Assembly (NCBI GenBank): GCA_028683385.1
Contig: JAQUIJ010000013.1
Location: forward strand, 1-64,000
Direction: 5' to 3'
Length of the DNA stretch: 64,000 nucleotides
Origin: Prolixibacteraceae bacterium
Lineage (GTDB): Bacteria; Bacteroidota; Bacteroidia; Bacteroidales; Prolixibacteraceae
Shown here: in pieces, positions 1-64,000 of the stretch
Layout: the number at the start of each line of letters is the position of its first letter
Numbering within the stretch: position 1 is the first letter of the stretch
The notes under the pieces: generated by a model
What the model saw: the letters and a program-made list of their open reading frames with translations, nothing else
The model's database searches: none
Told to the model about the DNA's origin: nothing
Program-made: the position numbers and the translations under genes

Positions 1-1146
1 ATGGTGGATCGGACTCATCAGGAAAACACGGCGTCCTTCGCCATATTTCCGTTTGGTATATTTGAAATAAGCTACCTGAATAACTACCGAAAGATTTTCG
101 ATCACGAAGATTCCGCACAGAATCGGGATCAAAATTTCCTTCCGGATAATGATGGCGAAAACGGCCAGAATACCGCCGAGCGCCAAACTACCGGTATCGC
201 CCATGAAAACCTGTGCTGGGTAGGAATTGTACCACAGAAACCCAACGGTTGCACCAATAAATGCCGATATAAATACGGTCAGTTCTCCCAGATTCGGGAT
301 ATACATGATGTTCAGGTAATCGGCATAAATAACGTTACCGCTCACATATGCCAGTATCCCCAGGGTTGCCCCGCTAATAGCCGAAGTCCCGGTCGCCAGT
401 CCGTCAATTCCATCGGTGAGGTTGGCAGCATTCGATACCGCAGTTATAATTAGAATGATGGCCAGTGCATAAACAATCCATGCCCAATTTCTGGCATTTT
501 TGCCCATAAAAGCTACAAACGTTCCGTAACTCAATTCATGGTTTTTCATGAATGGAATGGTCGTTCGTGTCGATTTAACCGCTGTTGTTACATGTTGCAA
601 TCGTTTCTGACCAGTAATACTGTCGGTTACCATTTCTTTCACAAACATTCCGTTGGCGTCAACAACCCGTTGACGAACCACTACTTCATCCGAGAAATAC
701 AAGGTTGCAGCAACAATAATTCCCAACGAAACTTGTCCCAAAATCTTGAACTTTCCGGCCAAACCCTGTTTGTCTTTCAGGAAAACTTTGATGTAATCAT
801 CAGCAAACCCAATCAGACCGAGCCAAACCGTGGTGATGATCATCAGTATGATATAGACATTATTGAGCCTGGCAAACAAAAGCGTTGGAATAAGGATTGA
901 AGCCAAAATAATAATGCCACCCATTGTCGGTGTGCCTTTTTTCTGCATCTGGCCTTCGAGACCCAAGTCGCGAACTTCTTCGCCAATTTGTTTGCGCTGT
1001 AAAAATTTGATCAGCTTTTTTCCAAACCCGATAGTAATGAGCAACGACACAATAATCGCCGCCCCCGAACGGAAAGAGATGTATTGAAACATTCCCAACC
1101 CGGGAACATCATAATCTTTTAAAAGCTGATACAAGTGATAAAACAT
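1..1146 (-). CDS. mraY: MraY, phospho-N-acetylmuramoyl-pentapeptide-transferase (3' end cut by window)
   Basis: Integral membrane enzyme that moves phospho-MurNAc-pentapeptide from UDP onto undecaprenyl phosphate to give lipid I. The frame opens at an ATG whose complement is 1144-1146 and stays open to base 1, about 382 codons with no stop, so only the C-terminus is missing. Translation of the minus strand shows the family's landmarks: GTPTMGGI near residue 75, FADDYIKV near 115, [10 protein letters not shown] in the middle, and [10 protein letters not shown] followed by further membrane helices. It begins 11 bp after the murE stop and is the last gene of the mraZ-rsmH-ftsL-ftsI-murE-mraY run seen here; murD, ftsW and murG would be expected beyond the edge. 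Confidence 0.96.
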
Positions 1147-1157
1147 AGTCTTCCTAT

Positions 1158-2615
1158 TTAATTATTTCCGAATATCTCATTAATCACTTCTTTGTCGTCG
1201 AAATGATATTTCACTCCTTTTATTTCCTGATAATCTTCGTGACCTTTGCCAGCAACCAAAATAATGTCGCCAGGTTTTGCAAGCATGCAGGCTGTTTTGA
1301 TGGCTTCTTTGCGGTTCACAATCGTCAACACTTTGTTTTTCTGGTGAACTTCAACACCGGCTTCCATGTCGGCCAAAATCTGTTCAGGCTCTTCCGAACG
1401 CGGATTGTCTGATGTCAGGATTACTTTATCACTTTGGCGGACAGCTTCCTGAGCCATTTCGGGGCGTTTGGTTTTGTCGCGGTCGCCACCAGCGCCAACT
1501 ACTGTAATTACCTGTTCGTTTCCGGTCCGTATTTCTGCAATTCCGGATAGTACATTTTGGATAGCGTCAGGAGTATGCGCATAATCAACTACAGCATATT
1601 TTCCTTCCGGCGAACGAATAATTTCGAAACGACCTGAAACCGGACGCAATTCACTCAGAATCCGAAGTATCTCGTCGCGGTCAACGCCCAAAAGAATGGT
1701 GGCTCCCATAACAGCCATCAGGTTACTGGCATTGAAAACACCGGTAAAATGAGTCCAAACCTCCTGCCCATCAATACTCAGGAGCATTCCATCGAAATGC
1801 TTTTCGAGCACCTTGCAATGAAAGTTTGCCAACGACCGCAACGAATAAGTTTGCTTGGTCGCTTTCGTATTCTGAAGCATTACCATACCGTTTTTATCGT
1901 CGGCATTGGTTAAAGCAAATGCCTTTGCAGGAAGCTGATCGAAAAATTTCTTCTTCGCTTTCAGGTATTCAGCAAAAGTTTTGTGGTAATCCAGGTGATC
2001 GTGAGTCAGATTGGTAAAAATGCCTCCATCGAAATCAATCCCGCTAATCCGATCCTGATCGATGGCATGCGAACTAACCTCCATAAAGCAATATTCACAT
2101 CCGGCCTCAACCATTTTAGCCATCAATTCCTGAATCTGCAACGCATCAGGTGTGGTGTGCGTGGCATGAAACTCATCGTCGCCAACGTAATATTTTATGG
2201 TCGAAATTAATCCGACTTTATATCCAAGTAAACAGAAAGTCTTGTAAAGAAGGCTTGCAATCGTTGTCTTCCCATTGGTTCCGGTAACTCCAACAACCTT
2301 TAAGTTGGTCGATGGGTTATTGTAAAAGGCCGCGGCCATTTTCCCGAAATTGATTTGGGTATTTTCAATTTTTACCAACACTACTCCGGAAGGAAAATTT
2401 TCCGGAACATCCTCACAAACCACAGCTACAGCACCCAACTCTATCGCTTTGGCAATGTATTGATGACCATCAACATGAGTACCTTTTACAGCAACAAACA
2501 AATCGCCAGCTTCAACCTTTCGCGAATCGAACTGAATACTCCGAACCTGAACAGATAAATCTCCTCTGGTTTCGAGCAACCCTATGCCTGCAAGTATATC
2601 TTTTAACGGTTTCAT
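1158..2615 (-). CDS. murE: MurE, UDP-MurNAc-tripeptide synthetase (meso-DAP type)
   Basis: Cytoplasmic Mur ligase adding the third residue of the peptidoglycan stem peptide using ATP. The 485-residue length is normal. The ATP-binding loop GTNGKTT is at residues 112-118, the central-domain HTTPDAL stretch is near 153-159, and the C-terminal substrate motif DNPR is at 403-406. In characterised MurE enzymes DNPR selects meso-diaminopimelate rather than lysine, so a DAP-type wall is inferred. It starts 5 bp after the ftsI stop, so it is clearly cotranscribed. The DAP specificity matters for interpreting dapL and the DapF-like gene elsewhere in this window. Confidence 0.97.
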
Positions 2616-2620
2616 TGCTG

Positions 2621-5212
2621 TTATTTTTTAGGTTGAACTGTATTTTTCTTTTTCTCCTGAGCTTTTTGAGCTGCGACTTTTGCCTTCCATTTTGCAATTG
2701 CTTCAGGACTTGCCTTTGGTTTTTCTGTGGTTTTCTTAGTTGCCCCTTTCGCCTCCTGAGCTTTTTGCGCTGCAACCTTTGCCTTCCACCTGTCAATAGC
2801 CGCCTGATTCGGCTTTGGCTTTACTGAACTTTTCTTCGTTGCACTCTTTTCTTCCAGCGCTTTTTGAGCCGCAACTTTTGCCTTCCACTTATCAATAGCC
2901 GCCTGATTGGGTTTTGCTGCGGGAGTCTTACTAACTTTGGAACTAGCAGCCGATTTCTTCTCTACCTTTGGATTCACCACATCAGGAGCAATCTCCCGCT
3001 GTGCAGGTTTTTGAACAGGAACAGGAATAAAAGCTGCGGCCTGAATGGAATCAATTTTATTTAAGCTATCCTTCTTTACGATTTGAAGGTCATCAAAACC
3101 CAATTCGAGCGAAACTGCATCTCCTTTTGTTGCTGGCGTTCCTGGAATAGGCGATTGCCTGAAAACACGGCCAAAGCCATTCATCTCGGCTTTCAGACCT
3201 GATTTTTCAAGCAGGTAAACCGCATCGCTGGCACCCATTCCAATTACGTCAGGAATAATACCAGGAGTATCGTTAACTCCATTAATAAATACGGTCATCG
3301 AATCGTTGGTAACAGCCACACGTTGTGCGGTCATATTCTGTTCCTGATTTTTGAATCCAAGATCCTTGGCAAGCAGCATCACATCGTCCTTCAATCCCGG
3401 TTTGACCTGCGGAACTTCGTTGTATGGTGGGATTGAATCTTTTGCAGGTTCGAGATATGCAGCATAAACTTTATCGGCAATACCGCGGAATACCGGACCA
3501 GCAACCGAACCTCCATAGAAAGCTCCCTGTGGACCAACAATAACTACAATGATGCTGTATTTCGGATTATCAGCCGGGAAATAGCCACAAAATGAAGCCT
3601 GATATTTTTTGGCTCCACCGCTGGTATAACCTTTATTTTCATTGGCAATAACAGCAGTTCCAGTTTTGCCAGCAATTGTGTAATACGGATTATTCAGACT
3701 TTTTCCGGTTCCCCGAATGCAAACGCCTTTTAACATGTCCTGAGCTTTGCCAAGTGTGGTTTTTGAACAGAGCATTGGATTGATGACTTCAGTCGGGAAC
3801 TTTCGGACAGGAATCCCGTCTTCTCTGATTTCTTCGATGAATTTTGGCTTAACCATTACTCCATTATTGGCTACGGCATTGTAAAAAGTAAGTGTTTGGA
3901 TCGGAGCAATTTTAATTTCGTAACCGTGCGCAATCCATGCCAGTGAAGGGCCCCACCAATCAGGATCTGTCGGATATTTGATTCGTGGCTCTGCTTCACC
4001 AAGAAATCCAAGGCCAAGTTGCTTGTTTAAACCGAAACTATAAATACGGTCGATAAACTCCTTTTCTTTGCCTTCATAGTATTTGCAAATAATCTTTGCC
4101 GTTCCAATATTTGAAGAGAGTTCAAATGTTCTTTTCAAACTGATCAATCCATGGCCTCCATGATCATAATCGCTGTCTTTCATCTTCTGTCCTTTATACT
4201 CCCAAATACCGCGACCAGTATCGACCAGCTCAGAGGTATCGGCATAACCTGCATCCATAGCAGCGATCAGCGACATCAGCTTAAAGGTTGACCCAGGTTC
4301 GCTGCAACCAGCATGACCAAAGGCAAAATTGTAAGTTTCGCCGTATGTTCCGTCTTTTTTGAGACCCATGTTGGCAATTGCCTTGATGTTCCCGGTTTTT
4401 ACTTCCATCACAATGGCAGTTCCCCACTCTGCCCGACTGACCTCCATTTGTTTGCCCAAAGCTGTTTGGGCATAATCCTGAAGATTAACATTGATCGTGG
4501 TAATCACGTCTTTCCCTTCTTTGGGTTCGACCAATGGTGTATTGATCCAATTTCCGGAGAAATTACGTTTGAGAGCAAGGCCATTGATACCTGCCAGATA
4601 ATTTTCATCCAAACCTTCAACGCCGGTAAATCCAACGTTTCCGTGAACACCGCCAAAAGCTCCTTTATTAAGCACACCAATGGTCCGGCTTGCCAGATCG
4701 CCGTGAGGCAGAATTCGTCTATTTTCAGTTACAACAATAAGTCCGGAACCAAAGTAGCTCTTCGACATGGTTTTCAGTAATTTAAATTCCTGAAACTTAT
4801 TGTGGTCAATTTCTTCCGGATTAATCAGAAACCACCGGTTCTTCTTGTCGTAAGCAGCCCGCACTCGACTTCTGAAATCGGCTTTATCGACCCCAAAGAA
4901 ACCCGAAAGTTCATCAACCATCTGTTCCGAATATTTATCGAATACTTGCTGAATCCGCGGCGCCATCATGTCCATGCGGATTTCATAATATGGCACCGAA
5001 GTCGACAAAATGCTACCATCGTCGGCACAAATATTTCCTCGTTTAGCCCAAATCTCCGTGGTATTGTTTCTCAGGTCTTTGGCAATCTCCTGCCATTTTT
5101 GGGTATCCACATTCTGAATAATTAGAATCCGGCCAATTATAACAAGTCCGAAGATGGCAATCGCAAAATACACGATGCCAAATCGTAAGGTTATAGCTTT
5201 CCTGATTTCCAT
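2621..5212 (-). CDS. ftsI: FtsI/PBP3-type transpeptidase with PASTA domain and Lys/Ala repeat tail
   Basis: Septal peptidoglycan transpeptidase. A single N-terminal membrane segment spans about residues 10-32, followed by the PBP dimerisation domain and the transpeptidase domain. The active-site motifs are STFK (Ser308, Lys311), SSN near 374 and KTG near 518. One PASTA domain lies around 657-720. Unusually, the protein continues to 863 residues, longer than typical FtsI. The tail is rich in Lys, Ala and Pro and holds three copies of a roughly 33-residue unit with the core KWKAKVAAQKA (RWKAKVAAQKA in the middle copy). The ATG overlaps the ftsL stop by one base, indicating translational coupling. 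Confidence 0.95.
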   Translation of the reverse strand: MEIRKAITLRFGIVYFAIAIFGLVIIGRILIIQNVDTQKWQEIAKDLRNNTTEIWAKRGNICADDGSILSTSVPYYEIRMDMMAPRIQQVFDKYSEQMVDELSGFFGVDKADFRSRVRAAYDKKNRWFLINPEEIDHNKFQEFKLLKTMSKSYFGSGLIVVTENRRILPHGDLASRTIGVLNKGAFGGVHGNVGFTGVEGLDENYLAGINGLALKRNFSGNWINTPLVEPKEGKDVITTINVNLQDYAQTALGKQMEVSRAEWGTAIVMEVKTGNIKAIANMGLKKDGTYGETYNFAFGHAGCSEPGSTFKLMSLIAAMDAGYADTSELVDTGRGIWEYKGQKMKDSDYDHGGHGLISLKRTFELSSNIGTAKIICKYYEGKEKEFIDRIYSFGLNKQLGLGFLGEAEPRIKYPTDPDWWGPSLAWIAHGYEIKIAPIQTLTFYNAVANNGVMVKPKFIEEIREDGIPVRKFPTEVINPMLCSKTTLGKAQDMLKGVCIRGTGKSLNNPYYTIAGKTGTAVIANENKGYTSGGAKKYQASFCGYFPADNPKYSIIVVIVGPQGAFYGGSVAGPVFRGIADKVYAAYLEPAKDSIPPYNEVPQVKPGLKDDVMLLAKDLGFKNQEQNMTAQRVAVTNDSMTVFINGVNDTPGIIPDVIGMGASDAVYLLEKSGLKAEMNGFGRVFRQSPIPGTPATKGDAVSLELGFDDLQIVKKDSLNKIDSIQAAAFIPVPVQKPAQREIAPDVVNPKVEKKSAASSKVSKTPAAKPNQAAIDKWKAKVAAQKALEEKSATKKSSVKPKPNQAAIDRWKAKVAAQKAQEAKGATKKTTEKPKASPEAIAKWKAKVAAQKAQEKKKNTVQPKK

Positions 5213-5577
5213 TATTTAGTCTCCATTTTTTTCACCTTGATCCGTTTAGGCGGTTCTATCGGTTCTATCAAATCTATTTTCCGCTCAATCACCCTTCTGG
5301 TCACTTCCGATGGACGGTTGATGTACATCAATTCCGTTTCATGAATCACCGATTCTGATTTATATTCTTTAAGCGAATCGCGCACCATTTCCATTTGCCG
5401 AATGGTCTTTTCGGTGATGTATCGATTGGTGATTAAACCAATTCCTAACAGCGCAAGAAAAATCACAAAAGGTATTTGTTTGGTTACCTTCTCGCTCGAC
5501 AACGCGCTACCAACCAGAATACTTTTTAGTCCGGCTGTCGAGATTCGCTTCTTGCTATTTTCTTTTTTCTCTGTCAT
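5212..5577 (-). CDS. ftsL: FtsL-like cell division protein
   Basis: Small bitopic division protein of 121 residues. It has a basic cytoplasmic N-terminus, one membrane helix at about residues 35-51 (IPFVIFLALLGIGLITN), and a short extracytoplasmic helical region ending in a Lys-rich tail. FtsL proteins are poorly conserved, so the call rests on size, topology and position between rsmH and ftsI. It overlaps the rsmH stop by 4 bp and the ftsI start by 1 bp, consistent with tight coupling within the dcw cluster. It would act in the FtsQLB complex that activates septal synthesis. Confidence 0.85.
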   Translation of the reverse strand: MTEKKENSKKRISTAGLKSILVGSALSSEKVTKQIPFVIFLALLGIGLITNRYITEKTIRQMEMVRDSLKEYKSESVIHETELMYINRPSEVTRRVIERKIDLIEPIEPPKRIKVKKMETK

Positions 5578-6479
5578 GCGTTCTTTTCTGCAATTCGCAA
5601 TTTGGCACTTCGAGCCCGTGGATTCCGCTCTATCTCTTCTTCGTTCGGCACAATAACTTTGCGATTTATAGCTACCAAAGGAGACTCAACATTTCCAAAA
5701 AAGTCCTTTTCCTGTTTTCCTGAAAAGTCGCCCGATTTGATGAAATTCTTCACCATGCGGTCTTCCAGCGAATGGTAAGTGATGACCACCAATCGGCCAC
5801 CTGGCTTCAATAATTGTATACTTTGTTCCAGAAATTCGTGCAAAACATCCATTTCCTTGTTGGTTTCGATGCGCAAAGCCTGAAAAACCTTAGCCAGATA
5901 TTTACTTTCCTGAAATTTCGGAACGCATGGAGCGATTGCCTCTTTAAACTGCTCAATGGTCTTAACTGGTTTCGAATTGCGGGCAAACACCAACTGCTTT
6001 GCCAATCGCCCGGCATTATCAATCTCGCCATACTCGCGAAACATTGTTCGAAGCTGGTCTTCGGTAAACGTATTTACGATATCAGCGGCACTTTGCGTCG
6101 AATCGCGATTCATCCGCATATCCAAATCGCCATCGAAACGAAACGAAAAGCCTCGCTCGGCCACATCAAAGTCGTGCGACGAGACTCCCAGATCGGCCAA
6201 AATACCGTCAACCTGTTCGACATTGTAATACCGTAAAAAATTTCGGATGTATTTAAAGTTGTGCCTGATGAAGAAAAAACGATCGTCGTGAATGACATTT
6301 GCAGCAGCATCCTCGTCTTGGTCGAAAGCAAAAAGGCGTCCTGTTTCTAACCGGCTAAAAATTTCACGCGAATGACCACCGCCACCAAAAGTAACGTCAA
6401 CATAATCGCCATTCGCCTTAATTTCCAGTCCGTCGACACTTTCGGCCAACAAAACAGGTACATGATATTCTCTTTCCAT
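5574..6479 (-). CDS. rsmH: RsmH, 16S rRNA (cytosine(1402)-N(4))-methyltransferase
   Basis: SAM-dependent methyltransferase that modifies C1402 of 16S rRNA; historically MraW. Its 301 residues match the family. The N-terminal HVPVLLAESVDGL, the SAM-binding DVTFGGGGHSREI near residues 28-40, the GILADLGVSSHDFD stretch and the C-terminal ITYHSLEDRMVKNF are all characteristic. It sits between mraZ (1-bp overlap) and ftsL (4-bp overlap), the standard order of the mra operon. Confidence 0.97.
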   Translation of the reverse strand: MEREYHVPVLLAESVDGLEIKANGDYVDVTFGGGGHSREIFSRLETGRLFAFDQDEDAAANVIHDDRFFFIRHNFKYIRNFLRYYNVEQVDGILADLGVSSHDFDVAERGFSFRFDGDLDMRMNRDSTQSAADIVNTFTEDQLRTMFREYGEIDNAGRLAKQLVFARNSKPVKTIEQFKEAIAPCVPKFQESKYLAKVFQALRIETNKEMDVLHEFLEQSIQLLKPGGRLVVITYHSLEDRMVKNFIKSGDFSGKQEKDFFGNVESPLVAINRKVIVPNEEEIERNPRARSAKLRIAEKNA

Positions 6480-6940
6480 TAGTCCAATTCTTCGCCACCG
6501 AATTTCTGCTCATATGAATCATCGCATTCAGTTAAAGATCCGGTATAGCTCTGATATTCATTTGCATCCCAAATCCGCAACCGCTCAAGCTGACCCGTAA
6601 AAACCACTTCTTTTGTAATTCCGGCAACTTCAAGAAAATTTGCAGGAATTGTAAACCGGCAATTTTCGGGTACCGCAATTATCCGGCATTTCCGTAAAAT
6701 TCCATCGAGAATTTTGCTATGTTCCCGATTGTTTAAGTTCAATTTCGATCTGAATTTTAAAATACGTTTCTCCCACTCTTCCATGGTATAAACGTTTAAG
6801 CACTTTTCATACCTGTCAATTTCGATGGCCAATTGACCACCGGGAACGTTACCGCCCATCTGATTTTTATAATCGGCTGGTAACACTACTCGTCCTTTCT
6901 CATCGAAAGTTGCTCGTATTTCTCCCGAAAAAATTAACAT
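6479..6940 (-). CDS. mraZ: MraZ, transcriptional regulator of the mra/dcw cluster
   Basis: Dimeric SpoVT/AbrB-fold DNA-binding protein with two swapped-hairpin domains. The first is seen at FSGEIRATFDEKGRVVLPAD (residues 4-23) and the second around CRFTIPANFLEVAGI near residue 97-111. The 153 residues agree with the family. In characterised bacteria MraZ represses its own operon by binding short direct repeats with a 10-bp period upstream of mraZ. A matching 10-bp tandem repeat is present 50-85 bp upstream of this start (6991-7024), so autoregulation is likely. First gene of the dcw operon. Confidence 0.96.
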   Translation of the reverse strand: MLIFSGEIRATFDEKGRVVLPADYKNQMGGNVPGGQLAIEIDRYEKCLNVYTMEEWEKRILKFRSKLNLNNREHSKILDGILRKCRIIAVPENCRFTIPANFLEVAGITKEVVFTGQLERLRIWDANEYQSYTGSLTECDDSYEQKFGGEELD

Positions 6941-7336
6941 TTCAAGCTTTTAAGATTTACATGTAAAAGTAATAAAATTCAAAATACATCAGTCTATTTA
7001 AGTCTATTTAAGTCTATCTAAGTCACCACAATTATGACAATACGAACACATAAATTGTTCATAACTTGTTTATAAATACAATAACGAGCAATTAATCATT
7101 TTATTTTCAGAATCTTAAAACTTATCAACAATTCAGAAATCAGTTAATAAATCGTTTTCAAGCCGCGAAAGTAATAATCAAAAGCAACTTCGAAAGTATA
7201 AAAAGCCAAATGTTGATAAATTTTTAAGATGGAAGCATAGAGCGATCAAGCATCAATCCAGAATCAGAAATTAGGCGCAATCCAGAAACTGTTTGCATTT
7301 ATTTTATATTTTCGGCTTCATTTTTAACGATCAGTA
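6941..7336. other. Divergent intergenic region between mraZ and the glsA-like gene
   Basis: About 400 AT-rich bases between two divergent genes. It holds the 10-bp repeats at 6991-7024 and promoter-like AT stretches for both sides. Two TTATCAACA-like sequences (about 7123-7131 and, reversed, 7212-7220) resemble DnaA boxes, but they are isolated and I do not call an origin. No tRNA, strong hairpin or further open frame was recognised. Confidence 0.6.
6991..7024 (-). promoter_or_regulatory. Candidate MraZ operator: 10-bp tandem repeats
   Basis: On the plus strand AGTCTATTTA, AGTCTATTTA and AGTCTATCTA follow one another without a gap, then AGTCACC starts a fourth copy. Read toward mraZ this is GACTTAAATA-type repeats spaced exactly 10 bp. 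Known MraZ operators are short direct repeats at this spacing, but the base sequence differs between phyla. A weak promoter-like box TACTTTTA lies between the repeats and the mraZ start at 6964-6971. Confidence 0.6.
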
Positions 7337-8185
7337 ATGGATTTGGAAAATCAGGAACCGGTAAAACCAATTAACATTAAGGAAATGTTCCTTAAAAAGA
7401 ATCCGAAGCTTGCTAAAAAGCTTCCTGAATTCGTTTACCGGTACATCAACCGCATCATGCACATTGACGAAATCAATGAACTGTTGGCCAATCATGGCAA
7501 TGAAAGAGGGATTGAATTTGCACGCAGTATGGTCAAACATTTTAATGTTCACGAAACTATAAATGGCATAGAAAACCTTCCAACTTCGGGGCGTTTCATA
7601 TTCGCGTCAAACCATCCATTAGGCGGATTCGATGCACTGCTAATTTTATGCAACATCGATCGTTTAATGGGAGAAACTGTAACGTTGGTTAACGATGTAC
7701 TGATGAGCATCCCACAATTGACTCCAATTTTCGTTCCTCTAAATAAACATGGCGGCCTTAGCAAAGATGTGATCAAGCAAATTCATGAGGCTTATTCATC
7801 TGACAAACAAATATTGATTTTCCCTTCCGGATTTGCATCAAGGCGAATCAAAGGAACAGTTCAGGACTTTGAGTGGAAAAAGCATTTCATTGCCAAATCA
7901 ATTGAATACCAACGCGATGTCATCCCAATTCACGTAAGTGGCAGAAATTCGGGTTTCTTTTACTCGCTGGCTAATTTCAGAACCTTTTTCAAAATGAAAT
8001 GGAACCTCGAAATGTTTTACCTGGCCGACGAAACTTTTGGGCATAAAAATCAAAAATTCACCATCACTTTTGGCAAACCAATACCCTATACTCGTTTCGA
8101 TAAAAGTAAAACTTTAGACCAATGGGCCGCTGAAGTCAGGGACATTGTGTACAAATTACCAAATCAACAGGATAGCCAACATTAA
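7337..8185 (+). CDS. Acyltransferase of the OlsA/GlsA type (second acylation of N-acyl amino-acid lipid)
   Basis: Lysophospholipid-type acyltransferase of 282 residues. The catalytic His-Asp pair appears in SNHPLGGFDALL at residues 91-102 (His93, Asp99, an HX5D spacing) and the substrate motif as FPSGFASR near 168-175. No membrane helix is obvious. It is followed after 69 bp by a GNAT/hemolysin-type N-acyltransferase. In Bacteroides this pairing makes glycine lipids (glsB/glsA); in other bacteria the equivalent pair makes ornithine lipids. The role as the O-acyltransferase is inferred from family and neighbour; the amino-acid head group cannot be read from sequence. Confidence 0.8.
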   Translation: MDLENQEPVKPINIKEMFLKKNPKLAKKLPEFVYRYINRIMHIDEINELLANHGNERGIEFARSMVKHFNVHETINGIENLPTSGRFIFASNHPLGGFDALLILCNIDRLMGETVTLVNDVLMSIPQLTPIFVPLNKHGGLSKDVIKQIHEAYSSDKQILIFPSGFASRRIKGTVQDFEWKKHFIAKSIEYQRDVIPIHVSGRNSGFFYSLANFRTFFKMKWNLEMFYLADETFGHKNQKFTITFGKPIPYTRFDKSKTLDQWAAEVRDIVYKLPNQQDSQH

Positions 8186-8219
8186 TCAAAGGAAAAAATC
8201 ATTTCTTATAGATTTTTTT

Positions 8220-8227
8220 TAGTTTTG
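8220..8227 (+). promoter_or_regulatory. Bacteroidota -7 box TAGTTTTG upstream of the GlsB-like gene
   Basis: TAGTTTTG matches TAnnTTTG exactly and lies 28 bp before the ATG at 8255. It suggests the N-acyltransferase can be transcribed separately from the gene upstream. No convincing -33 TTTG was seen. Confidence 0.45.
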
Positions 8228-8254
8228 TAGCTCTAAAATTCAGACAGAATCAGT

Positions 8255-9214
8255 ATGAAGGATATCATTGCACCAGTGTCAAAAGAAGCTCTATTGGCAG
8301 AACTGACACCGGACAAGTTAATGCGTAAAACGAACAAAGCCGACAACGAAATATACATTGTTACCTTTCAGGATTCGCCTAACGTGATGCGGGAAATTGG
8401 CCGTGTTAGGGAAATCACATTTCGGGACGCAGGAGGTGGAACTGGAGAGGATCTTGATATTGACGAATACGATACATGCAGCGATCCTTACAAACAGCTT
8501 ATCGTTTGGGATCCGCAGGCCATGGAAATAATTGGTGGATATCGTTATATTTTATGTAAGGATGTCCCTTTAGACAAAAACGGAGTAGTACAACTTGCTA
8601 CCACGCATCTATTCAACTTCTCCGATAAATTCATCAAAGAGTACCTTCCTTATACGCTTGAACTGGGTCGTTCTTTTGTTCAGCCTCATTACCAATCAAG
8701 CAAGGCAGGAGCCAAAGCTTTGTTTGCACTCGACAATTTATGGGACGGATTAGGCGCTCTCATTGTTGATCATCCGGAAATCAAATATTTCTTTGGTAAA
8801 GTGACTATGTACACCCACTTCCACACCAAAGCCCGTAACCTGATCATGTATTTCTTTATGAAATACTTCAACGACAACGAGAACCTGGTAACTCCAATTC
8901 ACCCGTTGGATTTAGGAATCAACATCAAAGAGATGGAAAAAGTATTCAATGGTGGATCTTACAAAGAAGACTACAAAATACTTTCGCAAAAGGTGCGCGA
9001 ATTTGGCGAAAACATACCACCTTTGATAAATTCGTACATGAACCTGAGCCCCTCGATGAAAACTTTTGGAACCGTAATAAACGATACGTTTGGGAATGTT
9101 GAGGAAACTGGAATTATCCTGACAATCTCCGATATATACGAAGCAAAAACAGATCGACACATCGAAACTTATTTGCGCACCAAAGAAACCAACGATTGGC
9201 CTTTACCTGAATAA
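8255..9214 (+). CDS. GNAT-fold N-acyltransferase, OlsB/GlsB-like (amino-acid N-acyltransferase)
   Basis: Protein of 319 residues of the hemolysin/ornithine-ACP acyltransferase family. The first half contains the acyl-ACP N-acyltransferase fold, with GRVREITFRDAGGGTGEDLD near residues 48-67 and TLELGRSFVQPHYQS near 131-145, both typical of OlsB-like enzymes. It would attach a 3-hydroxy fatty acid to the amino group of glycine or ornithine to form the lyso-lipid that the upstream acyltransferase completes. Members annotated as hemolysin in databases share this fold. It ends 7 bp before a Nudix-family regulator, so the three genes may form one operon. Substrate choice is inferred. Confidence 0.82.
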   Translation: MKDIIAPVSKEALLAELTPDKLMRKTNKADNEIYIVTFQDSPNVMREIGRVREITFRDAGGGTGEDLDIDEYDTCSDPYKQLIVWDPQAMEIIGGYRYILCKDVPLDKNGVVQLATTHLFNFSDKFIKEYLPYTLELGRSFVQPHYQSSKAGAKALFALDNLWDGLGALIVDHPEIKYFFGKVTMYTHFHTKARNLIMYFFMKYFNDNENLVTPIHPLDLGINIKEMEKVFNGGSYKEDYKILSQKVREFGENIPPLINSYMNLSPSMKTFGTVINDTFGNVEETGIILTISDIYEAKTDRHIETYLRTKETNDWPLPE

Positions 9215-9221
9215 CACAACG

Positions 9222-9914
9222 ATGTCATATTACAGCGAACACGAAAAATTCCATGTTGCAGTCGACTCAATCATTTTTGGGTACGATGAAGAAGGACGCG
9301 AGTTAAAAGTGCTTCTGCTGAAAAGGAATTTTCAGCCGGCAAAAGGAGAATGGTCGCTAATGGGTGGTTTTCTGAAAAACAACGAAGGTGTTGACGAAGC
9401 TGCCAAACGTATTTTGAACCAACTCACTGGTCTTTCGGATGTGTACATGGAACAACTTTACACATTCGGCGAACTTAACCGCGACCCGGGAGCCCGCATT
9501 ATTTCGGTTGCTTATTTTGCATTGATCAAAATTAATGCGTCAGACCTTGAACTGGTAAAAACTCACGGTGCTACCTGGATTCCAATTTCAGCCATGCCAC
9601 AATTAATTTTTGACCATTCGGCCATGGTTGAACGTGCTCTTAAGAAAATTCAAGTTAGAGCTAGAACTCAGCCTATTGGGTTTGAGCTGCTTCCCGATAA
9701 ATTTACCATTCCGCAACTTCAGGGTTTATACGAAGCCATATACAGCAAAACACTCGACAAACGCAATTTTCGCCGGAAGCTTTTAGCCATGGATTTACTG
9801 GAAAAATTGGAAGAGAAAGAAAAAGAATCGTCACGCAAAGGAGCCTGGTACTACCGCTTCGATGCCAATAAATACCAGGATTTGTTGAAACGGGGATTTA
9901 ATTTTGAGTTATAA
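9222..9914 (+). CDS. Nudix-fold transcriptional regulator (NrtR/AraR type)
   Basis: Protein of 230 residues with an N-terminal Nudix fold (residues about 8-145) and a C-terminal winged helix (about 150-225, with DKRNFRRKLLAMDLL). The Nudix box is degenerate: Gly49, Glu55, Arg63 and Gly70 are kept, but the catalytic REUXEE glutamates are replaced (Ile64, Gln67, Leu68). This combination fits the NrtR/AraR group, in which the Nudix domain senses a nucleotide or sugar ligand and the winged helix binds DNA; the related AraR of Bacteroides controls arabinose genes. Here it lies 7 bp behind a lipid acyltransferase and no sugar or NAD genes are near, so ligand and targets are unknown. Confidence 0.85.
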   Translation: MSYYSEHEKFHVAVDSIIFGYDEEGRELKVLLLKRNFQPAKGEWSLMGGFLKNNEGVDEAAKRILNQLTGLSDVYMEQLYTFGELNRDPGARIISVAYFALIKINASDLELVKTHGATWIPISAMPQLIFDHSAMVERALKKIQVRARTQPIGFELLPDKFTIPQLQGLYEAIYSKTLDKRNFRRKLLAMDLLEKLEEKEKESSRKGAWYYRFDANKYQDLLKRGFNFEL

Positions 9915-9980
9915 AAGTCACAAGAGAATAGACATTTGATAATTGATTCAATAAAAATCTATCTACAACATTTAAAATGA

Positions 9981-10016
9981 AAAAGCCGCTTCCGAAGGAA
10001 TTCAGAAGCGGCTTTT
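9981..10016. terminator. Bidirectional terminator between the Nudix regulator and der
   Basis: AAAAGCCGCTTC (9981-9992) pairs perfectly with GAAGCGGCTTTT (10005-10016). A-runs on the left and T-runs on the right allow it to serve both convergent genes. Confidence 0.9.
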
Positions 10017-10021
10017 TTGTG

Positions 10022-11329
10022 CTATTTTTTTCGGATATAAATCTGAATTGGAACACCTGAGAAATTGAAGTTCTCGCGAATCTTATTTTCCAGATACCGG
10101 CGATAAGCTTCTTTCACATACTGCGGAAGATTGGCGAAGAAGGCGAAACTCGGTGTCTGGCTTGGCAACTGAGTTACATATTTTATCTTCACAAATTTTC
10201 CCTTGATTGATGGTGGCGGATAATCTTCGATGGCCTTCAGCATCACTTCGTTTAATTCAGAAGTTTTAATCTTTTTACTGCGATTTTCATATACTTCAAC
10301 CGATGTTTCCAGCGCTTTCAGGATGCGTTGTTTGGTTAGTGCAGATATGAACATGATCGGAACGTCAACAAAGGGGGCAATTCGCTCCTTAATCTGTTTC
10401 GTAAACTCGTTGGTACTTGCATTGTCTTTTTCAATCAAATCCCATTTGTTTACGAGAATAACCAACCCTTTTTTGTTGCGGTCAATCAAATGGAAGATAG
10501 AAACATCCTGAGCTTCCATACCACGAGTCGCATCAATAATTAAAATACAAACATCCGAATCTTCAATAGCCCGGATGGAGCGCATGGTTGAATAAAATTC
10601 AACATCTTCCTTCACTTTGGTGCGCTTGCGCAAACCGGCAGTATCGATCAGATAAAAGTCGTGTCCGAACTGATTATATCGGGTGTGAATGGCATCGCGG
10701 GTAGTTCCGGCAATATCGGTAACCATGTTGCGATCAACACCAATGAGTGCATTAATGAATGACGATTTGCCAACATTTGGTCGTCCAATAATGGCGAAAC
10801 GCGGAACATTTTCTTCAATTTCTTCAGGATCGTCTTTCGGAAATGTTTCAACAATGGCATCAAGTAACTCGCCGGTTCCACTGCCGGTCATCGACGAAAT
10901 GCAATACAATTCGCCAAGCCCGAGTGAATAAAATTCATGCGAATCAATGATTCTGGCATTGTTATCGACCTTATTTACAGCAATAAATACATTTTTCTTC
11001 GAGCGGCGAAGTACAGCGGCCACTTCTTCGTCCATATCGGTCACACCATTTTCAACGTCAACCACGAATAAAATCGCATCGGCTTCTTCGATGGCCAACA
11101 TCACTTGTTTCCGGATCTCGCCTTCAAAAATATCTTCTGAATTCACGGCATAACCACCGGTGTCAATGATCGAAAATTCGATCCCGTTCCAAACACCTTT
11201 TCCATACTGACGGTCGCGTGTTACTCCTGCTGATTCGTCAACTATGGCTTTTCTTGATTCGGTCATCCGGTTGAAAAGGGTTGATTTCCCAACATTTGGC
11301 CGACCTACAATTGCAATAATATTACTCAT
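10022..11329 (-). CDS. der: Der (EngA), double-domain ribosome assembly GTPase
   Basis: Essential GTPase for 50S subunit maturation, with two consecutive G domains and a C-terminal KH-like domain; 435 residues is standard. G1 motifs are GRPNVGKST (residues 8-16) and GRPNVGKSS near 183. DTGG and DTAGLR supply the G3 motifs, and NKVD and NKWD the G4 motifs. The C-terminal region [16 protein letters not shown] is typical of the KH-like domain. Transcription runs toward the shared terminator at 9981-10016. Confidence 0.98.
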
Positions 11330-11631
11330 TTTTGTCTCCTATGTTCCTGAAAACAGGACTCTATCAATTATTTTTTTCGTTGTTCTAACTGCTGATCTAT
11401 GAAGAAAACTCCATTGATCAACATTTTTAAATGCGGCGCATACAATATTTGTGTTTCAATCAAAATCTGTGGATGCGCCTTGTTTTCTTTGCTATTTCTG
11501 ACCCTGGGTTCCGCTTCGCTTTACCCGGGGCTATTGATATTTAACCCTTTCAGGGTAAGCTCATATAAATTCTAGTTGCAATAATTTTCGCCGACAGGGA
11601 CTGAAAACTGCGACTGCAAACTGAACACGTG
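11330..11631. other. Intergenic region with a GC-rich palindromic element
   Basis: About 300 bp between der and era. The segment at about 11500-11557 is palindromic: GGGT and ACCC flank a CCGCTTCGCT loop, followed by CCCTTTCAGGG (11545-11555). It looks like a dispersed intergenic element, though only one copy occurs here. An open frame on the plus strand (11399-11575, 58 codons) crosses it; I do not consider it a gene. Confidence 0.4.
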
Positions 11632-12516
11632 CTATTCCATGTCGTATCCAAAGCCACCCAACGCCCGGTCTTTGTCGCGCCAGTCTTTATTTACCTTCAC
11701 AAATAACTGAAGGAAAACCTTTTTCTGAAAAAATTCTTCCATATCCAGACGGGCCTCCATTCCGACTCTTTTGAGTGCCTGTCCCTGATGTCCGATGATG
11801 ATTCCCTTCTGACTGTCGCGAGCCACATGAATCACACACATCAGGTTTAGTATTTTATCTTCTTCCTTGAATTGTTCCACTTCAACTTCCACGGAATAAG
11901 GAACTTCCTTGTCGTAGAACAGTAAAATCTTCTCGCGAATGATTTCACTGACAAAAAACCGTTCGTTGCGGTCGGTCATTTCGTCTTTCGGGAAATAAGC
12001 CGGACCTTCAGGAAGCAATTCCAAAATACGGTCGAATATAGGTGCTGTATTGAATTTTTCGGTTGCTGAAATGGCATACACATCGGCTAACGGGAGTTTT
12101 TCGCGCCAGTAATTGTACAACTCCATTACCTTTTCCTGAGTAGATAGGTCAATTTTATTAATCAACACAATTACAGCAGCTTCAGAACTTTTAATGCGCT
12201 CAACATATTCTTCATTCTTTCCGGGCGATTCAACCACATCAGTCACGTAAAGAATGATGTCGGCATCAATCAGCGCGGTATTCACAAATTTCATCATGGT
12301 TTCCTGAAGTTTGTAATTCGGCTTCAGGATTCCGGGTGTGTCGGAGTAAACAATCTGGAAATCATCGCCATTAACAATTCCTTTGATGCGGTGACGGGTG
12401 GTTTGCATTTTCGAGGTAATGATCGATAAACGCTCGCCCACCAGCACGTTCATGATGGTCGATTTCCCGACGTTGGGGTTTCCGATGATGTTTACAAATC
12501 CGGATTTATGTGCCAT
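11632..12516 (-). CDS. era: Era, 16S rRNA-binding GTPase
   Basis: Ras-like GTPase that binds the 3' end of 16S rRNA during 30S assembly. It has 294 residues, with G1 GNPNVGKST at residues 12-20, G3 DTPG near 59-62, G4 NKID near 120-123, and a C-terminal KH type-2 domain containing GIIIGHQGQALKRVG near 240-254. Lies upstream of der in the same orientation with a 300-bp gap. Confidence 0.98.
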   Translation of the reverse strand: MAHKSGFVNIIGNPNVGKSTIMNVLVGERLSIITSKMQTTRHRIKGIVNGDDFQIVYSDTPGILKPNYKLQETMMKFVNTALIDADIILYVTDVVESPGKNEEYVERIKSSEAAVIVLINKIDLSTQEKVMELYNYWREKLPLADVYAISATEKFNTAPIFDRILELLPEGPAYFPKDEMTDRNERFFVSEIIREKILLFYDKEVPYSVEVEVEQFKEEDKILNLMCVIHVARDSQKGIIIGHQGQALKRVGMEARLDMEEFFQKKVFLQLFVKVNKDWRDKDRALGGFGYDME

Positions 12517-12658
12517 TTATGTCTGAATGAAGGTTTTAAAAAATCTGCGCAAAGATAATCAATTAATTCTTTAAACAGCTAAACCCTCATTTCCAGCTTT
12601 CCGAATTAACACTAGACCAAATATTGACCTTTTGAGGTACTGGTTGATTTGTTTACTT

Positions 12659-13198
12659 TTAGTTTTCTAAAATTCCTTTTAGGTTATTCAGGCCATTTTG
12701 TAAATCCGGAGCAAGCATCTTTTCCATGTCGGTGAATAACAGCATCAGGTTCATCGGGTATTTCATTGTTCCACGAAAGCCCCATTTTACTTTCGTTACA
12801 TTTTCTGACGCCGATTCAAATGTCATGTAGGCAAAGTCCGTCGATTCAAAAGGTTTAATGAAATGAATTTCGTAGTCAATTCGGTTGCCTTCATCAATTT
12901 TAGTTATTTTTTGCTCACCTTTTCCCGCCATCGGATTTTCACTGTCCCAGGCAGAAACAAAACCAACCGTAGCATCTTCTCCACGGAATTCGGTTTTCAT
13001 AGCTGGATCGATTTTAGCCCATACACTGAACTGATTCTGGTTCTTCAGGTATTTCACGTAATCGAAAACTTCCTGTTTGGGCTTGTTGATGGTCACTTCA
13101 CGTTCAACAGCGTAATTGCCATTGATGAATAGTGGAATAATCAGAAGTAATAGAATTACAACAACCAATGCCAGGCCAATGATTTTGAGTGTTTTCAT
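12659..13198 (-). CDS. Membrane-anchored SRPBCC (START-like) domain protein
   Basis: Protein of 179 residues with one N-terminal membrane helix (residues 4-27) followed by a polyketide-cyclase/START-like fold. Recognisable features are YAVEREVTINKPKQEVFDYV at the start of the fold and the C-terminal amphipathic helix with GLNNLKGILE. These domains bind hydrophobic ligands; no catalytic role or ligand can be inferred. Stands alone between era and the ECF sigma pair. Confidence 0.75.
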   Translation of the reverse strand: MKTLKIIGLALVVVILLLLIIPLFINGNYAVEREVTINKPKQEVFDYVKYLKNQNQFSVWAKIDPAMKTEFRGEDATVGFVSAWDSENPMAGKGEQKITKIDEGNRIDYEIHFIKPFESTDFAYMTFESASENVTKVKWGFRGTMKYPMNLMLLFTDMEKMLAPDLQNGLNNLKGILEN

Positions 13199-13296
13199 AA
13201 AGTTGAGTTTAAGAATTATCGTTGATTTTCAGTAACAAAACTGCGATCTGAAAGGTTCAATGATTAACTCAACTGCGATATTTCTGAGAATAGACG

Positions 13297-13995
13297 CTAG
13301 TCCTCATTCGCTGATTCGTCTAACTCCTGAAGGGTTTCTTCGAGTTTGACCAGATATCTGCCGTAAAGTTTGTTGAATCCCCAGCGAAGAATGTAGAATG
13401 AGAAGGCAATCATTGGAACGATTATCAAAAGACTGACACCAATGATTTTAAGTGTTTGGATTGTAGTCATGTTGATGATTCCATCGCTTACAGCATCGGC
13501 TTTAAATTTGAGTCCCTGGTAAACTCCCGCAATGAAACTCACGATGATGTTTATCATGAAGATTACAACAGCAAGGTAAAACATTCGCCGATAAGTTATC
13601 AGTGTTTCACGAATTCCAAGCAACAGGTCTTTTAACTGAAGCTGAATTGAAAAACTCCTCTTTATTTTGATGTACCGGACTACGAAAAATAAATATGTAG
13701 TAATAATGAGCGTTGTTGAAAATACATCTATAGGGATGAGCCACTTAGGGTATTCTACGTCGCGGTAACCTATAGCGCTATAAAGATCAGACATGAATAT
13801 TGAATCAATTATGAGATAAATGATAAATAACAGCAAAACCCCCAGTCCAATCCGCATATTTCGGTCAATGCGGTCAACCAACGACTGAGTTCGGTTCCTT
13901 AATAATTCATGAATCGATTCCTTTCCGAGTCGATGTTTATCCATCTCCTGAGAAGAATACGTATCCCACGCCGATTTTAAATCTTTTATATCCAT
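13297..13995 (-). CDS. Membrane protein paired with ECF sigma factor (putative anti-sigma)
   Basis: Protein of 232 residues with a soluble N-terminus of about 45 residues (MDIKDLKSAWDTYSSQE...) and four predicted membrane helices near residues 48-68, 88-107, 137-160 and 185-205. Its ATG abuts the stop codon of the ECF sigma gene upstream, so the two are cotranscribed and probably coupled. In Bacteroidota such pairs commonly act as sigma/anti-sigma units, but no zinc-binding anti-sigma motif (HxxxCxxC) is visible here. The anti-sigma role is inference from position. Confidence 0.6.
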   Translation of the reverse strand: MDIKDLKSAWDTYSSQEMDKHRLGKESIHELLRNRTQSLVDRIDRNMRIGLGVLLLFIIYLIIDSIFMSDLYSAIGYRDVEYPKWLIPIDVFSTTLIITTYLFFVVRYIKIKRSFSIQLQLKDLLLGIRETLITYRRMFYLAVVIFMINIIVSFIAGVYQGLKFKADAVSDGIINMTTIQTLKIIGVSLLIIVPMIAFSFYILRWGFNKLYGRYLVKLEETLQELDESANED

Positions 13996-14484
13996 CTATT
14001 CTTCCGTATTCATTAACAACTTCAACTTCTTTTTTATGCGGTTCATCTTTACCCTGACGTAATTTTGGGTGATGCCCGTTATGTCTGCTATCTCTTCATA
14101 TTTTTTGTCTTCAAGGAACAACAGAATGATTGACTTTTCAATTCCGGTGAGCTGAGCAACTGCCCGATTCAGCATCTTGATTTGCTCTTCGGTCCGTGTG
14201 TCGTACATTTCCTCAACCAGTTGCATATTTTCGTACGAAATACCTGTTTTGTCGGGTTGGCGTTTGTCTTTCTTGAAACTTGTAATGGCAGTATTCAAGG
14301 CTACCCGGTACATCCAGGTCGAAAATTTCGACTCGCTGCGAAACGATGGATACGATTTCCACAATTGCACCAGAATTTCCTGAAATAAGTCACGACGGTC
14401 TTCTTCCAAATCGCAATAGATGGAACAAACCTTGTGAATGATTCCCTGGTTCTCGGTGATTATTTGTAAAAACTCCTTTTCCAA
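13996..14484 (-). CDS. ECF-type RNA polymerase sigma factor
   Basis: Sigma-70 family factor of 162 residues with only regions 2 and 4. Region 2 covers about residues 20-85 (DLFQEILVQLWKSYPSFR and FSTWMYRVALNTA). Region 4 spans about 105-158, with the helix-turn-helix KKYEEIADITGITQNYVRVKMNRI. The gene precedes a four-helix membrane protein with no gap, which suggests surface-stress or nutrient control through a membrane partner. Its regulon cannot be read from this window. Confidence 0.92.
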   Translation of the reverse strand: MEKEFLQIITENQGIIHKVCSIYCDLEEDRRDLFQEILVQLWKSYPSFRSESKFSTWMYRVALNTAITSFKKDKRQPDKTGISYENMQLVEEMYDTRTEEQIKMLNRAVAQLTGIEKSIILLFLEDKKYEEIADITGITQNYVRVKMNRIKKKLKLLMNTEE

Positions 14485-14522
14485 AGTTTTGCTATTAGTC
14501 TGCGAAAGTGAATTTCATTACA

Positions 14523-15365
14523 TTAACTCATTTTCAGAAAATTGATTTCCTGTGGAGTCAGAAAGCGATAACGGCCGCGGGGCAAATCCTTTTTTGTCAG
14601 CCCGGCAAACATGACCCGATCGAGCCTTTCGACATTGTAGCCGAGGTGATTAAAAATTCGGCGTACGATGCGGTTTTTTCCTGAATGGATTTCGATACCA
14701 ACCTGATTAGCATGGTCCGGATCGATCATCTGAATATCGTCGGCAGCAATAAATCCGTCTTCAAGTTCAATTCCTGCTTTTATTTTTTCAAGATCTTCCG
14801 GAAGAAAATCGGTATCGAGCTGAACGTGATATACTTTTTTCTTTTCGTAGCTGGGATGAGTCAATTTTTTAGCCAGTTCACCATCATTTGTAAAAAGCAG
14901 CACTCCGGTTGTTTGCATATCGAGTCGTCCAACCGGATAAATTCGTTCGGGGCAGGCATTCTGAACCAATTGCATTACCGTTCTTTCAGCATGAGGATCG
15001 TCAAGCGTAGTAACAAAGCCACGAGGTTTGTTGAGAAGCAGGTAAACTTTTCGCTCAGGATTAAGCTGACGGCCTTCAAAGCGGACATCATCATCGAGCG
15101 ATACTTTACGCCCGAGCTCGGTAACAACTTCTCCATTAATGGTTATTAATCCATCGCTGATAATTTTGTCGGCATCGCGCCGCGAACATACACCCGAATT
15201 CGAAATGTATTTATTCAGACGAATTAATCCGTCTCCGGCAGGTTCCTCTGCTTGCTGTTCTTTCTTTTTCAGAACTATTTTCTTTTTTGAAAACTCTTTC
15301 AATGGTAGATATTTAATATAATGAGTGTTTAATATCTTATCAACTAACAATTCCAACGGAGTCAT
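14523..15365 (-). CDS. rluB: RsuA/RluB-family 23S rRNA pseudouridine synthase
   Basis: Large-subunit pseudouridine synthase of the RsuA/RluB family. An S4 RNA-binding domain lies at about residues 47-95 (RLNKYISNSGVCSRRDAD), followed by the catalytic domain with GRLDMQTTGVLLFTNDG, where Asp is the catalytic residue. The first 45 residues are a Lys-rich leader. The only ATG (15365) lies at the edge of a dispersed repeat (15361-15423) with no ribosome site visible, so translation may begin at a later TTG such as the one before KEFSKKKIVL. Function is secure; start is not. Confidence 0.9.
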   Translation of the reverse strand: MTPLELLVDKILNTHYIKYLPLKEFSKKKIVLKKKEQQAEEPAGDGLIRLNKYISNSGVCSRRDADKIISDGLITINGEVVTELGRKVSLDDDVRFEGRQLNPERKVYLLLNKPRGFVTTLDDPHAERTVMQLVQNACPERIYPVGRLDMQTTGVLLFTNDGELAKKLTHPSYEKKKVYHVQLDTDFLPEDLEKIKAGIELEDGFIAADDIQMIDPDHANQVGIEIHSGKNRIVRRIFNHLGYNVERLDRVMFAGLTKKDLPRGRYRFLTPQEINFLKMS

Positions 15366-15423
15366 GCTGAACTTGTTTCAGCATCCCTTCATTAATAAGA
15401 CCCTGAAACAAGTTCAGGGTGAC
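15361..15423. repeat. Dispersed inverted repeat, family 1 (complete copy)
   Basis: Two head-to-head hairpins: ATGCTGAACTTGTTTCAGCAT at the left is a stem with an 8-bp arm, and ACCCTGAAACAAGTTCAGGGT at the right is its inverted relative. The ends read GTCA and TGAC. Related copies are at 18874-18960, 32045-32137 and 48045-48068. Confidence 0.75.
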
Positions 15424-15517
15424 TAGACGCAGACAACGGATTGTTGACAATGGACTAAAAGAACAATAAAATTCTTTGAATTTGAGGCAAATGTCGTAAT
15501 TTTTAGTGAAGTTTTGA

Positions 15518-16372
15518 CTAATGACCTTCAGCAAGGTAAACTTTGTACTGTTCTTTAATGATGTTGCGGACATCATATTCGTTGGTCATTTGGTTCAGTA
15601 ACCCTTTGCTGTTGATGTAGATCATGAAATTGTCGGCTTGGGCATTGTTTAATCCGGTTAATTGCATAACCAATTCTTTGTTGTAGAATTGGGAGATTAC
15701 TTCCCACTGTTTTTCAGAAACGATGGCCTTACGGGTTTCGCGTTTTTCGCGCTCACTCTTGCTTAAATGATATTGCAGGAAACTGGCAGGTGTGAAGAGA
15801 GCGGCAATTACAGGAGGCCTTTTGCTGTATGCATCACCCCGGAGTTCCGGAGCAATATCATTCTTTTTTGCTACCGGAACACCATCCATATTCACCTTTT
15901 TTTGTTGACCTGATACCGTTACGTCAGGAAGAGCAAAGCGAACAGGTTTTGCATAGATGATCAAAACGTTCATTTCGTTGTATTTTGCAGGTACGTGTGC
16001 GATGCTTTTTGAAAACCCTAATGACGAAACAGAAAGGCTGTCGATATTCAGCATATCCATCATAAATCGTCCCTGCAAGTCGGCGCTTATGGTGTTGTGA
16101 GTTCTTAGGTTTATTATAATTGCATTTGGTACCGGGGTCTCGTCTTCCAGATTCAATACCTGTCCTTTAAGCCGGATAGGCATCGGATCAACCTCATCTA
16201 CTGTTTGAGAAGAAACGGTTACACTGAGTAAGAGGAATATGAAAAGAAAAGCAACAGTGTTCATAACTGAAGAAAAGCGCAAAGATTTATTCTCAGCCCG
16301 GCATGTCCAATGGCCAGTCAAATTTTTCTGGTAGCACCTGTGTGGTGAGTATTTTTGTATAAATTGTTTCAT
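15518..16372 (-). CDS. Secreted carboxypeptidase-regulatory-like domain protein, paralogue B
   Basis: Uncharacterised exported protein. A signal peptide begins at the internal Met encoded at 16264 (MNTVAFLFIFLLLSVTVSS). The next 95 residues form a carboxypeptidase-regulatory-like beta-sandwich with LKGQVLNLEDETPVPNAII. The remainder is a helical region ending in LTGLNNAQADNFMIYINSKG. I place the start at 16372, because a perfect -7 box lies 19 bp before it, but 16264 is an equally reasonable start. The reading frame extends further upstream to 16492, overlapping the next gene, which is unlikely. It is a tandem paralogue of the gene at 16437-17243. Function unknown; no TonB-dependent receptor follows. 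Confidence 0.75.
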   Translation of the reverse strand: MKQFIQKYSPHRCYQKNLTGHWTCRAENKSLRFSSVMNTVAFLFIFLLLSVTVSSQTVDEVDPMPIRLKGQVLNLEDETPVPNAIIINLRTHNTISADLQGRFMMDMLNIDSLSVSSLGFSKSIAHVPAKYNEMNVLIIYAKPVRFALPDVTVSGQQKKVNMDGVPVAKKNDIAPELRGDAYSKRPPVIAALFTPASFLQYHLSKSEREKRETRKAIVSEKQWEVISQFYNKELVMQLTGLNNAQADNFMIYINSKGLLNQMTNEYDVRNIIKEQYKVYLAEGH

Positions 16373-16390
16373 GACTGCTTGGCTTTGGTA

Positions 16391-16398
16391 CAAAAGTA
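16391..16398 (-). promoter_or_regulatory. -7 box TACTTTTG for paralogue B
   Basis: The minus strand reads TACTTTTG, an exact TAnnTTTG match, 19 bp before the ATG at 16372. It suggests the two paralogues are separate transcription units. Confidence 0.45.
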
Positions 16399-16436
16399 TA
16401 AAAATCCAGATCAGAACTTGATTGCTGAAAACTGGA

Positions 16437-17243
16437 TTAGTGTCGTGTTTTACGGTATATCTCAAATTGTTCCAGAATAATAAAACTCGCATTTTCTTTT
16501 GTTGTCATTTGGTTGAATAATTGTTTGCTATTCATGAACATCATAAAATTGTCAGCCTCCGTAGCGTTCAAGCCTGTTAATTCCCTCACCAGATCTACAT
16601 TATAAATTTTCGAAACTTTAGCCCATTGCTTGTCGGATATCATCATATTTCTCATTTTTCGGCTGGGTTGTTCCTTGCCGTACAGAGGAATTTTTACGAA
16701 GCTGATTTGGTTTTGATAGGCTTTTTCTTCCGCTGATTTTTCCTGCATAAAGTCTTTTCGGAAATAAGGAGAAACTTCTATTTTTTCGACTTTCACAACT
16801 GGCTTTTGGTAGTTCCCATTGATATTGACATCGGGCAAAAGAAAACTTAATGGCCTGATATGAATAATCAACACATCAGAAACACTGTAGCTTGCCGGAA
16901 TTTCAATCGTCTGTTTGCTAAAACCGAGTGAACTAATTTCGAGGCTATCAGTAATTAAAGCGTTGATTGTGAATCGGCCTTCCAAATCGGCAGTTACGGC
17001 TTCTTTTGTTCGTTGGTTCGAAATAATCGCTTTTACTACCGGCGTTTCATCTTCCAGATTTAAAACCTGCCCCTTCAACAATGGTCGATAGTTTTCATCC
17101 TGCTTTTGGGCAAAAACTGATGAGCCAGAAAATACAAAAAACAATACAAAAGCATATAGACAAAACTTCTCCAGCGAAAAATGGATCAAATACACCATTG
17201 AAAAGTGCTGATGAGATACAGTTTTTTTGTTGCTATTGCTCAC
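16437..17243 (-). CDS. Secreted carboxypeptidase-regulatory-like domain protein, paralogue A
   Basis: Exported protein of 268 residues; the signal peptide is centred on residues 24-45 and ends in SGSSVFA. The mature part opens with a carboxypeptidase-regulatory-like domain (LLKGQVLNLEDETPVVKAII), followed by a region ending in ELTGLNATEADNFMMFMNSK. The same order and many of the same residues occur in the downstream gene, so the two arose by tandem duplication. An in-frame Met at residue 16 could be the true start. Such domains alone are found in surface or periplasmic Bacteroidota proteins; no function is assigned. Confidence 0.8.
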   Translation of the reverse strand: MSNSNKKTVSHQHFSMVYLIHFSLEKFCLYAFVLFFVFSGSSVFAQKQDENYRPLLKGQVLNLEDETPVVKAIISNQRTKEAVTADLEGRFTINALITDSLEISSLGFSKQTIEIPASYSVSDVLIIHIRPLSFLLPDVNINGNYQKPVVKVEKIEVSPYFRKDFMQEKSAEEKAYQNQISFVKIPLYGKEQPSRKMRNMMISDKQWAKVSKIYNVDLVRELTGLNATEADNFMMFMNSKQLFNQMTTKENASFIILEQFEIYRKTRH

Positions 17244-17286
17244 TTGAAAGTTGATTAGGAATCGTAATAGGTTAAAAACGTTGAAA

Positions 17287-17294
17287 CAAATTTA
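17287..17294 (-). promoter_or_regulatory. -7 box TAAATTTG for paralogue A
   Basis: Exact TAnnTTTG match on the minus strand, 44 bp before the ATG at 17243. Confidence 0.4.
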
Positions 17295-17449
17295 AGCAAT
17301 TGCTAACGACTATTTGTTTGAACTAACATTCATTAACTGTATTTAACAGACTTATACAACCAGAAATAAAGAAAAGGCGAAGGGGAAATCCAATTGTATT
17401 ATTTAACTTTAGTCAATAAATATCAGAACGATTATCAAAAGCATTCATT

Positions 17450-18811
17450 ATGAAACGAGCTTCCGGGAAACGAATACTTTGGACAATATTGACATTCCTT
17501 ATCATTGGAATTGGTTACGGTGTATATTACATCAATTCTTTGCTGCCCATCATTACCGGGTATCCGGCAAAATATTTGTGCTCGGCAGTATTTGTTTCAG
17601 GGCGCGAACAGGCTGAAGTGGAAGCTATGGATCTGCACTTTTCATTCATAAAATACACAAAAAGCAAGGTCGATTTTCAGGATTCGAGTGTGACTACTTC
17701 GTTTTTATGGGGCAAGTCGAAAGCCATTTACCGGAAAGGTTTTGGAGCCACTCTGCTCCAGGGAGTTAGCGAAGGTGATTTACGGAAAATTAAATTTCCA
17801 ACTGCTCTCGCAACAGCTAATCAGGATACGATTGCGTGGCCAATGGGAAATTTGATGCCGAAAAAAGGATCCGCAACTGATACAATCAGATTGGAGCGAA
17901 TTGCAGAAAAACTGATTGATGATGAAGGATATAATGGGCATGCCTTTGCTTTTATGGTGGTACATAAAGGGATTCCTGTGGTCGAAGCCTATCAGCCGCA
18001 GTTTGATGCCCAAACCCGTTTCCTGAGCTGGTCGATGGCTAAAAGTTTTACCAATACATTGTCGGGAATCATGGTTAAAGACGGCAAATGGGACATCAAT
18101 CAGCCCGTTAATCTTCCTGAATGGCAAGCCGATGAACGAAAAAACATCACAATAAACAACCTTTTGCAGATGCAAAGTGGGTTACGTTGGAACGAAGATT
18201 ATGGGAACCGCTCTGATGTAACTCAAATGTTGTATTGCGAGAACGATTTTGCGAAGTTTACCTTCGATCAACCTTTTGCTTTTCCCGCCGGAAGCCACTG
18301 GTATTATTCATCAGGTTCGGTCAATGTTGTCAATTTCCTGATGCGCAAAACCATCGGAAATGATAATGAATATTACAATTTTGCTCAATCGCGTTTGTTT
18401 ACTAAAATTGGAATGCCCGATGCCGTTTTTGAAGTGGATGCCTCAGGAACACAGGTTGGTTCGTCATACATTTATGCCACTGCCCGCGACTATGCCCGGT
18501 TTGGGATGTTGTATCTTCAGGATGGAGTTTTCAACGGCGAACGGATTTTGCCCAAAGGTTGGGTAAAATACACTACCACGCCAGCATCCGACAGCGATGG
18601 AAAATATGGATCGCTTTTCTGGCTGAACCGATCGAAATATTACCCGGCTGCTCCTGAAGACATGTATTCGTGCAACGGTCACGATGGCCAGCAAATTTTT
18701 ATCATCCCCTCAAAAGAACTGGTTATTGTGCTGGTAGGCTATTCGCCAAAACCCGATCGGGTGATGAAGTTTAATGATTTGTTGAGCGATGTGCTGAGCA
18801 CTATTTACTAA
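17450..18811 (+). CDS. Membrane-anchored serine hydrolase, class C beta-lactamase fold
   Basis: Protein of 453 residues with an N-terminal membrane anchor (about residues 9-33) and an extracytoplasmic beta-lactamase-like domain. The catalytic triad motifs are SMAK (in SWSMAKSFTN, near residue 196), YSS (in WYYSSGSVN) and HDG (in CNGHDGQQIF). The SMAK/YSS pattern resembles esterases and the 6-aminohexanoate-dimer hydrolase group more than true AmpC lactamases. The substrate is unknown. A 15-bp perfect-stem terminator follows directly. No cell-wall genes adjoin it. Confidence 0.88.
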   Translation: MKRASGKRILWTILTFLIIGIGYGVYYINSLLPIITGYPAKYLCSAVFVSGREQAEVEAMDLHFSFIKYTKSKVDFQDSSVTTSFLWGKSKAIYRKGFGATLLQGVSEGDLRKIKFPTALATANQDTIAWPMGNLMPKKGSATDTIRLERIAEKLIDDEGYNGHAFAFMVVHKGIPVVEAYQPQFDAQTRFLSWSMAKSFTNTLSGIMVKDGKWDINQPVNLPEWQADERKNITINNLLQMQSGLRWNEDYGNRSDVTQMLYCENDFAKFTFDQPFAFPAGSHWYYSSGSVNVVNFLMRKTIGNDNEYYNFAQSRLFTKIGMPDAVFEVDASGTQVGSSYIYATARDYARFGMLYLQDGVFNGERILPKGWVKYTTTPASDSDGKYGSLFWLNRSKYYPAAPEDMYSCNGHDGQQIFIIPSKELVIVLVGYSPKPDRVMKFNDLLSDVLSTIY

Positions 18812-18822
18812 GTCAGCAAAAA

Positions 18823-18858
18823 AAGTCAGGGTTTCACTTCGATGTGAAACCCTGACTT
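18823..18858. terminator. Perfect 15-bp hairpin after the serine hydrolase gene
   Basis: AAGTCAGGGTTTCAC (18823-18837), loop TTCGAT, then GTGAAACCCTGACTT (18844-18858). An A-run precedes it, but the T-run on the plus side is short. Confidence 0.8.
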
Positions 18859-18873
18859 AAAATAATGATACTA

Positions 18874-18960
18874 GTCACCCCGAACTTGTTTCGAGGTCTG
18901 ACATTATATAGATCCTGAAACCCTGTCTGCCAAGTGAGCGAGTTGGAAGTTCAGGATGAC
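18874..18960. repeat. Dispersed inverted repeat, family 1 (copy with loop insertion)
   Basis: Starts GTCACCCCGAACTTG and ends AAGTTCAGGATGAC. The second hairpin, normally CTGAAACAAGTTCAG, is split between CTGAAA and AAGTTCAG by about 26 extra bases (CCCTGTCTGCC...GAGTTGG). Confidence 0.65.
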
Positions 18961-18999
18961 TGAATCAACGAGTTTGGTACTATCTTTATTAGCAAGCGG

Positions 19000-20229
19000 C
19001 TATTTCAGATTTTTAACCCGTTCCATGGCCTCCAACACATTGTCGCGATCGGCAAATGCTGAAAAGCGGAAATAGCCTTCGCCTGATGGTCCGAAGCCTG
19101 AGCCGGGAGTTCCAACCACATTGGCAACGTTCAGTAATTTGTCGAAGAAATCCCATGATTTCATGTTGTCCGGAGTTTTTACCCAAACGTAAGGAGCATT
19201 TACTCCGCCAAAAACGGTGAAGCCGGTTTCTTTCAGGCTCTCGCGCATGATTCGGGCGTTTTCGAGGTAATAGTTAATGACTTCTTTCACTTGTTTTTTA
19301 CCTTCTTCGGTATAAATAGCAGCAGCAGCTTTCTGCACCGGATACGAAACTCCGTTGAATTTGGTGGTATGGCGGCGATTCCACAAAGGTTTTACCGGAT
19401 GAGCTTTCCCCTCGCTGTCGTACGCTTTCAATTCCGATGGAATTACGGTGAATGCGCAACGCGTTCCGGTAAATCCGGCAGTTTTCGAGAAACTACGGAA
19501 TTCGAGAGCAACTTCTTTGGCGCCTTCAATTTCGAAGATCGAATGTGGGATAGATTCGTCGGTAATGAATGCTTCGTAAGCCGCATCGTACAGAATGACG
19601 CATTTGTTGGCACGTGCATAATTCACCCATTTAGTCAGTTCTTCTTTCGAAGCCACTGTTCCGGTAGGGTTATTTGGGAAGCACAGGAAAATCAAGTCGG
19701 GACGTTCGGTGGGCAGTTCAGGAATAAAACCGTTTGCCTCGTTACAAGGCATGTAAATAATTCCTTCAAAATATCCGTTCGGTTGAATTTCGCCGGTCTT
19801 GCCCGACATCACAGTAGTGTCGGCATAAACAGGATAAACCGGGTCGCAAATGGCAATTTTGTTACCGGCACCAAATACTTCCTGAATATTTCCAGTGTCG
19901 CATTTCGATCCGTCAGAAACGAAAATATCGTCAGCCGAAATATCGACACCGCGATTTTTATAATCGTTCAGGGCAATTGCTTCGCGCAAAAAATCATAGC
20001 CTTGTTCCGGGCCGTAACCTTTAAAAGTTGCAGCATTCGCCATGTCGTCAACACCCTCGTGAAAAGCCTTTACAACCTCCGGAACCAATGGTTGAGTAAC
20101 ATCGCCAATACCCATGCGGATCACCTTTTTATCCGGGTTGGCTTCAGCAAATTCGCGCACTCTTCGTCCAATTTCAGGGAACAAATACCCCGCCTGAAGC
20201 TTCAGGTAATTTTCATTAATTAATGCCAT
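19000..20229 (-). CDS. dapL: DapL, LL-diaminopimelate aminotransferase
   Basis: PLP enzyme converting tetrahydrodipicolinate directly to LL-diaminopimelate with glutamate as amino donor, bypassing the succinylase branch. It has 409 residues, as expected. Signatures include [11 protein letters not shown] near residue 40, [11 protein letters not shown] near 106, FPNNPTGTV near 186 and the PLP-lysine stretch [13 protein letters not shown] near 249. It stands alone as a single gene. The product needs epimerisation to meso-DAP for the DNPR-type MurE in this window, yet the DapF-like protein here lacks both catalytic cysteines. Confidence 0.97.
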
Positions 20230-20284
20230 TGTATATCGTTTTTAAAATGATTTAGCTGTTCTGAATTTCCTTTTCAGGAAGGCT

Positions 20285-20292
20285 CAAAGTTA
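20285..20292 (-). promoter_or_regulatory. -7 box TAACTTTG for dapL
   Basis: Exact TAnnTTTG match on the minus strand, 56 bp before the dapL ATG at 20229, leaving a leader of roughly 50 nt. Confidence 0.45.
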
Positions 20293-20457
20293 TAAAAAAA
20301 CAAAACCAGACTCTAGTTTCATTTTGCAGGCTTATTGAAAATACATGAAATGATCTGCATTGTTAATCTTTTGCAAATACTTGTTTATTAATTCGACTTA
20401 ATGATTAAACAAAATTGAGAAAGTTGGGTTAGATAGGTAGAACAAAAATTATAAATC

Positions 20458-20946
20458 ATGATCAGTTTCAAATCTCATTCGGGTATTTATTCACTGGAAG
20501 TCACTCAATTTCTGAAAATCTCATTAACCGAAGCCTGGGACTTTTTCTCATCGCCAGGTAATTTGTCGAAAATTACTCCCGAACACATGGGCTTTGAGAT
20601 TACTTCAGGAGCTCCGGCAAAAATGTACACCGGACAAATCATCACCTACAAAGTTTCACCATTCCCAAGAGTTAAAACGAACTGGGTAACAGAAATCAAA
20701 CATGTTTCTGAAGGTTCATTCTTTGTTGATGAGCAGCGTTTCGGTCCATACCGGATGTGGCATCACGAACATCATTTTGAAGCGAAGGACGATGGAGTTT
20801 TGATGACCGATCATGTTTCGTACAAATTACCTCTTGGCTTCTTGGGCCGGATGGCACATTCGCTATTCGTGAAAAACCAACTAACCCAAATATTTAAGCA
20901 TCGGGAAAGATGTTTGGAAAGGATGTTTGGGAAGAATTCGGTTTAA
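20458..20946 (+). CDS. SRPBCC-family ligand-binding protein
   Basis: Cytoplasmic protein of 162 residues with the SRPBCC helix-grip fold. Typical features are FLKISLTEAWDFFSSPGNLSKITPEHMGF near the N-terminus, QRFGPYRMWHHEHHF in the middle and a C-terminal helix ending HRERCLERMFG. This subgroup often occurs beside cell-surface sugar or nucleoside-diphosphate-sugar epimerase genes, but no such gene is here. The stop overlaps the convergent membrane-protein gene by 4 bp. Ligand unknown. Confidence 0.8.
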   Translation: MISFKSHSGIYSLEVTQFLKISLTEAWDFFSSPGNLSKITPEHMGFEITSGAPAKMYTGQIITYKVSPFPRVKTNWVTEIKHVSEGSFFVDEQRFGPYRMWHHEHHFEAKDDGVLMTDHVSYKLPLGFLGRMAHSLFVKNQLTQIFKHRERCLERMFGKNSV

Positions 20947-22400
20947 TTTTGTTCTGAAGACTGATAATAAATCTTTTCTTCTTTGGTGATGCCCCAGAAT
21001 TTTAACATGACAGTATTATTTTTTGAGAATTTCGGATCTTTAATAGGTTCCCAAGACATTACATTACATGAGGCGGGCAGCTTTGTAACTTCGGCATGCG
21101 AATTGGCCAGAATTTCCAGACACTTTCGTTCACTGTGATATTCCTCAGTTTCTATCCGGTCAGAATTCATGTAAATAGCACAGAATATAAAAAAAACTGA
21201 TAGGTACACATTTAGGCTTCGGCTTGTCATATGTCGGAGCAAAAAGAATGTGGATATTCCATAGAAATATAATAACGCGATGGTGATCGGAATAAAAGTG
21301 TCGTACCTCAGAATATTTGGACGATATGGACGATAGCCGCCTAAAGGCAGTAATAATAAATAAACCACAGCGAAAATTCCGATCCATTTCAGGGAACCAA
21401 CAATTTTCATCCCTTCAGGAGAACTGAAATATCTTTTAATCAAATAGACATTGACACCTATAATAATCAAGAGTAAAGGCACTCCAAGCGATTGACTGAT
21501 CTGATAGTAAATTCCTAGTGGAAGCTTTATATACCGGTCTAAAATGGGTATGGTCTCGCTGGTGTAATTTGAATCGAACAGTCCGAGAAACAAGGAGTAC
21601 AAACTAATCAGGCAAATTGGAATCAGAATTATGAAAACTTGAGAAGGGATTTTCTGAAGTGCGTAAATCATATTCTTAACAGAAAAGGGCTTATTTGTGT
21701 GACCATTATTTAGCAAATAATGAAACCCAACCATGCCCGATAGAATGAGTGCAATTCCCGGAATAAGAGGTCCGCTCAGAGGTAAAATTATTGCAGCAAT
21801 AAACAAAAAGATTGATTTGAAAGGTCCGAGATTTTTAACCTCATGATTAAATACGATCCGGTACAATGGCATTAAGTAAATCAACAGCAGAACTACCGGA
21901 AGCGCATAGAAAAAAGTATAGGTAGTTGCTCTGTCGTTGATACCCATGTGGCTCCAATATCCGTTGGCTTGAATAAATGGAACAATAAGAGCTGCAACAA
22001 TCACGAATTTTTCATCCAGTATGTTTTTTGTTCCTGAGAGTAATGCCGACAGAATAAAAATGAAAAGGATGTGGATTAAAATCTTGATCAGCGCACAAGA
22101 AAGATAAACTGATGTAATTGGATCGGTCAAGTTTTGTAGCCAGATAGGAACTTTCTGCATATATTCTTTGAAGAAAAAATGAGCAAAAAATCTGTTTGGA
22201 TTAACATGTTTTTCACCGGAAATAAGCAGATGAAATCCAAACGGATCATCAAGAACTTGTTGAACATCGCTGGATGGAACAACTCCGGCAGTAAGGTCAC
22301 CATCAAGCGGAATGTAGTAATACTCAAAGAATGAATATGTCCAATCCCCCAACAGGAAGATCACCAGAATAACGATCAATAGTTTTGCTTTATTCATCAA
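20943..22400 (-). CDS. Uncharacterised multipass membrane protein
   Basis: Protein of 485 residues with about ten predicted membrane helices. The first spans residues 6-26, then comes an extracytoplasmic stretch of about 70 residues (FEYYYIPLDGDLTAGVVPSSD...), then clustered helices to about residue 430 and a soluble C-terminal tail. The topology, with a large first loop, resembles the GT-C class of membrane glycosyltransferases, but I see no clear catalytic Asp motif and the family is not recognised. Neighbours give no functional clue. Function left open. Confidence 0.75.
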   Translation of the reverse strand: MMNKAKLLIVILVIFLLGDWTYSFFEYYYIPLDGDLTAGVVPSSDVQQVLDDPFGFHLLISGEKHVNPNRFFAHFFFKEYMQKVPIWLQNLTDPITSVYLSCALIKILIHILFIFILSALLSGTKNILDEKFVIVAALIVPFIQANGYWSHMGINDRATTYTFFYALPVVLLLIYLMPLYRIVFNHEVKNLGPFKSIFLFIAAIILPLSGPLIPGIALILSGMVGFHYLLNNGHTNKPFSVKNMIYALQKIPSQVFIILIPICLISLYSLFLGLFDSNYTSETIPILDRYIKLPLGIYYQISQSLGVPLLLIIIGVNVYLIKRYFSSPEGMKIVGSLKWIGIFAVVYLLLLPLGGYRPYRPNILRYDTFIPITIALLYFYGISTFFLLRHMTSRSLNVYLSVFFIFCAIYMNSDRIETEEYHSERKCLEILANSHAEVTKLPASCNVMSWEPIKDPKFSKNNTVMLKFWGITKEEKIYYQSSEQN

Positions 22401-22567
22401 AGTTGAAAAGGGCTGGCAAAATACAAAACTGTTGCGAGAAACAGAGTCAATCGAAAAAAAGATAGCACAGTCAGTTGTGACTGAATTTTAAACAGCTTAA
22501 AACAGCAGTGTTGATAAAATATCAAACCATTCACGGAAAGCTAAAATCATATTCGTAAGGATTATTT

Positions 22568-22614
22568 TAAACCCAGATTATTCAATAGAATTTTCTAAGG
22601 TTAATCTGGGTTTA
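22568..22614. terminator. 13-bp hairpin downstream of the patatin gene
   Basis: TAAACCCAGATTA (22568-22580) pairs with TAATCTGGGTTTA (22602-22614) around a 21-nt loop. No long T-run follows, so intrinsic termination is only probable. Confidence 0.55.
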
Positions 22615-22634
22615 TGTAATCTGGTTAGGTGAAA

Positions 22635-24467
22635 TCAACAATCCTGTTTCAGTAAACCGCGTTTGTCCATATCGGTAATCACCGAATCAATGAATTTTTC
22701 TGCAGCTATGTTTTTTCCTGCCTTTTTACCAATAGTGATGACTTTGTCAACTGTGAATCCGACAACCGGGCCCGTGATGTTTCGTGCAAACCATGATTTT
22801 TTCCTGATTCGCTGTATGATCGGATTTTTTGATTTGCTGGCACTTCCTGGCACATTGCCTTTTGTAATGTTATTGATAACCGTTTCAAACCGAGCCTGCA
22901 ATTTATCTTCCAAACCAACCAGGTATTTTAAGCTAATGGAAGGATACTTAAATTCGTCTTCTAAAGCTGGTTTTACAATTTGAGTTTGGTCCTCAGAAAT
23001 TCGAATGTCAGGGATTATTGGCAGAAGATCAGTCTTTTCAGGCATGAAAAACTGAAGTGCATCTTTGTCCAGATCACCGTATCCATGCTGTATGATCGGA
23101 TTTTTAGCTGATTCGGGAACACTAAAATAGCACTGGATGAAACGCTGACAATTCCGTCGCCCGAGCATAAAATCGTGAACCCGGAAATCGCGGTTGAAAA
23201 AGCCGCCAAAACCGCCCAACGCCCCACACGCAATACTTTCTTTCTGTGTTACACCACCACTTGTCCGTATGGGTGCGATCATAAACCGGGAATAATCGAA
23301 GTCGTCATACGCTTTTTCAAGTAAGTCAGATTTTACCATTAATTGTTGGCGCATGGCTCCCAAAAGCTGAGTTGTGGCAAATTTTATGGCCTGAAGGTCG
23401 AAGTAATCGGTTGGAGCTTCGTCATAATTTGGAAAAGGGTCGATCATTAAAATCGTGGTGTCAAAATCTGAAGCAGATGTTGCTGGTTCATAGGCTTTCG
23501 CCGCGGGAGAATCTTTTTCTTTTTCTATTTCAGCTTTTCTCCGATTCATTAAAAGCGTTTCGGTTAAATCGTACGGCTCATTGTTTATTACTCCACCGTC
23601 GACACAAACCGTATTGTAATCTTTTGTGGGATCAACCAGAGTGTTTTTGCTGTGTGTAATTTTAAGCAATGGATTATCATTGATGTATTTGGCTTTGCGG
23701 ACAAGCACCCGGGGCGATAATCCCACCGGGAAAGCACCGGTAGAAATGGCTGCATCGATGAGCAATTGTCTGTTTAGTCCTTCCGGAGTTGAAAAATGAA
23801 TTGGGATTTTCCCATCGTTATTGTATGTTCCGAGAGGGTTAAGTTGAAAATGAACCAGGTCTTTATGCATGGTCATCCGATCCTGGCGTGGACCAAGTGC
23901 CGTGATAAACTGCAACTCATAATTAAACCCCCGAAGATTGGTGATGGTGGTAAACAATTCCAGATTATCAGCCATGTAACTTCTTTTTGTCTTAGGATCT
24001 TTTACAATACTGTCCAACGTACGCCGGGCAATTCTTTCGATAAACAGGGAATTGAAGATTGAACGGACTTCCTTTTCCGGATTAATAGACTCAGAACCAA
24101 CGATGTCATCATTGCTGAGCATTTGATTCATCATGTCGTTCTTTTCATCCTCCGTTAAATTAACCCACGAATCGAATAGCGGATTTTCTTTATTCACTCC
24201 GGATGAATAGTTCTGCTGATTTACATGCGGAAAGTCTTTTTGAACCGCGGCGGCAGTTATTACAGCCGTCATTCCACCTGCAGATGCGCCGCTAAGAACT
24301 TCAATAAGCACATCATGTTTGGGAACACCTGGCAAGTTCATATCTTTTGCTTTTTGCCAGTTTTCGAGTGCTTCGAGCAAATAATCCATTACTCCGGCGG
24401 TATAGGCCCCGGCAGATACTGCACCTGCCATGGAAAGGCCAATTCTGAAAGTTTTTTGAGCAGTCAT
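22635..24467 (-). CDS. Patatin-like phospholipase
   Basis: Serine lipid hydrolase of 610 residues. The N-terminus carries the glycine-rich oxyanion region GLSMAGAVSAGAYTAGV (residues 10-26) in place of the usual GGGxxG. The nucleophile elbow is LSGASAGGM near 58-66 and the catalytic Asp is in CVDGGVINNEPYDL near 312-325, so the Ser-Asp dyad is intact. The last 150 residues are a C-terminal extension of unknown role. No signal peptide, so it acts in the cytoplasm or at the inner membrane. Substrate unknown. Confidence 0.88.
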   Translation of the reverse strand: MTAQKTFRIGLSMAGAVSAGAYTAGVMDYLLEALENWQKAKDMNLPGVPKHDVLIEVLSGASAGGMTAVITAAAVQKDFPHVNQQNYSSGVNKENPLFDSWVNLTEDEKNDMMNQMLSNDDIVGSESINPEKEVRSIFNSLFIERIARRTLDSIVKDPKTKRSYMADNLELFTTITNLRGFNYELQFITALGPRQDRMTMHKDLVHFQLNPLGTYNNDGKIPIHFSTPEGLNRQLLIDAAISTGAFPVGLSPRVLVRKAKYINDNPLLKITHSKNTLVDPTKDYNTVCVDGGVINNEPYDLTETLLMNRRKAEIEKEKDSPAAKAYEPATSASDFDTTILMIDPFPNYDEAPTDYFDLQAIKFATTQLLGAMRQQLMVKSDLLEKAYDDFDYSRFMIAPIRTSGGVTQKESIACGALGGFGGFFNRDFRVHDFMLGRRNCQRFIQCYFSVPESAKNPIIQHGYGDLDKDALQFFMPEKTDLLPIIPDIRISEDQTQIVKPALEDEFKYPSISLKYLVGLEDKLQARFETVINNITKGNVPGSASKSKNPIIQRIRKKSWFARNITGPVVGFTVDKVITIGKKAGKNIAAEKFIDSVITDMDKRGLLKQDC

Positions 24468-24805
24468 AATTATAGAATTTGTATAAAGAATTCAGCATCT
24501 AAAGGGAAGACATGGTCTAAAATAAATCCGGACGAATAATTATTCTGCCAGTTGACATCAATTATTCCCGTTGACTATGGAGAGTTCATTTCTGGTTTAT
24601 CTAAAGATAAAGAAAAAGTTTGAAAAAATAACAACTAATTTTTAAGCGGACGCAAAGAACATAAACCATTTAAAATCTATAACTTACACATGGGATTGAT
24701 ATTCCGAAGAATTGATTTTTCCTTCTGAAAAACATTGAAGTACATACGTGATTTTGAATGATCAATAAGTAAGAAATGGTTTGTGGTGCAAATTTAGGTG
24801 TAAAT
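24468..24805. other. AT-rich intergenic region between the patatin gene and the tRNA terminator
   Basis: About 340 bases of AT-rich DNA without a plausible open frame, tandem repeat or strong hairpin. It must contain the promoter of the minus-strand patatin gene, but no exact TAnnTTTG was picked out. Nothing else recognised. Confidence 0.5.
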
Positions 24806-24840
24806 AAAAAGGACTCACAAAATTGAATTTGCAAGTCCTT
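24806..24840 (-). terminator. Terminator of tRNA-Gly
   Basis: On the minus strand AAGGACT...AGTCCTTTTTATTT forms a 7-bp stem extended by CAAA/TTTG inside the loop, followed by a T-run. It lies 10 bp after the tRNA 3' end. Confidence 0.8.
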
Positions 24841-24850
24841 GAATATTAAG

Positions 24851-24922
24851 AGCGAGAAACGGGGGTCGAACCCGCGACCCTCAGCTTGGGAAGCTGATGC
24901 TCTACCACTGAGCTACTCTCGC
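24851..24922 (-). tRNA. tRNA-Gly (anticodon CCC)
   Basis: The minus strand folds as a cloverleaf. Acceptor GCGAGAG pairs with TTCTCGC (one G-T pair). The D arm contains TAGCTCAGTGGTAGAGC, the anticodon stem is TCAGC/GCTGA with loop TTCCCAA, and the T arm contains GGTTCGACC. The anticodon CCC reads GGG. The discriminator base is T and CCA is not encoded. Confidence 0.96.
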
Positions 24923-24934
24923 ATTTTGAACGCC

Positions 24935-24942
24935 CAAAAATA
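24935..24942 (-). promoter_or_regulatory. -7 box TATTTTTG for tRNA-Gly
   Basis: Exact TAnnTTTG match on the minus strand ending 12 bp before the mature tRNA 5' end, a suitable distance for initiation a few bases upstream of the tRNA. Confidence 0.55.
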
Positions 24943-24992
24943 ATAAAACTAAGCATTGTGTTGTGGTTTGTTGATGATAATTTAAGCAGATT

Positions 24993-26324
24993 TCAAAAAT
25001 TTACTTTTTCAAGAATCTGAGCAATTAGCTCATTCCGCTGTTTCAATAAACTCCTGATGGTATTTCTCTGCGATTTACTTCCTGCCAGATACTTGATCTT
25101 CAGAAAAATTACTCCATAAAAAGCAAAAAGCTGGTAAGCAATTTTGCCAACAAATGGCATTGCAATGAGCGTAATAAGCGCAACTTGAATGGAGTTGATC
25201 CAAACCGCTACAATCAGGTAAAACAAAGGAAATGCGATTAAGCCGATCACAAAATTGAAAGTGCTCAGAAAGGTAATGTCTTTCACTTTCAGGCGAAGAA
25301 TTGTTCGGGGAATAATAAAAGGAACCGCGTTAAAAATAAAACCAAAAATAAAGATTGGCAGAGTTAAAATAGCCGCGGTAAAACTAAAAAAAACCTTGCG
25401 CCAATTGGCATTTCCTGCATTTTCGATGTGCTTATCTGAAATGCTATTCTTTATTAAACCGGAAAAATACTGTTCTGTTTCCGTTATGAGATTGTTGAAA
25501 TCTTCAGGTTGAAGTTCTTCGAGTTGCTCCAATTTGCTGATTAATTCCTTTTCGGCATAAAACAATTGCAAACTTGAATTTTTGCAGAAGAAGCGTCTTT
25601 GAGAATATTCTTTTCCAACCAATTGCCGGATATTTTCAATTTCCGAATAGCTTGTTTTGCTGTCGATTTGAAGGATTAACGAAACCAGTTTGCGATGAAT
25701 CTCATCGCGAAGATCGAGCATTGCTTTTTGGGAGTTCACTTCGTAATCAATCCAATAGTCTTTAACCTGAATTGGTTGTCCATACTGAACAATCAGCGAG
25801 CGGTTGAATTTCCAGTAGTGGCTGTAAGTTATTCCAACCGGAACTATTTGCAGATCGAGCTTGAAATCGTTTCTCGCTTCGGCTTCCAGCGCAATGCGTG
25901 GAATGGCTTTTTTGTGCGGCAACATTTGTCGTTTTCCTGAATGTGCGGCTTCTGGGAAAAGAGCTACAGATTGTTTATTTTCGAGTAGCTGAATAACCTG
26001 CTCAAATATTTCTTCGTTATTCGACAGATTATCCTTCCCATCGCGGATGCGGTAAACAGGCAATAATTTCAAGTATTTCAGAATGGCGCTGACCTTTTTT
26101 GATTTGAAGATATCAGCTCTTGCCAGCCAAACCGACTGGTGCGAATTGGTACATACCAGTGCCAGTGGATCCATTAGCGCATTTTGATGATTTGGCGCAA
26201 AAATGACAGGCTTTCCTTTAGGAATTAAATGGCGACCGGTAACCACGATTCTTTTGTGTGTCAGCCAAAAGCCAAATCGCACATAGATTCTGATTATTTC
26301 GTATCCGATTGACCAATTCTTCAT
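24993..26324 (-). CDS. PlsC-like 1-acylglycerol-3-phosphate acyltransferase family protein with C-terminal membrane region
   Basis: Protein of 443 residues. The N-terminal half is an LPLAT acyltransferase domain with APNHQNALMDPL near residues 43-54 (catalytic His and Asp, HX5D) and FPEAAHSGKRQM near 124-135. The second half adds three or four membrane helices (about residues 312-395) and a basic tail. This architecture is common in Bacteroidota and distinct from the classic 240-residue PlsC. It lies one base after the upstream BASS transporter gene, so the two are cotranscribed. Acyl acceptor unknown. Confidence 0.82.
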   Translation of the reverse strand: MKNWSIGYEIIRIYVRFGFWLTHKRIVVTGRHLIPKGKPVIFAPNHQNALMDPLALVCTNSHQSVWLARADIFKSKKVSAILKYLKLLPVYRIRDGKDNLSNNEEIFEQVIQLLENKQSVALFPEAAHSGKRQMLPHKKAIPRIALEAEARNDFKLDLQIVPVGITYSHYWKFNRSLIVQYGQPIQVKDYWIDYEVNSQKAMLDLRDEIHRKLVSLILQIDSKTSYSEIENIRQLVGKEYSQRRFFCKNSSLQLFYAEKELISKLEQLEELQPEDFNNLITETEQYFSGLIKNSISDKHIENAGNANWRKVFFSFTAAILTLPIFIFGFIFNAVPFIIPRTILRLKVKDITFLSTFNFVIGLIAFPLFYLIVAVWINSIQVALITLIAMPFVGKIAYQLFAFYGVIFLKIKYLAGSKSQRNTIRSLLKQRNELIAQILEKVNF

Positions 26325-26325
26325 A

Positions 26326-27273
26326 TTAAGCTAAAATGGGTTTTCTCGACCAGAAGAATGCGATGGTTAATCCACTAATGATGTGCCAGATTCCCCACCA
26401 TGCTGCAATAATGGCCATTCCGCCCAGTTCCATTTCAGGAGGGAAAATTTTAGGATTAAACATGAGCGCAAGAGCTAACCCTGAATTCTGAATGCCAGTT
26501 TCGATCGCAACCGTGCGCTGATCGTTGTTGGGAAGCTTCATTAATTTGCTGAAAAAGTAACCCGTTGATAATGCAAGCCCGTTGTGCAACAATACAATGA
26601 AAAACACCAAATGAACGTAGCTTAAAAACTGTGTAAAATTGGCCGAAAGCATTGCAATTACCATCAGGACAAAAAACAGAAGAGAACCTTTATTGATTGG
26701 TTTTATGATTTTTGAAGTCAGCTTCGGAAATTTATTTGCTACAAACAGCCCAATAATCACAGGAATTCCCAGAAGAATAAATACGGTCTGAAACATTTGG
26801 GATTTGTCAATTTCCAGGGGTCTAAGTAACGCTGCCGCTTCATGGGTATTGTAAAAGTTGATGTAAAAATTTCCCCAAAGCGCAAAGTTGAAAGGAGTGA
26901 AAAAGATAGCAGCCGAGGTTGATGCAGCAGTTAGACTTACTGAGAGTGCAACATTACCTCTGGCCATCGAACTGATGAAATTCGAGATATTTCCACCGGG
27001 GCAGGCAGCAACCAAGATCATTCCCAATGCGATGGTTGGTGTTGGATTCAGTAAAAGTACCAGCAAAAAAGTAAATGCAGGCAACAAAAAAGCCTGGCTG
27101 ATAAAACCAACTATCGCTGATTTGGGCTTCCGGATAATTTCCTCGAAATTTTCGACTTTTATGCCCAGAGCCACACCAAACATGATAAATGCAAGGGCTA
27201 TATTCAGGAAGACCAATCCGGAGGGAGAAAAATTAAGGCGTACATGGTCAAGAACCTCAAGTGAATTGGTCAT
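26326..27273 (-). CDS. Bile acid:sodium symporter (BASS) family transporter
   Basis: Integral membrane protein of 315 residues with about ten helices. The family's crossover region is visible as ILVAACPGGNISNFISSMARGNVALSVSL near residues 90-118 and VAIETGIQNSGLALALMFNP near 250-269. Bacterial BASS members carry organic anions such as keto acids with sodium; the substrate here is not predictable. First gene of a two-gene unit with the PlsC-like gene (1-bp gap). Confidence 0.88.
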   Translation of the reverse strand: MTNSLEVLDHVRLNFSPSGLVFLNIALAFIMFGVALGIKVENFEEIIRKPKSAIVGFISQAFLLPAFTFLLVLLLNPTPTIALGMILVAACPGGNISNFISSMARGNVALSVSLTAASTSAAIFFTPFNFALWGNFYINFYNTHEAAALLRPLEIDKSQMFQTVFILLGIPVIIGLFVANKFPKLTSKIIKPINKGSLLFFVLMVIAMLSANFTQFLSYVHLVFFIVLLHNGLALSTGYFFSKLMKLPNNDQRTVAIETGIQNSGLALALMFNPKIFPPEMELGGMAIIAAWWGIWHIISGLTIAFFWSRKPILA

Positions 27274-27312
27274 AAAAGTCTCAAATTTTGAAAAGTTAAA
27301 GACCCTAAAAGT

Positions 27313-27355
27313 AAAAAACTATGGATGAACCGAAAGCGGTCGTCCATAGTTTTTT
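27313..27355 (-). terminator. Terminator of the alkaline phosphatase gene
   Basis: AAAAAACTATGGA (27313-27325) pairs with TCCATAGTTTTTT (27343-27355), with an inner ACCG/CGGT stem. It sits 22 bp past the phosphatase stop and has T-runs in both directions. Confidence 0.88.
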
Positions 27356-27377
27356 TGATAAAGTGAATGATTTTGGG

Positions 27378-28529
27378 TTAGAAGCCCATTAAACTCATAA
27401 TTTTTTTTGCGATATCCGTATTTTCCATGATTCCGGTAAAATTTTCGGCTCCAGGGCCATAAGCAAAAATCGGAACCATTACACTGGTATGATCGCCAGT
27501 CGAAAAAGCGCCCTTTACCATTCCGGTTTTCATATCGCCGCCAACCAGAGCAAGACCGCCAGTTTCATGATCAGCAGTAACAATGATGAGCGTTTCTCCG
27601 TCTTTCGAAGCAAATTCGAGCGCTTTACCGATGGTGCGATCAAAGTCGAGCATTTCGTTAACAACATAAATGGTATTGTTTGCATGGGCGCCCCAGTCAA
27701 TCTGCGAGCCTTCAACCATAATGAAAAATCCTTTTTTATTCTGACTCAGGATATTCAATGCCGTTTGGGTCGAAAGCGGGAGATCCATTTTGCGTTTCGG
27801 ATAAACTTCATTGTGTTCATCGGCAGTCAGTCCGGCCAGTTTTCCACTTTTTACTTTGGCAATATCGTCCATGTTGCGTAAAACCTGGTATCCATTGGCT
27901 TGAAGGTCTTTGGTCAGGTCGCGTTTGTCTTTTCGTTCGGCAAAATGTTTATATCCACCGCCAATAAACACATCGACATCGGTTTTCATAAAATCAGCAG
28001 CAATGTCTTCGTAACTTCCGCGACTTCCCTGGTGGGCAATGTATGATGCTGGAGTGGCATGGGTAATGGCCGAAGTTGAAACCAATCCGGTTGCCAACCC
28101 TTTTCCTTCAGCCATTTCCAGAATGGTTTTAATGGCAACGGTATCGGTGTTTACGCCAATTGCCCCATTGTATGTTTTTTGTCCGGTTGAAAGTGCCGTT
28201 CCCCCGGCAGCCGAGTCGGTAATGTAATTATCAGCCGATTGTGTTTTCGAGAAACCGATCTGTTTGAAATTATCGAGAAATAAATGCCCTCCATTAGCGG
28301 TGTATCCGGCATAGATATGAGCAACTCCCATTCCGTCGCCAATCATCATGATTACGTTTTTGGGAGTTTTACTTTTAAACTTTTGGGTAAAGGTTTTTAC
28401 TTCGTAGGGCTTGCCTCCCACATAAGTTTTGGTCGAATCGGCTTTCGAAATCGTTTTGTAGTTTTCCTGGCTAAATAGCTGTTGGGCTGTAAAAGCCAAG
28501 ACTATGAAAAGAACGGATCTTAAATTCAT
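27378..28529 (-). CDS. Alkaline phosphatase (PhoA family), exported
   Basis: Periplasmic phosphomonoesterase of 383 residues. The signal peptide is residues 1-20 (ends QQLFS). The metal site Asp65 is in MMIGDGMG, the nucleophile Ser106 is in TDSAAGGTA, and further metal ligands are in MVEGSQIDWGAHAN and TADHETGG. It is somewhat shorter than E. coli PhoA but has the complete active-site set. It is flanked by its own promoter box and terminator, so it is a single-gene unit. No Pho box could be identified. Confidence 0.95.
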   Translation of the reverse strand: MNLRSVLFIVLAFTAQQLFSQENYKTISKADSTKTYVGGKPYEVKTFTQKFKSKTPKNVIMMIGDGMGVAHIYAGYTANGGHLFLDNFKQIGFSKTQSADNYITDSAAGGTALSTGQKTYNGAIGVNTDTVAIKTILEMAEGKGLATGLVSTSAITHATPASYIAHQGSRGSYEDIAADFMKTDVDVFIGGGYKHFAERKDKRDLTKDLQANGYQVLRNMDDIAKVKSGKLAGLTADEHNEVYPKRKMDLPLSTQTALNILSQNKKGFFIMVEGSQIDWGAHANNTIYVVNEMLDFDRTIGKALEFASKDGETLIIVTADHETGGLALVGGDMKTGMVKGAFSTGDHTSVMVPIFAYGPGAENFTGIMENTDIAKKIMSLMGF

Positions 28530-28575
28530 GATTATTCGAATTTGTAAAGGTTTAGGTTGATGTAAAATAATCGGA

Positions 28576-28583
28576 CAAAAATA
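28576..28583 (-). promoter_or_regulatory. -7 box TATTTTTG for the alkaline phosphatase gene
   Basis: Exact TAnnTTTG match on the minus strand, 47 bp before the ATG at 28529. Confidence 0.45.
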
Positions 28584-28692
28584 GATGAATTTGTATTTTT
28601 AAATTATGCAATCTTGTTAAAAGTTTGTGACATCTTAACCTTTTCTGAAGGCCAGGCTGTTCGCGGCATTAATGTTATTGGTTTGACAGTTC

Positions 28693-29382
28693 TCATTTCA
28701 CTTTCCCCAATGACTGCTTCCCTTTTCCTTTTTCCCATTCGTCCCGGTCGAACTCTTCGTTGATGGCGTAATCAATCCGGATGTCGCCAACACAATCTTT
28801 CAGGATGTTTAATGTGCGGAAATTAATAATGATTTCTTCGGCCTTTTTATAAGTCAGGTGAGCAATTCGTGAATATTTGCTGACTGAAATCTTCTCGTTG
28901 GTTGCCAGGTAATCGAGCAGTATTTTTTCGTCCTCCGAATAATTGATCAGGATTCCATCCGGGCTTTTCTGGCGTTTCCAAACTTCAATCATGATTTTAT
29001 TAGCTAACCGGTTTTCGTCGTCTTTTCGGAAATAAGCCCACCATTTCCCATCATCGTCGCGTGCAAAATGTGGTTTCTCAGGGCTAGGTTCCACAATGAC
29101 TTCCAGAACTGTTTTCCCTTCCATATGATGTTGCCTGGTTGTGAAATCAATCGGTGGTTTCGAGTACATTTTAGCAGCCGATTCAACCATGTAATATTCT
29201 TCGTCGGAACGCACGCCGGCGATCCGGCCATTATCCTTCACGCCAATGAGCAAACGACCTCCATCGGTATTGGCAAATGCAACCAACGATCGGGCAATTT
29301 TTCTGGAATCGCTGATGCAATATTTAAAATCCTGAGTTTGATGCTCACCCTGCTGAATGAGTTTTGAAAGATAACTGTTCAT
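28693..29382 (-). CDS. AlbA_2 (Schlafen-type) domain protein with winged helix
   Basis: Protein of 229 residues from the start chosen here. The N-terminal 120 residues are an AlbA_2 domain: QDFKYCISDSRKIARSLVAFANTDGG followed by LLIGVKDNGRIAGV. A winged-helix segment follows (about residues 145-195, LLDYLATNEKISVSKYSRIA). The frame stays open for 25 more codons to 29457, but those lie inside a dispersed repeat, so I start at MNSYLSKL. AlbA_2 proteins are putative nucleic-acid-binding regulators, and the related Schlafen proteins are RNases. No catalytic residues were identified and the partners are unknown. Confidence 0.78.
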   Translation of the reverse strand: MNSYLSKLIQQGEHQTQDFKYCISDSRKIARSLVAFANTDGGRLLIGVKDNGRIAGVRSDEEYYMVESAAKMYSKPPIDFTTRQHHMEGKTVLEVIVEPSPEKPHFARDDDGKWWAYFRKDDENRLANKIMIEVWKRQKSPDGILINYSEDEKILLDYLATNEKISVSKYSRIAHLTYKKAEEIIINFRTLNILKDCVGDIRIDYAINEEFDRDEWEKGKGKQSLGKVK

Positions 29383-29385
29383 ATG

Positions 29386-29456
29386 GTTCGGGGTACGGGT
29401 TACGCGTTGCAGTATGTTCCGTGTTTTTCGCAACTCGTATCCCGCAACTCGTAACA
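29386..29456. repeat. Dispersed repeat, family 2
   Basis: GGTTCGGGGTACGGGTTACG at the left and GCAACTCGTATCCCGCAAC at the right are inverted relatives of each other. Related copies are at 32544-32594, 42365-42415 and 61093-61162. It lies 3 bp before the start codon of the AlbA_2 gene. Confidence 0.65.
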
Positions 29457-29505
29457 TTATTTTCTGAATCCTTCGCTTTACAACAAGACAACAACAATAA
29501 CAATT

Positions 29506-30387
29506 CTATACATCAATTCCGAAGAAAATCCTCACCACATAACCCAATCCAAACGAAATCAGACCTACGACAGAACTTAAAACCACCATTTCCAAAAAAC
29601 GTTTTCGGAAAGGCTGGTCGTTAGCTACCGAGATGTAATAAGTAAACAGAAAGACAATCAGGATTGAATCAAACAGAGCAACCAGTAACCCAATAAATAC
29701 TGAACTGAAAATCAGGAATGGCGCTACGAGGAAAATTACGGCAACAATGTAAGCGATTCCTGTAAATACTGAAGATTTAATGGCCATATCGTTCTTGCCT
29801 TCGGCGCGGTTCGATAAGTATTCAGAAGAAGACATGGATAATGCGCCTGCAATTCCCGTAATAATTCCGGCTAAAGCAACTAACTTGGTATTTTGAAGTG
29901 CGAAAGTTAAACCTGCCAGCGTTCCAAGTATCTCAACCAAAGCATCATTCAATCCCAATACAATCGATCCCATGTATTTCAGGTGTTCTTCCTGAATGAG
30001 TCCAAGTAATTCCTTTTCGTGTTGATTTTCGTCCTCAGCCACTTCCAGCGCTTCCGGAACTTCAGTGGCAATCAAGGCATAATTAATTTGTGCCTTCTCT
30101 TCGCCTTTTTCCATCAGCTTCAGGCCAAAAGTAAGTCCGAAAATTTTGGCGATCCAGTAGTATTTTTTGATTTCCCAATAACTTGGCGAAACTTCCTTGT
30201 TGGTGTAGGCACCCCAGAGTTTGTAATGCTTCAGTTCATCGGCGGCAATTTGGGTTAACACCTTTCTATTTTCGGCATCTTTAGTCTGTTCAGCCAGTTT
30301 GCTGTATATGTGATACTCTGTAATTTCTTCGCGTTGCGCAAAAATCAACTGCTGGCGAATCTCGGGTGAAATGGGTTTCTTAATCAT
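29506..30387 (-). CDS. MbfA-like fusion: rubrerythrin/ferritin-like domain plus VIT1/CCC1 transporter domain
   Basis: Protein of 293 residues in two parts. The N-terminal 150 residues are a ferritin-like domain with repeated E...ExxH iron ligands (REEITEYHIYSKLAEQ, DELKHYKLW, VAEDENQHEKELL). The C-terminal half is a VIT1/CCC1 membrane domain beginning GSIVLGLNDALVEILGTLAGLTFAL, with about five helices. The same fusion in alpha-proteobacteria is MbfA, which exports iron and protects against peroxide. The same role is inferred here. No iron regulatory site was recognised upstream. Confidence 0.85.
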   Translation of the reverse strand: MIKKPISPEIRQQLIFAQREEITEYHIYSKLAEQTKDAENRKVLTQIAADELKHYKLWGAYTNKEVSPSYWEIKKYYWIAKIFGLTFGLKLMEKGEEKAQINYALIATEVPEALEVAEDENQHEKELLGLIQEEHLKYMGSIVLGLNDALVEILGTLAGLTFALQNTKLVALAGIITGIAGALSMSSSEYLSNRAEGKNDMAIKSSVFTGIAYIVAVIFLVAPFLIFSSVFIGLLVALFDSILIVFLFTYYISVANDQPFRKRFLEMVVLSSVVGLISFGLGYVVRIFFGIDV

Positions 30388-30467
30388 GACAATTGGTGCA
30401 TTAAACTTCCGTTTGGATTTCAGTTATTCTAAACAATTAAATTTACTGCTTGGTTTTACAGCATTCG

Positions 30468-30866
30468 TTACTCTGTCCGATTAATAATAAACCCATTATT
30501 CACTTTCTGAAAGCCTACTTTAGGGTAATAATCCATTGCTGAAGGTGCTGCAAGAAGCAGAAGCATGGTTTGGTTGCCAATTTTTTCTTTAGTCAATGCA
30601 ATTAGTTTTTTCCCGATGCCATACTTTTGATATTCTTTTCGTACAGCCAAGTCTGACAGATAACAACAGTAGCAGAAATCTGTCAGCGAACGTGCTATTC
30701 CAACAAGCTTGTCTTCTTCCCAGGCGGTGACAACTAAATTCGAATTTGCGTACATCTCGGCAATTCGCTTATTGTCAGAAGTTGGCCGGTTTATTCCTGA
30801 ACTGTTGTATAAATCAATAATCAAATTGGTTTCAGGAGTAAAATCAAGTCGATAAGTTATTTCCAT
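30468..30866 (-). CDS. GNAT-family N-acetyltransferase
   Basis: Small acetyltransferase of 132 residues from MEITYRLD. Acetyl-CoA binding is suggested by LSDLAVRKEYQKYGIGKKLI near residues 72-91. The frame extends 16 codons upstream to 30914, but that would overlap the neighbouring gene, so the internal Met is preferred. Follows another GNAT gene in the same direction; acceptor substrate unknown. Confidence 0.8.
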   Translation of the reverse strand: MEITYRLDFTPETNLIIDLYNSSGINRPTSDNKRIAEMYANSNLVVTAWEEDKLVGIARSLTDFCYCCYLSDLAVRKEYQKYGIGKKLIALTKEKIGNQTMLLLLAAPSAMDYYPKVGFQKVNNGFIINRTE

Positions 30867-30898
30867 ATTCTTGTTATTTATTATGACAGGGTTCAGCT

Positions 30899-31348
30899 TC
30901 AACCTTTCATCCACTCAAACATTTGGTAATGTTCGGCAGTCATTCCCATATGTTCGTAAACTCCGTGCGCCGGAATGTTGGTCTTGTCGGCATACAACCG
31001 AATGCCTCGTAAATCACGATTACCGTTTACTTTTTCCTGAATGTGTTTGTAAAGCTTGCTGAAGATGCTTCGTTTACGATATTCGGGCCGTACATAAACC
31101 GATTGAATCCAAAGTACTGTTCCATTGCGCCAGTCGCTCCATTCGAAAGTGGTGAGCAGCGAGCCAACAACCTTTCCTTCCGTTTCGGCTACGTAATAAA
31201 TGCCTTTTGCCGGATCTTCAAAAACGGCTGCTACTCCTTTTATAACTGTTGGTTCGTCGAGTTGGAGCTGTTCAGTCTCCCTGGCCATAGCCAATTGAAA
31301 TTCTACGATGCTTGCCGAATCCGATTCTTTTGCTTGTCTGATGATCAT
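30899..31348 (-). CDS. GNAT-family N-acetyltransferase
   Basis: Acetyltransferase of 149 residues. Its motif A is atypical: LWIQSVYVRPEYRKRSIFSKLYKHI near residues 80-104 keeps the RxxxR basic stretch but lacks the usual Q/RxxGxG/A loop. The C-terminal HGVYEHMGMTAEHYQMFEW is normal for this subgroup. First of two consecutive, unrelated-looking GNAT genes. Substrate unknown. Confidence 0.82.
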   Translation of the reverse strand: MIIRQAKESDSASIVEFQLAMARETEQLQLDEPTVIKGVAAVFEDPAKGIYYVAETEGKVVGSLLTTFEWSDWRNGTVLWIQSVYVRPEYRKRSIFSKLYKHIQEKVNGNRDLRGIRLYADKTNIPAHGVYEHMGMTAEHYQMFEWMKG

Positions 31349-31494
31349 TTATTCGTTATTTAATTTGAGGGACTAAATTACGAAAATAGTTTTGCTCTCC
31401 CGATTCAGTCCCGACTTAAACCCTGAAACATCCGATCAGGTTCATTGGTGATTGTGTTTTTTCGTAATTTGCATGCGAATTTGACTCTCCAAAT

Positions 31495-32022
31495 ATGATA
31501 CGAATTGTTGTTGCATCGAAAAATCCGGTAAAAATAGAAGCCGTCAGAGACGGATTGGCGGCATTAATCAGCGAAGAAATTGAATTGATTGGTGTTTCAG
31601 TTGAAAGCGGTGTTTCAGATCAGCCCATGAGCGAAGTTGAGACATTAAAAGGGGCTTCGAATCGGGTGATGCGGGCCATGAACCTGTTTCCCGGATACGA
31701 TTATTACGTTGGACTGGAAGGTGGAGTTGAGCCACATTCTTCCGGGTTGATGGCTTTTGCCTGGATGGTCATCAGCAACGGTGAAAAGATTGGGAAAGCA
31801 CGTACTGCAAGTTTCTTCCTTCCTCCTGAAGTGGCTAAACTGGTTCACGAAGGAATGGAATTGGGCCATGCCGATGATGTGGTTTTCAGGAAAAGCAATT
31901 CGAAGCAACAAAATGGCGCCATCGGCTTATTAACGCACGATACAATTACCCGCAAATCGCTTTACCTGCCTGCCGTTCAAATGGCTTTTATTCCTTTCCT
32001 GAATCCTGAATTGTATCCTTAA
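31495..32022 (+). CDS. yjjX: Inosine/xanthosine triphosphatase (YjjX/DUF84 family)
   Basis: Housecleaning NTPase that hydrolyses ITP and XTP. The 175 residues carry the family pattern: IVVASKNPVKIEAV at the N-terminus, SGVSDQPMSEVETLKGASNRV near residue 39-59 and YYVGLEGGVE near 71-80, with the acidic metal-binding residues. Single plus-strand gene between minus-strand genes. Its cellular role in stress survival is inferred from E. coli YjjX. Confidence 0.9.
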   Translation: MIRIVVASKNPVKIEAVRDGLAALISEEIELIGVSVESGVSDQPMSEVETLKGASNRVMRAMNLFPGYDYYVGLEGGVEPHSSGLMAFAWMVISNGEKIGKARTASFFLPPEVAKLVHEGMELGHADDVVFRKSNSKQQNGAIGLLTHDTITRKSLYLPAVQMAFIPFLNPELYP

Positions 32023-32044
32023 AGACACAATTGTAATTCGTTGG

Positions 32045-32137
32045 GTCATCCTGAACGTTCGACTGAGCTCACGTCGAAGGCTTGTTTCAGGATCACATCG
32101 CACTTGTAATCAGACCCCAAAATAAATTCGGGGTGAC
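32045..32137. repeat. Dispersed inverted repeat, family 1 (copy with nested insertion)
   Basis: Begins GTCATCCTGAAC and ends CGGGGTGAC. The first hairpin is opened between CTGAAC and CTTGTTTCAG by about 24 bases that form their own hairpin (TTCGAC...GTCGAA). The second hairpin is ACCCC...GGGGT. Confidence 0.65.
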
Positions 32138-32157
32138 GGAGATATCTGAAGCGGGTT

Positions 32158-32502
32158 TTATTGATTCTGCAATTCTTCCCAATACTCAACAGCCCGGCGG
32201 GTATGAGGAATTACGATGGTTCCGCCCACCAGGTTCGCTACCGAAAATATCTCGAAAACTTCGTCGGTAGTCACGCCCAACTCGTGGCATTTGCCCAAGT
32301 GATACTTCACACAATCGTCGCATCGCAACACCATCGAAGTCGCCAGTCCGAGCATTTCCTTCGTTTTCGAACTTAGCGCGCCATCCTGGTAAGTCAGCGT
32401 GTCAACACTGTAAATGCGTTTCATTACTTTGTTATCAGCCGACAGAATCTTTTCGTTCATTTTCTCGCGGTAGCTGTTAAAATCGTCTATTAGTTTGCCC
32501 AT
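32158..32502 (-). CDS. AhpD-like carboxymuconolactone decarboxylase family protein
   Basis: All-helical protein of 114 residues. The signature CDDCVKYHLGKCHELG near residues 60-75 holds a CxxC pair followed by His, the redox site in AhpD-type members. It most likely acts as a small thiol peroxidase/disulfide reductase rather than a decarboxylase. Stands alone between the YjjX gene and miaB; no alkyl hydroperoxide reductase gene is near. Confidence 0.85.
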   Translation of the reverse strand: MGKLIDDFNSYREKMNEKILSADNKVMKRIYSVDTLTYQDGALSSKTKEMLGLATSMVLRCDDCVKYHLGKCHELGVTTDEVFEIFSVANLVGGTIVIPHTRRAVEYWEELQNQ

Positions 32503-32543
32503 GTCTGAGAAGTTATTAGTTATGAATTATGAGTTATTCGTTT

Positions 32544-32594
32544 GTTTCGGGTTTCGGGATGCGAGTTTCGGGATAACACGCTTCACCCGTAACA
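32544..32594. repeat. Dispersed repeat, family 2
   Basis: TTCGGGTTTCGGGATGCGAG followed by GATAACACG and CACCCGTAAC. A degenerate copy between miaB and the AhpD-like gene, 42 bp before the start codon of the latter. Confidence 0.5.
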
Positions 32595-32596
32595 AT

Positions 32597-33985
32597 TTAT
32601 TCTGCCACGCCAATCAGCGTGGTCTGCGTGCATCTTAGCACTTTCACCATCACGTAATCGCCTTTTTGGAAATCTTTCGCCGGAAAAACAATCACCTTAT
32701 TTTGCGATGTCCTGCCAAAAAGTTCTTCTTTGCTTTTTTTCGAAGTTCCTTCCACCAGCACTTCAAAAGTTTTACCGATATCTCGTTTATTGCTTTCGTG
32801 CGACAGCCGGTTATGAAGCTGAATAATTTCGTCCAACCGGCGAAGTTTTTCTTCTTCCGGAACATCATCAGCTAAATGTTCATGCGCATACGTTCCGGGG
32901 CGTTCCGAATATTTAAACATGAAAGCCATATCGAACTTCACTTCTTCCATTAGCGCCAGCGTTTCCTGATGATCTTCCAGCGTTTCGGTACAGAAACCGC
33001 AAAACACATCAGTACTCAAACCACAATCAGGTAAAATCTCACGGATAGCACGAATGCGATCGAGGTACCATTCGCGGTCGTATTTTCGGTTCATTAGTTT
33101 CAGGATGCGCGAACTCCCCGACTGAAGCGGCAAATGAATGTGCCGGCACAAGTTCTGATGTTTGGCAATTGCCTTCAGCACTTTGTCCGACATATCTTTT
33201 GGATGCGAGGTGGTGAAACGGATTCGCACCAATGGGTCAACTTCGGCAACCAACTCAATCAAATCCCAAAAACGGACAGGCTTGCGTTCGCCTTCAGGCA
33301 GCCATTTGTATGAATTCACGTTTTGACCAAGCAAAGTCACTTCGCGGTAGCCTTTTTGTGCCAGGTCGCGCACTTCATTCACAATGTCCTGCGGATCGCG
33401 GCTGCGCTCGCGGCCCCGGGTGTACGGAACAATGCAATACGTACAGAAATTGTTACATCCTCGTGTAATGCTCACAAATCCGGAAAGCGTTTTCTCGCCA
33501 ATCCTGACGGGTGTAATTTTATCGTAGGTTTCGTTCTCCGAAAGTTCAACGTTGATAGCGCCTGTTCCTTTCTGTGCTTTGTCGATTAAGAAAGGAAGGT
33601 CGCGGTAGGCATCTGGTCCGGCCACTAAATCAACAGAAGGGTGAGCCAATAATTCGTCGCCAATGCGTTCGGCCATGCAGCCCAACACGCCAACAATCAG
33701 TTTTTTATTCTTTTTCTTCAGACTTTTGAAATAATCGAGCCGCCCCCAGATACGTTGTTCGGCATTGTCTCGCACCGAGCAAGTGTTCAGGAAAATAGCA
33801 TCGGCGCCATCAGCTTTCTCAGTCACTTCGTAACTCCGATCCTGAAGGATGGCTGCAACCACTTCACTGTCGGCCACATTCATCTGGCAGCCATAGGTTT
33901 CAAGGAATAACTTTTTCTTTTCCAATTTGTATTCGATTTTGAGCCTGCAAATTTCACTATTTTTCAGGAATAAGCAAGAGAACAA
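32597..33985 (-). CDS. miaB: MiaB, tRNA-2-methylthio-N6-dimethylallyladenosine synthase
   Basis: Radical-SAM methylthiotransferase modifying A37 of tRNAs that read UNN codons. An N-terminal UPF0004 domain has cysteines in ETYGCQMN, NTCSVRDNAEQR and GVLGCMAER. The radical-SAM motif is GCNNFCTYCIVPYTRGRE, and a C-terminal TRAM domain ends the protein. All six cluster-ligating cysteines are present. The first 20 residues before LEKKKLFLETYGC look unlike MiaB, so a TTG at 33925 is a plausible alternative start. Confidence 0.95.
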   Translation of the reverse strand: MFSCLFLKNSEICRLKIEYKLEKKKLFLETYGCQMNVADSEVVAAILQDRSYEVTEKADGADAIFLNTCSVRDNAEQRIWGRLDYFKSLKKKNKKLIVGVLGCMAERIGDELLAHPSVDLVAGPDAYRDLPFLIDKAQKGTGAINVELSENETYDKITPVRIGEKTLSGFVSITRGCNNFCTYCIVPYTRGRERSRDPQDIVNEVRDLAQKGYREVTLLGQNVNSYKWLPEGERKPVRFWDLIELVAEVDPLVRIRFTTSHPKDMSDKVLKAIAKHQNLCRHIHLPLQSGSSRILKLMNRKYDREWYLDRIRAIREILPDCGLSTDVFCGFCTETLEDHQETLALMEEVKFDMAFMFKYSERPGTYAHEHLADDVPEEEKLRRLDEIIQLHNRLSHESNKRDIGKTFEVLVEGTSKKSKEELFGRTSQNKVIVFPAKDFQKGDYVMVKVLRCTQTTLIGVAE

Positions 33986-34264
33986 AAAAGGAGACGGAAG
34001 ACAGAAGACAGAAGTCAGAAGACCGGAGACCGGAGACGGAAGTCTGGAATAAGGAAATGGGAGAACCGTTCCCTTAGCTTGTCAAAGGGAAAACAAAAAT
34101 TTAACATTCAGTAAAAAATACAATCGGGAGTTTTTGATTTTTAAATTTTATTTATGCAGAAATGTGTTTTAAAACAAATTAAATCAGCGTTTTAGTATTT
34201 AATTTAATGTCGAAATTGTTTGTATCGAAATCAAAACACTTAGGAAGTTGTTCTATTAAAATCT
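33986..34264. other. Intergenic region with purine-rich low-complexity tract
   Basis: The first part (about 33990-34046) is built of imperfect GGAAGACAGAAGACAGAAGT and GACCGGAGACCGGAGAC units, so it reads as a degenerate short tandem repeat of 6-8 bp. The rest is AT-rich and leads to the promoter of the SPOR gene. No gene seen. Confidence 0.6.
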
Positions 34265-34272
34265 TATATTTG
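34265..34272 (+). promoter_or_regulatory. -7 box TATATTTG for the SPOR-purF unit
   Basis: Exact TAnnTTTG match, 21 bp before the ATG at 34293. A TTG at 34248-34250 is closer than the usual -33 spacing. Confidence 0.5.
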
Positions 34273-34292
34273 CTCACTCAAAAACTGATCGT

Positions 34293-34787
34293 ATGAGGTA
34301 TTTGTGTAGTGTAATCTTCATCTTTGTCCTTTTCAGCTCGCTGGGATATGCTCAAACCGATACACTTGGAATAAATTCTGGCATCGCAAATCAGGCCGCA
34401 AAACTGGAAGATTTTCTCGGAAAATTGCCGGTGAGGCAGGACCCCCGAATAACTGACATGCTCATACGACACAATCAAATCAATCAAAGACGTAACGGAA
34501 CAGAAGGCTTTCGGCTGGAGATTTTTTTCAGTTCCGAGAATAAAGCACGCGAACAGGCAGTGAAAGTGAAAAACGAATTTAACCTTGTTTTTCCTGACAT
34601 TGCAAGCTATATGTTGTTTCAAACCCCCAACTTTAAAGTGCGGATTGGCGATTTCAGGAACAAAAGTGAAGCTTTGAAAACCAAAGCCTACATTGCTTCG
34701 AAATACCCGAATGCCTTTATTGTAAAAGATAATATCCGATTTTCCGAACTATTTACAGAAAGTGTAGAGCAAAACGAAGAACAATGA
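34293..34787 (+). CDS. Exported SPOR-domain protein
   Basis: Protein of 164 residues. A signal peptide covers residues 1-20 (ends SLGYA). The C-terminal part (about 70-150) is a SPOR-like domain with GFRLEIFFSSENKAREQAVKV and FKVRIGDFRNKSEALKTKAYI. SPOR domains bind denuded glycan strands at division sites, so a cell-envelope role is likely. Its stop overlaps the purF start by 4 bp (ATGA), which couples it to an unrelated metabolic gene. Confidence 0.82.
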   Translation: MRYLCSVIFIFVLFSSLGYAQTDTLGINSGIANQAAKLEDFLGKLPVRQDPRITDMLIRHNQINQRRNGTEGFRLEIFFSSENKAREQAVKVKNEFNLVFPDIASYMLFQTPNFKVRIGDFRNKSEALKTKAYIASKYPNAFIVKDNIRFSELFTESVEQNEEQ

Positions 34788-36682
34788 GCGAATTGATTAA
34801 ACATGAGTGTGGGATTGCATTGATACGTTTACGTAAACCACTTGAGTATTACAAGGAAAAGTACTGCACCTGGCAATATGGCCTGAATAAGCTGTATTTG
34901 CTGATGGAAAAACAGCACAATCGTGGGCAGGACGGCGCCGGAATTGTGAACGTAAAAATGGAACTTGAACCGGGTCAGGAGTATATCAACCGTCATCGTT
35001 CGATTGAAGAAAACCCGATCAAAAATGTGTTCGATAAAGTTGCCAAAGGAATAAAAAAAGCAGAGAAAAATAAACCTAAAAACGCCGACATCCGGTGGAT
35101 ATACGAAAATGTACCTTTCTCGGGCGAAGTTTACCTCGGGCATTTGCGCTACGGAACGTTCGGACGAAACAGCATCGAATTTGTGCATCCGGTAATGCGT
35201 CAGAACAACTGGAAATCGAGGACTCTGGTATTGGCCGGAAACTTTAATTTAACCAATACCGACGAGCTTTTCCGCAAACTGATTGCTTTGGGCCAACATC
35301 CAAAAGCTTATACCGACACCGTAACTGTACTCGAAAAAGTAGGTCATTTTCTTGATGAAGAAAATCAGTTGCACTTCAGAAATTATAAAAACGAAGGTTA
35401 TTCGAACCGCGAGATTTCGCCACTGATCGAAAAAAATCTCGACGTGCAGAAAGTCCTCGAAAATTCGAGCAAAGACTGGGATGGTGGTTATGCCATTGCC
35501 GGAATGTTTGGACATGGCGATGCTTTTGTGATGCGCGATCCGTGGGGAATCCGCCCTGCGTTTTATTATTACGACGATGAAATTGTAGTGGTTGCCTCAG
35601 AACGTCCGGTGATTCAAACCGTGATGAATGTAAGGGCCGATGACGTTAGCGAAGTTAAACCTGGCGAGGCTTTGATCATCAAAAAGGATGGAACGGTTTC
35701 AAATAAAATGATCCGTGTTCCTCATACCCGCCGGTCGTGTTCGTTCGAGCGCATCTATTTTTCGCGTGGAAGCGACAAAGACATTTATCAGGAGCGCAAG
35801 ACCTTAGGCCGTTTGCTGTCGCCTGCTATCCTGAAATCAATTAATTACGACATCGAGAATACTGTTTTCTCGTTCATCCCAAATACTTCGGAAACTGCCT
35901 TTTATGGTTTGGTTCAGGGTGTTCGTCAATATTGTGTCGATTGGAAAATCAAGCAATTGCGCGAACGTAACGGCAGCATAACCAACGAAGAAATGGTGGA
36001 GGTATTGTCGGTTGAACCACGTGTGGAGAAATTGGCCATCAAAGATGTAAAATTGCGTACTTTCATTGCTGATGATGCCAGTCGCGACGATCTGGTTGCC
36101 CACGTTTACGATGTAACTTACGGTATTATCAAGAACGATAAGGACACTTTGGTTATTATTGATGATTCAATTGTGCGTGGTACTACTCTGAAGAAAAGTA
36201 TCCTGAAGATTTTGGATCGTTTGCATCCAAAGAAAATTATTGTGGTTTCATCGGCTCCACAGATTCGCTACCCCGATTGTTACGGAATCGATATGGCTGT
36301 GCTCGATAAATTCATCGCTTTCAACGCCACTATCGAATTGCTGAAAGATACCAATCAGACACATGTGATTGATGAGGTTTACCGCAAGTGTAAAGAGCAG
36401 GAAAACCTTCCGAAAGAAGAGATTGTGAACTACGTAAAAGAAATATACAAACAGTTTAAGGCTGAAGAAGTGTCGGCTAAAATTGCTGAGTTGTTGAAGC
36501 CTGACGACTGTAATGCTGAAGTGGAAATTATTTACCAGACCATTGAGAATTTGCACGAAGCTTGTCCTAATGATACAGGTGACTGGTACTTCACCGGAAA
36601 TTATCCAACTCCGGGCGGAAACAAGGTGGTAAACACTTCGTTCATCAACTACGTGGAAGGTAAAGACGGAAGAGCGTATTAA
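34784..36682 (+). CDS. purF: Amidophosphoribosyltransferase-like enzyme, long form (PurF family)
   Basis: Type II glutamine amidotransferase fused to a phosphoribosyltransferase domain; catalyses the first step of de novo purine synthesis. The amidotransferase nucleophile is probably Cys9 in KHECGIALIRL, which implies removal of a short propeptide. The PRPP loop VIIDDSIVRGTTLKKS lies near residue 450-465. At 632 residues it is longer than classic PurF (about 470-510), with insertions in the amidotransferase half and a C-terminal extension; this long type is known in Bacteroidota. Whether a second, classic PurF exists cannot be seen here. Confidence 0.88.
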   Translation: MSELIKHECGIALIRLRKPLEYYKEKYCTWQYGLNKLYLLMEKQHNRGQDGAGIVNVKMELEPGQEYINRHRSIEENPIKNVFDKVAKGIKKAEKNKPKNADIRWIYENVPFSGEVYLGHLRYGTFGRNSIEFVHPVMRQNNWKSRTLVLAGNFNLTNTDELFRKLIALGQHPKAYTDTVTVLEKVGHFLDEENQLHFRNYKNEGYSNREISPLIEKNLDVQKVLENSSKDWDGGYAIAGMFGHGDAFVMRDPWGIRPAFYYYDDEIVVVASERPVIQTVMNVRADDVSEVKPGEALIIKKDGTVSNKMIRVPHTRRSCSFERIYFSRGSDKDIYQERKTLGRLLSPAILKSINYDIENTVFSFIPNTSETAFYGLVQGVRQYCVDWKIKQLRERNGSITNEEMVEVLSVEPRVEKLAIKDVKLRTFIADDASRDDLVAHVYDVTYGIIKNDKDTLVIIDDSIVRGTTLKKSILKILDRLHPKKIIVVSSAPQIRYPDCYGIDMAVLDKFIAFNATIELLKDTNQTHVIDEVYRKCKEQENLPKEEIVNYVKEIYKQFKAEEVSAKIAELLKPDDCNAEVEIIYQTIENLHEACPNDTGDWYFTGNYPTPGGNKVVNTSFINYVEGKDGRAY

Positions 36683-36744
36683 AGAAGTTCCAAGTTTAAC
36701 GTTTCAGGTTCCAAGTTTGCCTTTGATACTCAGGCATCGTTGCA

Positions 36745-38754
36745 TTAAACGGAGCTGCTGACGAGGTATTTATCTTCATCAGGCTTGTCAAAATGTGCCG
36801 ATAATCGTGCTATTTTTTCATGCTTGCCCAGAACGTAAACCACATCATCGGTTTCAAAAATAAAGCCTGAACCCGGATTTTCAAATATCTTTTCGCCTCT
36901 TTTGGCAGCCACCACTGTAAGTCCAAAATCTTTTCGCAATTGAAGTTCTTTCAACGAACTTCCCAGAAATAATGGGTAGTTACTCGCCTTCAACGCCACG
37001 ATTTCAATATCCGGAATTTCATCGGTCAGTGTAAACGTGCTATTTTCTTCTTTTTCCCTGAAAATTCCATAATTATCATCGCGAATGTGCGAAATGGCCG
37101 ATTCAATTTCTCCTTTTGGAACCAGTAATTTCTTCAATATACGTTCAAACATTTCGATGGCAGTTTCAAACTCTTCAGGAATAACCTGATCGGCGCCCAT
37201 TTCATACAAATCTTCGATATCCGAAACATGCTTTGACCGAACCATGATGTAAGCGTGCTTATTCAGGCTACGCACTTTTTCGATAACCCCGATGGCCGTG
37301 ATGGCATCGCCAATACTGATGACCACAATTTCGGCAAATTCTATGTATGCTTTATGGAGAATGGGTTCGTTCATGGCATCTCCGTAGACCACCATTTCAC
37401 CTTTCATCTGCCGGGCACGCGCTGCTGCCGCATCAAAAATAATCGACACGTATGGTAGTTTCATTTGACTGGCCATTCGCGAAAGATTGAGCGAACGCGA
37501 ATCTTTGCCAATCAATACAATATGGTTCTGCATAGCTGGCACCTCAATTTCCTGAAGTGGGAAGATCCCTTTTACCAGGATATCCGGGATTGGCAGTTTT
37601 AGCAAGATGTTCGCCGCAGGCTTTGAAATCATAATCAGGAATGGAGAAGCAGCCATGGAAACAATTGTAACGGATAAAAACAACTGATAATAATAATCAG
37701 TCAGGATTTGGTAAGTCTGACCTGTTTTTGCCAAAATAAATGAGAATTCGCCAATCTGGGCCATCGCCAAACCAACAACAACTGTACCCCGGAACGTATG
37801 CCCCAGTACAAATGCAGTTCCACCGGCCACCATCATTTTGATGGCAATCACCAAAAGAACGGTTGCTAAAACCAACCCAATATTATCGATAACAAAATTC
37901 AGATCGAGCAACATGCCAATCGAAACAAAAAAGAAACTCGTGAATGTATCTTTAAAGGGGATCAAGTGACTAAACGCATCCTGACTGTATTCTGACCGGG
38001 AAATCATCAAACCGCCTAAAAAAGCGCCAAAAGCCAGCGACATTCCTAATTCTGAAGTCAATAAAGCGACAGCAAGGCAAACCAGTAAAATGCTCATCAG
38101 GAACAATTCCTGATTTTTGGTCAGGGCAATGAGGTGCAACACCCGTGGCATGATCCAGCGGTTTCCAACGTAAACCAACGCACCCATAAACACGGTTTTA
38201 CTTCCCATGCCAAGCAGCTTAATTCCGATATCGGAGGTTTGTCCTCCCAGCATTGGCGTGAACAAAATCAAAGGAATCAAGATAATATCCTGAAAAATAA
38301 GAATACCTACCACCGTGCGCCCATAGTTTGAAGTGAGTTCGCCTCGCTCCTGAAGGATTTTTAAAACCAACGCGGTGCTACTCAAGGCGGTCAGGAAACC
38401 GACAAAAATGGCAGAACCCCAACTCATGTTGTACATGTGGGCAAATAAAGCCGTCACACCCGCAGTAAAAATCAGTTGGATAAAACCACCAAAGAAAACA
38501 ATGTTCCGGATTTTGATCAGGTGATTAAGCGAAAACTCAAGCCCAATGGTAAACATAAGTAAAATGATACCGATCTCGGCCATAAACTCAATCTCGTGTG
38601 GAGACTGAATAATAGACAGTAGAGAAGGCCCAACAACAATTCCGGTAAGCAGATACCCTATAATGGTTGGGATCCTGATTTTGGTAAACAGGTAGTTTAC
38701 CGCTGTCGAAAAAGCGAAAATAATGACGATATCTGTTAAAATAGCCAGTTCCAT
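36745..38754 (-). CDS. CPA2-family cation:proton antiporter with RCK domains
   Basis: Kef-type antiporter of 669 residues. About twelve membrane helices fill residues 1-385, with GYLLTGIVVGPSLL near 32-45 and FLTALSSTALVLKIL near 118-132. A TrkA-N/RCK domain follows (about 410-530) and then a TrkA-C domain (about 570-650). The Rossmann loop reads IGKDSRSLN where GxGxxG is expected, so nucleotide control may be lost or altered. Likely K+/H+ or Na+/H+ exchange; ion not deducible. Confidence 0.88.
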   Translation of the reverse strand: MELAILTDIVIIFAFSTAVNYLFTKIRIPTIIGYLLTGIVVGPSLLSIIQSPHEIEFMAEIGIILLMFTIGLEFSLNHLIKIRNIVFFGGFIQLIFTAGVTALFAHMYNMSWGSAIFVGFLTALSSTALVLKILQERGELTSNYGRTVVGILIFQDIILIPLILFTPMLGGQTSDIGIKLLGMGSKTVFMGALVYVGNRWIMPRVLHLIALTKNQELFLMSILLVCLAVALLTSELGMSLAFGAFLGGLMISRSEYSQDAFSHLIPFKDTFTSFFFVSIGMLLDLNFVIDNIGLVLATVLLVIAIKMMVAGGTAFVLGHTFRGTVVVGLAMAQIGEFSFILAKTGQTYQILTDYYYQLFLSVTIVSMAASPFLIMISKPAANILLKLPIPDILVKGIFPLQEIEVPAMQNHIVLIGKDSRSLNLSRMASQMKLPYVSIIFDAAAARARQMKGEMVVYGDAMNEPILHKAYIEFAEIVVISIGDAITAIGVIEKVRSLNKHAYIMVRSKHVSDIEDLYEMGADQVIPEEFETAIEMFERILKKLLVPKGEIESAISHIRDDNYGIFREKEENSTFTLTDEIPDIEIVALKASNYPLFLGSSLKELQLRKDFGLTVVAAKRGEKIFENPGSGFIFETDDVVYVLGKHEKIARLSAHFDKPDEDKYLVSSSV

Positions 38755-38865
38755 GCTGCAATTTACTAGAACTTCAGCAAATGTTCATCATGTATTTGTT
38801 AGCAAAGGGTTATTTCTTTGGTAAAATTGCAGGAATATTTTCGCGTAAACTTAAGTTTCTTGCAC

Positions 38866-40659
38866 TTATCGCATGGGCAGAATGAAATAAAATGTACTCC
38901 CTTCGCCTGGAATATTTTCACTTTCAACACCCGCTTCTCCATCGAGTTTTTCCATAATCCGTTTTACGATAGAAAGCCCCAGGCCATGACCCTCGGCCCG
39001 CAAGGTATCTAAACGAGTAAACTTGGTAAAGAGCAAATCAATATCATCTGCCGAAAGCCCTGCACCATTATCCTTGATCCAAAATTTAACCCGGTTATCG
39101 GGCAAAATATCACTTCCAATCTGAATTCGAGGAGGTATTCCGCCATATTTGATGGCATTGCTGATGTAGTTCAACCAGACTTCCTCCAACCAGGCTTCGT
39201 AACCTAAAGCTTCAGACCACGACTCGGGAAGAATTATTTCGGCCCCATTATCGCTGATTACGTCCTTCAATCGAAACATAGCCTCCTGAACAACCGCCTG
39301 CATGTTTACAGTTGTCATTTTAATTTCCTGCTCACGAACCGAAGCCAAAGTCAGCAATTCATTTGTAATTTGTATGGTCTTCGTAGCTGATTGACTGATC
39401 AGGTCATTGATTTCCAGAAGTTCATCCCTCGACATATCGTCGACTCCAGTCTTAATTATGCTACTAGCTGAAACAATAGCGCCCAGCATGCCTTTCAAAT
39501 CATGAGCAACCGTATGTGAGAAGGCATCCAGATCGTGTATCAGCTTTTCTTTTTCCTGAATTTCATTGATTAGGTTAATGTGTGTTTCCGTAATTTCTTC
39601 ATCGGCCCTTATCCGACGTGTCACGTCTTTCAAAACAATCAGCCGTCCATTACTATGGTTGCCATAAGCGAAAAGGGATAATGAACTCAAATCGAAATAA
39701 CATGTCTTGCCATCTATCTCTTGCGAAATGATGGTTTGGAAATCAGAAATCTCCATGATCTTTCGGATCATCTTCTTCCATTTCGGAAAAATTTCCTCCA
39801 CACTTTTCCCAACCATTTCCTGGTCGTCAAACTCGATGAGTCGTTTCATTGCAGGATTAAAATCAGCAATCCGTTTGCGATTATCTACAATCAGAATTGG
39901 GTCAGGAAGGATGTCGAACAATTTGTTTCGGCCAATAGGAACCAAATCGAACATTTTAAAATGGGAAATATTAATCGCAATCAGTATTCCCGTTAGCAAG
40001 AAAGTAAATGGGGTCCAGTCAAATCCGGGTAAAGGATTGATGTGAAAAATGTATATGACATTGCCAACTATCGGAAAAACAGAAGCAACTAACAACAATG
40101 TAATCTGACGCCTGTAATACGCCGACAATCGGAAATAAAGTAGTGCAATGTTAACAATCCCAGATACCAGAGCTAAGTATGCAAGGCCAGTCATGATCCA
40201 AAACAAAGGACCATAAACATAATCTGTAGCGTTTGTTTCAGGATTTATAGAGTAACTACGCCAGTGAAGGTGATGCCAGTCATTGGTAAATGGGAACAGA
40301 ATAAACAACGAGGCAAAGGCAAAGGTCCCAATAACATATTTCTTTTTTAAGTATTTGAATTTGGACGAGAAGGCCAATGAAAAAAAGAAAAACGAAACAG
40401 GGCCATAAACAATTCCGAAATAGGAGAATTTTGACCACATGATCTTTGTCTCAATGTCGGTTGCTGCAAATTCGAAAGCATAGGTGAATGCCCAAATTGC
40501 TGTAGCAATCTGCCAAATCAACCAATATTTAACACCTGGAGTTTTGCGAAATTGTAACAGGAAGAAAAAAGTAACAACAGCCATTATTCCTGCAATTAAA
40601 AGCAGTAGGAAAAGAGGAGAAATAATAAAGTTGTTAATATTTTGGTCTAGATGTTTCAT
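38866..40659 (-). CDS. Sensor histidine kinase with N-terminal 7TM domain and PAS
   Basis: Protein of 597 residues. Seven membrane helices occupy about residues 10-235, matching the histidine-kinase N-terminal 7TM sensor. A PAS domain follows (about 245-345, DILPDPILIVDNRKRIADFNPAM), then HisKA with the phospho-acceptor in FSHTVAHDLKGML near residue 380, and an HATPase domain with N box NAIKYGG and G boxes KDNGAGLS and GHGLGLSIV. No response regulator gene adjoins, so its partner is elsewhere. The signal is unknown. Confidence 0.9.
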   Translation of the reverse strand: MKHLDQNINNFIISPLFLLLLIAGIMAVVTFFFLLQFRKTPGVKYWLIWQIATAIWAFTYAFEFAATDIETKIMWSKFSYFGIVYGPVSFFFFSLAFSSKFKYLKKKYVIGTFAFASLFILFPFTNDWHHLHWRSYSINPETNATDYVYGPLFWIMTGLAYLALVSGIVNIALLYFRLSAYYRRQITLLLVASVFPIVGNVIYIFHINPLPGFDWTPFTFLLTGILIAINISHFKMFDLVPIGRNKLFDILPDPILIVDNRKRIADFNPAMKRLIEFDDQEMVGKSVEEIFPKWKKMIRKIMEISDFQTIISQEIDGKTCYFDLSSLSLFAYGNHSNGRLIVLKDVTRRIRADEEITETHINLINEIQEKEKLIHDLDAFSHTVAHDLKGMLGAIVSASSIIKTGVDDMSRDELLEINDLISQSATKTIQITNELLTLASVREQEIKMTTVNMQAVVQEAMFRLKDVISDNGAEIILPESWSEALGYEAWLEEVWLNYISNAIKYGGIPPRIQIGSDILPDNRVKFWIKDNGAGLSADDIDLLFTKFTRLDTLRAEGHGLGLSIVKRIMEKLDGEAGVESENIPGEGSTFYFILPMR

Positions 40660-40799
40660 AGGTTACTCTTCGTCTAAATTGCCAAAAGCATCTGCGAAAA
40701 TAGAAAATAAAGCCAAAGAAGTTGAGAGATATTGAGTCTGTGGTTATGTTTTACGGCTTAAAAAGTCAGGAATGGACAAAAGAGATCAAATACCAATAG

Positions 40800-41363
40800 C
40801 TAATTTCCTATCAAATGTTCGATTAAAATTTTTACGCCAATAATGATGAGAATTGACCCACCTATAATCTCGGCATACTTATTCGTTTTCGGGCCAGTCT
40901 TTTTACCCAATAAAATACCTAGCATTGAAGCAATAAAAGTTACTACCCCAATAATAATTACTGCAAACAGAATTTTATTCAGAATGGTTGAGAAGCTGAA
41001 TCCAACGGCGAGAGCATCGATACTTGTTGCAACCGAAAGTGTGAGAATTACCCTGATGTTTAAAGGATTTTTAATTTCTCGTTCTTCAGAACTGATCAGG
41101 CTTTCGATAATCATTTTTCCACCAATCAGGCTCAAAAGTCCAAAGGCAATCCAATGATCAACCGGCTCAATCAATGATTTCATACTGTTTCCAACCAGCC
41201 AGCCAATTAACGGCATAAAAGCCTGAAACAAAGCGAGAAATGTGGCAATTTTTGCAGCCTGAAAAAATCGGATGTGAGGTAAATTCAGTCCGCTGCACAC
41301 TGATACAGCAAATGAATCGAACGATAAACCGATGGCCAACAAAAGGACTGTTAAAATCTCCAT
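40800..41363 (-). CDS. mntP: MntP-type manganese efflux pump
   Basis: Membrane protein of 187 residues with six predicted helices in two related halves. The conserved acidic motifs are GLSFDSFAVSVCSGL near residue 12-26 and VATSIDALAVGFSF near 110-123, both containing the Asp residues needed for Mn2+ export. The length equals E. coli MntP. I looked for a yybP-ykoY-type leader upstream and did not find one. Confidence 0.93.
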   Translation of the reverse strand: MEILTVLLLAIGLSFDSFAVSVCSGLNLPHIRFFQAAKIATFLALFQAFMPLIGWLVGNSMKSLIEPVDHWIAFGLLSLIGGKMIIESLISSEEREIKNPLNIRVILTLSVATSIDALAVGFSFSTILNKILFAVIIIGVVTFIASMLGILLGKKTGPKTNKYAEIIGGSILIIIGVKILIEHLIGN

Positions 41364-41390
41364 TCAGCAAATAATTGAGCGACAAAACTA

Positions 41391-41421
41391 TAAAAAAATG
41401 GCATCCTCAAAAAAGAATGCC
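41391..41421 (-). terminator. Terminator of the RluA-family gene
   Basis: On the minus strand GGCAT...ATGCC is followed by ATTTTTTTA. The stem is short (5 bp), but the T-run and the position 24 bp past the stop fit. Confidence 0.6.
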
Positions 41422-41444
41422 GTATTAAAAGTGAATCTTTTGTT

Positions 41445-42356
41445 CTACCTGATAACTTTCAGAAATTTACCGGGAATGGGAGTATCAAAGCGAAGCATTC
41501 TTCCCGTTACCGGATGTTTAAAAGCCAGGACGCGTGCATGCAGCCCCATTTGTCCGATTGGATTTAGTTTGGCTCCATATTTTTTGTCGCCTGTTACCGG
41601 GAAACCTAAATCTTTCATGTGTACGCGAATCTGATTTTTGCGACCGGTTTCAAGTTTCACTTCAAGCAACGAAAATTGTTTGTCGGTTTTAAGTACTTTG
41701 TAATTGGTAACTGCCTTTTGCCCGTCATCCGGATTTTGGCTCGAATACATCACCAGTGCTTTGTTTTCCTTCAGCCACGAAGTGATAGTTCCTTCGGCCT
41801 TCTCAACAACTCCCTCAACTACAACCACGTATGATCGCTCAATAATTGATTCGTTCCAATCTTTCTGCAACGCTTCCTGAACCTTTTTGCTTTTGGCAAA
41901 CATCATTAATCCTGAAGTATCGCGGTCGAGCCGGTGGACGATGAAAATCAAATTTTTAGGATCGAACCTTTTCACATATTCGCTTAACATGCTATAGGCA
42001 GTTTTTACCTTTTCTTTATCGGTAGCTATCGAAAGCAGGCCATTACCTTTTTCAATCACAATAATATCGGCATCTTCGTGTACAATCCGCATTCCTCTGA
42101 ACCGGGGTTTCTCTTCCGTCTTCTTTTTATTGAGATACACCATTTGTCCACGTTTGAGAGGAAAGTCGAACTGGGTAGTGACTAAATCGCCAACGGTTAC
42201 TTGCTTGTGAGCCAGCATTGATTTGATTGTAGTTCGGCTTTTCTCCGGAAATTTTTCAATCAAAAATTTCATCAGTTCGGTTGCTTCAGAGACTTTCACT
42301 GCAACTTCCTTCAACTTTGTCGGGTTAAAACCGGTCTTCTTTTGTGGGTATTTCAT
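41445..42356 (-). CDS. RluA-family pseudouridine synthase
   Basis: RNA pseudouridine synthase of 303 residues. An S4-like RNA-binding segment lies at about 30-85 (FPEKSRTTIKSMLAHKQVTV). The catalytic motif is FIVHRLDRDTSGLMMFAKS near residue 138-156, with Asp in HRLDRDTSG as the active-site residue, and the C-terminal GRKNQIRVHMKDLGFPVTGD is conserved. Subfamily (RluD versus RluC) and RNA target are not certain. A family-2 repeat lies 9 bp upstream of the start codon. Confidence 0.92.
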   Translation of the reverse strand: MKYPQKKTGFNPTKLKEVAVKVSEATELMKFLIEKFPEKSRTTIKSMLAHKQVTVGDLVTTQFDFPLKRGQMVYLNKKKTEEKPRFRGMRIVHEDADIIVIEKGNGLLSIATDKEKVKTAYSMLSEYVKRFDPKNLIFIVHRLDRDTSGLMMFAKSKKVQEALQKDWNESIIERSYVVVVEGVVEKAEGTITSWLKENKALVMYSSQNPDDGQKAVTNYKVLKTDKQFSLLEVKLETGRKNQIRVHMKDLGFPVTGDKKYGAKLNPIGQMGLHARVLAFKHPVTGRMLRFDTPIPGKFLKVIR

Positions 42357-42364
42357 TTATAAAT

Positions 42365-42415
42365 TGTTACGGGTTACGGGTTACGGGTTGTCGCGAAACT
42401 CGCAACCCGCATCAC
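42365..42415. repeat. Dispersed repeat, family 2
   Basis: Three consecutive GTTACGG units (7-bp period) followed by GTTGTCGCGAAACTCGCAAC, which is an inverted match to the GGGTTGCGAGTT half. Lies in the leader of the RluA-type gene. Confidence 0.7.
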
Positions 42416-42457
42416 GTTTCATTATTTGAACACTGTGAGTTATTACTGCCTAATTAT

Positions 42458-43021
42458 TTATTCCCTGATTATCTTGATTTCTCCGCTCCGTCCGAGTTTG
42501 ATAATCCCCGATGGAACTGCCTTTTGCAAATCATCCTGACGATATTTCACCACATAGTCAACAGCATCAATAATCTCAGGTTCAATTTCGTCGAAACAGG
42601 AAGGTGAAGGTTTTCCGCTGATATTGGCTGATGTGGAAACGATCGGACGTTTAAACCGGCGAATCAGTTCACTGCTAAATTTCTCTGTTGTAATCCGAAT
42701 GCCAATACTCCCATCTTCGGCAATCAGGTTTTTTGCCAACGATCTGGCTCCGTCAAAAATAATGGTAAGTGGCTTGTCCGTCAATTCGATCAAATCGTAG
42801 GCAATATCCGGAACCTCATCTACATAGCGTTCGATAAGCGCAGCATTTCCCATTAAAACGAGCATGCTTTTCGAGTCGATCCGGTTTTTAATGGCATACA
42901 CCTTTTTTACCGCTTCTTCGTTACAAGCATCACAGCCAATTCCCCAAATCGTATCGGTAGGATATAAAATTACTCCTCCTTTTTGCAACACATCAAGTGC
43001 AGCTTTAATATCTTCAATCAT
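42458..43021 (-). CDS. tsaC: Threonylcarbamoyl-AMP synthase (TsaC/Sua5 family)
   Basis: Makes threonylcarbamoyl-AMP for the t6A37 modification of ANN-reading tRNAs. It has 187 residues with the YrdC fold: VILYPTDTIWGIGCDA near residues 17-32, KNRIDSKSMLVLM, and RPIVSTSANISGKPSP near 124-139. Short TsaC form without the Sua5 C-terminal domain. Its start overlaps the stop of the glycosyltransferase gene by 4 bp, so the two are coupled. Confidence 0.93.
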   Translation of the reverse strand: MIEDIKAALDVLQKGGVILYPTDTIWGIGCDACNEEAVKKVYAIKNRIDSKSMLVLMGNAALIERYVDEVPDIAYDLIELTDKPLTIIFDGARSLAKNLIAEDGSIGIRITTEKFSSELIRRFKRPIVSTSANISGKPSPSCFDEIEPEIIDAVDYVVKYRQDDLQKAVPSGIIKLGRSGEIKIIRE

Positions 43022-44136
43022 TCAGCAATAGTATTATAAAGATGTTTTAATTGTCGGGCAAAATTTGCCGGAGTATAGCGTTGGGCATTGATTAATCCCT
43101 TAGAAACAAGCGACTCGCGCATAGTCGTATCTGACAAAACCTTTGTAAGAGCGTTTCCGATAGCTTCAGGGCTCGCCGGATTAATATACAAAGCAGCGTC
43201 ACCACCAACTTCGGGCAAACTACTTGTAAAGGATGTAATTACAGGACATCCTGAAGCCTGCGCTTCAGCTACCGGAAGGCCAAATCCTTCGAAAAAAGAA
43301 GGATAGACCATAACCTCTGCCATTTGGTAGATTACAGCAAGCTCATCGTCAGGAATTTGTGACAGAAAAAACACCTCCAAACGATTTAGATCAGCCTCAA
43401 TGAATTTCTGAACTTTAAGTTGATAATCAGTCAGTTTACCAACAACAACAAGCGGAACATATGCTTTCGACTGAATCATTCCTTCGAGCAATCCCAATAA
43501 GTTTTTTCGAGGTTCAACCGTTCCAACCGAAAGTATAAATTTAGCTGGCAACTGATATTTTTTGCGCAATTCGAGCTTTTTGGCATCATCAATACGTTCA
43601 AAAAAAACAGGATTAATCGACTGGTAAATAACTCTTATTCTGTCTTCAGGAATGAAAAAGTAAGTCATTAAATCCTGCTTGGTTTGTTCCGAAATGGCAT
43701 GAATGCAAGTAGCTACCTTGCAGGCCCTTCTAAATTTCTGATCGTAAATCTTTCGGTCAATCCGGTGATAATATTCCGGATAACGGAGATAAATCAGATC
43801 GTGAATGGTAACTACCGTCTTGATGTTAGAATTTTCAATCCAGATTGGCAGTTCATGACTTAATCCATGATAAATATCGAGATCAAGTTTTTTAGCTAAC
43901 TCACCTACCCGAAAGCTTCGCCATCCAAACTTCAGTGTCTTCCACAAAATACTCCTTGGTTTAATTTCTGAAGAGTTAACCGGAGCCTTGAAAAGTGGGT
44001 TCGAATTGCCCGGATGAAAAAGGAAATACCGATCGTTGGGGAATTGACGCGAAAGCGCACGAATAGAGTTGCGGCTGAAATTTCCCAGACCGGCAGCATT
44101 ATTAAAAGCTCGCTTGGCATCAAATCCGATTCTCAT
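43018..44136 (-). CDS. GT4-family glycosyltransferase
   Basis: GT-B fold glycosyltransferase of 372 residues. N-terminal GFDAKRAFNNAAGLGNFSR holds the usual glycine-rich start. The nucleotide-sugar half shows SVGTVEPRKNLLGLLEG near 204-220 and PSFFEGFGLPVAEAQASGCPVI near 276-297, with the EX7E glutamates. Likely transfers a mannose or related sugar to a surface polysaccharide or lipid. It stands outside any visible polysaccharide cluster; it is coupled to tsaC only. Donor and acceptor are unknown. Confidence 0.88.
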   Translation of the reverse strand: MRIGFDAKRAFNNAAGLGNFSRNSIRALSRQFPNDRYFLFHPGNSNPLFKAPVNSSEIKPRSILWKTLKFGWRSFRVGELAKKLDLDIYHGLSHELPIWIENSNIKTVVTIHDLIYLRYPEYYHRIDRKIYDQKFRRACKVATCIHAISEQTKQDLMTYFFIPEDRIRVIYQSINPVFFERIDDAKKLELRKKYQLPAKFILSVGTVEPRKNLLGLLEGMIQSKAYVPLVVVGKLTDYQLKVQKFIEADLNRLEVFFLSQIPDDELAVIYQMAEVMVYPSFFEGFGLPVAEAQASGCPVITSFTSSLPEVGGDAALYINPASPEAIGNALTKVLSDTTMRESLVSKGLINAQRYTPANFARQLKHLYNTIAE

Positions 44137-44178
44137 GAAAGTTCAATTAATTGTCAAAAAGCGCTTCATAAATATATG

Positions 44179-44212
44179 AAAAAGGATGCCAAAACGCAAT
44201 TCTGACATCCTT
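44179..44212 (-). terminator. Terminator of the DapF-like/LysA-like unit
   Basis: On the minus strand AAGGATG...CATCCTT followed by TTTC forms a 7-bp stem plus an A/T-rich loop. It lies 27 bp after the LysA-like stop. Confidence 0.75.
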
Positions 44213-44238
44213 CCCTCTTCCTAAATATTTTGGATTTA

Positions 44239-45504
44239 CTAAACCTTGAAATCGCCCAATCCGCCAAAATCCAAAGTTGCAAAATAATCGTTGAGAGTTT
44301 CGGCACGGCGAATCTGTACAACTTCTCCGTTTTCGCGAATCAACAATTCGGCCGAGCGTAATTTTCCATTGTAGTTGAATCCCATGGCATGACCATGTGC
44401 TCCGGCATCGTGTATCACAACCAAATCGCCAGGTTCCATTTTGGGCAAGTGACGGTTAATGGCAAATTTATCGTTGTTTTCGCAAAGCGAGCCGGTTACA
44501 TCGTAAACCTGATCGAGTGGCTCGTATTCCTTGCCCATCACCGTAATGTGGTGGTACGACCCGTAAAGAGCCGGACGCATGAGGTTAGCCATACTCGAAT
44601 CAAGTCCGGCGTATTGCTTGTATGTTTTTTTAATGTGAAGTACCGTTGAAACCAAATACCCAAATGGACCGGTCATGGCTCTTCCCGATTCGAAATAAAC
44701 CCGTAGTGGGGCAAGTCCGTTGGCTTCAATCTTTTCCTGATACAACTTTTTAATTCCCTGGCTCATAAAATCCAAATCGACAGGTTCTTCAGTCGGACGA
44801 TATGGAATCCCGATACCTCCGCCAAGATTAGCGAATTCAATTTGAATACCAACTTTTTGTTTGATTTCCACGATTAAATCGAAAAGAATCTGAGCGGTCT
44901 CCACAAAGTAAGCTGCATCCAATTCGTTGGAAGCAACCATGGTATGAAGCCCAAAACGTGTTACACCTTTGTCTTTCAGCATTTGATAGCCTTCGAACAA
45001 TTGTTCGCGGGTAAAACCATATTTGGCTTCTTCCGGATGACCAATAATGGTATTTCCTTCTTTCAACGACCCCGGATTATAACGAAAGCAAACCAACGAA
45101 GGCAAACCAACATTTTTTTCGAGGTATTCGATGTGTGAAATATCATCGAGGTTAATGATTGCTCCTAGTTCAATGGCTTTTTTATATTCGTAGGCAGGGG
45201 TATCGTTTGATGTGAACATGATTTCGTCGCCCGACATGCCTAACTTTTCGGCAATCACTAATTCGGCATACGAACTGCAATCAATACCGAAGCCCTCTTC
45301 GCGCATGATTTTCATCAAATACGGGTTTGGAGCCGATTTGATGGCATAATATTCTTTGAATCCTGAGTTCCACGAAAATGCCTTGGTGAATTTCCGGGCG
45401 TATTCACGTATTCCTTTCTCATCGTAAATATGAAAAGGAGTTGGATATTGCTCAATGATTTTTTCGAGCTGCGGTTTAGAAAATGGAATGTATTTCTTTG
45501 TCAT
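44239..45504 (-). CDS. LysA-family PLP decarboxylase, atypical
   Basis: Fold-type III PLP enzyme of 421 residues. The PLP lysine is Lys56 in YYAIKSAPNP, GGG is at 228-230, and the C-terminal active-site cysteine is Cys341 in GSLCENNDKFA. Two motifs differ from ordinary diaminopimelate decarboxylase: the usual HxHIGSQ loop reads HTMVASNEL (187-195), and EPGR reads ESGR (272-275). These changes lie around the phosphate and substrate sites. The gene follows a DapF-like gene by 40 bp, in one transcript. It may be a DAP decarboxylase variant or act on another D- or meso-amino acid; annotation as lysA alone would be too firm. Confidence 0.75.
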   Translation of the reverse strand: MTKKYIPFSKPQLEKIIEQYPTPFHIYDEKGIREYARKFTKAFSWNSGFKEYYAIKSAPNPYLMKIMREEGFGIDCSSYAELVIAEKLGMSGDEIMFTSNDTPAYEYKKAIELGAIINLDDISHIEYLEKNVGLPSLVCFRYNPGSLKEGNTIIGHPEEAKYGFTREQLFEGYQMLKDKGVTRFGLHTMVASNELDAAYFVETAQILFDLIVEIKQKVGIQIEFANLGGGIGIPYRPTEEPVDLDFMSQGIKKLYQEKIEANGLAPLRVYFESGRAMTGPFGYLVSTVLHIKKTYKQYAGLDSSMANLMRPALYGSYHHITVMGKEYEPLDQVYDVTGSLCENNDKFAINRHLPKMEPGDLVVIHDAGAHGHAMGFNYNGKLRSAELLIRENGEVVQIRRAETLNDYFATLDFGGLGDFKV

Positions 45505-45544
45505 TACAATTTATTATTTTTCAATGCCACAAATTTACAGATTT

Positions 45545-46411
45545 TTACAAACAAAGTACATCTGCAACCAATTCATCACTTAAATAGCCTGAAGCAATTT
45601 CGCGAACGTCACCAATCATGCGGATATTCCATTCTTCATCAATTTCAATGTGAAGAGTTCCTCCGGGCATTTTCATGCTTAATACCCGATCTGTCAATCC
45701 TTTTTTAACCATTACGGCAGCAACGGCGCAAGAGGAACTTCCGGAGGCCAGTGTATAACCGGCACCACGCTCCCAAATTAGGATTTCCACTTCGGTACGT
45801 GAAGTTACTTTAGCAAACTGAACATTAATTCGATGCGGAAACATGGGATGATTCTCAATTTCTGAACCATGTTTCAGTATTTCTGCTTCAACTAGTCGAT
45901 CGCGAAGAATAACACAATGCGGATTCCCAACTGACACACAGTTAATCAGATATGTTTCGTCAACAATATTCAGCGGATGATCCAGACATTCTGGCGAATC
46001 GCAAGTAACCGGAATCTGGTGCGAATCGAAAATGGCTTTTCCCATATCAACTTTCACCTGACTGGCAATTCCCTTGGTTTCGCGGGTTACTTCAGCGGTT
46101 ACGACACCTCCAAGCGTTTCGATTGTAAATTTTTTGCCTGAAGTATGACTATAATCGTACAGGTATTTCGCGAAAATGCGCAATCCGTTACCACTTTTTT
46201 CGGCTTCCGATCCATCCGGATTGTATATTTTCAAACCAAAGTCTGCTTTATCGGAAGGCACTTTCAGGAGAATTCCATCTGATCCGATTCCATAGTGGAC
46301 ATCGCAGAGCAACTGGATATTTTTTTCATTCAACTGAAAGGAAAGTTCAGCCTCGTTCAAAACAAAATAGTCGTTTCCGAGCCCGTGTGATTTGACAAAA
46401 AAGTTTTGCAT
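45545..46411 (-). CDS. DapF-family protein with both catalytic cysteines replaced by serine
   Basis: Protein of 288 residues with the diaminopimelate epimerase fold. The N-terminal VKSHGLGNDYFVLNE, the central SVGNPHCVIL near 160-169 and the C-terminal IWERGAGYTLAS are all family landmarks. The first catalytic cysteine (C in CGNG) is Ser73 in EKSGNGLRIF. The second (C in ACGTGA) is Ser223 in LASGSSSCA. The codons are clear in the sequence (AGT and TCC). Without the cysteine pair the standard two-base racemisation is not expected, so it may be an isomerase of different chemistry, a binding protein, or a slow epimerase. It has its own promoter box and leads the LysA-like gene. Confidence 0.8.
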   Translation of the reverse strand: MQNFFVKSHGLGNDYFVLNEAELSFQLNEKNIQLLCDVHYGIGSDGILLKVPSDKADFGLKIYNPDGSEAEKSGNGLRIFAKYLYDYSHTSGKKFTIETLGGVVTAEVTRETKGIASQVKVDMGKAIFDSHQIPVTCDSPECLDHPLNIVDETYLINCVSVGNPHCVILRDRLVEAEILKHGSEIENHPMFPHRINVQFAKVTSRTEVEILIWERGAGYTLASGSSSCAVAAVMVKKGLTDRVLSMKMPGGTLHIEIDEEWNIRMIGDVREIASGYLSDELVADVLCL

Positions 46412-46433
46412 AAGAAGAGTTTTTGTTCTTGAG

Positions 46434-46441
46434 CAAAGGTA
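46434..46441 (-). promoter_or_regulatory. -7 box TACCTTTG for the DapF-like/LysA-like operon
   Basis: Exact TAnnTTTG match on the minus strand, 23 bp before the ATG at 46411. It separates this pair from the ABC gene upstream. Confidence 0.5.
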
Positions 46442-46481
46442 GAACAGTTTTAATTTAGATTAGTTCTCCTTGAAATGATTT

Positions 46482-47981
46482 TTACGATTCCGGAGAAAAT
46501 GAACCGCAAAATTTCACTTGCCCATTTTCGAGTTGCAGCAATTTGGTCACAGATTGTGGAATTTCTTCCGGATAATGGGTTACATATATTACTGTTGTTT
46601 GCAAGTGCGAGCAAATCACGTCGAGCATTCGGGTGAACCGACGGATTTGATGCGGGTCGAGCCCCTGACAAGGTTCATCCAGAATCAGGAGCGAAGGCAT
46701 CTTCACCAGGGCACGCGCCAGAAGCAACAAGCGTTGTTCACTCAGCGAGGCATCGGAAAATCGGCTATCTGTCAAATGTCCCAACTGTAGAATTGGGAAC
46801 CAGGCTTTTACTGCTTTTTTCTGATAATCGCTGTTCGATGACGAAAAACCAATCTGGTCATTAAACCCAGAAGTAATTACTTCATCGCAACGAAGCGAAT
46901 TACCGCCGGAAGAAATTGATCTTTCCAGCCCAGGAATGGTATTGAAGATACCTTTCCCTCGCAAAAAATACAAGTGAAGTTCGGGAGAAACATAACCAAT
47001 TCGTTTTTTGATGTCCCAAATGCTTTCGCCACTGCCGCGTTTCCGGTCGAAAAGTGTCAGGTCGTTCACATACCCCTGCGGATTATCAGCCGTAATCAGG
47101 CTAAGTAATGTTGTTTTTCCTGCACCATTAGGACCCATCAGCGCCCAACGCTCTCCTTTTCTCACCATCCAGTTGATATTTTTCAGGATTTCGCGTTCGC
47201 CGTGAACGACATTAACCGCGTTCATTTTTACCGCATATTCAAACTGATCTTCCGACGAATTCTGCAATTCGGCAAAATTGTGTTCCATTGTTTCAGGTGT
47301 ATCTTCCACAAGTCGCTCCGGAATATAATCGGCCCGCCTAACCCACTGAACCAATCGCCCATTCCCAAGCACAAGTACCCAATCCATTTGCTCCGGAATA
47401 TGTAGCGGATCGCAAATTAAAACAATGGCCTTCCCCGATTGGTGTAATTCGCCAATCTGCGCAGTCAGTTTTTGTCGCGAAAGCACATCGAGTCCCACGA
47501 AAGGCTGATCGAGTACCAGCAAATCAGGATGTTCGAGCAATGCAGCAGCCAATTGGGTACGTTTGCGTTCGCCGTTACTCAACTGCATTAACTTGCTGCT
47601 TTTCAAATGCGAAATATCCATCAATTGCATCGCCCAATCGACATCAGAAGTCGTTTGTTGCAAAAATGATTGTACCGAAGGAGCTTCGTCCATTCCCTGA
47701 TTTTCGTATCGTTGTCCATAATAACTCGATCCAATGCGGGAAACCGTCATGAAATTATCCTGTTGCTCCACCATTTGGCAAACCAAACCTTCAGGAAACA
47801 GCATCTCACCTGAAGAAGGAATCAGTTTTTGCGCGATCAATCGTCCCAATGTTGTTTTTCCACAACCCGATGAGCCGACAATAGCCATGGAATGACCTTC
47901 AGGCAAAGCAAACGAAATATCTTTCAGAATCGTTTTGTCGTCAGTTTTAAATGAAACATGTTTAAATTCGATAACGCGCAT
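46482..47981 (-). CDS. ABC protein with two ATPase domains (ModF-like)
   Basis: Soluble protein of 499 residues with two fused ABC ATPase domains and no membrane part. Domain 1 has Walker A GSSGCGKTT near 37-45 and signature LSNGERKR near 143-150. Domain 2 has GPNGAGKTT near 280-288 and a degenerate signature LSEQRLLLLARAL. Walker B motifs are LLVLDQP and LLILDEP. The layout resembles ModF of the molybdate system, but no molybdate genes are nearby and the role may be different, for example translation-linked. Single gene, same direction as the DapF-like pair. Confidence 0.82.
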   Translation of the reverse strand: MRVIEFKHVSFKTDDKTILKDISFALPEGHSMAIVGSSGCGKTTLGRLIAQKLIPSSGEMLFPEGLVCQMVEQQDNFMTVSRIGSSYYGQRYENQGMDEAPSVQSFLQQTTSDVDWAMQLMDISHLKSSKLMQLSNGERKRTQLAAALLEHPDLLVLDQPFVGLDVLSRQKLTAQIGELHQSGKAIVLICDPLHIPEQMDWVLVLGNGRLVQWVRRADYIPERLVEDTPETMEHNFAELQNSSEDQFEYAVKMNAVNVVHGEREILKNINWMVRKGERWALMGPNGAGKTTLLSLITADNPQGYVNDLTLFDRKRGSGESIWDIKKRIGYVSPELHLYFLRGKGIFNTIPGLERSISSGGNSLRCDEVITSGFNDQIGFSSSNSDYQKKAVKAWFPILQLGHLTDSRFSDASLSEQRLLLLARALVKMPSLLILDEPCQGLDPHQIRRFTRMLDVICSHLQTTVIYVTHYPEEIPQSVTKLLQLENGQVKFCGSFSPES

Positions 47982-48044
47982 AAAAGTGTTCTTATAAATG
48001 ACACATCATCCAAAATTATTTAAGGAGAGTGCTGAAATCATTGG

Positions 48045-48068
48045 ATCCTGAACTTGGTTCAGGATGAC
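48045..48068. repeat. Dispersed inverted repeat, family 1 (half copy)
   Basis: ATCCTGAAC, TTG, GTTCAGGAT then GAC: a single hairpin of the family with a 9-bp stem. Confidence 0.65.
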
Positions 48069-48078
48069 TGGTAAAAGA

Positions 48079-48111
48079 ACTGATCCGATGATTTTGGGTC
48101 ATCGGATCAGT
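48079..48111. terminator. Perfect 13-bp hairpin downstream of the small membrane-protein gene
   Basis: ACTGATCCGATGA (48079-48091), loop TTTTGGG, TCATCGGATCAGT (48099-48111). The T-rich sequence TCTTTTAC follows on the minus strand, so it may end the C1B peptidase unit. Confidence 0.65.
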
Positions 48112-48131
48112 CGCCTTGAGAAAAATTTGGA

Positions 48132-48308
48132 CTAACTTTTAGTTTTCCTTGACCGATAAGCACCTAAAAAGAATAGAACTGATGATGCGACCAGTACAAA
48201 ACCCATAATATTGCCAAAATATTTAAATTTAAAATTTAGTATGATGCAAAACACCATTACAAACAAAGCACCATAAAAAACATAGCTCAATATTTTGATG
48301 GCTTTCAT
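48132..48308 (-). CDS. Small two-helix membrane protein
   Basis: Peptide of 58 residues beginning MKAIKILSYVFYG. Two hydrophobic segments (about 5-25 and 32-50) are joined by a short basic loop, and it ends RSRKTKS. The frame extends 23 codons upstream to 48377 but overlaps the peptidase gene, so the internal ATG 13 bp after the peptidase stop is chosen. Not recognised; likely cotranscribed with the peptidase. Confidence 0.55.
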   Translation of the reverse strand: MKAIKILSYVFYGALFVMVFCIILNFKFKYFGNIMGFVLVASSVLFFLGAYRSRKTKS

Positions 48309-48321
48309 CTTAAAAGAATAT

Positions 48322-49692
48322 TTAAAACATCGGATCCCAGGGAGGAAGCATTTCGGGTTTCTGACCGTAGATTTCAAGAACTTTGGCTGTTAAATATTTT
48401 TTATTCACCACAAAACGGAACATATATTCGTTAAACCACGCATCGGTAAACGTAAGGTAACCTTTTTCTCCAGCCGTTGGTCCCCAACTGTTTTCGAACT
48501 GCCATTTAACGGGCTTTTGCTGTGCATCAACATCCACCGCAATCAAGGCCATTCCGTGGCTCGAACCGCTTTCTCCGGTTTCGATTCGTTGCGCTTTGTT
48601 CATACCGAATTTTACGCCGTAAACCGATTCGTAATCGAAATTATCAACGTCCAAAATTCCAACATCGCGACGCAATTGTTTGCCCACATCGCACGATGCA
48701 TAAAGCGCTTCATTGTTTTTGATCGAAGCGATGCAAAATTCTTTAATCACATCGTTCGGAAGATTTACATAGTGCCAGTTTTTCCCTTCTTCGGTGTTGC
48801 GATAATTCTCCACTTCGTAATGTTTCCAGAACGGACGAGATGGATCATTCATAATCATCACATAATCTTCGAGTTTGGTGTCGCCAAAAACCTCGGCCAT
48901 GAAACTCTGTGGCGTATATGTTTTTACATCAGCAATCTTTTTGTCTTTGTTTTTATATCTCCATTGAAATTCGGTTGGAGGCTCGCCCAAATTGAGCGCC
49001 AACATCCGGTAAATTTCCGAGAGCATCTCCGTTTTGCGGGCTGCCAACTTCTTCGGATCGGCTTTGACATTTTTCACTTCGCGGATTTCAATCGCATCTT
49101 CACGCAATTTAGTGTTGATAAACCTGGTCAAAAGCGATGTATTTTCGCTCGAATTGGTTTCGCCCATCGTTTCTTTGGGAACCATTCCGTATTTATTGGC
49201 GAGATTCACAAAGTTAATCCACTGCCCGCCATCGTCAACCGGCGATTTCAAATACCAACGAACCTTTTCGTTTTCGATCGGCAGATTGGCCGAATTTTCC
49301 ATATTATTCAGGAAGAGATTGGCTTTTTCGAGTAAATCGTAGAAATACAGGTAAGTTTCAGAAAACTCAAATTCAGCCAGATTGAACTGTTTCATTGCCA
49401 TCGGACGGAAAAGGTTTAGCGAAGAGAACATCCAGCAACGTCCCGAACTTTTCTGGTCAGTTATTCCTGAAACATCAACCCGGTAAGTAAATAACTGGTC
49501 GGTTGTTCCTACATTCTCACGATTCCATGCCAGTTTACTGATGTCGTTTGACGAAAGCGCATTTTGCATAGCCTTTGTGTAGGCGTCCTTTTTAAATCCT
49601 GACCTGATTTTGTCCATTTCAGGTTTAGAAATTTCCTGCGCCAATAAGCTTCCAGTGGCCAGAATTCCAATAAATAATAAAATTCCCCTCAT
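48322..49692 (-). CDS. Exported C1B cysteine peptidase (bleomycin hydrolase/aminopeptidase C type)
   Basis: Papain-fold aminopeptidase of 456 residues. The signal peptide is residues 1-18 (ends GSLLA). The catalytic Cys86 is in SSGRCWMFSSLN; the His is in SSHGMALIAVD and the Asn in QFENSWG, completing the triad. Classic PepC/BLMH enzymes are cytoplasmic, so the signal peptide marks a periplasmic or outer-membrane version, as known in Bacteroidota. It is divergent from sufS. Confidence 0.92.
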   Translation of the reverse strand: MRGILLFIGILATGSLLAQEISKPEMDKIRSGFKKDAYTKAMQNALSSNDISKLAWNRENVGTTDQLFTYRVDVSGITDQKSSGRCWMFSSLNLFRPMAMKQFNLAEFEFSETYLYFYDLLEKANLFLNNMENSANLPIENEKVRWYLKSPVDDGGQWINFVNLANKYGMVPKETMGETNSSENTSLLTRFINTKLREDAIEIREVKNVKADPKKLAARKTEMLSEIYRMLALNLGEPPTEFQWRYKNKDKKIADVKTYTPQSFMAEVFGDTKLEDYVMIMNDPSRPFWKHYEVENYRNTEEGKNWHYVNLPNDVIKEFCIASIKNNEALYASCDVGKQLRRDVGILDVDNFDYESVYGVKFGMNKAQRIETGESGSSHGMALIAVDVDAQQKPVKWQFENSWGPTAGEKGYLTFTDAWFNEYMFRFVVNKKYLTAKVLEIYGQKPEMLPPWDPMF

Positions 49693-49834
49693 ATGAATTG
49701 ACCTTTAAATTTTTGAACACGATAAAAATAACCAATAATCTTTTCTGGAAATGGTTTTTACAAAAAAGTTATAGGAAGGTTAAGCAATTGCATCAAACAG
49801 AAAATCCGGACAAGAATATCCTTTGTTTAATTAT

Positions 49835-49842
49835 TATCTTTG
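49835..49842 (+). promoter_or_regulatory. -7 box TATCTTTG for sufS
   Basis: Exact TAnnTTTG match, 48 bp before the ATG at 49890. Its position downstream of the far upstream start in the same frame supports 49890 as the real start. Confidence 0.55.
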
Positions 49843-49889
49843 ATCCATATATACGGCGTCTCCCGGCACGCCCCAAAACAATAACGATT

Positions 49890-51107
49890 ATGACCATAGA
49901 CATTCAAAAAATACGCAAAGACTTCCCCATTCTGAATCAAAAAATATACAACCGCCCGCTGGTTTATTTCGACAATGCAGCAACAACACAACGGCCACAG
50001 CAGGTTATTGATGCCCTGAACCGAACTTACACCGAATACTACGGAAACATTCACCGTGGAGCACATTTTATGGCCGACAAAGCTACTGCGGCATACGAAG
50101 AAACCCGCGAAAAGGTGAAAAACCTGATCAATGCCGAAAGCCGCGAACAAATTATTTTCACCAAAGGGACTACTGAAAGTATAAATCTGGCAGCCTTTTC
50201 GTTTGGCGAAGCCTTTGTTCATGAAGGTGATGAAATTATCGTTTCGGAAATGGAACACCATTCGAATATTGTTCCATGGCAACTGATGGCTGGCCGAAAA
50301 GGCGCCAAAATTGTGATACTCCCTATTGATGACGACGGACGTTTGCAAATTGAAAAACTCGACCAATTAATCACCCCAAAAACCAAATTGATTGCTGTTG
50401 CTCATGTTTCGAATGTTTTGGGAACAATTAATCCGATAGCGACCATTGCTCAAATAGCCCACTCAAAAGGTACTCGTGTCTTTATTGATGGGGCACAGGC
50501 CGCACCACATTTACACCTCGACATTCAAAAAATGGATGTTGATTTTTATGCCCTTTCGGCCCACAAAATGTATGGACCAAACGGCGTTGGTGTGTTGTAT
50601 GGCAAAAAGGAATTGCTCGAACAAATGCCACCTTACCAAGGCGGTGGCGAAATGATTTCGGAAGTAAAATTCTCAGGAACAACCTACAACGAGTTACCTT
50701 ATAAATTTGAAGCCGGGACACCAAACATTAGCGATGTAATTGCTTTTGGCGCGGCTATCGATTATATGCTAAGTGTTGGCCTCGAAAATCTGGCAGCTTG
50801 GGAACATGAGTTGCTTGAGTATGCAACCTCAAAATTAATTACCATCCCTGGTTTGCGGATTTACGGCACGCAAGTGCTAAAATCGGGAGTAATTTCATTT
50901 AATGTTGAAGGCATTCATTTCTTCGATTTGGGAACCATGCTCGATAAATTTGGAATTGCCGTCCGTACCGGTCACCATTGCGCCGATCCGTTGATGGATC
51001 ATTTCAATATGCAGGGAACGGTTCGTGCTTCGTTTGCTGTTTACAATACCAAAGAAGAGATTGATGTATTTGTTGAAGCCTTGAAAAAGGTAATCGCCAT
51101 GTTCTAA
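49890..51107 (+). CDS. sufS: SufS, cysteine desulfurase
   Basis: PLP enzyme that removes sulfur from cysteine for Fe-S cluster assembly. From MTIDIQKI it has 405 residues, the usual SufS length; the longer frame from 49698 adds 64 unrelated residues and is rejected. Landmarks are YFDNAATTQRP near 25-35, the PLP-lysine stretch SAHKMYGPNGVG near 224-235, and the active-site cysteine in RTGHHCADPL near 358-367, in the group II form. The stop overlaps the convergent ORF6N gene by 4 bp. sufE and sufT lie 1.5 kb downstream on the same strand. Confidence 0.96.
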   Translation: MTIDIQKIRKDFPILNQKIYNRPLVYFDNAATTQRPQQVIDALNRTYTEYYGNIHRGAHFMADKATAAYEETREKVKNLINAESREQIIFTKGTTESINLAAFSFGEAFVHEGDEIIVSEMEHHSNIVPWQLMAGRKGAKIVILPIDDDGRLQIEKLDQLITPKTKLIAVAHVSNVLGTINPIATIAQIAHSKGTRVFIDGAQAAPHLHLDIQKMDVDFYALSAHKMYGPNGVGVLYGKKELLEQMPPYQGGGEMISEVKFSGTTYNELPYKFEAGTPNISDVIAFGAAIDYMLSVGLENLAAWEHELLEYATSKLITIPGLRIYGTQVLKSGVISFNVEGIHFFDLGTMLDKFGIAVRTGHHCADPLMDHFNMQGTVRASFAVYNTKEEIDVFVEALKKVIAMF

Positions 51108-51661
51108 TTTACAAGCTCAATTTTCATCGTTGGGTTTTTAAATCCAATACGTTTGCGAGGTATCTGGTCTTCTTGTTTGGTGATCAATTCATCGAGATAA
51201 CTGAAAACAATCTCAATGTTCTTGTCCTGATTGTGAAGTTTTTTCTTAATCTCTTCTATTTCCAGTTTAATACTCAAGGTATCAGTCAACATTTGGCGAA
51301 TCCGGGTGAAAATTCGCATAATCTGGATGTTAACATTAATCGCCCTATCGCTATTCAGAATTCCGGATAACATCGCAACTCCCTGTTCTGTAAAAGCATA
51401 TGGAAAACTTCGGGTACCGCCCCAACTTGATGTTCCAAATTGGAATTTCAAGATTTCAAATTCTTCAGATTTGAGTTGAAACATAAAATCTTCAGGGAAT
51501 CGTTTAATGTTTCTTTTGACAGCTTTGTTTAAATTACCAGTAGAAACCCCATATAATTCGGCAAGGTCTTTATCAAGCATTACTTTTACTTCCCTGATTA
51601 AAAATATTTTATTACTTATTATTTCATCGGGTATTAATACTACTCTATTTTCAGTTGCCAT
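51104..51661 (-). CDS. ORF6N-domain DNA-binding protein
   Basis: Protein of 185 residues. The ORF6N domain (about residues 10-100) shows KIFLIREVKVMLDKDLAELYGVSTGNLNKAVKRN and FPEDFMFQL, typical of phage and chromosomal ORF6N proteins. The remaining part is a coiled-coil region (LSIKLEIEEIKKKLHNQDKN). Such proteins are often phage antirepressors or plasmid genes, but no other mobile gene is near. It sits between sufS and sufE on the opposite strand. Confidence 0.85.
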   Translation of the reverse strand: MATENRVVLIPDEIISNKIFLIREVKVMLDKDLAELYGVSTGNLNKAVKRNIKRFPEDFMFQLKSEEFEILKFQFGTSSWGGTRSFPYAFTEQGVAMLSGILNSDRAINVNIQIMRIFTRIRQMLTDTLSIKLEIEEIKKKLHNQDKNIEIVFSYLDELITKQEDQIPRKRIGFKNPTMKIELVN

Positions 51662-51748
51662 CTGTAATTTATTGAACCGGTAAATTAATTTATAGTATGA
51701 AAATCACAAATTGCCACCTTCATACTATAAATTTACAGATAATCCAGA

Positions 51749-52324
51749 TTAATAATTCTCAGCTTCAATTTCGAAATAAGACTGTGGATGTTCGCAAACC
51801 GGGCATTTTAATGGTGGAGTGGTTGATTCGTGTAGGAATCCGCAAACACGGCATTTCCATACTACTTTGCCTTCGCGTTTAAAAACTTTACCTTCTTCAA
51901 GGTTTTCATACAATTTCCGGTAACGCTTTTCATGGGCTTGTTCAACCTTGGCAATCGATCGGAAAAGCAATGCAATCCGTTTGAATCCTTCTTCGTCGGC
52001 AATCCGTGCAAATTCTGGATACAATTCAGTCCATTCTTCATTTTCGCCATCGGCTGCAGCTTTCAGGTTTTCGAGTGTTGTACCAATTTTTCCGGCGGGA
52101 TAAGTAGCCGTGATTTCAACTGGACGACCTTCAAGATGCTTAAAAAACTGTTTGGCATGCGAACGTTCGTTCAAGGCAGTTTCTTCAAATAATGCAGCAA
52201 TTTGTTCCAATCCCTCTTTCATTGCTACCTTAGCAAAATAATCGTAACGGTTGCGGGCCTGCGATTCTCCGGCAAAGGCTTTTAGCAGATTTTTTTCAGT
52301 TTGTGATCCAGCTAATGTTTCCAT
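51749..52324 (-). CDS. Rubrerythrin
   Basis: Di-iron peroxidase of 191 residues. The ferritin-like domain (about 1-145) has the metal ligands in FAGESQARNRYDYFA, EETALNERSHAKQF, and RSIAKVEQAHEKRY. The C-terminal rubredoxin-like site is CRVCG and CPVCEHP (about 158-180). It detoxifies peroxide in anaerobes and microaerophiles, suggesting an oxygen-sensitive lifestyle. Located inside the split SUF locus, opposite strand. Confidence 0.95.
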   Translation of the reverse strand: METLAGSQTEKNLLKAFAGESQARNRYDYFAKVAMKEGLEQIAALFEETALNERSHAKQFFKHLEGRPVEITATYPAGKIGTTLENLKAAADGENEEWTELYPEFARIADEEGFKRIALLFRSIAKVEQAHEKRYRKLYENLEEGKVFKREGKVVWKCRVCGFLHESTTPPLKCPVCEHPQSYFEIEAENY

Positions 52325-52534
52325 TGATTAATCATTTTATTGATGTTTATTTTTTACGGAACTATCACCTAAAATTACAAATTAATCAGGCGTGAAAAAG
52401 AATTTCAGACTATTTAGACTCATTCAAAAGTAGTTTCGAAAGGAATTCATTCAAAATAAGAAATTAAGTTCCTTCAATTCAGCAAACTGACCAATTTGTT
52501 AAGCTTTCTTAAGCATTCGCAAGGTCGGCAAATA

Positions 52535-52542
52535 TATTTTTG
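52535..52542 (+). promoter_or_regulatory. -7 box TATTTTTG for sufE-sufT
   Basis: Exact TAnnTTTG match, 48 bp before the sufE ATG at 52590, indicating a promoter separate from sufS. Confidence 0.5.
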
Positions 52543-52589
52543 CAGGAAACTAAAAAATAACGACATTTGCATCCTTTAAGCTTTAGTCC

Positions 52590-53021
52590 ATGACAATAAA
52601 CGAGATACAGAAAGAGATCATTGAAGAATTTTCGGTCTACGACGACTGGATGGATAAATACAGTTACCTGATTGAATTGGGAAACGACCTGAAAGATTTG
52701 GACCCAAAAGACAAAACCGATCAATTCCTGATTAAAGGTTGCCAGTCGAGGGTCTGGTTGATTTCCGACTTTGTTGACGGGAAAATCGTTTTCAGGGGCG
52801 AAAGCGACGCTGTAATTGTAAAAGGGTTAGTCGCCCTGTTATTACGTGTAGTATCGAACCGGACACCTGAAGAAATATTGAACAACGAACTTTTCTTTGT
52901 CGACGAAATCGGCCTGAAACAGCATCTTTCGCCAACAAGGTCAAATGGATTGCTTTCGATGATCAAACAAATTAAACTTTATGCTGTTGCATATAACAGA
53001 ATTTCAGAAAAAGGAGAATGA
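52590..53021 (+). CDS. sufE: SufE, sulfur acceptor for SufS
   Basis: Accepts persulfide from SufS and passes it to the SUF scaffold. It has 143 residues, with the active Cys51 in LIKGCQSRVW and the conserved GLVALLLRV segment near 90-98. It is followed 3 bp later by the sufT-like gene, so the two form an operon. Confidence 0.95.
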   Translation: MTINEIQKEIIEEFSVYDDWMDKYSYLIELGNDLKDLDPKDKTDQFLIKGCQSRVWLISDFVDGKIVFRGESDAVIVKGLVALLLRVVSNRTPEEILNNELFFVDEIGLKQHLSPTRSNGLLSMIKQIKLYAVAYNRISEKGE

Positions 53022-53024
53022 GCG

Positions 53025-53330
53025 ATGGATGCCAGAATTGATTTAATAATTGAAAGACTAAAAGACGTATATGATCCGGAAATACCTGTGAACATTTACG
53101 ATCTGGGATTGATTTACAACGTTGACATTGACGAGACCAATAAGGCAAATATAATTATGACTTTAACTGCTCCCGGATGTCCGGTAGCCGATATATTGGT
53201 CGAAGATGTCAGGCAAGCTGCTCTTGCTGTTGAGGACATTAATGAAGCTGATGTTGAATTAACTTTTGATCCGCCCTGGGACAAATCGATGATGAGCGAA
53301 GAAGCTCGTCTGGAACTTGGATTTTTTTAA
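53025..53330 (+). CDS. sufT: SufT/MIP18 family (DUF59) Fe-S assembly protein
   Basis: Small protein of 101 residues consisting of one DUF59 domain. The motifs are DPEIPVNIYDLGLIYNV near 18-34 and LTAPGCPVADIL near 47-58, with its conserved Cys. Acts in Fe-S cluster maturation; in Bacteroidota it is often next to sufE. The gene ends at the shared terminator 53345-53364. Confidence 0.92.
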   Translation: MDARIDLIIERLKDVYDPEIPVNIYDLGLIYNVDIDETNKANIIMTLTAPGCPVADILVEDVRQAALAVEDINEADVELTFDPPWDKSMMSEEARLELGFF

Positions 53331-53344
53331 TTTTTACATATTTT

Positions 53345-53366
53345 AAACCAGCTTCGGCTGGTTTTT
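53345..53366. terminator. Terminator between sufT and histidine kinase 1
   Basis: AAACCAGC (53345-53352), loop TTCG, GCTGGTTT then a T-run. Serves both convergent genes; the same hairpin is found at 55210-55229. Confidence 0.9.
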
Positions 53367-55028
53367 TTATGATGAGATATCATTCAACGTCAGACCATCC
53401 AGTGTAAAGTAAAATGTCGATCCTTTCCCGGGTTCTGATTCCAACCATATTTTCCCTCCAAGTAACTCAACCAGCTTTTGGGTAATTGCAAGCCCCAAGC
53501 CTGTTCCGCGAAAAATTTTCCCGGAATTTTCATTCAATTTCCGGAATCGATGAAAAATCACTTGATGATATTCTTTACTGATTCCAATACCGGTGTCTTT
53601 TACATATAACACAATTTCATTGTTATCATAAAGGAAATAACCCATTTCAATGAATCCTGAATCTGTATATTTAAATGCATTCGAGAATAAATTAATCAAG
53701 ATTTGCCTCAAACGAACCCGGTCAGAGACAGCGAAAAGTGACTTTCCAACAATTGATTGACCAATTCTCAAGTCTACCTGAGAATTTATTTTTCCATGAT
53801 TAAATGTCAGGAGCAATTCAGAAATCAGTTCATCGATACTGAATTCCTGTTTCTTAAGAGTAAGTTGCTGAGCCTCAATTTTGGAAAGATCAATAATATC
53901 ATCAATCAACACTAATAGCGATTCAGTATTTGATTCGACCAAATCGATATATGACTTTTTCACCTCTGCACTTAAATGCGGGTCGTTCAACAATGATGAA
54001 AACCCAACAATTGAGTTCAAAGGTGTACGTATCTCATGCGAAACATTAGCTAAAAAAGCTGATTTTAAACGGTCGGCATCCTCTGCTTTTTCTTTTGCAT
54101 GTTGAAGTTCGAGATTCTGATTCTTATATTCTTCATTTAACAACGCGAATTCCAGATTTTGTTTTTGCAATTCTTTTTCAGTTTTAAAACGTCGTCTAAC
54201 TTCTACATTATTCGACCATATGGAATAGGCCATTCCAACGACCAAACCCACGCAAAATAAAACAAGAATTAATAAAGTCCAGTCGATAACACCCCAACCC
54301 AATCGGGTAAAAGTTAACATCAAACGGCTTTCATCTGGAGTAATAAATATTTCTGATTCAATCTCCGGAATAATCGATCCGTTGTACTTTTCTCGCCATA
54401 CGACTTCGCTATTTTCATCATCAATCCCAGCCCTGTAGCGAACCTTCATCTGATCAGGAACAAGAAACCGAATAACCTTCTCGCAGGAATAAACACCGGA
54501 TAAAAGGCCAAGAAATTTATCGCCCTTAAACACCGGAATCCAAATTTCGAATGAAGGATTGCCCTGTATGGCTTCAAATGCTTTTGTATATTGTGGAATC
54601 CGTAACTTTTTAGCTTGTGTCGCTGCTTTTTTTGGCTCTGTCAGATCGAGACGCAACCCAATAATCTGTTTATTTCCGGCAATTGGAGCTACATCCAAAA
54701 TATTAAACGATGAGTCGACCCATGTAATATTAATCATTTCCGGATGATCAGCTACATAGCTCGATGCCCGAAGTTGAAACTGATTGTGATCAAGGGTATT
54801 GTCGGCACGGTCTTTTGCCATCAACAATAAATAGTCTTCGTTGCCTTTTAGTCTCAATCTCACACTTTTGGCTGCAACATCAATATCCGATCTTATTTCC
54901 CTTTTCAGTGAACGGTCAATTCTGATTTGAATCAAAACAATTAGTAATCCAAATACTAAAATAAACCCTGCCAGTAAAAGCATAGGACTATACCACGATG
55001 TCGGTCTTATTTTCTTCAGAATACTCAT
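53367..55028 (-). CDS. Membrane sensor histidine kinase 1 (tandem pair)
   Basis: Protein of 553 residues. Helices near 17-36 and 250-272 enclose a periplasmic sensor of about 210 residues that resembles the CHASE/Cache type. A coiled coil leads to HisKA, with the phospho-acceptor in [21 protein letters not shown] near residue 335. HATPase N, G1 and G2 boxes are NAFKYT, DTGIGIS and GTGLGLAI. The kinase half (from about 325) is very similar to that of kinase 2, while the sensor is unrelated. No receiver domain or response regulator is adjacent. Confidence 0.92.
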
Positions 55029-55209
55029 GTTATATCACATCAAAATGTGTCAAACCCCGATTTTGCACTCACCGTCAATTTTTTCGTCAATTAAAGGATG
55101 TAATTTATAAATATACATCTAATAGTTATCATATTGGGTAGCTTTTTAAGAATACAATGATGCATCAAGATGATTATTTTGAACTTGCTTTTTAATCTTT
55201 ATAAGTTTC

Positions 55210-55229
55210 AAACCAGCTTCGGCTGGTTT
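55210..55229 (-). terminator. Terminator of histidine kinase 2, duplicate of 53345-53364
   Basis: AAACCAGC, TTCG, GCTGGTTT, followed by the T-run of the plus strand and near-identical bases into the stop region. It ends the kinase 2 transcript before kinase 1 begins. Confidence 0.85.
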
Positions 55230-55230
55230 T

Positions 55231-57204
55231 TTATGATGAGATGTCATTCATCGTCAGGCCATCCAGAGTAAAGTAAAAAGTCGATCCTTTCCCAAGTTCA
55301 GATTCCAACCATATTTTCCCTCCAAGTAACTCAACCAATTTTTGAGTAATTGCCAAACCTAAGCCAGTACCTCTGAATACTTTTCCTGAGTTCTCGTTAA
55401 GTTTCCTGAAACGATGAAAAACAGCTTTATGGTATTCTTTACTGATCCCGATTCCTGTATCTTTTACAAACAATACAATTCCATGAATATCATCTTCTCT
55501 GTATCCAAACTCGATAAAGCCATTATTGGTAAATTTCGCTGCATTCGAAAGTAAATTAATAAATATCTGTCTAATCCGAATCCGATCAGAATTAACAATC
55601 AGTTCTTTATCGTCCGAAAGCTTCTTCATCCTCAACTCAACGTTTGGATTATTTTGAGTTTGACTGAAGATCTGGAATAATTCAGACATCAGCGAATCAA
55701 TACTGAATATCTGTTTCTTAAGGGTAAGCTGCTGAGCTTCAATTTTCGACAGGTCGATAATTTCATCAATCAAAACCAACAGGGATTCGGTATTTGATTC
55801 GACCAGATCAATATATATTTTTTTTGTCTCGTCGCTTAAATCCGGTTCACTTAACAACGATGAAAAGCCAACAATTGAATTCAGTGGCGTCCGTATCTCG
55901 TGCGATACATTGGCTAAGAAAGCTGATTTCAAATTATCCGATTCTTCGGCTTTCTTTTTAGCTTCCATTAATTTGACATTTGTATCTTGAAGTTGACCGT
56001 TAGCATTTTCTAGCTCTAAAATTACCCTGCTAAGTTGTTCTTGTGCTTCTTCCAATTCCAATTTTTGCGACTCTATTTCCCGAAGTTGATTATTGGTTCT
56101 CTTTTGTTTGTTTTTACGCCTTCGGTTTACAACAGAGAGAACGACAACAATAAAACTCAATACTACCAAAACGATAAACAACACGCCAAAATTTTCTTTG
56201 TCAAAAAGAGTTTTCTGATTGATAATTACAGCATATAATGGGAGTTTTTTGGCTGAAATATTGTACTTATCGAGCATTTTATGATCGAAAAAACTACTCT
56301 GTCCTTCTATATAAACGTGTTGGAATGTGTCTGTTGGCTTCTTATTCAGCAAATTGATAAGCAAATCAACAGATTTAGCTCCATGCCTTTTCCCACTTTG
56401 AAAAAGGCCACCAACAATTCCAACTCCATTATAAATCGGATCGTTTGTAAATACCGGTACTTTCGCCCTGAGGCAAATTTGTTTTACAAGTGGCATTGGG
56501 TCCACCAACCTGCCATTCTTGTCCTGACTAATACCGATGTAATAAATAGCGTCATAATCATTTTCCGAACTTACCATTCGATAAATGGTGTCCAAATCAA
56601 TCACTTCAGGGAACAAAATTGTAAAATCCTTAAATACCTGAGCCTGTCTGAGAAACTCTTTCCTGTAAATTAATCCGGTAGTTGTTAAATCAGTAATAAT
56701 GAGTAATCGTTTAGAATTTGGTAATAAATTCCGAATAAAACCCACAACATTTTCATTGCTTCCACTCTCTTTTAATCCATAATATCTTGAACCTTCTAAC
56801 GAATAATCTTCCGGATTGGATATACCGGCAAAAACCACAGGAACATCTGGGAAAAACGTCTTTTCATATTGAATCACGAAATCGAGCGCATCATTATCCG
56901 TTACAAGTAATCCATCCATTTGAATCCCCGAATATTTCTTCTGAAAATATTCTTTTTCAATTTCAAAGTTCGATTTGCCAAATTGTTTGGAGTTCAAATA
57001 TTCAATGAAAAGATTATAGTTTGGATGGTTTTTAAACGTTTTAACTATTCCGGCAGTCAGACTATCCGTCCAGGCAAGGCCTTGATGGTAAGAGTTTATC
57101 AACAATACGTTTTTAATCCCATCGCTTGCAGGAAATGCAGAAACGCTAGCAACCGAGCATGCTAATAATAAGACCAAAAACAATATTTGAATAGATCTAC
57201 GCAA
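55231..57204 (-). CDS. Hybrid-sensor histidine kinase 2 with ABC-substrate-binding-like periplasmic domain
   Basis: Protein of 657 residues. A signal peptide (1-23) precedes a periplasmic domain of about 310 residues that looks like an ABC substrate-binding protein: GIKNVLLINSYHQGLAWTDSL at the start and YAVIINQKTLFD at the end. Then come one membrane helix (about 342-360), a coiled coil, HisKA ([18 protein letters not shown]) and HATPase ([15 protein letters not shown]). The sensor suggests detection of a small periplasmic ligand. The kinase core closely matches kinase 1. No receiver domain. Confidence 0.9.
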   Translation of the reverse strand: MRRSIQILFLVLLLACSVASVSAFPASDGIKNVLLINSYHQGLAWTDSLTAGIVKTFKNHPNYNLFIEYLNSKQFGKSNFEIEKEYFQKKYSGIQMDGLLVTDNDALDFVIQYEKTFFPDVPVVFAGISNPEDYSLEGSRYYGLKESGSNENVVGFIRNLLPNSKRLLIITDLTTTGLIYRKEFLRQAQVFKDFTILFPEVIDLDTIYRMVSSENDYDAIYYIGISQDKNGRLVDPMPLVKQICLRAKVPVFTNDPIYNGVGIVGGLFQSGKRHGAKSVDLLINLLNKKPTDTFQHVYIEGQSSFFDHKMLDKYNISAKKLPLYAVIINQKTLFDKENFGVLFIVLVVLSFIVVVLSVVNRRRKNKQKRTNNQLREIESQKLELEEAQEQLSRVILELENANGQLQDTNVKLMEAKKKAEESDNLKSAFLANVSHEIRTPLNSIVGFSSLLSEPDLSDETKKIYIDLVESNTESLLVLIDEIIDLSKIEAQQLTLKKQIFSIDSLMSELFQIFSQTQNNPNVELRMKKLSDDKELIVNSDRIRIRQIFINLLSNAAKFTNNGFIEFGYREDDIHGIVLFVKDTGIGISKEYHKAVFHRFRKLNENSGKVFRGTGLGLAITQKLVELLGGKIWLESELGKGSTFYFTLDGLTMNDISS

Positions 57205-57289
57205 GCGGTATTCGTGTAAGTTAGTTATGATTTTAGAAAAATAGCTAAAATTTTGGAATAAATGAATTTACGCTACTTTTATAAAGAGA

Positions 57290-57324
57290 AAAGGCGAATA
57301 TCCATTCTTTGGATATTCGCCTTT
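57290..57324. terminator. Terminator downstream of aspS
   Basis: AAAGGCGAATATCC (57290-57303) and GGATATTCGCCTTT (57311-57324) form a perfect 14-bp stem with loop ATTCTTT. It lies 21 bp past the aspS stop. Confidence 0.88.
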
Positions 57325-57345
57325 AACTACAAAATGAATAATTAC

Positions 57346-59103
57346 TTATTTCTTTTCTTTCAAATTCACTACTAAATTCAACTCATCCAATTGCTCCGAC
57401 GAAATAATGGATGGGCTGTCCATCATCACATCACGTCCTGAATTGTTTTTAGGGAATGCAATGGTGTCACGAATACTTTCCAGACCGGCAAACATTGAAG
57501 TTAAACGGTCGAATCCGAAAGCGATGCCAGCATGTGGCGGCGCCCCGAATTTGAATGCATTCATCAGGAAGCCAAACTGATATTCAGCTTGTTCAGGTGT
57601 AAAGCCTAGTAATCCAAACATTTTGGCCTGAAGGGCTTTGTCGAAAATACGAACTGAACCACCTCCAATTTCAACACCGTTGATAACCAAATCGTAGGCA
57701 TTGGCACGAACCGCTCCCGGATTGGTTTCCAGAAGGGCAATGTCCTCAGGTTTTGGTGCTGTAAATGGATGGTGCATAGCATAAAAACGTGCTGTATCTT
57801 CATCCCATTCGAGTAAAGGGAAATCGACCACCCACAATGGCTGAAACACGTTTTTATCGCGCAATCCCAACTGATTGGCCATTTCGAGACGCATGTCGCC
57901 AATGGCTTTCAGCATTTTTTCTTTCACTCCTGAAAGGATAAGAAGCAAGTCACCTGGTTTTGCCCCAAATACTTCTACCCATTTCTGAAGTTCTTCGACA
58001 CTATAAAATTTATCGACTGATGATTTGATCGTTCCGTCGGTATTCACTTTCACATAAACCAATCCTTTGGCTCCAATCTGAGGGCGTTTCACCCATTCGG
58101 TAAGAGCGTCAAGCTGCTTGCGGGTATATTCAGAACAACCTTCGGCACAGATTCCACCAATAAATTGAGCATCATCAAATACCGAAAATCCGTGTCCTTT
58201 TGCCAACACCGTAATATCTTTGATTTTCATTCCAAAGCGAATATCCGGTTTGTCCGATCCGTAGCTTCCCATTGCTTCAGAATACGGCATCCGTGGAAAT
58301 TCAGTGATATCAATGCCTTTAATTTCCTTGAACAGGTATTTAGTCAGGCCTTCGAACATATTCAGAATATCTTCCTGCTCAACAAACGACATTTCGCAGT
58401 CGATCTGGGTAAATTCGGGTTGACGGTCGGCACGCAAATCCTCATCGCGGAAACATTTTACGATCTGGTAGTAGCGGTCGAAACCCGCCACCATCAGCAA
58501 CTGTTTCAATTGTTGCGGCGACTGTGGCAGTGCGTAAAACTCGCCAGGATTCATGCGCGAAGGAACTACAAAATCGCGTGCTCCTTCCGGAGTTGATTTG
58601 ATCAGAACCGGAGTTTCGGTTTCGATGAAATCTTTACTATCGAGGTACGAGCGTGTGGCGAAAGCCATTTTCGAACGTAAAATCAACGTGTCGCGAACAG
58701 GTGCGCGGCGCAAATCGAGGTAACGGTATTTCATGCGGATTTCGTCGCCGCCATCGCTTTCGTCTTCGATGGTAAACGGCGGAGTGTCCGAACTATTCAG
58801 AATGTTTAATGCTGTCACGGCCAGTTCGACCTCGCCGGTTGGTATATTTTTGTTTTTGCTGCTGCGTTCGCGAACAGTTCCGGTTGCCTGAACCACATAC
58901 TCGCGCCCCAATTGATTGCCCAATTCGGCAACAGATTGTTCTGTTTTTTCGTCGAAAACCAGCTGAGTAATGCCGTAACGGTCGCGAAGATCGATAAAAG
59001 TCATTCCACCCAGGTTACGAACGCGCTGAACCCAGCCTGCAAGGGTTACTACCGAACCCTGATGATTGATGCGTATTTCGCCGCATGTATGTGTTCTGTA
59101 CAT
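57346..59103 (-). CDS. aspS: AspS, aspartyl-tRNA synthetase
   Basis: Class II synthetase, bacterial type with GAD insertion; 585 residues from [10 protein letters not shown], the normal length. The anticodon-binding OB fold opens with [23 protein letters not shown]. Motif 2 is [18 protein letters not shown] near residue 217-234, and motif 3 is [13 protein letters not shown] near 529-541. The frame upstream to 59196 adds 31 unlikely residues and is rejected. Discriminating versus non-discriminating type is not determined. Confidence 0.97.
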
Positions 59104-59245
59104 AGTTGTTTCTTTTTGTTCGGTGCAAAAATAAGCAGTTTTTGGAATAAAAGGTTGGGAAAAGTCAGAATAGACTGGAAAAAGCCAGATATTCATGTTG
59201 CTCCTCCTATTTAAACAAAAAAAGAAGGACTTCTGAATTTCTTTT

Positions 59246-59253
59246 TACTTTTG
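59246..59253 (+). promoter_or_regulatory. -7 box TACTTTTG for tadA
   Basis: Exact TAnnTTTG match, 25 bp before the tadA ATG at 59278. Confidence 0.5.
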
Positions 59254-59277
59254 ACCTGAAACTTTTGACTTGAGCAA

Positions 59278-59718
59278 ATGGAACTTTTTAACGACGAATA
59301 TTTTATGCGACGGGCGCTTCAGGAAGCCGAACAGGCTTTTGCTGAAGGCGAAATCCCGGTTGGGGCAGTAGTGGTTTCGCAAAACAGAATCATTGCCCGC
59401 GCTCACAACCTGACCGAAACGCTGAACGATGTAACTGCTCACGCTGAAATGCAAGCCATCACTGCAGCGGCTAATCTTTTGGGTGGAAAATACCTAAACG
59501 AATGCACGTTATACGTTACGCTTGAACCCTGCGTGATGTGCGCCGGAGCTTTAGGCTGGTCGCAGATTGGTAAAGTTGTCTATGGTGCTTCCGACGAAAA
59601 ACGCGGATTCAATAAGTTTGCACCAGCAGCTTTACATCCCAAAACTGAAGTTATTTTCGGTATCCTCGAAAACGAATGCTCCCAATTGATAAAGGATTTT
59701 TTTCTGAAAAAAAGATAA
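59278..59718 (+). CDS. tadA: TadA-type tRNA adenosine(34) deaminase
   Basis: Zinc-dependent deaminase that makes inosine at the wobble position of tRNA-Arg(ACG). It has 146 residues; His55 and Glu57 are in the HAE motif and Cys85 and Cys88 in PCVMC. All Zn ligands and the proton shuttle are present, and the length suits TadA. Other nucleoside deaminases share the fold, so the tRNA role is strong but not proven. Confidence 0.92.
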   Translation: MELFNDEYFMRRALQEAEQAFAEGEIPVGAVVVSQNRIIARAHNLTETLNDVTAHAEMQAITAAANLLGGKYLNECTLYVTLEPCVMCAGALGWSQIGKVVYGASDEKRGFNKFAPAALHPKTEVIFGILENECSQLIKDFFLKKR

Positions 59719-59737
59719 AATTTGTTACTCTAATCCG

Positions 59738-59837
59738 TTCGCTAAAGCGAAACGGCAAAGGATAATCGATCAAATCATCATCGGAGCAATATCCCTGCCT
59801 GCGGCTGGCAGGCTTTGCCGTCACATTTATGTGACGG
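59738..59837. repeat. Structured intergenic cluster of palindromes
   Basis: Three nearby hairpins: TTCGCTAAAGCGAA (59738-59751), CCTGCC...GGCAGG (59794-59812) and CCGTCACA, TTTA, TGTGACGG (59818-59837). The middle one is flanked by an 8-bp inverted pair CGGCAAAG (59753-59760) and CTTTGCCG (59813-59820). No T-run, so not a plain terminator. Confidence 0.55.
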
Positions 59838-59848
59838 ACATGAAACAA

Positions 59849-61084
59849 TCAATCAACGTCTTCGATTTCAAACCCCACCTTTTTCAAATCTTCCCAGAAA
59901 GCCGGATACGATTTGGTGACCACCATTGGATCGAGAATGGCAACAGGTCCATAGGTTTGGCAAGCCGGAGCAAATGCCATGGCCATGCGGTGATCATGGT
60001 AGGTTTCAATTTCAGGAACAGCCTGTTTTTCGAGCGGAAAAGTGCCATTCCATTTCAATTCACCATGAGCGGGTTCGGTGATTTGGACACCAAATTTGGC
60101 CAGCTCATCCTGAAGTGCGGCAATGCGGTTGGTTTCTTTTATTTTCAGGGTTTCCAGTCCGGTAAAATGAAATGGTATCTGTTTCATCACACATAAAACA
60201 GCGAAAGTCTGCGCCACATCAGGATTTTCAATGAAATTGAGTTGCAAATATTTTGGAAGTGATTGCCCAATCTTAGTCAAACGTGACCCTTTTTCGGTTG
60301 CAGTTGTCTGGATTCCCAATTGTTCAAACCATTGCGCAATCATTGCATCACCCTGAAGACTTTCAGTAGTTAATCCAATCAGTTCAACATCGACATCATC
60401 GGATAAAACGGCCATCTGATACCAATACGATGCGCCCGACCAGTCGGCCTCAACCGAAAATGGAAGAGCTTTGTATTTTTGTTCTGAAATACGTATTTCA
60501 TTACCTTTCCACACATGCTTAACACCAAATCGCTCCATCAGTTTCAGTGTCATTTCGATGTACGAGCGCGAGGTGATTTTATTCTTCAGGCGCAAAGTCA
60601 GGCCATCTTCAATGGTTGGCGCGATCATCAAAAGAGCCGAAATATACTGACTGCTCACACTTCCATCCAGTTCGAGCACACAGCCTTTTAAGTGCGAACC
60701 AAAGATTTTTAGCGGAGGGAAACCCTCATTTTCGATGTACTCAATCCGTGCCCCAAGTTTATTCAAGGCATCAACCAAAATTCCGATGGGTCGTTGTTTC
60801 ATCCGATCGGAACCGGTAATGATCCATTCGCCCACAATCTGCGAGAGGAAAGCCGTGAGAAAACGCATGGCAGTTCCGGCGTGGCCAATATCAAAACGAT
60901 TCGTATTCGAATTAAAAACCTGACTCATCACCCGAACATCATCACTATCCGAAAGATTTTCAATAGAATACGGACTATAACTCAGCGCATGAATAATCAG
61001 CGCGCGGTTGGCAATGCTTTTTGAACCCGGAAGAACGATGCTTCCTTTCAAGGTTTTATCGGGTTTGGAAACGATGTATTTCAT
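59849..61084 (-). CDS. aroA: AroA, 3-phosphoshikimate 1-carboxyvinyltransferase (EPSP synthase)
   Basis: Shikimate pathway enzyme joining shikimate-3-phosphate and PEP. It has 411 residues, with the PEP/S3P site LPGSKSIANRALIIHALS near residue 18-35, GHAGTAMRFLTAF near 78-90, and SSQYISALLM near 143-152. Follows aroB on the same strand after 42 bp that hold a family-2 repeat. Confidence 0.95.
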   Translation of the reverse strand: MKYIVSKPDKTLKGSIVLPGSKSIANRALIIHALSYSPYSIENLSDSDDVRVMSQVFNSNTNRFDIGHAGTAMRFLTAFLSQIVGEWIITGSDRMKQRPIGILVDALNKLGARIEYIENEGFPPLKIFGSHLKGCVLELDGSVSSQYISALLMIAPTIEDGLTLRLKNKITSRSYIEMTLKLMERFGVKHVWKGNEIRISEQKYKALPFSVEADWSGASYWYQMAVLSDDVDVELIGLTTESLQGDAMIAQWFEQLGIQTTATEKGSRLTKIGQSLPKYLQLNFIENPDVAQTFAVLCVMKQIPFHFTGLETLKIKETNRIAALQDELAKFGVQITEPAHGELKWNGTFPLEKQAVPEIETYHDHRMAMAFAPACQTYGPVAILDPMVVTKSYPAFWEDLKKVGFEIEDVD

Positions 61085-61092
61085 TTTTTAAT

Positions 61093-61162
61093 TGTTTCGG
61101 GTTGCGAGTTTCATGTTACGGGTAATTTACAATTCGGAACTCGTATCCCGTAACCCGCAACT
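61093..61162. repeat. Dispersed repeat, family 2, overlapping the aroB 3' end
   Basis: TTTCGGGTTGCGAGTT then TGTTACGGG at the left; GAACTCGTATCCCGTAACCC at the right is the inverted relative. The right half lies in the aroB frame and encodes its last residues and stop. Confidence 0.7.
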
Positions 61163-62218
61163 TTTATAATAATTCAGCGCTTCAACGATCAGTTCTTTCG
61201 GACAATCCACATTAATTTCAACCTTGCCGATTTCTGGAATCAGTGTGAAATTGATACGCTTGCCTTCGTTCTTTTTATCGTGGGTCATGAGTTGGTACAA
61301 CGCTTCAAAATCGCTTTCCTGAATCTCGAATTTGCCGTATTTGGAAATCATCCACGAAGAAATGCTGTTCAGTTCCTCAATTCCCAGTCCGCATTGTTTC
61401 ACAGACAAATAAAGCTCGGCAATCATTCCGTAAACCACTGCATAGCCATGCAAAATCGGACGACCGGTTTTCATGGCGTAACTCTCGAACGCGTGCCCAA
61501 CAGTGTGTCCAAAATTCAAAGCTTTCCTAATGTTTTGTTCCGTCAGATCGTTCAGCACGTGCCATTCTTTTACCGCAACCGAATGTGCAATTATTTCCTG
61601 AAGGGCATCGTAATCGATGTTTTCCATATCGAAAGCCAGCAATTCGTCCCAATGTTCCCGACTTTTTATCAAACCATGTTTCAACATTTCGGCATAACCC
61701 GAAAGAAAATTCTCACGATCAATCGTTTTTAGAAAATTAACATTGATGATCACCGAATTTGGTTCCATAAAAACGCCAATTTCATTCTTTAAGCCGTTAA
61801 AATTGAAGCCGGTTTTCCCACCAAGCGAAGCATCAACCTGAGCCAAAAGTGTTGTAGGGATATTCACAAAATCCAATCCGCGCTTGAATGTTGAAGCAGC
61901 GAAACCGCCCAAATCGGTAAGCATTCCGCCACCAATGTTGATCAACAGCGATTTGCGATCGGCTCCGTTGTTACTCAAAAAGTCCCAAACAAAACCAATC
62001 GACTGAATATTTTTGTTCTCTTCACCGGAAGGAATCGCTACAGTCCGAATTGAAAATTCATCGATAACCGGTTGAATAAGGGGAAGGCAAAATCCCGCAG
62101 CCGTTTGATCAGTTAACAGAAACACTTTTCCAACAGGATACTTTTGAACTATTTTACGAAGTTCCACATCAATCTGCTGTGAAAAGATGATATTTGAATG
62201 TACTTTTGAATCAGTCAT
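61127..62218 (-). CDS. aroB: AroB, 3-dehydroquinate synthase
   Basis: NAD- and metal-dependent enzyme converting DAHP to 3-dehydroquinate. It has 363 residues. The NAD-binding region IPSGEENKN is near 79-87, GGGMLTDLGGFAASTFKRG near 96-114, and the metal site ALNFGHTVGHAFE near 232-244, with LHGYAVVYGM following. The last 11 or so residues (SCGLRDTSSEL) derive from a family-2 repeat, so the C-terminus has been altered by that element. Confidence 0.95.
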   Translation of the reverse strand: MTDSKVHSNIIFSQQIDVELRKIVQKYPVGKVFLLTDQTAAGFCLPLIQPVIDEFSIRTVAIPSGEENKNIQSIGFVWDFLSNNGADRKSLLINIGGGMLTDLGGFAASTFKRGLDFVNIPTTLLAQVDASLGGKTGFNFNGLKNEIGVFMEPNSVIINVNFLKTIDRENFLSGYAEMLKHGLIKSREHWDELLAFDMENIDYDALQEIIAHSVAVKEWHVLNDLTEQNIRKALNFGHTVGHAFESYAMKTGRPILHGYAVVYGMIAELYLSVKQCGLGIEELNSISSWMISKYGKFEIQESDFEALYQLMTHDKKNEGKRINFTLIPEIGKVEINVDCPKELIVEALNYYKSCGLRDTSSEL

Positions 62219-62241
62219 ACACGTTCTAAATTATACTCCGG

Positions 62242-62249
62242 CAAAGTTA
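62242..62249 (-). promoter_or_regulatory. -7 box TAACTTTG for aroB-aroA
   Basis: Exact TAnnTTTG match on the minus strand, 24 bp before the aroB ATG at 62218. Confidence 0.5.
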
Positions 62250-62317
62250 AGTTATTTTGCCAAAGCTTGGAATTTGTCAGCAAAAAGCCGGGATTATTTA
62301 CAATTTTATCAGGAACC

Positions 62318-62767
62318 ATGGAAATTTCGAATCAAAAAAGAAGCAAGCAAATTAAAAGAACCTTTAACCTCACGGGTATCGTAATTGTTGTGATTGGCCT
62401 GATTTTTCTAGGATTAAAACAGGATACTGCTGTTTTAATTACCGCTGGTGTGTTTGCTGTTTATGTTGGTATTGCGCAATTCGCCAATCTCTGCTATGTG
62501 TATTTCAATTCCGGAAACGGGAAGGTTTTAATCCGATACTACCCGGTTATTTCAATCCTGAAAAAGGAATATGAAGCCATTGAATTCGCTCACTCAGCGC
62601 TGGTAAATTTCAACATCGAAAAAGCGATGGGATTTACAGACCTTACCATTGCCATCAAAACCAAACGCGGAATTGCCGAGTATCCGACCATCAGTCTGGC
62701 CGCAATGAGTAAAGCCGAAATCGATCAAATAAGTTCAGAGTTGTCTGAAATTATGAAAAATCGCTAG
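62318..62767 (+). CDS. Small membrane protein with two helices and a PH-like soluble domain
   Basis: Protein of 149 residues from MEISNQKRS; the frame reaches 62267 but those 17 residues are unlikely. Two adjacent membrane helices (about 19-36 and 42-60) are followed by a soluble domain of about 85 residues (VLIRYYPVISILKKEYEAIEF...). The two-helix-then-beta layout resembles bacterial PH-domain membrane proteins, but I do not recognise the family with certainty. Located between aroB and dprA. Confidence 0.7.
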   Translation: MEISNQKRSKQIKRTFNLTGIVIVVIGLIFLGLKQDTAVLITAGVFAVYVGIAQFANLCYVYFNSGNGKVLIRYYPVISILKKEYEAIEFAHSALVNFNIEKAMGFTDLTIAIKTKRGIAEYPTISLAAMSKAEIDQISSELSEIMKNR

Positions 62768-62820
62768 TCGGGTATTTACTTTGAGTGCCGGATTGTTTAT
62801 TTTTATGGTAAACTTTCAAA

Positions 62821-63930
62821 ATGGATACGGCTGAAAACCTTGCATACAAAATAGCCATTTCACTAATTCCCGGGATTGGTTCGGTAACCGCCCGTAACCT
62901 GATTGCTTACGTCGGGAGTGTTGAAGGTGTTTTTCAGGAAAAAGAGAAAAACCTGATGAAAATACCAGGCATTGGCGAGGTAAATGCCAAACGAGTTGTA
63001 CGGCAAAATGTGCTGGATCGTGCCAAGCGCGAAGTGGATTTTATCCTGAAAAACAAAATACAAACCTTCTTTTACCTCGACGACAACTACCCAACCCGAT
63101 TAAAAGGATGCAGCGATTCTCCAATTATTATGTATTTTAAGGGAAATGCCAACCTCAACGAGCAACGGATTATTTCGGTTGTTGGAACCCGAAGCGCGAC
63201 AAACTATGGAAAAGAAATTTGTGAAGAATTGATCCGAAGTTTTTCTGAAAAAAGCTATCCAATTCTCGTTGTTTCAGGACTGGCCTACGGAATTGATGTT
63301 CATGCGCACAAAGCCTGCCTGAAATACAACATTCCAACTGTCGGCGTTTTTGCCCATGGATTGGATACAATTTACCCATCGCTCCACGCCCCAATTGCCA
63401 GCAAAATGCTCGAAAAAGGAGGTCTGATTTCCGATTTTATCAGCGAAACCAAAATCGATCGGCAGAATTTCCTGCGTCGAAACCGCATTATTGCCGGACT
63501 TGCTGATGCAACAATTATTGTTGAAAGTGCTGAAAAAGGTGGGGCTCTGGTGACCGCCGACATTGCCAATTCGTACAACCGCGATGTTTTTGCTTTTCCG
63601 GGTCGCAGCACAGATCTGTATTCCAGAGGCTGCAATAAAATCATTAAACTGAATGAAGCTGTTTTAGTTGAGAATCAGGCAGACATTGAAAAAGCCATGA
63701 ATTGGGACGTCAAAGTTTCGGCAAACCGTGTCTACCAGACCTCCCTTTTTGTGGAATTAACTCCGGAAGAACAAAAACTGGTGGATCTGTTAAAAGGGGG
63801 CGACCACTTTGTGGATGAGATTACCATAAAAACACAATTACCCATGAGCAAAGTTTCTGCCTTGCTTCTCGGGCTTGAATTTAAAGGACTGATTACCAGT
63901 CTACCCGGGAAGATTTACCGGTTGAAATAA
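62821..63930 (+). CDS. dprA: DprA, DNA processing protein for natural transformation
   Basis: Loads RecA on incoming single-stranded DNA. It has 369 residues: an N-terminal helix-hairpin-helix/SAM-like part (IPGIGSVTARNL, IPGIGEVNAKRV), the Rossmann domain (about 110-290) with VGTRSATNYGKEI, VSGLAYGIDVHAHKACL, RRNRIIAGL and VVESAEKGGALVTADIA, and a C-terminal winged helix (about 305-369). Complete and intact, so competence is possible. Nothing else is seen in the last 70 bases of the window. Confidence 0.95.
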   Translation: MDTAENLAYKIAISLIPGIGSVTARNLIAYVGSVEGVFQEKEKNLMKIPGIGEVNAKRVVRQNVLDRAKREVDFILKNKIQTFFYLDDNYPTRLKGCSDSPIIMYFKGNANLNEQRIISVVGTRSATNYGKEICEELIRSFSEKSYPILVVSGLAYGIDVHAHKACLKYNIPTVGVFAHGLDTIYPSLHAPIASKMLEKGGLISDFISETKIDRQNFLRRNRIIAGLADATIIVESAEKGGALVTADIANSYNRDVFAFPGRSTDLYSRGCNKIIKLNEAVLVENQADIEKAMNWDVKVSANRVYQTSLFVELTPEEQKLVDLLKGGDHFVDEITIKTQLPMSKVSALLLGLEFKGLITSLPGKIYRLK

Positions 63931-64000
63931 TAAACTCCTGATTACCTCTCATTTGATTTTCGAATACGCTGCATCAAACCAGTTTTTTCGCTTAACTACG

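Follow-up and report, generated by a model that had tools for sequence, protein, structure and literature searches.

The window, the whole stretch of 64,000 nucleotides analysed here, encodes a protein of the DapF family in which both catalytic cysteines have given way to serine. This gene is quite probably the organism's working diaminopimelate (DAP) epimerase: a thiol-free enzyme with Ser73 and Ser223 in the places of the catalytic cysteines. The serine variant is real and widespread, and in most of its hosts it most probably serves as the DAP epimerase; for clostridial hosts, which also carry a two-cysteine (Cys/Cys) DapF, its role as such is less clear. That DAP is the substrate, that the serines are the catalytic groups, and that Lys72 and Ser226 have the roles proposed for them below, we infer.

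The gene lies at 45545-46411 on the minus strand, which the sequence-only reading had left unstated, and is an open reading frame of 288 amino acids plus stop, free of internal stops. Around the first site its product reads ..GSEAEKSGNGLR.. (E-K-S73-G-N-G), and around the second ..ERGAGYTLASGSSSCA.. (L-A-S223-G-S-S-S-C-A). By alignment and codon check, Ser73 (AGT, 46193-46195, minus strand) occupies the first catalytic cysteine position, turning CGNG into SGNG, and Ser223 (TCC, 45743-45745, minus strand) occupies the second, turning ACGTG into ASGSS. When the protein is aligned by HMMER with 9MRO, a solved chain of Anabaena DapF, its two serines line up with the cysteines of CGNG and ACGTG; the catalytic cysteines of that enzyme are named Cys75 and Cys224 (PMC12039745). 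The double exchange, first claimed from the bare sequence, is thus confirmed, and so is the accompanying claim that the rest of the protein is well conserved: against the NCBIfam DapF model TIGR00652 it scores 238.9 bits, full length, with a cut-off of 114.65, and the remainder of the protein is therefore clearly DapF. (The same model is matched by 12 of 12 A1 members; the comparison with the cut-off is given for the window protein alone.) Pfam PF01678 also matches, the predicted fold is that of DapF, and the side chains that contact DAP (Asn13, Asn64, Asn163, Asn196, Glu214 and Arg215) are all in place. What the protein lacks is the CGNG and ACGTG cysteine pair that defines the classical DAP epimerase, and a classical two-cysteine DapF it is not. 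Since it passes the NCBI model, annotation would nevertheless name it DapF and leave the lost cysteines unremarked.

Sequencing error and pseudogene formation can be ruled out. Both serines are present in all 20 of the Ser-type loci from other genomes of the genus, which disposes of sequencing errors, as well as in the Ser-type loci that nine further genera of this family contributed, and they recur across the clade at large. The sequence-only reading had taken a paired substitution in an otherwise intact protein as a sign of selection instead of decay, and this has been borne out: the substitution marks one clade over five phyla. In a scan of the genome collection, the best 80 of 581 confirmed relatives carry the labels Bacteroidota, Aquificota, Bacillota, Spirochaetota and Ignavibacteriota. 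The 206 distinct DapF-like proteins assembled comprise 129 Ser/Ser, 71 Cys/Cys and two Cys/Ser proteins, two partial ones with serine at the first site, and two that are fused to CarB. Setting clade membership by score against a Ser-type profile (at least 330 bits, with the motif left out of consideration and the interval from 250 to 330 bits empty) yields 131 distinct full-length members: the 129 Ser/Ser and the two Cys/Ser proteins.

Each serine keeps to one codon family, and the residues near the two sites are peculiar to the clade. Ser73 is encoded by AGC or AGT (AGY), and Ser223 by TCN, in 129 of 129 Ser/Ser proteins; each of these codon families is one base from a cysteine codon, and a switch of family occurs in none of the 129. 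Because the codon family is constant at each site, the pattern fits one origin for each Cys-to-Ser change, followed by strict retention. Residue 72 (codon 46196-46198 in the window, minus strand), which adjoins Ser73 and is clade-specific, is lysine in 128 of the 129 Ser/Ser proteins, isoleucine in the remaining one, asparagine in both Cys/Ser proteins and methionine in 70 of 71 Cys/Cys proteins. Residue 226 is serine in every Ser/Ser protein (129/129) and glycine in every Cys/Cys protein (71/71). The DAP contacts Asn64, Asn163, Asn196, Glu214 and Arg215 are invariant in the 129, and Asn13 is found in 128, with one gap. (A technical point: the Cys/Cys rows align poorly around residues 158-166, and the columns there were not used for the Cys/Cys proteins.)

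The order of the changes can be approached through the Cys/Ser proteins. In a tree computed without the catalytic columns, a single branch sets the 29 Ser/Ser rows apart from all others (bootstrap 99, SH-aLRT 91; the bootstrap was incompletely settled, with a correlation of 0.985), and the two Cys/Ser proteins (L033 and L159, reading NCGNG and ASGSSS) are their sister. Taken together, the two are supported at 100/100, and their common stem measures 1.17 changes per column. An earlier and larger tree of 78 rows agrees (89, SH-aLRT only). The Ser/Ser proteins and their Cys/Ser sisters make up a single clade with living INTERMEDIATES. The topology suggests passage from Cys/Cys through Cys/Ser to Ser/Ser with Lys72. 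One of the Cys/Ser genomes, G183, has a single DapF gene and a DapL over cut-off, and is without the meso-DAP dehydrogenase Ddh. Members from Aquificota, Bacillota and Spirochaetota nest among those of Bacteroidota in the 78-row tree, which makes transfer between phyla likely.

If the window protein is not the epimerase, what is? The sequence-only reading held that the organism needs a real epimerase, and took this protein for an unlikely candidate. Its premise, that dapL and a meso-DAP-type murE lie in the window, is sound: dapL (LL-diaminopimelate aminotransferase, the step preceding the epimerase) is at 19000-20229 on the minus strand (TIGR03542, 631.1 bits; cut-off 364.7), and the DAP-adding murE, a user of meso-DAP, at 1158-2615 on the minus strand (NF001126, 633.3 bits; cut-off 373). 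Its conclusion is not supported. It had proposed a search for a second DapF and had counted the absence of any other dapF against itself; in the organism's own genome (5.9 Mb, 100% complete, contamination 3.58) no second dapF is found at the sensitivity of PF01678, the two hits being the two halves of the window gene. Nor does any Ddh in that genome pass the cut-off (best match 28.6 bits across 87 positions, against 180.6). A sole DapF gene, no Ddh over cut-off, and dapL with a DAP-type murE together favor the window protein as the real epimerase.

The near-exclusive distribution of the two forms across genomes also tells against the conclusion of the sequence-only reading. Each of 61 genomes in the Sulfurihydrogenibium order (Aquificota) has one DapF gene, Ser/Ser in 27 and Cys/Cys in 34, and none of the 61 has both or neither (the gene of G638, split over two contigs, is counted as one). 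In the window's own family 140 genomes were searched, 130 had a hit and 98 were read: 72 have only Ser/Ser, 20 only Cys/Cys, five both, and one a partial gene with serine at the first site. A single PF01678 gene is present in 24 of the 28 genomes that surround other loci of the clade (23 Ser/Ser and the Cys/Ser gene of G183), and the four exceptions, all clostridial (G178, G180, G185 and G187), have Cys/Cys copies in addition to their Ser gene. Bypass through Ddh is not a general way out: none passes the cut-off in 21 of 23 Ser/Ser-only genomes, and the three of 29 genomes with a Ddh over cut-off are the clostridial G178 and the Ser-only G175 and G176. Nearly exclusive, mostly single-copy occurrence, in the 61 genomes and in the family, points to replacement of one form by the other with the same function: interchangeable enzymes, perhaps with new chemistry on an unchanged substrate.

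Some details of this survey deserve separate mention. One genome of the window's genus, G020 (L043), has only a Cys/Cys DapF (CGNA / ACGTG), and Ser/Ser was not found in it. Five others (G003, G006, G008, G014 and G017; L040, L041, L039, L044 and L042) have both Ser/Ser and Cys/Cys (CGNA) forms, either as real second copies or as assembly contamination (2-6%). A census of Bacteroidota by a degenerate DNA pattern for E-K-x-G-N-G-L matched 27 of 395 genomes, with about 25 for the backward control; serine stood at 12 of 28 places and several others read Thr, Arg or Cys, and no prevalence is drawn from it.

The genes that surround the Ser-type dapF bear on its pathway. Forty bases downstream, at 44239-45504 on the minus strand, lies the gene for a LysA-like PLP decarboxylase of 421 amino acids, which scores 289.5 bits against TIGR01048, just below the cut-off of 297.9. 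A tree of the serine-type homologues with an eye to such neighbors had been called for at the outset; the homologues form one clade, and the LysA-like gene is found downstream at every one of the 21 loci of the genus, at eight of nine loci belonging to other genera within the family, and at 37 of the best 80 of 581 loci from the genome collection, where contig ends truncate some loci. The own genome has three LysA-profile matches, all under cut-off, the best of them (289.1 bits) being this neighbor; elsewhere 27 of 28 genomes have matches, 20 of them over cut-off. The canonical LysA motif is CESGD, where the window's LysA-like protein reads CENND; a related type accompanies Ser DapF in Bacteroidota and in some of the Clostridia. 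The top match to the LysA profile in D. orientale (G168) reaches 290.7 bits and the next only 97.8, so that in this species the LysA-like type may be the true LysA.

DapL, identified by its profile (a neighbor clustering had produced an aminotransferase cluster in 15 of 33 loci, wider than DapL, and was replaced), is over cut-off in 19 of 31 genomes and lies within 3 kb of the clade DapF gene in 12 of the 19 (G164-G168, G175, G176, G181, G184, G186, G189 and G191); in the window some 25 kb separate the two genes. The dapL of G178 adjoins the Cys/Cys gene instead of the Ser gene, and in G187 it adjoins a CarB-DapF fusion. Six Ser-only Aquificota genomes have no DapL over the cut-off and a LysA at 520-566 bits; the Ser form is therefore tied neither to the DapL type searched nor to the LysA-like variant. 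In Clostridia, the neighbors of the Ser gene, read by eye, share no theme that would point to a dedicated cluster. Among the clostridial curiosities are two open frames of 1359 and 1354 amino acids (L167, G185:C120:8000-18000, and L168, G187:C53:12000-22000), in which a C-terminal DapF domain with degenerate catalytic positions (Ser/Ala and Phe/Cys) follows a part that resembles, by eye, the carbamoyl-phosphate synthase large subunit (CarB). In Ruminiclostridium cellobioparum subsp. termitidis (L149:3371-4855) a Ser-type DapF frame of 495 amino acids, stop to stop, has an apparent N-terminal GNAT acetyltransferase, which is either a fusion or a frame accident.

A scheme for the pathway and the chemistry would then run as follows. 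DapL would make LL-DAP, the Ser-type enzyme would invert one end of it, and the resulting meso-DAP would go to MurE for the cell wall and to LysA for lysine. The substrate would probably be held as in ordinary DapF, by Asn13, Asn64, Asn163, Asn196, Glu214 and Arg215, with its proximal carboxylate surrounded by the N-termini of helices 2 and 4. Ser73 and Ser223 would be the acid/base pair, perhaps helped by Lys72; Lys72 and the hydroxyl that Ser226 adds might serve to lower the pKa of the serines or to relay protons. On the larger scale, it seems likely on balance that a thiol-free Ser/Ser amino-acid epimerase (perhaps Lys72-assisted) evolved naturally, stepwise from Cys/Cys through Cys/Ser to Ser/Ser, and that in at least five phyla it either took the place of the two-cysteine DapF or came to exist alongside it.

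Some evidence stands against these proposals. All four clostridial genomes possess a Cys/Cys DapF, to which the Ser gene comes as an additional copy, both forms occur in five of the 98 family genomes, two Ser-only genomes have Ddh, and the LysA-like neighbor of the window gene falls just short of its cut-off. Single Cys-to-Ser mutants of PddB are reported to keep less than 0.1%, and the same is reported for M. tuberculosis DapF (PMC8225329); the corresponding HisR mutants are reported to be greatly reduced (PMC11602996). Unmutated M. tuberculosis DapF is listed with a kcat of 0.15 per second (PMC8142540). One can read the near-inactivity of these relatives, and the additional clostridial copies, as signs that the Ser-type protein has lost epimerase activity and has another substrate or role, in keeping with the sequence-only reading. 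An unrecognised epimerase of other descent would then make meso-DAP, for instance a PLP-dependent and Alr-like DapF2 of the kind proposed for Staphylococcus genomes without dapF (PMC9026213). The own genome does contain, besides one full Alr-family match (304.1 bits), a second, weak one (34.2 bits; cut-off 168), which makes the case against DapF2 less clear-cut in this genome. We consider this explanation unlikely: it sits poorly with exclusive single-copy replacement across 61 genomes, with the conserved DAP-contacting residues and with the dapL and lysA neighbors, and an Alr-like DapF2 was rejected for the Aquificota, where six Ser-only genomes each have exactly one Alr-family match, presumably needed for D-alanine, and none to spare. 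(A seventh Aquificota genome, G177, is without any Alr match and is probably incomplete. The Bacteroidota Alr matches, G000:C23:370288-371367 and others, sit in frames of about 820-890 amino acids, consistent with a MurF-Alr fusion, for which the NCBIfam model NF008897 exists.)

E. coli DapF binds and stimulates the RNA pyrophosphohydrolase RppH, and a non-catalytic role of that sort is conceivable for the Ser-type protein, the solved E. coli RppH-DapF complexes being matches of the model (6d13, 6vck). This is very improbable, as it leaves unexplained the invariant substrate-binding side chains, the dapL and lysA neighbors and the sole copy without Ddh. Closer to the favored reading is a DAP epimerase whose main base on one face is Lys72 or a serine-held water in place of a serine. 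The distribution of residue 72 described above speaks for it, and in other two-base racemases, mandelate racemase for one, lysine is reported to serve as one of the bases (PMC8142540); the Ser/Ser protein with Ile72 speaks against it, as does the vicinity of Ser223, where the positions listed revealed no new basic residue of a comparable kind. We regard it as improbable, and return to a DAP epimerase in which the two serines are the acid and the base.

Why would this matter? In cofactor-independent racemases a weak thiolate takes a proton of pKa near 29, a standing puzzle in which the thiol/thiolate pair is treated as the centre (PMC12039745). A clade in which two hydroxyls accomplished this would amount to a natural experiment on that puzzle, with Cys/Ser relatives still living: the cysteine thiolate would be dispensable for cofactor-independent epimerisation, and a textbook rule would be broken. 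Such a DAP epimerase should be insensitive to the oxidation of thiols and to inhibitors that target them. In C. glutamicum the Cys DapF is reported to be turned off when its catalytic cysteines pair in a disulfide (PMC5296763), and on that account one may speculate that resistance to peroxide is the advantage of the Ser form. Its thermophilic Aquificota bearers (Sulfurihydrogenibium, Persephonella) should suit crystallography. In the open-licence PMC literature (most subscription papers and all preprints lie outside this scope) no description of a natural Ser/Ser DapF was found, and the clade, across at least five phyla, appears to be previously undescribed there.

How does the Ser-type protein compare with known systems? 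With ordinary DapF (TIGR00652 / PF01678; 9MRO, 8QZY, 4IJZ, 1GQZ) it has in common the fold, the length, the helix-capping catalytic positions, the DAP contacts and the pathway context; it differs in having serines for both catalytic cysteines and, relative to the Cys/Cys proteins, Lys72, Ser225 and Ser226 in place of Met, Thr and Gly. Staphylococcus DapF2 is likewise a proposed replacement for the classical Cys enzyme, but with an unrelated PLP fold (PMC9026213), whereas the Ser clade keeps the fold of DapF. The same superfamily fold, as proline racemase, is described for a Ser/Cys 4-hydroxyproline 2-epimerase and a Ser/Thr trans-3-hydroxyproline dehydratase, both with serine at the first site (PMC4113996); the former acts on another substrate and keeps one cysteine, and the latter, also with another substrate, is a dehydratase rather than an epimerase. 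The engineered mutants, H. influenzae DapF C73S and C217S (2q9h, 2q9j), HisR C67S and C209S, and PddB C101S and C233S, have the same exchange at the same positions. These, however, are single changes in sites adapted to cysteine, while the natural clade has changed both sites and their surroundings.
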